Assembly: GCA_025936735.1 (NCBI GenBank)
Contig: JAICSU010000008.1
Coordinates: 1-35,791 of the forward strand
Length of the DNA stretch: 35,791 bases
DNA from: Amnibacterium sp.
Lineage (GTDB): Bacteria; Actinomycetota; Actinomycetes; Actinomycetales; Microbacteriaceae
Direction: 5' to 3'
A model generated the notes under the pieces. The model worked only from the letters and a program-made list of their open reading frames with translations, was not told the origin of the DNA and searched no databases. Made by a program: the position numbers and the translations under genes. Below are positions 1 through 35,791 of this stretch, piece after piece; the stretch's first letter is position 1, and each line of letters begins with the position of its first letter.

Positions 1-101
1 CGCCCGCGGGGCAGGATCGTCACCTTCGTGACGGGGTCCGTGTGGTTCAGCGCAGCAGCGACGAGGGCGTGGCCGCCCACGTGGTAGGCGGTGATGAGCT
101 T

Positions 102-1367
102 CTACTGGTCCTTCATCACCCGGCTGCGACGCTGGGGCCCCGCGATCACGCGGTCCACGGCCTCGTCGAGGGCGCGGTTGTCGATGAGCTGCGCGTTGCT
201 GCGCGCGGTGAGCAGCGCGGCCTCGTTCAGCACGTTCGCGAGGTCGGCGCCGGTGAAGCCGGGCGTCTTGCGGGCGAGCACCTCGAGGTCGACGCCGGCG
301 GCCAGCGGCTTGCCCTTCGCGTGCACCTCGAGGATGCGGCGGCGGCCGTTCAGGTCGGGGGCGTCGACGCCGATCTGGCGGTCGAAGCGGCCCGGCCGCA
401 GCAGCGCGGGGTCGAGGATGTCGGGGCGGTTGGTGGCCGCGATGAGGATGACGTTCGTCTTCACGTCGAAGCCGTCCATCTCGACGAGCAGCTGGTTCAG
501 CGTCTGCTCGCGCTCGTCGTGCCCGCCGCCGAGGCCGGCGCCGCGGTGGCGGCCGACCGCGTCGATCTCGTCGACGAAGATGATGGCCGGCGCGTTCTGC
601 TTCGCCTGGTCGAAGAGGTCGCGCACGCGGCTCGCGCCCACGCCGACGAACATCTCGACGAAGTCCGAGCCGGAGATCGAGTAGAACGGCACGCCCGCCT
701 CACCCGCGACGGCGCGGGCGAGCAGGGTCTTGCCGGTGCCGGGAGGGCCGTACAGCAGCACGCCCTTCGGGATGCGTGCCCCGACGGCCTGGAACTTCGC
801 CGGCTCCTTCAGGAAGTCCTTGATCTCGCCGAGCTCCTCGATGGCCTCGTCGGACCCGGCGACGTCGTTGAACGTGACCTTCGGGGTCTCCTTGGAGACG
901 AGCTTCGCGCGCGACTTGCCGAACTGCATGACGCGGTTCCCGCCGCCCTGCATGCCGGACATGATGAACCAGAAGAAGAGCCCGAGCAGCAGGATCGGCA
1001 CGAGGAAGGTCGCGACCGACAGCAGCCAGCTGGGCTGCGGGACCTCGTCGTTGAAGCCGTCGAGCTTGCCCCCCTTGTAGGCGGAGTCGACGGCCTTGAC
1101 GATCTCCGGGCCCCGGGGCGCCACGTAGTAGAACTGCACCTGCTTGCTGCCGGTCGAGTCCGGCTTGTGGAGCGTGAGGTCGACGCGCTGGTCCGTGTCG
1201 ACGATCTTGGCCTGCGAGACCTGACCGGAGCTCAGGTAATCGAGACCCTGCTCGGTCGTGATCTGGTGGAAGCCGGATCCCGTCAGCAGGCTCGAGCCGA
1301 CCCACACCACGATGACCGCGATCACGATATAGAGGAGCGGACCGCGGAAGATGCGCTTGAAGTCCAT
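102..1367 (-). pseudogene. ftsH: FtsH AAA+ domain; reading frame stops immediately before the M41 protease motif (window also truncates the gene)
   Basis: [15 protein letters not shown] start, Walker A GPPGTGKT, Walker [32 protein letters not shown]. Stop TAG at 102-104; the same frame continues as [33 protein letters not shown]. Confidence 0.85.
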
Positions 1368-1506
1368 AGTGGGGATAGGGTAACGCCCCGCATTCCGCTG
1401 TAGAGCACCTGTTCGCTGTCGGGGGATGCCCCATTTCGGGTTCATGGCCGACGCGTGGCCGATCACCAGGAAGCGGGGTCGTCCCGCGGCCCTCCGCGGA
1501 AGCGGG

Positions 1507-2070
1507 TCAGGTGTAGACGTGCGGGGCGAGCACCGCGATCGCCCGCAGGTTCCGGTACTGCTCCGCGTAGTCGAGCCCGTATCCGACGACGAATTCGTTC
1601 GGGATGTCGAACCCCGAGTACTTCACGTCGACCGCGATCCGCTGGGCCTCCGGCTTCCGCAGCAGCGCGCACACCTCGACAGAGGCGGGGCCGCGTGAGC
1701 GGAGGTTCGCGACGAGCCAGGAGAGCGTGAGGCCCGAGTCGATGATGTCCTCGACGATGAGCACCCGGCGACCGGCGAGCTCGGTGTCGAGGTCCTTGAG
1801 GATGCGCACGACGCCGGACGACCGGGTGCTGGAGCCGTACGAGCTGACGGCCATCCAGTCCATCTCGACGGGGATGCGCAGCTCCCTCGCGAGGTCGGCC
1901 ATGACCATGACCGCCCCCTTCAGCACGCCGACGAGGAGCAGCGGCTTGCCGTCGTCGGCGGGGGGCTCGTCGCCCTCGATGCGGCGGCAGAGATCCGCGA
2001 TGCGGTCGGCGATCTGCTCCTCGGTCAGAAGGACCCCGGAGAGGTCACCCTCGACGTCGCTCGTCTGCAC
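1507..2070 (-). CDS. hpt: Hypoxanthine phosphoribosyltransferase
   Basis: PRTase motif [17 protein letters not shown]; position between tilS and ftsH. Confidence 0.93.
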
Positions 2071-2082
2071 GCTGCCTCCCCT

Positions 2083-3075
2083 TCACGCGGCCGTGAACTC
2101 GATCCGGCCGCCGGCGCGGACCACCCTAACGCCGGGCAGATCGAGCGGTCCCTGCCCGTGCCAGTCGGTCACGAGGCGGGCGACCTCGAGCGTCTGCGCG
2201 CGGGTGAGGGTCCGGCCGAACTCCTGCTCGACGGCGAGGCGGATGAGCCGCTGCGCGAGCGCGGGCGGGTTCGCGGCGAGCGCGGCGACCGGCAGGGCGA
2301 TCCCGCCGTCGGCGAGCTCCGCCAGCTCGGGCGCCTGCTCGGCGGCGAGGAGATCGAGCGCGGCGGCGTCCTCCTGCAGCTGGGCCGCGGTGCGGGCGAG
2401 CGCGAGCGGAACGCCGGGACCGAGGGCGGCCTCGAGCGCGGGCAGCGCGTCGAGCCGGACGCGCACGCGGGTGAACCGCCGATCGGCGTTGTGCGGATCG
2501 GCCCACGGCTCGGCACCCTGGTCGGCGCACGCCTGCACCGTCGTCGTCCGCCGGACGCCGAGCAGCGGCCGCACGAACGGGGGCGAGTCGGCGCGCATCC
2601 CGGCCACCGCATCCGGTCCCGATCCCCGGGCCAGCCCGAGCAGCACCGTCTCGGCCTGATCGTCGAGCGTGTGCGCGGTGAGGATGCGCGTCGCCCCCGT
2701 CGCGGAGAGGGCGCGTCGGAACGCCGCCCGCCGCGCGGTACGGGCCGCCGCTTCGGGGCCGCCCTCGTCGCCGACGGACACGGCCTCGACCCGCACCGGG
2801 TCCAGCCCGAGATGCCGGGCCGTGGCCGCAGCCCGCTCGGCGACGGCGGCCGATCCCGGCTGCAGGCCGTGGTCGACGACGACCGCGCCGATCCGGCGGC
2901 CGGCACGCGGCGCCTCGAACGCCACCGCGAGGGCGAGGGCGAGGGAGTCCGGACCGCCGGAGAGCCCGACGAGGGCCTCCGCTCCGGCCTCGCGCACCGG
3001 CACGGCCGGCAGCGCCTCGCGGACCGCCCGGCGGACGTCGGCGACCGCCGGCGTCAATCGGGGCCGATCGGGCAT
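2083..3075 (-). CDS. tilS: tRNA(Ile)-lysidine synthetase
   Basis: PP-loop LVGLSGGPDSLALALA, VDHGLQPGSA, TAHTLDDQAETVLLGLARGSG. Confidence 0.93.
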   Translation of the reverse strand: MPDRPRLTPAVADVRRAVREALPAVPVREAGAEALVGLSGGPDSLALALAVAFEAPRAGRRIGAVVVDHGLQPGSAAVAERAAATARHLGLDPVRVEAVSVGDEGGPEAAARTARRAAFRRALSATGATRILTAHTLDDQAETVLLGLARGSGPDAVAGMRADSPPFVRPLLGVRRTTTVQACADQGAEPWADPHNADRRFTRVRVRLDALPALEAALGPGVPLALARTAAQLQEDAAALDLLAAEQAPELAELADGGIALPVAALAANPPALAQRLIRLAVEQEFGRTLTRAQTLEVARLVTDWHGQGPLDLPGVRVVRAGGRIEFTAA

Positions 3076-3142
3076 CCGCTAACGTTAGGGCCGCCCGCGG
3101 CGGGGCCGGATCCGCCGCCGCTCACCTGCGTGGAGGACGACC

Positions 3143-3643
3143 GTGGCCGAGTACGACGTCATCATCGAGATCCCCAAGGGGAGCCGGAACAAGTACGAGG
3201 TCGACCACGTCACCGGCCGCGTCTACCTCGACCGCGTGCTGTTCACGGCGTTCGTCTACCCCGTCGACTACGGCTTCTTCGAGAACACCCTCGGGCTCGA
3301 CGGCGATCCGGTCGACGCGCTCGTGCTGCTCGAGTACCCCGTCTTCCCGGGCGTCGGGGTGAAGGTGCGTCCCGTCGCGGTGCTGAACATGAGCGACGAG
3401 GCGGGCTCGGACGCGAAGATCATCGCCGTCCCGCACAAGGACCCGCGCTGGCAGCACATCCAGGACATCGACGACGTGCCGGAGCAGACCCGCAAGGAGC
3501 TCGAGCACTTCTTCGCGCGCTACAAGGACCTCGAGCCCGGCAAGTTCGTGAACATCGAGGGCTGGGGCGGCGCGGCCGAGGCCGACCGGATCATCCAGGA
3601 CGGCTTCACCCGCCTCACCGACGCGGGCGCCGAGCACAGCTGA
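3143..3643 (+). CDS. ppa: Inorganic pyrophosphatase
   Basis: IEIPKGSRNKYEVDHVTGRVYLDRVLF, YPVDYGFFENTLGLDGDPVDALVL; GTG start. Confidence 0.96.
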   Translation: MAEYDVIIEIPKGSRNKYEVDHVTGRVYLDRVLFTAFVYPVDYGFFENTLGLDGDPVDALVLLEYPVFPGVGVKVRPVAVLNMSDEAGSDAKIIAVPHKDPRWQHIQDIDDVPEQTRKELEHFFARYKDLEPGKFVNIEGWGGAAEADRIIQDGFTRLTDAGAEHS

Positions 3644-3671
3644 GCCCGCAGGCGCGCCCCCCGGGAGCACC

Positions 3672-3736
3672 TCAGCAGGACGAATTCGCTTCAGCAGGAC
3701 GAATCGGCCGATTTCGTCCTGCTGACAGGAAACCGT
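3672..3736. repeat. Iterated/palindromic AGCAGGACGAA element between convergent ppa and NlpC genes
   Basis: CAGCAGGACGAAT at 3673 and 3692 in direct orientation; the second forms TCAGCAGGACGAA-TCGGCCGA-T-TTCGTCCTGCTGA (3691-3725); a partial CCGTCCTGC follows. Confidence 0.75.
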
Positions 3737-3764
3737 CCTGCCGACGTGCTGTCGCGGGTCGGCG

Positions 3765-5171
3765 TCAGGCCGTCGGGCGGGCCACGACCGGCATCCGGTC
3801 GGTGTCGCGGACCGGCACCTCGCGCACGGGCACCCCGTCGTAGGGGGCCTCGATCATGTCGCCGCCGCCCGAGTAGATGGCCACGTGGTACATGTCGCCG
3901 CCGCCGTCCGTGTAGAAGACGAGGTCACCGGGCTGGGCCTGCGAGTAGGGCACCAGCTGTCCCTGCGCGCTGGCCAGGTCGTACTGCGCCGTAGCGGAGT
4001 GGCCGCCGATGTCGATGCCGACCGACAGGTACGCCTTCCAGGTGAGGCCGGAGCAGTCCCAGGTGCTCGGTCCGGCGCCCGCGAACTGGTACATGTCGCC
4101 GATCTGGTCCCGGGCGAACGCCACGGCCGCGGCGGCCTCGGAGGTGTTGCCCGAGCCGACGGATCCGCTGGAGCCGCTCGAGGAGGACGAGCCACCGGAC
4201 GAGGATCCCCCCGAGGACGAGGATCCACCGGACGAGGAGGACCCGCCGGACGTCGACGACGACCCACCCGAGGACGACGACCCGCCGGACGAGGACGACC
4301 CGCCGGAGGACGAGGACGACCCGCCGGACGACGAGGACCCGCCGGAGGACGGGCCGGCGGAGTCGCCGCCGGACGAGTGCTCCGCCTGCGCGGCGGCGAC
4401 CTCGCGACGGTGCTGCACGCCCGCGACGTACGCCGCGGCGACCTGGGTGCTGGTGTGCTGGAGGTCGGCGAGCTGGGACAGGAGCCGGTTCACGTGCTGC
4501 TGCTGAGCGGTGACCGCGGACTCGGCCGCCGCCGAGGTGCGCTGCGCCGCGGCGAGGGCCGCGGCGGCGGCATCCGCGCGCTGCTGGAGCTCGGCCGCGG
4601 CGGCGTCCGCCTGCGCGCCGAGGGCCTTCGCCGTGTTCTCGTCGGCGACGGCGTCGTTGTAGATCTGCGCGGACTGCGCGGACAGCTGCGACATCGTCGC
4701 CAGCCGGTACAGCAGGTTGCTGGCGTCCGAGCCGTTCAGCAGCAGGTCGGTCGTCACGTCGCCGCCTGTCGTGCGGGCGAGATGGGCGGCGAGCAGGCCG
4801 GCCCGCATCCGAGACGTCCGGGCCCGCGCCGCGGCCGCGTCCGCCTCCGCAGCGAGGGCGTCGTGCTGCCGGCGCGCGGCGGCCTCGGCCGCCTGAGCGG
4901 TGTGCGCGTGCTCGGCGGCGATCTGCGCCTCGCGGCCGGCCGCATCCGCCTGGTCCTGGAGGGAGGTGATGAGGGCGGTGATCCTCGCCACCTCGGCCTT
5001 GGCCGCCGTCTCGCTGTGCGCCGCGTCCTGGACGTCCTGCCAGCTGGGGTAGGTCGGCTCGTCGGCGGAGGCCGGCGTGATGGTGAACGCCGCGGTCACC
5101 GCCCCGAGGGTGACGGCGCCGACGGCGATGCCGAGCGGCGCGGTGTGGTGCTTGCGCAGCGTCTCAACCAA
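3765..5171 (-). CDS. NlpC/P60 peptidoglycan endopeptidase with coiled-coil N-terminus and Ser/Gly linker
   Basis: STWDCSGLTWKAY, QPGDLVFYTDGGGDMYHVAIYSGGGDMIEAP; N-terminal secretion signal; TTG start. Confidence 0.9.
   Translation of the reverse strand: MVETLRKHHTAPLGIAVGAVTLGAVTAAFTITPASADEPTYPSWQDVQDAAHSETAAKAEVARITALITSLQDQADAAGREAQIAAEHAHTAQAAEAAARRQHDALAAEADAAAARARTSRMRAGLLAAHLARTTGGDVTTDLLLNGSDASNLLYRLATMSQLSAQSAQIYNDAVADENTAKALGAQADAAAAELQQRADAAAAALAAAQRTSAAAESAVTAQQQHVNRLLSQLADLQHTSTQVAAAYVAGVQHRREVAAAQAEHSSGGDSAGPSSGGSSSSGGSSSSSGGSSSSGGSSSSGGSSSTSGGSSSSGGSSSSGGSSSGGSSSSSGSSGSVGSGNTSEAAAAVAFARDQIGDMYQFAGAGPSTWDCSGLTWKAYLSVGIDIGGHSATAQYDLASAQGQLVPYSQAQPGDLVFYTDGGGDMYHVAIYSGGGDMIEAPYDGVPVREVPVRDTDRMPVVARPTA
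4160..4360 (-). repeat. Low-complexity GGSSS-type linker-coding repeat inside the NlpC/P60 gene
   Basis: Translation SSGGSSSSGGSSSSSGGSSSSGG...; periodic gacgag/gatccgcc DNA. Confidence 0.85.
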
Positions 5172-6396
5172 TGGTGATCCCCCGGGCCGCCATGAACGGC
5201 ACGGCGTCGACGGCGACCTCGTTCAGCCGCACCTCGAAGTGGAGGTGGCAGCCGGTCGCGGCGCCCGTCATGCCCACGGAGGCGATGTTCTGACCGGCGG
5301 ACACCTGCTGGCCGACGTGCACGAAGGTGCCGCCCGGACGGATGTGGGCGTAGCCCGTCGAGACGCTGCCGCCGTTGTCGATCTCGATGAAGTTGCCGTA
5401 GGTGCCGAGCCAGCCCGCGTAGATCACGGTTCCGGAATGGGCGGCGTAGATGGAGCTGCCGCAGCCCGCCCCGATGTCGGTGCCGCGGTGGAACGGGTTC
5501 GCTCCGGCAGGACGGTCGGGGCGGTAGCCGAAGCCGTCGGTGATGGGACCGTACGCGGGCAGCGCCCAGCCGGAGGAGCCGACCGATCCGCCGGCACCTC
5601 CGCCGCCCGCAGCGGCTGCCGCCGCCGCGGCCTTCGCTGCGGCGGCAGCACGAAGGCCGTCCTGGTATCCGGCGGCCGTCGCATCCGACTTCGCCTGGAG
5701 CGCCTTCAGCTGCGCCGCCAGCGTGGCCTGGATGCCCTGCTCCTTCTGGAGCTCGGCGTTCGCGGCGTCGTTCGCCTTGACGGCCGCGGCGAGCGCGGAT
5801 GCGGCCTTCTGCTTCAGCGCGACGAGCGCGTCGGTCGCCTCCTTCAGCTGCGCCTGCGTCGCGGCCGCGGTGCGCTGCGCCTGCTTCGCGGCGGCGGCGA
5901 TCGCGCCGTTCGACTGGGTGAGCTTGCTGAGCCGGCCCAGCTTGGTGAGGAACGAGGACGCGCTCCGGTCCGACGAGCCCGCGGAGAAGAACAGCGTCGT
6001 CTCGAGGTCGGCGCCGCCGGTGCGGCTCAGCTGCGCGGCGAGCAGGCCGGCCCGCTGCGAGGCCGCCTTCGCCCGCTTCTGGTCGGCGGCGACCTCCTGC
6101 TTCACGGCCGCGAGCCGGTCGTTCGCCGCGTCGACCTGGTTGCGCGCGGCCTCGTAGTCCGCCCCGCGCTGCTCCGCGACCTGCTGCGTCCGCTCGACGA
6201 CGGCCTTGCTCGCGGCGAGCAGCCCCTCGATGCGCTTGACCTGGGCGGCCTTCGCTGCGGCGCTGTGCCGCGCGGCCTGCACGTCGCTCCAGGAGGGGTA
6301 GTTCGTGGCGCTCGCGGGCAGCGCGATGCCGGCGACCGCGGCCGTCGTGAGCACGACGGACAGCGCGAGCACGCGAGTCCTGACCCGCATCCGCAT
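5164..6396 (-). CDS. M23-family metallopeptidase with coiled-coil N-terminus
   Basis: HRGTDIGAGCGSSIYAAHSGTVIYAGW, GYAHI, GCHLHFEVRLN; start at MRMRVRTRVLALS. Confidence 0.9.
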   Translation of the reverse strand: MRMRVRTRVLALSVVLTTAAVAGIALPASATNYPSWSDVQAARHSAAAKAAQVKRIEGLLAASKAVVERTQQVAEQRGADYEAARNQVDAANDRLAAVKQEVAADQKRAKAASQRAGLLAAQLSRTGGADLETTLFFSAGSSDRSASSFLTKLGRLSKLTQSNGAIAAAAKQAQRTAAATQAQLKEATDALVALKQKAASALAAAVKANDAANAELQKEQGIQATLAAQLKALQAKSDATAAGYQDGLRAAAAAKAAAAAAAAGGGGAGGSVGSSGWALPAYGPITDGFGYRPDRPAGANPFHRGTDIGAGCGSSIYAAHSGTVIYAGWLGTYGNFIEIDNGGSVSTGYAHIRPGGTFVHVGQQVSAGQNIASVGMTGAATGCHLHFEVRLNEVAVDAVPFMAARGITIG

Positions 6397-6588
6397 GTCG
6401 AACCCCCGATCGACGCACCGGCGGGTCGAGCCGCCTCGGAATGCAGCCGCCACCGTAACCCGGGGGCGGCCGGATCCCGTGTACCCAGTCCGGGTGTGTC
6501 GCGGCGCGCCCGCGGATCCGCGTGCGTTTGGGAAACGGCGCCGGGCACCGTACACTTGACGGTCGGTGAGCCCGGTTCCGGGAGGCCC

Positions 6589-6661
6589 GGCCCCATCGTT
6601 TAGCGGCCTAGGACGTCGCCCTTTCACGGCGATAACACGGGTTCGAATCCCGTTGGGGTCA
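6589..6661 (+). tRNA. tRNA-Glu(TTC)
   Basis: Cloverleaf: acceptor GGCCCCA/TGGGGTC, anticodon loop CTTTCAC, T-loop GGGTTCGAATCCC. Confidence 0.95.
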
Positions 6662-6699
6662 CAGCCGCGGACAAGAGTTCACCGAAAAGCAAGTTGTTT

Positions 6700-6773
6700 G
6701 GCCCTGTAGCGCAGTTGGTTAGCGTGCCGCCCTGTCACGGCGGAGGTCGCGGGTTCAAGTCCCGTCAGGGTCG
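6700..6773 (+). tRNA. tRNA-Asp(GTC)
   Basis: Acceptor GGCCCTG/CAGGGTC, anticodon loop CTGTCAC, T-arm GCGGGTTCAAGTCCCGT. Confidence 0.95.
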
Positions 6774-6803
6774 CGAGGCGGATCGTGCAAGCGATCCGCT
6801 TTC

Positions 6804-6876
6804 GGCTCTGTAGCTCAGTTGGTAGAGCGTTCGACTGAAAATCGAAAGGTCACCGGATCGACGCCGGTCGGAGCCA
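6804..6876 (+). tRNA. tRNA-Phe(GAA)
   Basis: Acceptor GGCTCTG/CGGAGCC, anticodon loop CTGAAAA, T-arm ACCGG-ATCGACG-CCGGT. Confidence 0.95.
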
Positions 6877-6877
6877 C
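6834..6877 (+). repeat. attL core, 44-bp direct repeat within the tRNA-Phe 3' half
   Basis: ACTGAAAATCGAAAGGTCACCGGATCGACGCCGGTCGGAGCCAC identical to 17604-17647. Confidence 0.95.
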
Positions 6878-8052
6878 TACTGAAACCCCTGGTCATCCGG
6901 GGGTTTTTCCTTTTCCGGCGGCACACCGCCCGGCTCTTCGAGGGGCCGTGCCCACATTTTGCCCACACCTGCAGCAGCCGCGTGGTCATCGAGCGCGGCT
7001 GCGACGCCGTCGAGGTCATCGTCGAAGAGGTCCGTGTAGACGTCGAGCGTCATGGCTGCCGACGCGTGGCCGAGCATCCGCTGGACCGCTTTGACGTTGG
7101 CGCCGGCGGCGATGGCAAGGCTCGCGGCCGTGTGGCGGAGGTCGTGCGGCGTGATACGGGGAAAATCGGGATCCTCGGCTCGGACGCGGGCAAGCGCCGG
7201 GTCGAACCAGCGATATCGGAAGTTGCTGCTCCGCAGGACGCCGCCATCCGCCCCGGCGAACACCAGATCGCCCGGTGCCTTTCCGGCGCAGCGTGCGCGG
7301 AGCAGCTCGCTCAGCAGCACGGGGTACGGCACCGAGCGACGCTCGTGGGTCTTCGGCGTCCCGAAGATCAGCGCTCCTCGCGGTTCGGTCACGGCTTCGG
7401 CCACCTCGAGTCGCCGGCGCCGGAGGTCGACTCGGCCTACTCGCAATGCCGCCATCTCGCCCCACCGAAGGCCGGTGTAGGCGAGGAACGCGATGACGTC
7501 CCCGTAGGGGCCGTGCTCGGCGGCGAGCCGCTCGACCTGCTGGTCATCGAGGTAGCCGTGGCGACGCTTGAGGATTCGTGGCAGGCGGACGTCGTCGCAC
7601 GGATTGCGGCTCAGGCGGCCGTCTCGAACGGCGAACTTCATCACCCCGAACAGCACGAGGTGGATCTGGCGCACTGTCGAGGGCGCGAGTTTGGCGGAGA
7701 GGCCGTTCACCCAGGTCTGGACATCGGAATGCCTCACCTCCGGCAGCCGGACGGCCGACCACCGCGGAAGCACGTGCTTGTCGAGCGAGTGACGGTACCC
7801 CGACCGCGTCGTGGGCTTCACCTGGAGCTGCGCCGCGTACCACTGCTCGGCCCACTCGCCCACGGTCACCCGGGATCGCGCCGGGTTGACCCAGTCGCCG
7901 CGGAGCTTGGCGACTTCGATTCCGGCGAGGAAGTCCTCCGCTTCGCGTTTGGTGCGGAACCCGCGTTTGTCGGTTTGGCGATGGTCCGGCGTCCGGTAGC
8001 GGACCCGCCAGCGGCGACCGGCTGTCGTGGAGTAATTCGAGACCGTGCCCAC
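6877..8052 (-). CDS. int: Site-specific tyrosine recombinase (integrase)
   Basis: TGLRWGEMAALR, ITPHDLRHTAASLAIAAGANVKAVQRMLGHASAAMTLDVYTDLF (R/HxxR/H/Y signature); ends at the att core. Confidence 0.95.
   Translation of the reverse strand: MGTVSNYSTTAGRRWRVRYRTPDHRQTDKRGFRTKREAEDFLAGIEVAKLRGDWVNPARSRVTVGEWAEQWYAAQLQVKPTTRSGYRHSLDKHVLPRWSAVRLPEVRHSDVQTWVNGLSAKLAPSTVRQIHLVLFGVMKFAVRDGRLSRNPCDDVRLPRILKRRHGYLDDQQVERLAAEHGPYGDVIAFLAYTGLRWGEMAALRVGRVDLRRRRLEVAEAVTEPRGALIFGTPKTHERRSVPYPVLLSELLRARCAGKAPGDLVFAGADGGVLRSSNFRYRWFDPALARVRAEDPDFPRITPHDLRHTAASLAIAAGANVKAVQRMLGHASAAMTLDVYTDLFDDDLDGVAAALDDHAAAAGVGKMWARPLEEPGGVPPEKEKPPDDQGFQ
6883..6908 (+). terminator. Intrinsic terminator of tRNA-Phe, inside the integrase 3' coding end
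   Basis: AAACCCCTGG-TCAT-CCGGGGGTTT then TT; 10-bp stem with one G.T wobble. Confidence 0.75.
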
Positions 8053-8150
8053 CCGTGCCTCCCGAGGATCACGGCCGTCCTACAGCGCGCCCCTGACACG
8101 GGTCGTCCCGAGGAGGCGGGCACCGCTCCACACTGGTCGGCTGCAGGCGA

Positions 8151-8438
8151 TCAGGGGAGCCGTTTGCCGATGCGGCGCAGCGCTCGGCCGAGGAATGGAA
8201 CGCGGTGCCATCCATGACGGACGACCCATCGTCGGAGCCGCCGAAGGGCTCGGCGGCCTCGCGCTGCGGCTCCGGTCCGCGATCTGTCCTCGATCTCGCC
8301 CGCCCACACATGCAACGAATGGGCGCACCGGGTGCAGACGGTGACCTCAGGATGATTGCCGAGATGCACCATCCGACCGGGATCGGCCGAGGTACCGCAG
8401 CACCAGCAGATGGGTTGCTCCGACACGGTGGTGGTCAT
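8151..8438 (-). CDS. Small CxxC...CxxC putative zinc-ribbon protein (island copy)
   Basis: MTTTVSEQPICWCCGTSADPGRMVHLGNHPEVTVCTRCAHSL...RRWVVRHGWHRVPFLGRALRRIGKRLP; similar to 28178-28474. Confidence 0.75.
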   Translation of the reverse strand: MTTTVSEQPICWCCGTSADPGRMVHLGNHPEVTVCTRCAHSLHVWAGEIEDRSRTGAAARGRRALRRLRRWVVRHGWHRVPFLGRALRRIGKRLP

Positions 8439-8549
8439 GGCGCCCAGTGTGACGTCGACGAGCCCGCTGCGCCACGGCGGGGCATCCGGCCGCGACACTG
8501 GGACGCGTGACCGCTGCCACCACCGTCTACGGCGTCGTGGTCCTCGTGT

Positions 8550-8969
8550 TCATGATGCTGATGTAGGCCCGGTGATGATCTGGCAGATGCCGTCACTCGT
8601 GCAATCGGTCGGGTTCATCCGCGCGCTCGCTTCGATCAGCCGCTCGAGCTCGACCTCGAGCCCCGCGAGCTGTTGCCGGTGTGCACGCACATCCGCGAGC
8701 TTGTCCACGAGGAGTTGGGTGACGTGACCGCACGGTCGCTGGTCGGCGTCGCGTAGTTCGAGGATGCTGCCGATCTCGGCGAGGGTCAGCCCGCGGGTCT
8801 GCGCCGACTGGATGAAACCGAGCCGGTCGACCGCGTCGTCGTCGTAGTACCGGTAGCCGTTCCCGAGGCGGTCGATGGGCTGCAGCAGGCCGAGGCGTTC
8901 GTAGAACCGGATGGTCTGCGGGGATACGCCGGCGACTTCGGCGAGGGTTCCGATCAGCACGGCGCCCAT
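8550..8969 (-). CDS. MerR-family metal-type transcriptional regulator
   Basis: IGTLAEVAGVSPQTIRFYERLGLLQPIDRLGNGYRYYDDDAV; Cys at RPCGHV and DCTSDGIC. Confidence 0.92.
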   Translation of the reverse strand: MGAVLIGTLAEVAGVSPQTIRFYERLGLLQPIDRLGNGYRYYDDDAVDRLGFIQSAQTRGLTLAEIGSILELRDADQRPCGHVTQLLVDKLADVRAHRQQLAGLEVELERLIEASARMNPTDCTSDGICQIITGPTSAS

Positions 8970-8977
8970 CTCAGCAC

Positions 8978-9009
8978 TTGACCCTGCACCTCGCTGCAAG
9001 GTCTACGGT
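8978..9009 (+). promoter_or_regulatory. MerR-type long-spacer promoter with operator dyad
   Basis: TTGACC (8978-8983), ~20-nt spacer, TACGGT (9004-9009); dyad ACCCTGCA-CCTCGC-TGCAAGGT at 8981-9002. Confidence 0.65.
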
Positions 9010-9052
9010 CCACGGACTGCTCCGGGACCGGAGCCTGAGAGGAGATCCCATC

Positions 9053-10405
9053 GTGCCTGACTCGCTGGATCTGTTGGTGATCGGCGCAGGGATGGCCGGC
9101 ACGGTCGCGGCGAACAAGGCGGGCGCCAAGGGCTGGCGGGTCGCCATCGTTGACGCGCTTCCGTATGGCGGAACGTGCGCGTTGCGGGGCTGTGATCCGA
9201 AGAAGATCCTCCGTCGCGGCGCCGAGGTCGTCGAGGCGGCTCGGCTGATGCAGGGCAAGGGCATCGACCCCGGGACGCTGCACGTCGATTGGCGTGACCT
9301 CATGGCGCACAAGCGCGGCTTCACCGACGGCATCCCGCAGAGTATGGAGCGTGAGCTGCAGGGCAACCACGTCGCCTGCCTGCATGGCGAGGCCCGGTTC
9401 ACGGGGCCTCGCCAGGTCGAGGTCGACGGCATCGGATACGAGACCGAGCACGTACTCATCGCGACCGGCGCGCGACCTCGCCCGCTCGGCTTCCCAGGCA
9501 GCGAGCATCTCGTCGACAGCACACAGTTCCTGGAGCTCGAGTCCCTCCCGCAGCGGATCGTGTTCGTCGGAGGCGGCTACATCGCGTTCGAGTTCGCGCA
9601 CATCGCCGCCCACGCGGGCGCGCACTGCGTGATCGTCGACCGCGGCGAGCGACCCCTGCGCCAGTTCGACCCCGACCTCGTCGAACTCCTGGTCGACCGC
9701 ACTCGGCGTGACGGCATCAACGTACGGCGAGGGACCGAGGTGGCGGGAGTCGAGCGCGTCGGCTCCGAGTACCGGGTGACCCTGAACCGAGATGGGGAGC
9801 GTTCAGTGCTCACCGCCGATCTGGTCGTCCACGCCGCGGGCCGGGAGCCGGACCTGGAGCGCCTGCGCCTCGACGCCGCCGACATCGCTGCCGGGCCGGA
9901 CGGGGTGCAGGTCTCCCAGCACCTGCAGAGCACCACCAACCCGGCCGTCTACGCCGCCGGCGACGCCGCCCAGACACCAGCCGCGCGACTCACGCCGGTC
10001 GCGGTGATCGAGGGGAAGGTCGCCGCCTCGAACATGCTCAAAGGCACCCGAACCGTCCCCGACTACACCGGTGTACCCAGCACGGTGTTCACCCTTCCCG
10101 AGCTCAATCGCGTCGGACTGCTCGAGCACGAGGCTCGGGACCGTGGCATCGACATCGACGTCCGCTACACCGACACCCGCGGCTGGTACTCCAACTACCG
10201 GATCGGCGAGACGACCGGAGCCGCGAAGATCCTCGTCGGTCGACGTACCGATCTGGTCGTCGGCGCACACCTGCTCGGGCACCACTACTCGGAACTCATC
10301 AACACCTTCGGGCTCGCTATCAAAGTCGGCCTTACGACAGCCCAACTGCGATCCGCCGTCGCCACCTACCCCTCGATCGGATCCGACCTCAGTTCACTCC
10401 TCTGA
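9053..10405 (+). CDS. FAD-dependent pyridine nucleotide-disulfide oxidoreductase (MerA-like, without HMA domain or C-terminal Cys pair)
   Basis: VIGAGMAGTVAANKAG, GGTCALRGCDPKK (CxxxxC), VFVGGGYIAFEFA, AAGDAA; GTG start with GAGGAG upstream. Confidence 0.9.
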   Translation: MPDSLDLLVIGAGMAGTVAANKAGAKGWRVAIVDALPYGGTCALRGCDPKKILRRGAEVVEAARLMQGKGIDPGTLHVDWRDLMAHKRGFTDGIPQSMERELQGNHVACLHGEARFTGPRQVEVDGIGYETEHVLIATGARPRPLGFPGSEHLVDSTQFLELESLPQRIVFVGGGYIAFEFAHIAAHAGAHCVIVDRGERPLRQFDPDLVELLVDRTRRDGINVRRGTEVAGVERVGSEYRVTLNRDGERSVLTADLVVHAAGREPDLERLRLDAADIAAGPDGVQVSQHLQSTTNPAVYAAGDAAQTPAARLTPVAVIEGKVAASNMLKGTRTVPDYTGVPSTVFTLPELNRVGLLEHEARDRGIDIDVRYTDTRGWYSNYRIGETTGAAKILVGRRTDLVVGAHLLGHHYSELINTFGLAIKVGLTTAQLRSAVATYPSIGSDLSSLL

Positions 10406-10429
10406 CACCAGCCGCTCGATCACATAAAC

Positions 10430-10568
10430 CGCACTTTCCGCCACTCCCCCGCTTCTGTTTTCTCTACCGTCTCCCGCCCCCATCACTTCGAGTTCTACTA
10501 CCACCGTTTCCCCGCACGCTTTCCGCTCTTCTTTTCATTTCCTCCCATTCCACAGCACTTCTTCTTGT
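10430..10568 (+). other. C-rich/G-poor pyrimidine tract (candidate Rho-utilisation region)
   Basis: 10441-10560: hand count 55 C, 11 G, about 79% pyrimidine; no supported CDS. Confidence 0.6.
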
Positions 10569-10686
10569 CCTGTCCTGGCCTGCCTCCTGCACTTCCGAAC
10601 CACCCACTGCACAGCATCTTTTGCGCTGTGCTGCGGGTGGTTCGGAAGCAGCGCCAGCTGAGGAGGCAGGCCAGGACAGGGCAAGA
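10563..10686. repeat. 124-nt long hairpin / inverted repeat
   Basis: 10563-10588 pairs 10661-10686 (26 bp, one G.T); 10592-10605 pairs 10635-10648 (14 bp); 10609-10615 pairs 10625-10631 (7 bp); 9-nt loop. Confidence 0.92.
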
Positions 10687-10706
10687 CGCTGGAAACCCGT
10701 CGCTGA

Positions 10707-10729
10707 CCCCATCGTCCTCAACGACGGGG
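10707..10729. terminator. Secondary hairpin CCCCATCGT-CCTCA-ACGACGGGG
   Basis: 8 of 9 positions paired, 5-nt loop, between convergent genes. Confidence 0.45.
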
Positions 10730-10795
10730 CAAACGACGGCGGTAACGACCGGTCTTGCCGGCGCCCCACACCAACTGACGACGACGTTCGTGTCG

Positions 10796-11308
10796 CTAAG
10801 GCTCGACGACGGGACTGCGACGTTCGACGAGGAGGGTGTCCCGGAATCGTCCGAGGTAGGGCCCGTAGGTCATTCTGGCGATGCGCTCTCTGGTTCCGAC
10901 GAGTCGAAATCCAGCCACTTCGTGCAAGGCGAGGGTTGCCTCGTTCTCGGGAAAGATCGACGACTGGATCGTCCAGATCCCCGCCGCCTCGCTCGAGCGC
11001 ACCAGTTCATCGAGCAGACAGCGGCCGACGCCGACTCGTCTCGCACGGGCCGCGACGTAGACGGAGTGCTCGACGACCCCGCGATAGACGGCCCTGCTCG
11101 AGGTGGGCGAGACCGCGATCCAGCCGATCACCGCCCCTGATTCGTCCACCGCCACGAATCGGTGGTCGGGGAGCTTGCCCCGATCGAAGTCCTCCCACGA
11201 CGGCGGCTTCGCCTCGAACGTCGCGTTACCGGTGGCGATGCCCTCGGCGTAGATCTCCCGCACGGACGACCAGTCCTCAGCCGTCAGAGAACGAACCGTG
11301 ACCGCCAT
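10796..11308 (-). CDS. arsN1: GNAT N-acetyltransferase, ArsN1/phosphinothricin acetyltransferase-like
   Basis: IREIYAEGIATGNATFE-type start, YRGVVEHSVYVAARARRVGVGRCLLDELV; 1 nt from the ArsO-like gene. Confidence 0.82.
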   Translation of the reverse strand: MAVTVRSLTAEDWSSVREIYAEGIATGNATFEAKPPSWEDFDRGKLPDHRFVAVDESGAVIGWIAVSPTSSRAVYRGVVEHSVYVAARARRVGVGRCLLDELVRSSEAAGIWTIQSSIFPENEATLALHEVAGFRLVGTRERIARMTYGPYLGRFRDTLLVERRSPVVEP

Positions 11309-11309
11309 C

Positions 11310-12692
11310 TCAGCAGCCGCCGCCTCGACTCGGAGCGACGGTCAGGAGCTGGAGCGGCCGACGAGTGGGAGCGGACGTCGACGCGGTGCTGCAGCAGGCG
11401 CTGCCCTCGCCGCCCGAGCAGACGCCGGTCTCCGGCAGCGTCAGCTGCACGCGTCGTGCGGCATCGTGGTCGCCCGCGAGCTCGTCGGCGATGGAGCGGA
11501 TCTGCTCGTAGCCGGTGAGCAGCAGGAAGGTCGGTGCTCGTCCGTAGCTCTTCATCCCGGCCACGAAGAAGTTCGGCTCCGGCTGGGCGAGTTCCGCGAC
11601 GCCGTGGGGCGGGACGGTGCCGCAGCTGTGCAGGTTCGGGTCGATGAGCGGCGCCAGCGCACGGGGCGCCTCGACGATGTCGTCGAGTGCCAGGCGGATC
11701 TCACGGAGCATGTCGAGGTCGGGCTTGAAGCCGGTGGCGCCGACGATCACGTCGGTCTCGATCGATACCGGTTCCCCGGCGCGTCGGCCGTCGACCCGGA
11801 CCGCGTCGCCATCCAGCTCGAGGCGGTCGACCTCGAAGGAGTCGAGCAGCTCGATCCGACCGTAGGCAACATGGGAGGCGACGCGGTCGCCGAGGGCTGC
11901 CCGGTCCTGGAGCTCGTCGTCGGCGCCGGTGTAGACGCGCTTGGGGCTGGCGTTGCGGATGCCCCACACGACCGTCGTGCCGGGCTCCTGCCGGGCGAGA
12001 TCGGCGAGGGCGATGAGGGTGTTGGCGGCGGAGTGGCCGGCGCCGAGCACGAGGGTGCGTTTGCCGGCGAAGCGCGCACGGTCGCGTCCGAGAACGTCGG
12101 GGAGGGCGTGGCTGAGGTGCGGCCGGAGCGCGTCGAGGTCGACGGGATCTAGGCCGGAGGCGAGAAGGCCGTTGGGGTTCCGATAGGTGCCGGAGGTGTC
12201 GATGACAGCACGGGCGAGCTCCTCCCGCACCTGCCCGTTCTGCTCGACGCGAAGAACGAACGGCGCGGCGGCCCGTCCGGTCGACCGAGTGCGGTCCATG
12301 CCCTGCCTGCTGACGGCGGAGACGTTGGACGCGTAGCGGATATGTGGGGCGAGCAGCGGCGTCGCGGCCAGCGGCTCGAGGTAGTCGGTGACCAAGTCGC
12401 GACCATAGGGCAGCGACTCCGGGTCGGGGCTGGACCACCCCTGGGCAGTCAGGAGCTCGCGGGCGGCCTCATCGGTCACGTAGCGCCACGGCGAGAAGAG
12501 CCGCGTGTGACCCCACAGGGCGATGGCGAACCCGGCGGAATCGCCGGCTTCGAAGACGACGAACGGCAGCCCCCGCCGGGTCAGGTGGGCCGCGGCCGCG
12601 AGCCCCACCGGGCCGGCGCCGATGATCGCGACCGGCAGCCCGGCAAGGCGGTCCTGTGCCGCCTCCGCTGGTGCGGACAGAGTGAGCGTCAT
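11310..12692 (-). CDS. ArsO-like FAD/NAD(P)-binding flavoprotein with Cys-rich C-terminus
   Basis: VAIIGAGPVGLAAAAHL, VLGAGHSAANTL, GATGFKPDL; tail CSGGEGSACC. Confidence 0.82.
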   Translation of the reverse strand: MTLTLSAPAEAAQDRLAGLPVAIIGAGPVGLAAAAHLTRRGLPFVVFEAGDSAGFAIALWGHTRLFSPWRYVTDEAARELLTAQGWSSPDPESLPYGRDLVTDYLEPLAATPLLAPHIRYASNVSAVSRQGMDRTRSTGRAAAPFVLRVEQNGQVREELARAVIDTSGTYRNPNGLLASGLDPVDLDALRPHLSHALPDVLGRDRARFAGKRTLVLGAGHSAANTLIALADLARQEPGTTVVWGIRNASPKRVYTGADDELQDRAALGDRVASHVAYGRIELLDSFEVDRLELDGDAVRVDGRRAGEPVSIETDVIVGATGFKPDLDMLREIRLALDDIVEAPRALAPLIDPNLHSCGTVPPHGVAELAQPEPNFFVAGMKSYGRAPTFLLLTGYEQIRSIADELAGDHDAARRVQLTLPETGVCSGGEGSACCSTASTSAPTRRPLQLLTVAPSRGGGC

Positions 12693-12713
12693 GGGTTCTC
12701 CTTCAGGGCTGAG

Positions 12714-12768
12714 CAATCATCGATCGCTATCGATAGATGCACCATACATCGATCAGTGTCGATCTATG
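12714..12768. promoter_or_regulatory. Two tandem ArsR-type operator dyads in the divergent promoter
   Basis: CATACATCGA-N6-TCGATCTATG (12743-12768, 9/10) and CAATCATCGA-N6-TCGATAGATG (12714-12739, 7/10). Confidence 0.65.
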
Positions 12769-12781
12769 CAACACTTGCGGG

Positions 12782-13129
12782 GTGACACCAGTCCTCGAGA
12801 TCACGACGAGCACGGAAGCGGCCTGCTGCACGCCGGACGCCGAGGGCATGGCCCCCGGTGCGGCGACGGATCTTGCCCGCACCTTGAAGGCGCTGGCGGA
12901 CCCGGCACGGCTGCGCCTCCTCTCCATCGTTGCGGCATCCGAGGGACAGGAGGCGTGCGTCTGCGACCTCACGAATCCGGTCGGGCTGTCTCAGGCCACG
13001 GTGTCGTACCACCTGAAGATGCTCACCGACGCGGGGTTCCTCACCCGGAGCAAGCGCGGCACCTGGGCCTACTACCGCCTCGTCCCGGAGGCGCTGGACG
13101 CGGCGGGGGCCGCGGTCTCGGCGCTCTGA
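12782..13129 (+). CDS. arsR: ArsR-family metalloregulator
   Basis: LARTLKALADPARLRLLSIVA, ACVCDLTNPVGLSQATVSYHLKMLTDAGFLTRSKRGTWAYY. Confidence 0.92.
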   Translation: MTPVLEITTSTEAACCTPDAEGMAPGAATDLARTLKALADPARLRLLSIVAASEGQEACVCDLTNPVGLSQATVSYHLKMLTDAGFLTRSKRGTWAYYRLVPEALDAAGAAVSAL

Positions 13130-13185
13130 CCAAACACGCACGCCCTACCCTGCCGATGACCGTCCCGACCGAACGAAGGAGCACC

Positions 13186-13593
13186 GTGGCGAAGCCGACC
13201 GTCCTGTTCGTCTGCATCCACAACGCCGGCCGATCGCAGATGGCGGCGGGCTACCTGCGGGCCCTCGCCGGCGATCGCGTCGAGGTGCTCTCGGGGGGCA
13301 GTGAGCCGACGGGTCAGATCAACCCGGTCGCGGTCCAGGTGATGGCCGAGGACGGCATCGACATCACCGGCGAGGCGCCGAAGGTGCTGACCACGGAGGC
13401 GGTCAAGGAGTCCGACGTCGTGATCACGATGGGCTGCGGGGACGCCTGCCCGATCTTCCCCGGGAAGCGGTACGAGGACTGGGAGCTCACGGATCCCGCG
13501 GGCCGTCCCGTCGACGAGGTGCGGCCCATCCGCGACGACATCAAGGCGCGGGTCGCCGCACTCCTCGAGGAGCTCGTCCCCGCTTCGCAGTAA
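13186..13593 (+). CDS. arsC: LMW-PTP-type arsenate reductase
   Basis: VLFVCIHNAGRSQMAAGYL, ITMGCGDACPIFPGKRYEDWELTDPAG. Confidence 0.92.
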   Translation: MAKPTVLFVCIHNAGRSQMAAGYLRALAGDRVEVLSGGSEPTGQINPVAVQVMAEDGIDITGEAPKVLTTEAVKESDVVITMGCGDACPIFPGKRYEDWELTDPAGRPVDEVRPIRDDIKARVAALLEELVPASQ

Positions 13594-13794
13594 GCAGCGC
13601 GCGGTTCAACGATTGCAGTGTGCAGCGCCGTCTCTCAACCCTCGCAGGCCGTCGCCGCGCCGTCCATCGCCTAGCGCGTGGACGTGGGCGCACTACTCGT
13701 CAGAAGGCTCATCAGGGCGGACGTGGCCCTGTCCGAGCCAGAAGTGTAGGTTCGCGATTCCCGAAGGCTCCACGGCCGCCGAGCGAGGTGAGTC

Positions 13795-16035
13795 ATGTCG
13801 AATGCGCCGCCGTACGTCGTTCGGCTCGCGGATGCCGCGGCGATGACCCCGACCACCGCGGGGGTGAAGGCAGCCACCCTTGCGACCCTCTCAGCCGCGG
13901 GCTTCCCCGTTCCGCCGGGTCTCGTCGTGACGTCGACGTCGTGGACGCACGCGGACGCGGCGAGGGCCGAGTTGGAGCGCCTCCTCGCTCACGAGGACTT
14001 CTCTGGTGTCGCGCGGTTCGCGGTGCGGTCCTCGGCGGTCTCCGAAGACCTTCCTGGGGCTTCATTCGCCGGGCAGTACGAGACGTTCCTCGATGTGCCG
14101 AAGTCCGAGGTCCCCGACGCGGTGACCCGATGCGCCGATGCTGCCCGGTCGGACCGCGTCGCGTCATACCGGGCCGCCCGCGACGAGTCACCATCCGGGC
14201 GGGAGGGGATCGCCGTGCTCGTTCAGCCGATGGTGCCTGCGCTCGCGGCGGGCGTCGCCTTCACAGCGAACCCGACCACCGGTGATCGGGCAGAAACCGT
14301 CATCACTGCCGTTCGCGGCCTGGGCGAGCGGCTCGTGAGCGGCGAAGCGGTGGGCGACGAGTGGATTGTGCGTGCGCGTCACGCGACAGCGTCGCGGGCG
14401 GCGGAGCAGGCGATCACCAGCGCGAACGCGCGGGCCGTTGCGGCCCTCGGACGCCGGGTCCAGGACCTCCTTGGCGACCCTCAAGACATCGAGTGGGCTC
14501 TCGACGGCGCCGGTGAGGTGGTACTGCTGCAGGCGCGCCCGATGACTGCCCTGCCGGCGGTCGTCGAGTGGGCGCCCCCGGGGCCCGGCCTGTGGCTCCG
14601 CAACTTCCGTCTGGGCGAGTGGCTGCCCGATCCCATGACGCCCCTGTTCGCCGACTGGCTCCTCCCAACGATCGAGAACGGGTACCTCGAGGGGATGCGC
14701 TCCTCCACAGGAACGGTCGTGCCGTTCCGCTACGCGACCGTGAACGGCTGGTACTTCAACGCCGTCCCCATCCCCTCGGCTCGCCTCCTGCTCGGAGCGG
14801 TTAGGGAGAGTCGAGGCAAGGTCCTCCCGGTACTGTTCAACGCGCTGATCCGCGTCAGCAGGGATCCGGCCGCTGCGGATCGAGCCGTGCTCGGCCGCCT
14901 CTACAGCCAGTGGCTGGACGTCGAGCTGCCCGCCTACCGACGGCTGGTCGAGCAAGGCGGGCGCCTGATCACAACAGGGACGAACCGGGAACTCGCCGAG
15001 ATCATCCACCGCGTGGGGGCGGCCGCCGGGCGGCAGCTGTGGTACCTCGCCATCGTCGGAGGGTCGGCGTGGAAGATGGAAGCCCGACTCACGGGCTTCG
15101 CGGACAAGCACCTCGACCCTCTGCGAAATGACGGCCCGTTGCGCGACGGCGTCCAGGTCCTGCTCCGCCAGACCGACCGCCCCGCCGGAATGGCGGCGCA
15201 CGCCGTCCTCAGCATCGACTGGTTCTGGCCCACCTCGGAGGAAATGCGGGGCGGCGACGGCAGCCTGGACGAGCAGCGCCGCCGCACGATGCAGGCGGAA
15301 CGCGCCGCCGCGGAAGAGTCCTGCCTGCAGGCGTTGAGTTCGAAGCCTCGACTTCGGCGCGAGTTCGTCGAGCTTCTCGAGGTCGCACGCCGATATGCCG
15401 GGATTCGCGAGGACCAGGCCCGCGCGCTCACCCTCGGCTGGCCCCTGCTTCGCGCCGGCGTTCTGAAGCTGGGCGAGCACCTAGTCGAGGCGGGGGTGGT
15501 CAGGGATTCGCGGGACGTCTTCTTCTTGAAGCGGGACGAGCTCGACAGCCACACTGCGCTCGAGGGCCTCGCAGCCGAGCGCGAATCCGAGTGGCAAGCT
15601 CAACGCCGCCTCCGTGCACCGCTGACTCTGGGACGGCCGCCGCGGTTGATCGGCGACCCGATCCAGCGAGCCGCCGACCGCGCACGTGGCGGCAGAGCGC
15701 TGCCCCCAGGCGCGATCATCGGGCAACCCGTGAGCGCCGGTCGCGCGACGGGTCCGGTCCGTCTGGTTACGGACCCCGACCAGTTCGACGCCTTCCTCCC
15801 CGGCGAGGTCCTCCTCGCCCGCGCCACGGCGCCGGCCTGGACACCCCTCTTCGCACGAGCGGCAGCAGTTGTCACCGACGGAGGAACAGTCGCCGCCCAT
15901 GCGTCGATCGTCGCTCGCGAATACGGCATTCCCGCCGTCGTCGGAACGGGCGATGCGACCCTCCGGCTCACCACGGGCCAGTGGGTCACCGTCGACGGGA
16001 ACGCCGGAACAGTCCTGCCGATCCAGAGGCCCTGA
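13795..16035 (+). CDS. Rifampin phosphotransferase-like PEP/pyruvate-binding and PEP-utilising domain protein
   Basis: ATP-grasp FAVRSSAVSEDLPGASFAGQYETFLDV; phosphohistidine domain TDGGTVAAHASIVAREYGIPAVVGTGDAT. Confidence 0.78.
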   Translation: MSNAPPYVVRLADAAAMTPTTAGVKAATLATLSAAGFPVPPGLVVTSTSWTHADAARAELERLLAHEDFSGVARFAVRSSAVSEDLPGASFAGQYETFLDVPKSEVPDAVTRCADAARSDRVASYRAARDESPSGREGIAVLVQPMVPALAAGVAFTANPTTGDRAETVITAVRGLGERLVSGEAVGDEWIVRARHATASRAAEQAITSANARAVAALGRRVQDLLGDPQDIEWALDGAGEVVLLQARPMTALPAVVEWAPPGPGLWLRNFRLGEWLPDPMTPLFADWLLPTIENGYLEGMRSSTGTVVPFRYATVNGWYFNAVPIPSARLLLGAVRESRGKVLPVLFNALIRVSRDPAAADRAVLGRLYSQWLDVELPAYRRLVEQGGRLITTGTNRELAEIIHRVGAAAGRQLWYLAIVGGSAWKMEARLTGFADKHLDPLRNDGPLRDGVQVLLRQTDRPAGMAAHAVLSIDWFWPTSEEMRGGDGSLDEQRRRTMQAERAAAEESCLQALSSKPRLRREFVELLEVARRYAGIREDQARALTLGWPLLRAGVLKLGEHLVEAGVVRDSRDVFFLKRDELDSHTALEGLAAERESEWQAQRRLRAPLTLGRPPRLIGDPIQRAADRARGGRALPPGAIIGQPVSAGRATGPVRLVTDPDQFDAFLPGEVLLARATAPAWTPLFARAAAVVTDGGTVAAHASIVAREYGIPAVVGTGDATLRLTTGQWVTVDGNAGTVLPIQRP

Positions 16036-16059
16036 CTCGCCGCCTGGGGACGCGGCAGC

Positions 16060-17457
16060 TGTCATGTATCAGGACATCGGTGACGCTTCTGCATCAATAG
16101 ATCGGTGACACTTCGGGCCGGTTTGGTGGTGACACTTCGCCTCGATGTTTGAGGCATGGCGCACCCTGAACCGGTTGATCCTCGTGTCCGTCTCGCGATC
16201 ACGCAGTGGCCGCCGGACTCCCCTCGGGGCGCGGTGAGCACGTTCTGCCTCGAGCAGGGCATCTCCCGACAGGCCTTCTACGCGATCCGCCGACGGGCGA
16301 TCGAGGAGGGCCAGGCCGCGGCGCTTCAGCCGCGGACCCGCCGGCCCCGGTCGAGCCCGAACCGCATCGCCGACGAGGTGAAGCAGCAGGCGCTCGGCGT
16401 CCGGTCCGCCCTGGAGTCCTCGGGGCTGGACCATGGACCGATCAGCGTCCACGAGAAGATGCGCTCCCTCGGCCTGGAGCCGGTGCCGTCGACGGCGGCG
16501 CTGTCACGCATCTTCCGCGACGCCGGCGTCGCCCGCACCGAGCCGCGGAAGAAACCGCGGGCGTCCTACCGCCGGTTCGTCTATCCGGCGCCGAACGCCT
16601 GCTGGCAGCTGGACGCGACCGAATACGTGCTCATCGGCGGCCGGACCTGCGTGATCTTCCAGCTCATCGACGACCACTCCCGCCTCGCCGTCGCCTCCCA
16701 CGTCGCCTCCGGGGAGACCGCGGAGGGCGCGATCACGGTGGTGAAGAAAGCGATCGCCGCCCACGGAGTCCCGCAGCGGCTACTCAGCGATAACGGGGTC
16801 GCGTTGAACCCGTCCCGCCGCGGTGTCATCGGGCAGCTGGTCGCCTATGTCACCGCGCTCGGGGTCGAGGCGATCACCGGGAAGCCCTACAAGCCGACCA
16901 CGCAGGGCAAGAACGAGCGGTTCCACCAGACCCTGTTCCGCTGGCTCGACAAGCAGCCCCTGGCCGAGACCCTCGGCCAGTTGCAGGAGCAGGTCGATGC
17001 GTTCGACCGGATCTACAACACTGAGCGGCCCCACCAGGCCCTGCCTGGCCGGATCACACCGCTGCAGGCCTGGCAGGCGACACCGAAAGCCGACCCGCCC
17101 CGGCCCCGCGGGGAGCTGCTCCGGCCGGTCGGCTGGGACGGGATCCGCATCACCCGCGTCGCCGCCAACGGCATCGTCCAGGTCCGCTCGACCCGCTTCC
17201 ACATCACCCGCCTGATGGCCGGCCAGACCGTCCTGCTGATCGAGACCGAGGACCACCTGCTCGTCTTCGACGACCGCGGCACCGAGATCATGCGCCACTC
17301 CTGGCCCAAGCCCGGCACCGCCTACGTCAGCTCCGGCCGCCCCCGCGGACGACACCCACGAACCCTCTGACCGAGCGAACTGTCACCGATGTCCTGATGC
17401 CGGAAGTGTCACCGATGTCCTGATGCAGAACCGTCACCCATGTCCTGATACATCACA
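16060..17457 (+). mobile_element. IS481-family insertion sequence, 1398 bp
   Basis: Ends TGTCATGTATCAGGACATCGGTGACGCTTCTGCATCA and, inverted, TGTGATGTATCAGGACATGGGTGACGGTTCTGCATCA; 15-bp TSD TGGGGACGCGGCAGC at 16045-16059 and 17458-17472. Confidence 0.93.
16156..17370 (+). CDS. tnp: IS481-family DDE transposase
   Basis: WQLDATEYVL, LLSDNGVALN, KPTTQGKNERFHQTLFRWL, YNTERPHQAL. Confidence 0.93.
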   Translation: MAHPEPVDPRVRLAITQWPPDSPRGAVSTFCLEQGISRQAFYAIRRRAIEEGQAAALQPRTRRPRSSPNRIADEVKQQALGVRSALESSGLDHGPISVHEKMRSLGLEPVPSTAALSRIFRDAGVARTEPRKKPRASYRRFVYPAPNACWQLDATEYVLIGGRTCVIFQLIDDHSRLAVASHVASGETAEGAITVVKKAIAAHGVPQRLLSDNGVALNPSRRGVIGQLVAYVTALGVEAITGKPYKPTTQGKNERFHQTLFRWLDKQPLAETLGQLQEQVDAFDRIYNTERPHQALPGRITPLQAWQATPKADPPRPRGELLRPVGWDGIRITRVAANGIVQVRSTRFHITRLMAGQTVLLIETEDHLLVFDDRGTEIMRHSWPKPGTAYVSSGRPRGRHPRTL

Positions 17458-17476
17458 TGGGGACGCGGCAGCGGGC

Positions 17477-17499
17477 CCGTGCCCACATTTTGCCCACAC
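17477..17499 (+). repeat. CCGTGCCCACATTTTGCCCACAC, second copy of 6946-6968
   Basis: 23-nt exact direct repeat of a segment in int; internally two TGCCCACA-type half-sites. Confidence 0.85.
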
Positions 17500-17603
17500 T
17501 TTTCGGCAGAACGAGGCGTATTCCTGTAATCGACTACATGCTAAATCCCTGATCAATGCCGTCTCTGTCATCGAGGCTCAGCGGCCGTATACAGCGTCAG
17601 GCA

Positions 17604-17647
17604 ACTGAAAATCGAAAGGTCACCGGATCGACGCCGGTCGGAGCCAC
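17604..17647 (+). repeat. attR core (tRNA-Phe 3' fragment)
   Basis: 44-bp exact copy of 6834-6877 without the tRNA 5' half. Confidence 0.95.
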
Positions 17648-17652
17648 CACGA

Positions 17653-17680
17653 GAACCCCCGGTCTCCCGGGGGTTCTTCT
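17653..17680 (+). terminator. Intrinsic terminator after attR
   Basis: GAACCCCCGG-TCTC-CCGGGGGTTC followed by TTCTT. Confidence 0.75.
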
Positions 17681-17751
17681 TCGCCCGGCGGCGCGTGAAC
17701 GAGCCCTCGCGAGCTGTGGGGGAACCGGGGACAGCGCCAGGGGACCCCGGC

Positions 17752-18045
17752 CTATGCGGACCGCCGCAGACGCTGAACCTCCATCGGCGCCACGAGCAGG
17801 CCGGCCGACGCCTCGGCGAATCTGCTCACGTGGTCCTTCGCGTTGTGGTCCGCCAAGGAGGCCTCGTCCAGCCACTCCTCCCACAGCACGAAGCGGCCGG
17901 ACTCGTGCGCGTCCTCAAGCACGTCGTACCTGACGCATCCGGGATCCGCGCGGCTAAGGGCGGCGAGGACCCCCAACTCTTCCCGCAACCGCTCCTCGCT
18001 TCCTGCCCGCACCTCCAGGGTCACGAGGAGCGTCGCCGCACTCAC
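17752..18045 (-). CDS. ABM-domain quinol monooxygenase-like protein
   Basis: TLLVTLEVRAGSEERLREELGVLAALSRADPGCVRYDVLED...FVLWEEW. Confidence 0.85.
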   Translation of the reverse strand: MSAATLLVTLEVRAGSEERLREELGVLAALSRADPGCVRYDVLEDAHESGRFVLWEEWLDEASLADHNAKDHVSRFAEASAGLLVAPMEVQRLRRSA

Positions 18046-19235
18046 TGCCGCGAGGCGGGCTGCAGGCTGCCGACGAGGGAGACGTCGACCCAGGCGCCCG
18101 TCTCCGATGACTGCACGATCGCGTCGTCGATCAGCGCGATCTGGTACCCGTCACGGAAGCTCGGACTGACCTCCGAGCCCTCGGCGACGGCCGCGAAGAA
18201 GTCGTGGGCCTCGATGATCTTCGTCTCGCCGTACCCGATGCCCAGTGCGGGGATCGGCCACAGGGCGCCGCCGTTCGGGTGGGCGGGACCGGTGTAGATG
18301 GTGCGGAAGCCGCGGCGGTCCCCCGGGTCGTCAGCGAACGCCACCTGGAGCTCGTCGCGTCGCTCGTAGTTGAAGAAGATGCTGCCCTTCGTCCCGTGCA
18401 CCTCGAACGTGATGTAGTTGTTCCGGCCGTACCCGTTCCGGGTCGCTTCGATCGAGCCGACCGCGCCGCCGGTGAACCGGATCATCGTCATCACCTCGTC
18501 GTCTACGTCCACCGGGCCGCGCGGACCGTCGCCGCCGCGCGTCGTGCCCAGTGAGTCCGCCCCGCCGGACTGCAGTGGCCGGTCGTGGATGAAGGTCGAC
18601 AGCAGCGCATTGACCTGCGCGAAGTCGCCGACGAGGTAGCGGGCGATGTCGACGACATGCGTCGCGATGTCGCCGAGGGCGCCGGAGCCGGCGATCGCCT
18701 TCTGGAAGCGCCAGGACAGGGGGGAGTCGGGATCGGCGCTCCAGTCCTGCAGGTACGTGCCGCGGAAGTTGGTGATCGTGCCGATGGCGCCCTCGTCGAT
18801 GAACTTCTTCGCCAGGGCGACGGCCGGGGTGCGTCGGTAGTTGAACGCCACCATGTTGACGACGCCCGCCTCGGTCACCGCCTCGTACATGGCCCGCGCC
18901 TCGTCGCTCGTGCGGGCGAGGGGCTTCTCGCTGATGATGTGCTTGCCCGCCTTGGCGGCGGCGATGGCGATCTCGGCGTGCAGATGGTTGGGCGTCGCGA
19001 TGTCCACCACGTCGATCTCGGGGTCCTCGACCACGGTGCGCCAGTCCCCCGTGTAGCGCTGGAAGCCGAATCGTCGCGACGCCTCCTCGGCGAGGCTCTC
19101 GGTCGCCTCGGCGATCGTCCTGCGCACCGGCAGCGCGGGCGCCGGCCAGAAGAACATCGGCATCGCCGCATAGGCCAGGGAGTGGGCCTTGCCCATGAAG
19201 CCGGCACCGATCAGGCCGACGTTGAGTTCCTTCAC
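18042..19235 (-). CDS. Gfo/Idh/MocA family oxidoreductase
   Basis: VGLIGAGFMGKAHSLAY, DIATPNHLHAEIAIAAAKAGKHIISEKPLA. Confidence 0.93.
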   Translation of the reverse strand: MKELNVGLIGAGFMGKAHSLAYAAMPMFFWPAPALPVRRTIAEATESLAEEASRRFGFQRYTGDWRTVVEDPEIDVVDIATPNHLHAEIAIAAAKAGKHIISEKPLARTSDEARAMYEAVTEAGVVNMVAFNYRRTPAVALAKKFIDEGAIGTITNFRGTYLQDWSADPDSPLSWRFQKAIAGSGALGDIATHVVDIARYLVGDFAQVNALLSTFIHDRPLQSGGADSLGTTRGGDGPRGPVDVDDEVMTMIRFTGGAVGSIEATRNGYGRNNYITFEVHGTKGSIFFNYERRDELQVAFADDPGDRRGFRTIYTGPAHPNGGALWPIPALGIGYGETKIIEAHDFFAAVAEGSEVSPSFRDGYQIALIDDAIVQSSETGAWVDVSLVGSLQPASRQ

Positions 19236-19296
19236 GTTTTCGCTCTTCCTCTCGAATGGGTGTCCGGTACCGGCGGCGCCGGCCCGCGCCGCCGGG

Positions 19297-20118
19297 TCAG
19301 GCCGACAGCAGCCGGTCCAGGTACGCCTTGCTGATCGCCGCTGCGCCGGCCGGGTCTCCGTCGTACGAGTCCAGCTCGACCATCAGCCAGCTGTCGTAGT
19401 CGCTCTCGCGGACCGCGGCGATCACGTCCGGGAGATCGATCACGCCCTCGCCGAGCGGCAGGAACGCGAACGGATCGGGCCGGAAGTCCTTCAGGTGCAC
19501 GTGTCGCACCCGGTCGGGGTAGGCGCGGATCAGTGCGGCCGGGTCACCACCGCCCGCTGCGAGGTGGGCGGTGTCCGGGCAGAACCCGATCCGGGTGAGC
19601 GCCATGATGCGCTCGAGCTCCTCCGGGCTCTCGACGATGGTGCTGAGGTGCGGGTGGTAGCTGGCCGTCAGGCCGAACTCCTCCGCGATGTCCACCACGC
19701 GGTCCAGGCTCTCGCCGAGCCGCCGGTAGTCGTCGTCCTGCGTCCCCGCTGCTCGCCGGGCTCCGCCGCCCACGACGAGGCGCTGGGCTCCGAAGGTCGC
19801 TGCGAGGTCGGCGGCGCGGCGGATCCGGTGCATCTCGTCGGGCAGGATGTCCGCGTAGATGAAGTTCGCGCCGGTGTAGACGCTGACCAGCTGCAGCCCT
19901 GCGTCGTGGAGCGCGCCGCGCAGCTCGTCCGGCCGATCGGCGTAGTCCGCCACGTTCCCGTCGAACATCTCGACCCCCGCGTACCCGGCCGCCCCGATGT
20001 CCCGGATCGCGTCGGGCATCGACCCGTTGGCCCGGTAGAAGAGGTCCTTGACGCTGGTGACCCCGGTGGGCTCGCCGACGACGCCGCCCCAGGTGATCGT
20101 GCAGTAGCCGATGTTCAT
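19297..20118 (-). CDS. Sugar phosphate isomerase/epimerase (TIM barrel, IolE-like)
   Basis: IGYCTITWGG, IGAAGYAGVEMFDGN, FCPDTAHLAAGGGDP. Confidence 0.88.
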   Translation of the reverse strand: MNIGYCTITWGGVVGEPTGVTSVKDLFYRANGSMPDAIRDIGAAGYAGVEMFDGNVADYADRPDELRGALHDAGLQLVSVYTGANFIYADILPDEMHRIRRAADLAATFGAQRLVVGGGARRAAGTQDDDYRRLGESLDRVVDIAEEFGLTASYHPHLSTIVESPEELERIMALTRIGFCPDTAHLAAGGGDPAALIRAYPDRVRHVHLKDFRPDPFAFLPLGEGVIDLPDVIAAVRESDYDSWLMVELDSYDGDPAGAAAISKAYLDRLLSA

Positions 20119-20218
20119 CGATGCTCCTTCGTGCTGATGCGATGCTCGACTCGCCGGCCTAGCGGGCGAGCCGGACCGGCGCAGGCGCTCCGGCGCCCCA
20201 CCGGCGATGGCGGACGGG

Positions 20219-21205
20219 TCACTTCTTCCGTGCCAGGGCGACGGCGAGGATGATGATCGCCCCGCGGATGATCTGCTGCTGGCTGCTGTCCAGTCCGGCG
20301 AGCACGAGCCCGTTGTTGATGAGCCCGATCAGCAGCGCCCCGAATGCGGTGCCGACCACGGTCCCCGCACCACCGAAGAGGCTCGTCCCGCCGAGGATCA
20401 CCGCGGCGATCGCCGAGAGCTCATCGCCGTCACCCCACTGGAAGCGGCCGGACTGAAGGCGGCCGGCGTAGAGCATCCCCGCGATGCTGGCGATGATCGC
20501 CGAGACGAGCAGCACGGTGAACTTGATCCGCCGGGTCCGGATACCCGTGTACTCCGCCGCGGTGCGGTTGCCTCCCGTGGCGAGCACCTGACGCCCGTAC
20601 CGGGTCCGGCCGAGCACCACGGCGCCGACCGCGACCGCGACGACCGCCCAGATCACGAGCACGGGGATCGGACCGATGCTCCCCGATCCGAACAGGTTGT
20701 TGAACGTGTCGTCGAGGATCGGCTCCGGCGCGGAGTTGGTGATGTACTGCGCGGTCCCCGCAGCCACCCCGAGCATGCCGAGCGTCACGAGGAACGAGGG
20801 GATCCCGAGCAGGCTGACGAGGGCGCCGTTGATGGTGCCGACGACCACGCCGACCAGCAGACCGGCGAGGATCCCCGGGATCAGGCCGAGGCTGGAGACG
20901 GTCATCGCCGCGGCGACGCTCGACAGGCCAGCGACAGAACCGACGCTGAGATCGATCTCGGCGGCGGAGATCACGAAGGTCATGCCGACTGCGATCACCG
21001 CGATCGTGGCGGTCTGGCTGAGGATGTTCACCAGGTTGTTGGGTGACAGGAAGCCCTGGTCGCCGAGTAGGACGGCGAAGAAGACGAACACCACGACGAA
21101 CCCGATGTAGATGACGTAGCGGCGCCAGTCGAGGTCACGGAGGAACCCGGGGCCCGCGGCCCTCATCCGGGTTCCCAGCGGGACGGCGGGGTCGGTCTTG
21201 GTCAT
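20219..21205 (-). CDS. Sugar ABC transporter permease (RbsC-type)
   Basis: GMTFVISAAEIDLSVGSVAGL, GRQVLATGGNRTAAEYTGI, AAVILGGTSLFGG. Confidence 0.93.
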   Translation of the reverse strand: MTKTDPAVPLGTRMRAAGPGFLRDLDWRRYVIYIGFVVVFVFFAVLLGDQGFLSPNNLVNILSQTATIAVIAVGMTFVISAAEIDLSVGSVAGLSSVAAAMTVSSLGLIPGILAGLLVGVVVGTINGALVSLLGIPSFLVTLGMLGVAAGTAQYITNSAPEPILDDTFNNLFGSGSIGPIPVLVIWAVVAVAVGAVVLGRTRYGRQVLATGGNRTAAEYTGIRTRRIKFTVLLVSAIIASIAGMLYAGRLQSGRFQWGDGDELSAIAAVILGGTSLFGGAGTVVGTAFGALLIGLINNGLVLAGLDSSQQQIIRGAIIILAVALARKK

Positions 21206-22713
21206 GCTCGGACTCCCTGAACTGCGAGTTGAAGTGATTCCTCGTCGTCGATCTCCTGACGAGGGATGTCGTCGACGATCGAGCCGTCCCGGACGACGAG
21301 CACGCGGTCGCTCACGGCGAGCAGCTCGGGCAGCTCGGACGAGATGATGAGGACGGCGCGGCCCTCATCGGCCAGGCTCCGGATCCGGTCGAGGATCTCG
21401 CTCTTGGTGCCGATGTCGACGCCGGCGGTGGGCTCGTCGAGGATGAGGATGCGGGGGTCGGTCCCGAGCCACTTCGCGAGCACGACCTTCTGCTGGTTTC
21501 CGCCGGACAGCAGCCGCACCGGACGGCCGGGGTTGGCCACTTTCACCCCGAACCGCTTGATGAGCGACGCCGCCAGCTCCCTGCCCGCGGAGCCGCTGAG
21601 CAGGGGACCCCGGCGGATCTTCTCAAGCAGCGGGAGCAACAGGTTCTCGCGGACCGAGTGGTCGAGCACGAGGCCCTGGTCCCGCCGGTCCTCGGGGATG
21701 AGGGCGAGCCCGGCCGCGATAGCGCGGTCCGGGGATGATAGGTCCACCTTCTTCCCGCGGATCAGCACCTCTCCCCGCTTGATCGCATCGATCCCGAACA
21801 GCACCCGTGCGAGTTCCGTGCGACCGCTGCCCATCAGGCCGGCGAGCCCGACGATCTCCCCAGCGTGCAGCGTGAAGGACACGTCGCGGACTCGAGGTCC
21901 GGCGTTCAGGCCCCGAGCCTCGAGGAGCACCTCCTGTCGAGCAGCGCCTCGCTCGCGCGGTCGGTAGGTGAGCTCGCCCTCGATCTTCTTGCCGACGATG
22001 CCTTCGACGATGGCTGCGGGCGAGGTCTGGGAGAGGTCGGAGGTGAACAGCTTCCGGCCGTCCCGCAGCACGGTGATCCGGTCGGCGACCTGATACACCT
22101 CGTCCATCCGATGGGAGATGTAGATGATCGAGATGCCGCGGGCCTTCAACCGCTCGATGAGGGCGAAGAGCGCCGCCGTCTCGTGCCGCGCGAGGCTCGC
22201 CGTCGGCTCGTCCATGATCAGCACACGGGCGTTTTGTGCCAGCGCTTTCGCGATCTCTGTGAGCTGCCAGTAGGCCGTGCCCAGCCGCCCGACCTCGGCC
22301 TTCGGATCGAGGTCCACCTCCATCTCCGCCAGCACGGCTCGAGTTCTCCTCACCGACTCCTTGTCATTGATGAACCCACCGCTGAGTGGCTCGATGCCCA
22401 GGAAGATGTTCTGCGCAACGGTCAGACTCGGCACGAGACTGAACTCCTGGAACACCATCCCGATACCGGCAGCCTTGGCGTCCTGAATCGAGGTGATGTT
22501 CACCCGTTCCCCGCCGACGAAGATCTCCCCCGCGCTCGGCTGGTACACCCCCTGGATGATCTTCATCAAGGTCGACTTGCCTGCGCCGTTGCCGCCAGCA
22601 AGCGCATGGACCTCGCCGTGTCGCACGTCGAAGTCGATGTCCCTCAGGACCGTGACCGGGCCGAAACTCTTCGAGATGGCCCGGGTCTCGACCGCGTTGG
22701 CCGCGTCCGCCAT
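21202..22713 (-). CDS. Sugar ABC transporter ATP-binding protein (RbsA-type, two NBDs)
   Basis: GGNGAGKSTLMKII, LSGGNQQKVVLAKWLGTDPRILILDEPTAGVDIG. Confidence 0.95.
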   Translation of the reverse strand: MADAANAVETRAISKSFGPVTVLRDIDFDVRHGEVHALAGGNGAGKSTLMKIIQGVYQPSAGEIFVGGERVNITSIQDAKAAGIGMVFQEFSLVPSLTVAQNIFLGIEPLSGGFINDKESVRRTRAVLAEMEVDLDPKAEVGRLGTAYWQLTEIAKALAQNARVLIMDEPTASLARHETAALFALIERLKARGISIIYISHRMDEVYQVADRITVLRDGRKLFTSDLSQTSPAAIVEGIVGKKIEGELTYRPRERGAARQEVLLEARGLNAGPRVRDVSFTLHAGEIVGLAGLMGSGRTELARVLFGIDAIKRGEVLIRGKKVDLSSPDRAIAAGLALIPEDRRDQGLVLDHSVRENLLLPLLEKIRRGPLLSGSAGRELAASLIKRFGVKVANPGRPVRLLSGGNQQKVVLAKWLGTDPRILILDEPTAGVDIGTKSEILDRIRSLADEGRAVLIISSELPELLAVSDRVLVVRDGSIVDDIPRQEIDDEESLQLAVQGVRA

Positions 22714-22770
22714 GTCACTCCTCCTCGCTCGGCGGATGCGGCGCCGGGTGTCCGACGCCGCATCCTCGGG

Positions 22771-23928
22771 TCACTTCTGGAAGGAGTTCGCCACCGACGC
22801 CGGGGGCGCCGCGTGGTACACCTGCTGCCAGGCGTTCAGAACGTTCGAGTGATCCACAGGCAGGGCGGGGACCGCCACGTATGCCGGCGTCGACTTGCCG
22901 AGGAGGGCGAGCGCCCCGAGCTTCGCCTCCGTGACTCCCTGGTCGAAGGGCCGCTGGGCGCCGAGGCCCACGACCAGCTTGTTCTTGGCGAGGGCGATGG
23001 CGACGTTGGTGCCGAGGTCTTCCGTCGCGATCTTGAGGTTCTGGTTCCCCGCCGCACGTGCGGCCGCCATGACCCCTTCGGCGGGGACGTCCCACACCGC
23101 CCAGATCCCGGCGAGGTCGGGGTGCTTCGTCAGCATGGCACTGGCCGCTACCTGCGCTTGCCCAGCGAAGTCCGGACCGGCGATGCCCGTCGTTGCGACG
23201 ATCTTGATCTTCGGGAACTTCTTGATCGTGTCGGTGAAGCCCTGGTACCGCTGCTTCGTCACAAAGAAGTCCGCCTGGTGGAAGATGGCGCCGATCTTGC
23301 CCTGGCCGCCCAGCGCTTTGACCATCTCATAGGCCGAGACCACGCCGTTTCCGTAGTTGTCGGCGGAAACATCCGAGACGTAGTCCTTGCCAGCGGTCAT
23401 GCCGTTCGGCACGTTGTCCATGAAGACGAGCTTCGCGCCGGCGGCCGCGGCCGCGTTGTAGGCCGAGGCGGTCGCTACCGGGTCGGTCGGGATCGACACG
23501 ACGATGTCAGGCTTCTTCGTCATCACCGTCTGCAGCTGCGAGACCTGCAGATCGGGCTTGAAGTTCGCATCCGTGTTGGCGATGAGGGTGATCCCGAGTT
23601 GCGCGAACTCGCTCTTCAGACCCGCGATCTGCGCCGTCGCCCAGTCGTTGCCTCCGTAGTGCATGACGATCGCCGCCGTCGCGTGCTTCGCCTTGACCGC
23701 GGCGATGTCAGCCGGCGTGAGGTTCGCCGAGCTTGCGGGCTGCGCGGTCTCGCCGTGCGGCCCCTTGCTCAGCACAGCCCCCGTCCCCATGGACGCCAGG
23801 GCGGCCTCCGCCTTCTTGACATCCGCGTTGTCGGCACTGGTCGTCCCCGCACCATTCGTCGAGCTGCAGCCCACCAGACCGGCGAGCACGGCTGCGGTCG
23901 CCACCGTCAATGCAACAGCACGTCTCAT
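22771..23928 (-). CDS. Sugar ABC transporter substrate-binding lipoprotein
   Basis: Lipobox LAGLVGCSS; periplasmic-binding fold VVSIPTDPVATASAYNAAAAAGAKLVFMDNVP. Confidence 0.9.
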   Translation of the reverse strand: MRRAVALTVATAAVLAGLVGCSSTNGAGTTSADNADVKKAEAALASMGTGAVLSKGPHGETAQPASSANLTPADIAAVKAKHATAAIVMHYGGNDWATAQIAGLKSEFAQLGITLIANTDANFKPDLQVSQLQTVMTKKPDIVVSIPTDPVATASAYNAAAAAGAKLVFMDNVPNGMTAGKDYVSDVSADNYGNGVVSAYEMVKALGGQGKIGAIFHQADFFVTKQRYQGFTDTIKKFPKIKIVATTGIAGPDFAGQAQVAASAMLTKHPDLAGIWAVWDVPAEGVMAAARAAGNQNLKIATEDLGTNVAIALAKNKLVVGLGAQRPFDQGVTEAKLGALALLGKSTPAYVAVPALPVDHSNVLNAWQQVYHAAPPASVANSFQK

Positions 23929-23974
23929 ACGATTCTCCTTTGAACATGAGGGGCCGCCCGAGGTGCGGAGTTTT

Positions 23975-24014
23975 CCGTGAACGTTCACGGCCGTCCTCAT
24001 CGTGAACGTTCACG
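23975..24014. promoter_or_regulatory. Two LacI-type operators
   Basis: Perfect palindromes CCGTGAACGTTCACGG (23975-23990) and CGTGAACGTTCACG (24001-24014), centres 25 bp apart, upstream of the ABC operon and next to lacI-type gene. Confidence 0.9.
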
Positions 24015-24176
24015 GCGCTACTGTCAAGGCGGTTCGATCACGAAGAGGTCACACCTCATGAGAAGGATGAAGAATCGTGAGCGGTCGCCGTCCGAACTCA
24101 ACGAGCTCGGTGTGCACCGACCCCGACGAGACCCTGCTATCACAGGCCTTGACGGGCCGAGGCGGGAGGAAGTCGG

Positions 24177-25220
24177 TTGACGAGCGGAGGACCGGGCGCA
24201 TCGGCGAGTCGGGCGGCGCGGAAGCCCAGCATCAATGATGTGGCGCGCATCGCCGGCGTCTCGTACCAGACCGTCTCCCGCGTGATCAACAACGCGAGTG
24301 ACGTCAACGCTGAGACGCGACAGCGCATCCTTCAGGTGATCGACGACGTCGGTTACCGGCGGAACCGGGTGGCCACCGCCCTCGTCACGAAGCGCTCCAC
24401 CGCCCTCGGCATCGTCACCAGCGATTCGCCTCGGTTCGGCCCGATCGGGACGTTGGTCGCCCTCGAGAAGGAAGCCCGACGGAACGGGTACGGCACCACG
24501 GTCGTCACGGTGGAAGAGCCCTACGAGGGGTCGGTCGAGGCGGCGCTCGAGGCCCTGGAGGACGCCGGTGTCGCAGGGATCGTGGTCATCGCGCCCCTGC
24601 TGACGATGGCCGCTCCGGTGTGGAACGCCAAGGTGCGAGTTCCGGTGGAGATGATCGCAGCCGGCGTCTCCTCCACTCCTGATGTCGTGACCTACTCCGA
24701 GAACCAGGAGCTGGGGGCACGGATGGCCACCCAGCATCTGATCGATCTCGGGCACACGGACATCGGGCACCTGGGAGGTTCCCTGCACTGGTTCGACGCC
24801 CGATCCCGGAAGCGCGGCTGGGAGTCGGCGTTACGGGATGCCGGCTTGGCTCCCGGTCTGTACCTCGAGGGCGATTGGAGCCCGAGATGGGCCTACGAGA
24901 CCGGCCTGCGTCTGATCGATGAGGGCGCTCTTCCGGACGCCGTGTTCGCCGTCAGCGACCACACCGCCCTCGGGCTGATCCGCGCGGTGACGGAGCGGGG
25001 ACTGCGCGTCCCGGAGGACGTGAGCGTGGTGGGATTCGACGACGTGGAGGGATCGGACTTCTTCCTCCCGCCCCTCACGACGGTGCGCCAAGACTTCGGC
25101 GCGTTGGCTCATGCCAGCCTCGAGGTCCTCCTCGCGACCATCGAGGGCCGCGAGGTCATCCCGTCTCCGAGCGCTCCGACGATGGTGGTTCGAGACAGTA
25201 CGGCCTCGCCCGCCTCGTAA
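24177..25220 (+). CDS. LacI-family transcriptional regulator
   Basis: SINDVARIAGVSYQTVSRVINNASDVNAETRQRILQVIDDVGYRRN; TTG start after GGGAGGA. Confidence 0.93.
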   Translation: MTSGGPGASASRAARKPSINDVARIAGVSYQTVSRVINNASDVNAETRQRILQVIDDVGYRRNRVATALVTKRSTALGIVTSDSPRFGPIGTLVALEKEARRNGYGTTVVTVEEPYEGSVEAALEALEDAGVAGIVVIAPLLTMAAPVWNAKVRVPVEMIAAGVSSTPDVVTYSENQELGARMATQHLIDLGHTDIGHLGGSLHWFDARSRKRGWESALRDAGLAPGLYLEGDWSPRWAYETGLRLIDEGALPDAVFAVSDHTALGLIRAVTERGLRVPEDVSVVGFDDVEGSDFFLPPLTTVRQDFGALAHASLEVLLATIEGREVIPSPSAPTMVVRDSTASPAS

Positions 25221-25421
25221 CCGCGGTCGGACAGGGCGCCCGTTCGACGGAGTCGCGTCGTACCACCCTCATGCGTCCGCGACGCGACGCGGGCGAGGTG
25301 GGTCAGCTCTCATGTCACGAACTGAATCGAATCGACCCTTCCACGCCGACACCTGAACGAGACCGAGGCCATATGCCTGTCAACGCCTGCATTCGGAGTG
25401 CCTGATCAGAACTTGTTTCGG

Positions 25422-25806
25422 TCAGTCTAGAGAGTCCTCATATGCCGCGTCAGACAACTGAAATCGGCCACGAGGGAGCGAGACGCCTAGTGGGCCTGAG
25501 CCTTTACGCATAGTGAGCACGTCGACGATCTGCTCGACACCGGGCGCTCCTGCCAGGCGCTCTGCGACAGGGTAAACGCGACAAGCGAGCTCGCCGATCC
25601 CACCGTCGGAAGGGAAGGGATCAACGCCATCCACCAGGACGGTCGGCGAGCCCGCGAAGGACAGCGCTGCCGCCTGCTCGGGCGTCCAGACGACGTGGAC
25701 GTCCACGTCGACTGCTCTCAACCCGGACCGCTCGAGCGCCCCGTACGTGCGCCAGAGCGGTCTCCCAACTCGGGCAGGCTTCGATCCGCAGAATGTCGAC
25801 CCTCAT
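25422..25806 (-). pseudogene. Frameshifted thioredoxin-like CPxW protein
   Basis: MRVDILRIEACPSWETALAHVRG in one frame continues as ERSGLRAVDVDVHVVWTPEQAAALSFAGSPTVLVDGVDPFPSDG in another; one +1/-2 shift near 25735. Confidence 0.65.
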
Positions 25807-25884
25807 GAACACCGGAGCGGAGGCGCTCGGGGTCTGGAAGCGGGGAGTCGACAGTCACGGTGAGCCTCATCCCGGCGGTCCGAG

Positions 25885-25932
25885 CCGGTCCGAGCCGCCA
25901 CGTGAACCCCCCAATCTTCCGCGGGTTCTTCT
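25885..25932 (+). repeat. Diverged third copy of tRNA-Phe 3' end plus terminator (possible ancient att scar)
   Basis: ccggtccgagccgccacgtgaaccccc matches ccggtcggagccaccacgagaaccccc (17634-17660) at 24/27, then a shared gggttcttct. Confidence 0.5.
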
Positions 25933-25968
25933 CTTTCGGTGGCTCGCCGGGCCCCGACGACGATGACG

Positions 25969-26550
25969 TCAGGAGTAGCCGCGGCGCAGCAGCATGGCGG
26001 CAGCGGATTCGAACTCGGCGGGCGACGGGATCTCGAAGTCGAGCGCGTTGGCGTACCGGGCGATGATGTTGAACACCGCCCCGACGGCTGCGGCGTCCTC
26101 GAGCTCCTCGAGGGTCACGCCGCTCGCGAGCGCGTTCCGCACGTCGTCCGGGCCGAGAGCGTCGGGCTCCCGGGTCTGCTTCTCGAGGAAGGCGAGCGCC
26201 GCACGCAGCCGTTCCGGGATGGGCGCCGACCGGTAGTCCTCGAGCGTCGCGTCCACGACCGCTCGGTCCAGGCCGTGCACGGCGACCGCGCCGTGTGCGC
26301 CGACGCAGAAGGGGCAGGTGTTCCACGACGCGACGACCGCAGCCATGAGCTCGCGCTCCGCGACGGCCCAGCCGCTCGGGCCCCGCATGGCGCGGTGAGT
26401 CCAGGCGCCGAGCGCCGGCCCGGCGAAGCCCCGGTCGTAGAAGGCGACGCGCGCCGCATCCGGCAGGCGGAACCCGGCGACCCGGGAGATGAACGCGATC
26501 AGGAGGCGGTGGCGGATGGTGTCGCCGCGCTCGACCTCACGGAGCCGCAT
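25969..26550 (-). CDS. Carboxymuconolactone decarboxylase/AhpD-like protein
   Basis: AAVVASWNTCPFCVGAHGAVAV (CxxC CMD motif). Confidence 0.85.
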   Translation of the reverse strand: MRLREVERGDTIRHRLLIAFISRVAGFRLPDAARVAFYDRGFAGPALGAWTHRAMRGPSGWAVAERELMAAVVASWNTCPFCVGAHGAVAVHGLDRAVVDATLEDYRSAPIPERLRAALAFLEKQTREPDALGPDDVRNALASGVTLEELEDAAAVGAVFNIIARYANALDFEIPSPAEFESAAAMLLRRGYS

Positions 26551-26872
26551 CGCGCGCCTGCTCGATGATCCGTGCGGCCGCGTCCCAGCGGCGCAGTCCC
26601 GCCCCGATCGCCGCTGACAGCACCAGCTCGAACGCCGGCACATCCGAGCCGAGCGCCTCGCGGACCGCCGCCACCTGCGCGTCCGTCACCCTCGACGACT
26701 CACCGCCGACCTGGGCCGCCAGGGCGCTGTACGGACCGGGCTTCGGCCGCCCGCCGGCACCGACCTCGAGCGCTTCTGCGCGGAGCGCGTGATCGAGCGC
26801 TCCCGCTTTCAGCACCCGGTCCCGGAGCCGGGCCGCGAGCTCCGCGTGATCGTGTGGGACGTCCCGCGCCAT
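26537..26872 (-). CDS. Conserved hypothetical protein upstream of the CMD protein
   Basis: 111-aa ORF overlapping the CMD gene start; coding-like composition. Confidence 0.55.
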   Translation of the reverse strand: MARDVPHDHAELAARLRDRVLKAGALDHALRAEALEVGAGGRPKPGPYSALAAQVGGESSRVTDAQVAAVREALGSDVPAFELVLSAAIGAGLRRWDAAARIIEQARDAAP

Positions 26873-26952
26873 CCGACGACGGTAGTCCGCACGCCGCCGA
26901 TCGAGTAGGCGCGGTCTGCTACGCGGGATCCGTCAGCGCGGCCCCGGCGGCC

Positions 26953-27576
26953 TCACGCCACCGTGGCGACCTGCTCCACGACGAGGCCGGCTCCGACGAC
27001 CAGCATGGCGATGCCGGCGACCTTGGCGACGACGACGGTCGTCCGCGGGCGCGATCGCAGCAGGCGGCGGGCGAGCGCCGCGACGGTCGAGTAGACGATC
27101 GCGCAGTCGAGCAGGTGGAGGGCACCGAGGATGAGCATCTGCACGACGGAGGGCAGTCCCCCGGGGGTCGTGAACTGCGGCAGCAGCGCGAGCAGGAGCA
27201 GCAGCCCCTTCGGGTTGAACCCGCTCACGCCCACGCCGCGCAGGAACCTGCCCACAGCGTTTCGCCCCATCGTCCGGTCGCCGACGTCGAGCCGGGGCGC
27301 GCTCCGCAGAAGCGCGGTGCCTCCGAGCCAGATCAGGTAGGCAGCCCCCGCCAGCGTGAGCACGAGCAGCGCCATCGGGAACCGAGCCACGAAGGCCCCC
27401 ACCCCGACCGCGACCACGGCGACCACGACCGCGTAGCCGACGAGGATGCCGAGGATCGAGGGCACGAACGACCGCGACTGCACCCCGGATGCGATCGCGT
27501 ACGCCCAGTCCGCACCGGGCGTGAGCACCAGCAGCGCCGCGACGAACCAGAACTGCGCGACCAGCACCGCATCCAT
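26953..27576 (-). CDS. LysE-family translocator
   Basis: LVLTPGADWAYAIASGVQSRS, VGVSGFNPKGLLLLLALLPQF. Confidence 0.92.
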   Translation of the reverse strand: MDAVLVAQFWFVAALLVLTPGADWAYAIASGVQSRSFVPSILGILVGYAVVVAVVAVGVGAFVARFPMALLVLTLAGAAYLIWLGGTALLRSAPRLDVGDRTMGRNAVGRFLRGVGVSGFNPKGLLLLLALLPQFTTPGGLPSVVQMLILGALHLLDCAIVYSTVAALARRLLRSRPRTTVVVAKVAGIAMLVVGAGLVVEQVATVA

Positions 27577-27658
27577 GAGGCCCCTCCCCCTTCAACCTGA
27601 GGAGAAGTTACGCAAAGAGGTCCGGGATGTGCTCCCGTAATGCGTCTGTCGACGCGAG

Positions 27659-28138
27659 ATGAGCGCAAGAATCGTCGTCGTGGATCGGATCGATCGGAAG
27701 ATTCTCTCGCACCTGCAGGTGGCCGGGCGGATGAGCGCCACCGACCTGGCCTCGAAGATCGGGTTGAGCCTCTCCGCATGCCATCGCCGCATGCGGGACC
27801 TGGAAGCCACCGGCGCCATCGAGCGATATCGGGCGGTCATCCGCCCCGCAGCCCTCGGGCTCGACTTCGAGGCCATCGTCTTCGTCACGATCGCCCGCAC
27901 CGACCTGGCCACCATCGACGCGTTCGAGCAGGCGGTCGTGGCGCTGCCCAACATCGTCGAGGCCGAGCGGCTCTTCGGGGAACCCGATTACATGCTTCGC
28001 GTGCTCGCCAAGGACCTGCCCGCGTACCAGGAGCTCTACGACCGCACCCTCGGCACGCTCCCGGGCGTGCAGCGCCTCACCTCGACCCTGGTGATGAAGC
28101 GCATCGGGCACGAGCGCACCATCCCCCTCGAGGCGTGA
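27659..28138 (+). CDS. Lrp/AsnC-family transcriptional regulator
   Basis: DRIDRKILSHLQVAGRMSATDLASKIGLSLSACHRRMRDLEATGAIERY. Confidence 0.93.
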   Translation: MSARIVVVDRIDRKILSHLQVAGRMSATDLASKIGLSLSACHRRMRDLEATGAIERYRAVIRPAALGLDFEAIVFVTIARTDLATIDAFEQAVVALPNIVEAERLFGEPDYMLRVLAKDLPAYQELYDRTLGTLPGVQRLTSTLVMKRIGHERTIPLEA

Positions 28139-28177
28139 CCGGTCACCGGCGACCTTCGTGAGCAGCACAATGCAGTC

Positions 28178-28474
28178 ATGTCGACATCGACCGCCACGCA
28201 ACCCGACAGCGGTCTCTGCTGGTGCTGTGGGCGTCACACCGATCCGGACCGGATGGCCCGCCTCGGAGCGCACCCCGAGGTGACCGTCTGCGCCCCCTGC
28301 GCCCGGTCGCTCGCGCGCGCGGTGCAAGCCGCCTCGGACGGGACCTCGCGCGCCCCGCTGGCTCGGCTCCGACGCATCTCCCTCGAGATCCGGGGCTTCG
28401 TGGTGCGCCGCGGATGGCACCGACGGGGCGTCGTGGGCCGCATCCTTCGCTGGGCGGGCCGCCATCTGCCCTGA
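28178..28474 (+). CDS. Small CxxC...CxxC putative zinc-ribbon protein (chromosomal copy)
   Basis: GLCWCCGRHTDPDRMARLGAHPEVTVCAPCARSL...VVRRGWHRRGVVGRILRWAGRHLP. Confidence 0.8.
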   Translation: MSTSTATQPDSGLCWCCGRHTDPDRMARLGAHPEVTVCAPCARSLARAVQAASDGTSRAPLARLRRISLEIRGFVVRRGWHRRGVVGRILRWAGRHLP

Positions 28475-28500
28475 CCCGCTCGCGCCGTGGCCGCTACAGT
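28471..28500 (+). promoter_or_regulatory. Candidate promoter CTGACC-N18-TACAGT
   Basis: TACAGT ends 6 nt before uORF ATG at 28507. Confidence 0.5.
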
Positions 28501-28506
28501 CGCGGC

Positions 28507-28548
28507 ATGGGTTGCTTCGCTCTCATGGCCGCACCGACCGCCCTGTAG
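28507..28548 (+). CDS. Short leader uORF MGCFALMAAPTAL
   Basis: ATG...TAG; hairpin ACCGCC/GGCGGT straddles the stop; further hairpins before the next gene. Confidence 0.4.
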   Translation: MGCFALMAAPTAL

Positions 28549-28688
28549 AGGCGGTATCGCGCTCGCCGTTCCTCGGGCAGCATCGCCTGCACCTGAGGCG
28601 GCGCTCAGGCGTACCCCTGCATCAGTGCCCGCCGGCAGCCGCCCGCACGACCGTGCGCTGCCGGGTCGTCCCGCCCGGCGAGGGAGCC

Positions 28689-29285
28689 ATGTCTCGAGCA
28701 CCGCATCCGCACACGCATCCCGAGGAACCGAGCCCCGGTTCCTCCGCGTCGTCGGTCCCCACCCTGATGCTGATGGTCGGCTTGCCCGGAGCCGGGAAGA
28801 CCACCCGGGCGAAGGAGCTCGCGGCGGCGCATCACGCGCTCCGGCTGACCCCGGATCACTGGATGGCCCCCCTGTTCGGCGACGGCATGGCCGGCGGCAC
28901 GCGCTTCGTGCTCGAAGGGCGTCTCATCTCGGTCGCCCTCCAGGCGCTCCGCCTGGGCGTGAGCGTGGTGCTCGACTTCGGCCTGTGGGCCCGTGACGAA
29001 CGGTCGGCCCTCCGCTGGCTCGCACACGCGAACGGCGCCGCGTGCACGGTCGTCTACCTGCCCGTGGACAAGGACGTGCAGCTCGCCCGCATCGCCCGCC
29101 GTCAGCAGGCGGAGCCGCACCGGACGTTCCGCATGAGCGAGGCGGATGTGGACCGCTGGCGGGACCAGTTCCAGGTTCCGGACACCGAGGAGCTGACGGG
29201 CGGAAGGATCCCGGATCCACCGGCCGGCTGGGCGGCGTGGCCGGAATGGGCGGAGGGGCAGTGGCCCACGTGCACCGACGCCTGA
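28689..29285 (+). CDS. P-loop (AAA_33-type) kinase/ATP-binding protein
   Basis: LMLMVGLPGAGKTTRAKELAAAHHALRLTPDHWM, VVLDFGLWARDERSALRWLA. Confidence 0.88.
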   Translation: MSRAPHPHTHPEEPSPGSSASSVPTLMLMVGLPGAGKTTRAKELAAAHHALRLTPDHWMAPLFGDGMAGGTRFVLEGRLISVALQALRLGVSVVLDFGLWARDERSALRWLAHANGAACTVVYLPVDKDVQLARIARRQQAEPHRTFRMSEADVDRWRDQFQVPDTEELTGGRIPDPPAGWAAWPEWAEGQWPTCTDA

Positions 29286-29312
29286 GCCGGGCCGACCGCG
29301 CTACGGGCGCCC

Positions 29313-30953
29313 TCAGCCGACGCCGAAGGCCGTGAGGAACCGGTCCCGGAACGCATCCATCCGCCAGGCCGTGCCGCCGGCCGCCGGACGGAGTCCCGAG
29401 GTCCAGCCCCAGCCGCGCACCGCGTCGAGCACGGCAGGGTCCGCGGTGATGAGGGAGACGGGCACGTCGTGGTTCGCGTGGGGCCCGCTCACGATCTCGG
29501 CCGGCTGGTGATCGCCCAGCATGAGGACGACGAGGTCCTTGTCCTGCGATCCGGCGATGAAGTCGGTGAGGGCGTCGATCGAGTACTGGATCGATCGCCC
29601 GTAGAGGGCTTGCACCGTCGCGGCGTGCTGCCACGCGATGCGGGGCGGGATGCCCTCCGCGGGCATCGGGCCGTAGACGGACCCGTCCCCCACCGCAGCG
29701 GGATCGATGAGGCGAGGCAGCGGCGTCCACGGTGTGTGCGAGGAGACGAGGTCGATCTCGGCCATCACCGGGGGGTGATGCGGGGCCAGCTCGGCCTGCG
29801 CGAAGTGGGCGAGGGTGTACTGGTCCGGCATGGCCGCGTAGCTGAACGACGGGCCGCGGTATCCCACGTTCGTCGCGTCGTACATCCGGTCGAAGCCGTA
29901 GAAGCGGCGGCCGGCGGGCCACGGGCCGCGGTCGGAGGGCACGTCGGAGACGGTGCGCCAGCCCGCCTCGTGGAACGCCCTGCTGAGGGTGAGCCGGTCC
30001 GTGGTCAGGAGGCGGTCGTACGACGACTGGTTCGGCACCCACACCCCGGACTGCAGCGTCGAGTGCGCGAGCCAGCTGATGCCCCCGAACGTCGGCGACA
30101 CCAGCGTGCCGGTCCGGGCCGAGAACCCGGCGCGCTGCAGCGTGTCGGTGTCCCTGGACAGCGCGGCGTCGACGCCGACCGAGAAGTCGGTGCCCTGCAC
30201 GGCCACCTGGCCGTAGCTCTCGACGAAGACGACCAGGACGTCCTTGCCCCGCAGCGGTCCGGTGCTGAGCGCGGACGCCCGCCCCGTGAACGGATCCGGC
30301 GCGGCGAGGGCGGCACCGAAGGTTCGGAGGGCCGCCGCGGACGCCACCGTGCCGGAGATCTCGGAGGCGGTGAAGGCCGCCTCGCTCACCGACGCCACCC
30401 GCTCGCCCGGCACGAGGCTCGCGCCCATCAGCGCGAGAGCGGCCCACGCGGCGGCGAGTCCGGCGAGGACCGCACCGCTGACCCGCGGACGGGCTCGCGC
30501 GGCGGCGCCGACGGCGAGCACCGCCGCGACGACCCCGACGATGCACCCCGCCACCAGGACCACGGCGCCGGCGACGACGACCGCAGGCGGCACACCGAGC
30601 GCATCGGCGACCACCCCGGCGCCGGCGCCGAGCTGGCCGAGGTCGGAGACGGGATCGAACGGCCGACCGAGGCTGGCGCCGACGGCCGCGTTCAGGGCCT
30701 TCGCCACGGTCAGCACCCCGAGAACGACGCCCGCCAGCACCCCGGCCGCCCGGCCGGGGCGGCGCCCGATCAGGGCGAGCAGTGCGGCGAGGAGGATCCC
30801 CTCCAGCGGCAGGCGGAGGAACGCGACCGGACGCAGGTCGGAGAGCGCGTCGGGGAGCACGAGGACGGCCCACACCACCGCGACCGCGAGGACACGTCCG
30901 GCCCGGCGCAGCCCTCGCCGGGCCTCGCCTTGCGGCTCAGCCGGCTCGTGCAT
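29313..30953 (-). CDS. Membrane sulfatase/alkaline-phosphatase-superfamily protein (LTA synthase-like)
   Basis: N-terminal TM region; KDVLVVFVESYGQVAVQG, PTFGGISWLAHSTLQSG, LVVLMLGDHQPAEIVSG. Confidence 0.85.
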   Translation of the reverse strand: MHEPAEPQGEARRGLRRAGRVLAVAVVWAVLVLPDALSDLRPVAFLRLPLEGILLAALLALIGRRPGRAAGVLAGVVLGVLTVAKALNAAVGASLGRPFDPVSDLGQLGAGAGVVADALGVPPAVVVAGAVVLVAGCIVGVVAAVLAVGAAARARPRVSGAVLAGLAAAWAALALMGASLVPGERVASVSEAAFTASEISGTVASAAALRTFGAALAAPDPFTGRASALSTGPLRGKDVLVVFVESYGQVAVQGTDFSVGVDAALSRDTDTLQRAGFSARTGTLVSPTFGGISWLAHSTLQSGVWVPNQSSYDRLLTTDRLTLSRAFHEAGWRTVSDVPSDRGPWPAGRRFYGFDRMYDATNVGYRGPSFSYAAMPDQYTLAHFAQAELAPHHPPVMAEIDLVSSHTPWTPLPRLIDPAAVGDGSVYGPMPAEGIPPRIAWQHAATVQALYGRSIQYSIDALTDFIAGSQDKDLVVLMLGDHQPAEIVSGPHANHDVPVSLITADPAVLDAVRGWGWTSGLRPAAGGTAWRMDAFRDRFLTAFGVG

Positions 30954-31689
30954 CGACCCGCTCCGGGACGGCCGGGACCGCCGGCCGCTCCGGCCGCAGC
31001 AGCCCGTGGACCTGCGTCCCGAACGACCAGGCGAGCGCGAGCCCGGCTGCCACGGCGCTCGCCTCCGCCACCGGCCCGGGGAGCACGCCCGCGCAGACGA
31101 GCGTGAGGACGACCCCCTGCAGGACGGCGACGACCTTGCGCCAGATCCGCGGCGGTGTCGGCTCCCCCAGCCGCGGCACGAGAAGGGTCGCGAGCAGCAG
31201 CAGGTAGCGCGCCGCACCCAGCAGGAGGACCCACGGCCCGACTCGCGAGGCGGCCACGATGCTGAGCGCGAGGACGAGCGACGCGTCGACCTCCATGTCG
31301 AAGCGCGAACCGAACGCGGAGACCGTGCCGGTGGCGCGCGCGACCCGCCCATCGACGCCGTCGAGCAGGATCGCGACGGCGGCGGCCACGGCGAGCTCGA
31401 CGGTCGCCCGTCCGTCTCCGGCGGTCGGGATGAGGGCGATCACCGCGCCCACCAGAGCGCAGCGGGCCCAGGTGACCCCATTGGCGATGCCCACCCGCGT
31501 CGCACCCCCTCGGGAGAGCGCCCGGACGACGAAGGCGTCGCACAGCAGGCCGTATCCGGCGCCGGCGACCAGTCCGACTCCCCCGGCGGTCCCGGACAGG
31601 GCGAGGACGGCGAGCGCCGCGCCCTGCGCGAGCACGGCGATTCCCAGGCCGCGTCGAACCAGATCCATCCGCATCTCGTCTCTCCTCAT
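30937..31689 (-). CDS. CDP-alcohol phosphatidyltransferase
   Basis: DGVDGRVARATGTVSAFGSRFDMEVDA fits DGxxAR...G...D...D. Confidence 0.9.
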   Translation of the reverse strand: MRRDEMRMDLVRRGLGIAVLAQGAALAVLALSGTAGGVGLVAGAGYGLLCDAFVVRALSRGGATRVGIANGVTWARCALVGAVIALIPTAGDGRATVELAVAAAVAILLDGVDGRVARATGTVSAFGSRFDMEVDASLVLALSIVAASRVGPWVLLLGAARYLLLLATLLVPRLGEPTPPRIWRKVVAVLQGVVLTLVCAGVLPGPVAEASAVAAGLALAWSFGTQVHGLLRPERPAVPAVPERVDARAG

Positions 31690-31754
31690 GACGGATAGAC
31701 GATCCGTGACGCCGAACGGTTCACGAGGTCGACTGGAGTGGGAGCGAGTGCGGC

Positions 31755-32738
31755 ATGACGACGGACGAGCGCGCGTTCTGGATCCGGGAGCCCGGGGCGG
31801 GGGAGATCCGCTCCGAGGCGATGCGGGAGCCGGGCGCCGACGAGGTCCGGGTCCGCACCCGATTCTCCGCGATCAGCCGCGGCACGGAGCTCCTCGTCTT
31901 CCAGGGCCGCGTCCCGGAGTCGGAGCGGACTCGGATGCGTGCACCCTTCCAGGAGGGCGACTTCCCGGCGCCGGTGAAGTACGGCTACCTCAATGTCGGG
32001 ACGGTGGAGGCCGGGCCGGCCGAGCTGCGGGGGCGGACGGTCTTCTCGCTCGCTCCGCACCAGACGGCGAGCGTCCTGCCGGCGAGCGCCGTGGTGCCGG
32101 TGCCCGCGTCCGTCCCGGCTCGCCGAGCCGTGCTCGCCGGCATCGTCGAGACCGCGCTGAACGCGCTGTGGGACGTCCCCGCGCTGGTCGGCGACCGCAT
32201 CACGATCGTCGGCGGGGGCCTCGTCGGCGCCTGCATCGCGCGGCTCGCCGTGCGACAGCCGGGCACCACCGTGACGGTGGTCGACACCGATCCGTCGCGG
32301 GCCGCCATGGCGGCCGGGCTCGGCGCCCGGTTCGCGACCCCGGACGGGGCGCCCGACGGCCAGGACGTCGTCTATCACGCAAGCGGATCCGGGGACGGAC
32401 TCGGGCTCGCGCTGACGCTGGTGAGGACCGAGGGGACGGTCGCGGACCTCAGCTGGTACGGCGACACCCCCGTGACGCTCCGGCTCGGCGGCGCCTTCCA
32501 CTCGCAGCGGCTGACGATCCGCTCCAGCCAGGTGGGGACGGTGGGGGCGGCCCGACGGGACCACCGGACCCGGCACGAACGCCTCGCGCTCGCGGTCGAG
32601 CTGCTGGAGGACCCGGCGTTCGAGGTGCTGCTGGCCGAGTCGCGGCCGTTCCGGGACCTGCCTCACCTGCTCGCCGCCATGGCCGGCGGGGACCGGGCGG
32701 CCCTGTGCCAGGTGATCGAGTACGGAGAGGCGGAATGA
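31755..32738 (+). CDS. MDR/zinc-type alcohol dehydrogenase-like oxidoreductase
   Basis: SAISRGTELLVFQGRVP, ITIVGGGLVGACIARLAVRQPGTTVTVVDTDPSR. Confidence 0.85.
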   Translation: MTTDERAFWIREPGAGEIRSEAMREPGADEVRVRTRFSAISRGTELLVFQGRVPESERTRMRAPFQEGDFPAPVKYGYLNVGTVEAGPAELRGRTVFSLAPHQTASVLPASAVVPVPASVPARRAVLAGIVETALNALWDVPALVGDRITIVGGGLVGACIARLAVRQPGTTVTVVDTDPSRAAMAAGLGARFATPDGAPDGQDVVYHASGSGDGLGLALTLVRTEGTVADLSWYGDTPVTLRLGGAFHSQRLTIRSSQVGTVGAARRDHRTRHERLALAVELLEDPAFEVLLAESRPFRDLPHLLAAMAGGDRAALCQVIEYGEAE

Positions 32739-33136
32739 TGTTCAGCATCACGGTTCGCAGCCACGTGATGGTGGCGCACAGCCTGCGAGGGGCGATGTTC
32801 GGGCCCGCTCAGCGCCTGCACGGCGCGACCTACGTCGTCGAGGTGACGTTACGGCGGAGCGGGCTCGGGCCCAACGGGGTCGTCGCGGACCTCGGCGCGG
32901 CGGCGTCGGCCCTGCGGGAGGTCCTCGATCCGTTGGACTACCGCAACCTCGACGAGGAGCCGGACCTCGCCGGCGTGAACAGCACCACGGAGGTGCTCGC
33001 CCTGCTGGTCGCCGATCGCCTCGCCGAGCGGATCCGGGCGGGCGCCCTCGGCGAGGACGGAGCCGCGATCGAGGCGATCGCCGTGACGCTGCACGAGTCG
33101 CCGACCGCCTCGGCCGGATACGAGCGTGCGGTATGA
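32735..33136 (+). CDS. 6-pyruvoyltetrahydropterin synthase/QueD-fold protein, divergent active site
   Basis: MFSITVRSHVMVAHSLRGAMFGPAQRLHGATYVVEVTLRR, LDPLDYRNLDEEP, VTLHESP. Confidence 0.82.
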   Translation: MMFSITVRSHVMVAHSLRGAMFGPAQRLHGATYVVEVTLRRSGLGPNGVVADLGAAASALREVLDPLDYRNLDEEPDLAGVNSTTEVLALLVADRLAERIRAGALGEDGAAIEAIAVTLHESPTASAGYERAV

Positions 33137-34152
33137 GCCCCGCCGCCTTCCTCGTCCCGCACGGGGTGCAGGACAGCCGCCATCCGACGGGCGGGAACCG
33201 GTTCGACGTCGAGCTGGTCGCGGCGCTCCGGCTGGCGGGATGGCGGACGCGGATGATCGAGGTCGACCGGGACGGCGTCGACGTCGACCGGGTCCTCGCG
33301 GAGCTTCCCGAGAACGAGCCGGTGCTGCTCGACGGCCTGCTGCTCGAGCGGGGCATCGACTGGTCGCCCCTCGGAGCCCGTCGCCTGGTGCCCCTGCTGC
33401 ACATGCCCCCCTCCGACAGCGGAGCGTTCGAGGTGCTGCACCGCGTCGACTCCGTCGTCACGACGAGCGCGTGGACCGCCGAGCGGGTGCGCGAGCACCT
33501 GCCGTCGGCACCGATCGTCGTCGCGCTGCCCGGGGTGCGGCCCACCCGCCTCGTCGGTACGTCGCCGACCGGCCGGCGCCTGAGGTCCGTCGGCGCCCTC
33601 CTGCCGCACAAGGGTCAGGACGTCCTCGTCGCCGCCCTCGGCCGCATCCGGCACCTCGAGTGGCGCTGCGAGCTGGTCGGCCCGTCCGACGTCGACCCGG
33701 CGTTCACGCGCCATCTCGCGGAGCTGGCGGCCGAGGCCGGCATCGCCGAGCGCGTCCTGATCACCGGTCCGCGGCACGCGAACCCCGTCGACGGGCTCTA
33801 CTCCGGTGCCGATCTGGTGGTGCTGCCGTCCAGGACGGAGAGCTACGGGATGGCGGCCGCGGAGGCCCTCGCCTGCGGGGTCCCCGTTCTCGCGGCCGAC
33901 ACCGGCGGCGTCCGAGAGGCGGTCGATCCGGCAGCCTCGCTGCTCGTCCCGCCCGACGACCCCGTCGGGCTCGCCGCCGCGCTCCACGCGTGGCTGTCGC
34001 GGACGGAGCTGCGGCGGCGACTGACGGCGGCCGCACGTCTGGCCGGCGGCCACCGGAGGAGCTGGTCGTCGGCGGCCGGCGTCGTCGCGGATGTGCTGGC
34101 GGCGGTTCCGGCGAACCGGCACGATGTCGGCGTGCCGCCGAGCTGGAGGTGA
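33133..34152 (+). CDS. GT4-type glycosyltransferase
   Basis: VGALLPHKGQDVLVAAL, LVVLPSRTESYGMAAAEALACGVPVLAADTGGVREAV. Confidence 0.92.
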   Translation: MSPAAFLVPHGVQDSRHPTGGNRFDVELVAALRLAGWRTRMIEVDRDGVDVDRVLAELPENEPVLLDGLLLERGIDWSPLGARRLVPLLHMPPSDSGAFEVLHRVDSVVTTSAWTAERVREHLPSAPIVVALPGVRPTRLVGTSPTGRRLRSVGALLPHKGQDVLVAALGRIRHLEWRCELVGPSDVDPAFTRHLAELAAEAGIAERVLITGPRHANPVDGLYSGADLVVLPSRTESYGMAAAEALACGVPVLAADTGGVREAVDPAASLLVPPDDPVGLAAALHAWLSRTELRRRLTAAARLAGGHRRSWSSAAGVVADVLAAVPANRHDVGVPPSWR

Positions 34153-34160
34153 CCAGGACG

Positions 34161-35117
34161 ATGGCGGGAGCAGGACGGTCGATCGCGCGCTGGGTCCTTC
34201 GGGGCGCGGTCGTCGCGGTCGTCGGCGTGCTGCTGCTGCGCGTGGGCACCGCGCCGTTCGTCGCGGGCCTGCAGCGGTTGACGGCGGTCGCGGTCCTCGC
34301 CGCGCTTGTCCTGACGGCGGCGGCGACGGTGCTGTCCGCGTGGCGCTGGACGCTGGTGAGCCGGGCGCTGGGGGTCCCGCTGCCGCTCCGGACCGCCGTC
34401 GCGGCCTACTACCGGTCGCAGCTCCTCAACAGCGTCCTGCCGGGCGGCGTGACGGGCGACCTCGAGCGGGGGCTCCGCGCGACAGGGCCCGGTCGGCGGC
34501 TGCGCGGGCTCCGCGTGGTCGGCTGGGACCGCGGGGCGGCCCAGGTCGTCCAGCTGGCCGTGATCGCCGGGTTCCTGCTGCTGGTCGGCACCTCCTTCCC
34601 CGTCGCCGGCGGGCTGGCCGCCGGGGTCGGCGCCGCACTGCTCGGGGGGTGGCTGATCGGCCGGCGGGTCTCCCTCCGCCCCGGCGGCCGTCCGGCTCGC
34701 GCGGCGGCCGCCGTCCGGGGAGACCTGCGCCGGCTCACCCGCCGCCCGGCGACGCTGCTGGCGATCATCGGCGCATCGGTGCTCGTCACCCTGCTGCACG
34801 CGTCGGTGTTCGTGCTCGCGGCGGTGGTCACCGGCGCCCCCTTCGATCCGCTGCTGCTGCTGCCGCTGTCGCTGGCCGTGCAGGCGGCCATGGCGGTGCC
34901 GGTCGGATTCGGCGGCCTGGGTCCCCGGGAGGGGATGGCGGCCGTGGCCTTCACCGCCGCGGGGCTGGGCGCGGGCTCGGGCGTGTCCGCCGCCGTCGCC
35001 TACGGCGCCCTCGCCCTGATCGCCGTGCTCCCGGGCCTGCTCCCCCTGGTGCTCGCCCGGGTCGCACCACGTCGAGCGCCGGCCCCCCGGGACGGCCGGA
35101 GAGGAGTCACCCCGTGA
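34161..35117 (+). CDS. UPF0104 / lysylphosphatidylglycerol synthase TM-domain protein
   Basis: Multi-TM; SRALGVPLPLRTAVAAYYRSQLLNSVLPGGVTGDLERG, GFGGLGPREGMAAVAF. Confidence 0.87.
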   Translation: MAGAGRSIARWVLRGAVVAVVGVLLLRVGTAPFVAGLQRLTAVAVLAALVLTAAATVLSAWRWTLVSRALGVPLPLRTAVAAYYRSQLLNSVLPGGVTGDLERGLRATGPGRRLRGLRVVGWDRGAAQVVQLAVIAGFLLLVGTSFPVAGGLAAGVGAALLGGWLIGRRVSLRPGGRPARAAAAVRGDLRRLTRRPATLLAIIGASVLVTLLHASVFVLAAVVTGAPFDPLLLLPLSLAVQAAMAVPVGFGGLGPREGMAAVAFTAAGLGAGSGVSAAVAYGALALIAVLPGLLPLVLARVAPRRAPAPRDGRRGVTP

Positions 35118-35791
35118 CGCGAACCCCCTATCTCGTCCTCAGCTGCTGCATCTCCCTGGACGGCTACCTCGACGACGGCGCCAGCAGCCGCCTGCGCCTC
35201 TCCAACGACCTGGACTTCGCCCGCGTCGACGCGCTCCGCGCGACCTGCGACGCGATCCTGGTGGGCGCGAACACCATCCGGAAGGACGACCCGCGGCTCC
35301 TGGTGCGGGCATCGGACCTCCGGGCGGCGCGCCGGGACGCGGACCGGCCCCCCTCGCCGATCAAGGTGACCGTGACGCGCACGGCCGCGCTCGACCCGCG
35401 GGCCGCCTTCTTCACGGCCGGGGACGCCGAGCGCCTGGTCTACTGCTCGAGCGCCGTCGCCGCGGATGCCCGCCGCCGCTTCGGCGCAGCGACGGTCGTC
35501 GACGCGGGCGCCCGGCCGTCGATGCGGGGCGTGATCGAGGATCTCGCCAAGCGCGGGGTGGAGAGGCTGCTGGTCGAGGGGGGCGCGTCCGTCCTCACGC
35601 AGCTGCTCACGGCCGGGCTGGCGGACGAGCTGCAGCTCGCGGTCGCGCCCGTGTTCGTCGGCGACCGGCGCGGGCGCCGCTTCGTCGAGGACGGGCGCTT
35701 CCCCTGGACCTCCCCGCGTCGAGCGGAGCTGGTCGAGACCCGCGCGATCGGCGACGTGGCGCTCCTCCGCTACGCCCTCTCCCGCCGGTGC
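35114..35791 (+). CDS. RibD C-terminal/DHFR-like reductase (runs to the window edge)
   Basis: GTG start; YLVLSCCISLDGYLDD, DAILVGANTIRKDDPRLLVR, VERLLVEGGASVLTQLLTAGLADELQLAVAPVFVG. Confidence 0.87.
   Translation, partial: MTRTPYLVLSCCISLDGYLDDGASSRLRLSNDLDFARVDALRATCDAILVGANTIRKDDPRLLVRASDLRAARRDADRPPSPIKVTVTRTAALDPRAAFFTAGDAERLVYCSSAVAADARRRFGAATVVDAGARPSMRGVIEDLAKRGVERLLVEGGASVLTQLLTAGLADELQLAVAPVFVGDRRGRRFVEDGRFPWTSPRRAELVETRAIGDVALLRYALSRRC

Follow-up and report, generated by a model that had tools for sequence, protein, structure and literature searches.

An apparent stop codon and a lost catalytic glutamate in a Microbacteriaceae ftsH gene are almost certainly errors at a contig tip

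Bacterial FtsH is a housekeeping AAA+ membrane zinc protease. It is recognised by the family model TIGR01241, by the Pfam domains FtsH_ext, AAA, AAA_lid_3 and Peptidase_M41 in that order, and by its place in MEROPS family M41. A departure from this pattern can be found in the plant FtsHi pseudo-proteases. In these proteins the HExxH motif is mutated or missing, and they are presumed to be inactive in proteolysis (PMC8197885).

The stretch of DNA analysed here (the window), 35,791 bases long, makes up the entire contig C168. An ftsH gene on its minus strand runs off the first base. An earlier note described a premature stop and a change of the catalytic Glu to Val in this gene, and offered two explanations, a protease-dead FtsH and errors of assembly. 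The features concerned are the following.

1 to 1367, minus strand: ftsH, first 455 codons, with its ATG at 1367; identified by TIGR01241, Pfam and continuity in sister genomes; cut at base 1 and continued on contig C73
1 to 101, minus strand: stretch shared with the start of C73, 99 of 101 bases identical
54 to 56, minus strand: Ala codon with a silent difference from C73 (position 54), the third of three differences spaced 25 nt apart
78 to 80, minus strand: Val codon GTG where HExxH has its catalytic Glu; Glu in C73, from the same genome
102 to 104, minus strand: TAG codon; Glu in 27 of 28 relatives and Asp in one; outside the part covered by C73
1507 to 2070, minus strand: hpt, a phosphoribosyltransferase gene (Pfam Pribosyltran), an ordinary neighbour of ftsH
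2083 to 3075, minus strand: tilS, tRNA(Ile)-lysidine synthetase (Pfam ATP_bind_3 and TilS), also an ordinary neighbour

Judged by its sequence, the locus belongs to the ordinary bacterial FtsH family. The N-terminal membrane/extracellular region and the AAA+ domain with its lid are both present. TIGR01241 matches with 658 bits against a cut-off of 600, and FtsH_ext, AAA and AAA_lid_3 all exceed their Pfam cut-offs and lie intact before the TAG, in agreement with the earlier description of the AAA+ domain. The gene order is tilS-hpt-ftsH-DUF3180. Over 1,367 bases, DNA identity is 82-88% to most ftsH genes of the same genus and to several of the same family. The locus shares domain order, gene neighbours and, on the overlapping contig, the motif HEGGH with bacterial FtsH, and differs from it in nothing but the contig break and three differences at the tip.

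Several other genes were noticed in the window. Two adjacent minus-strand genes at 3765-6627 encode probable secreted cell-wall hydrolases, one an NlpC/P60 protein with a long Ser/Gly-rich linker and the other an M23 peptidase. The region 6589-8052 holds three plus-strand tRNA genes (Glu, Asp and Phe) and, on the minus strand at 6877-8052, a gene for a phage-type tyrosine integrase that directly adjoins the end of tRNA-Phe at 6877; this arrangement resembles the edge of an integrated element. Beside the integrase, 8550-17370 encodes a MerR regulator, a pyridine nucleotide-disulphide oxidoreductase, a second FAD oxidoreductase, an ArsR regulator, a low-molecular-weight phosphatase-like protein of the arsenate reductase type, an rve transposase, and a PPDK_N/PEP-utiliser protein of either the rifampin phosphotransferase or the PEP synthase type. 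This group is likely to be metal- or arsenic-response cargo.

The letters at the tip are as the earlier note gave them. Re-read on the minus strand, they are GTG ATG AAG GAC CAG TAG AAG CTC ATC ACC GCC TAC CAC GTG GGC GGC CAC GCC, with an in-frame TAG at 104-102 and a Val codon at 80-78 that gives HVGGH where the catalytic Glu of HExxH is expected. The FtsH frame is otherwise open, from the ATG to the TAG and from the TAG past the motif to the window edge. The TAG and the Val codon each differ from a Glu codon by one base.

The remainder of the gene is found on C73. This contig begins directly after the TAG codon, so that the 101-base overlap does not include it. The two mismatches within the overlap are the catalytic codon, which is Glu in C73 (HEGGH), and the silent Ala codon. 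From there the rest of ftsH continues for 249 codons with no stop and a normal end. It contains a full Peptidase_M41 domain (234.8 bits, Pfam), with HEGGH at the start of C73 as the HExxH of that domain. The next genes on the 3' side are DUF3180 and a bacterial PH-domain gene.

Sister genomes show the two contigs as parts of one gene. In G006, both contigs match a single locus, C168 at 335-2864 and C73 at 2764-4362; this locus is a continuous ftsH with the same 101-base overlap. The same continuity is seen in G001, G003 and G002, and for the ftsH part in G005. The nearest sister, G004, cannot arbitrate because the 3' part of the ordinary ftsH is absent from its assembly. Its gene is also cut by a contig end (left end of C172, L024:1-120), matches the query only to base 902 of 1367, and has 12 first bases that do not match.

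A second FtsH, which the earlier note had suggested looking for, is present in the genome. It is a complete but divergent protein of 627 aa with an intact HEAGH, encoded on the minus strand at C155:8362-10242 (L010:463-2343). A 92% identical counterpart occurs in G004. No counterpart was found in the five other same-genus genomes searched, where the best match was the ordinary ftsH at about 50%. From these comparisons the C155 protein appears to be a lineage-specific extra FtsH. C73 is not a copy of this second gene: the C155 gene has about 70% DNA identity, against 99/101 for C73 in the overlap, and C73 has the DUF3180 neighbour seen in the sister ftsH loci.

Neither change occurs in the relatives examined. 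In an alignment of 28 relatives, the closest from the same genus and the most distant from the same order, every sequence has the catalytic Glu and none has the stop. Public genomes of Microbacteriaceae and neighbouring groups supplied a further 70 loci, some from genomes that are also among the 28, and these have Glu at both positions and no stop; ten additional public loci gave no match to the motif pattern, some owing to a short contig. The alignment has 512 columns in which at least 95% of the 28 relatives agree. The window differs from them at only two, positions 104 and 79, which puts both differences well beyond chance, and both codons lie in the 104 bases next to the contig end. Decay of the whole gene was ruled out, since it would be expected to leave departures at other conserved columns as well. 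Reassignment of the stop codon was set aside on inspection, as there is a single in-frame TAG, at a contig tip, in a codon that is Glu (once Asp) in relatives.

The draft genome from which the window comes is fragmented. It is a Microbacteriaceae assembly with 322 contigs and 2.94 Mb in total, has 84% completeness and 1.4% contamination, and looks like a metagenome bin. Graph assemblers often leave overlapping ends between contigs, and neighbouring contigs of this assembly do overlap in this way. The other end of the window shares 141 bases with the end of C62, all identical. When 80 contig ends were compared with each other, one further overlap was found, 129 exact bases between C3 and C39; 80 ends are too few to judge whether errors spaced 25 nt apart recur. 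Unlike these two, the C168/C73 overlap at ftsH is inexact, which is unusual and again points to the tip of C168.

The differences themselves are regularly placed. Counting the silent one, they fall at 104, 79 and 54, exactly 25 nt apart, and each is an A on the plus strand. With one difference fixed at 104 and two placed randomly in the tip, equal gaps arise by chance in about 1% of trials. Since the spacing was spotted after the fact, it lends only modest support to a technical origin.

Together, these observations make it almost certain that an ordinary ftsH has been split over two contigs, and that three wrong bases in the C168 tip give rise to both the TAG and the Glu-to-Val change that appear in the window. 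The 104 bases at this end of C168 would then be unreliable; the assembler probably built them from a small number of reads, from faulty ones, or by taking a wrong path through the graph, and the cause of the errors is presumably technical. A search of the literature for errors at contig ends turned up no paper. The two codons are judged on different evidence. For the catalytic codon there is a second sequence from the same genome, that of C73, and it has Glu at this place. The TAG is judged to be wrong too, from relatives, position and spacing: it stands in the same tip and the same register, 25 bases from the contradicted base, at a codon where all the relatives examined have Glu or Asp. Of the two possibilities in the earlier note, it is thus the assembly error that agrees with the overlapping contig, the contig end, the third difference in register and the sister genomes.

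Alternatively, the three differences may be an allele of a minor strain. The population would then include a strain with a broken ftsH, which the C168 tip followed while C73 followed the major strain. Contigs often break at strain differences, the draft resembles a metagenome bin, and the intact FtsH on C155 could make the loss tolerable. This explanation has to account for differences that are evenly spaced and all A on the plus strand, and for 510 other conserved columns that are undisturbed. A decaying gene would not be expected to collect two changed Glu codons of a conserved motif and a silent change in a stretch of 51 bases and nothing in the rest of its length, and a minor strain is very unlikely to be the source. 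Even less probable is a real subpopulation whose ftsH is truncated before the protease domain, giving an ATPase-only FtsH beside the intact one on C155.

It is barely credible that this bacterium really produces a truncated or protease-dead FtsH comparable to plant FtsHi. The raw letters of the window suggest it, the plant proteins show that an FtsH without a working HExxH can matter (PMC8197885), and the C155 protein with its HEAGH supplies a second FtsH. In FtsHi, however, the motif is altered in the gene itself and the frame is open, whereas here C73 gives HEGGH for this locus in the same genome, with an open M41 domain, and the raw window has a stop before the motif. That TAG lies outside the part covered by C73, on which the remainder is open. 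If fixed, it would cost the protein its protease domain with or without the Val, so that the two changes do not add up to an FtsHi-like protein.

For genome annotation, a stop or a lost catalytic residue that lies no more than roughly one read length from a contig end needs to be checked against overlapping contigs before a pseudogene or an inactive enzyme is called. In this organism, the actual ftsH gene should encode a normal, active FtsH.
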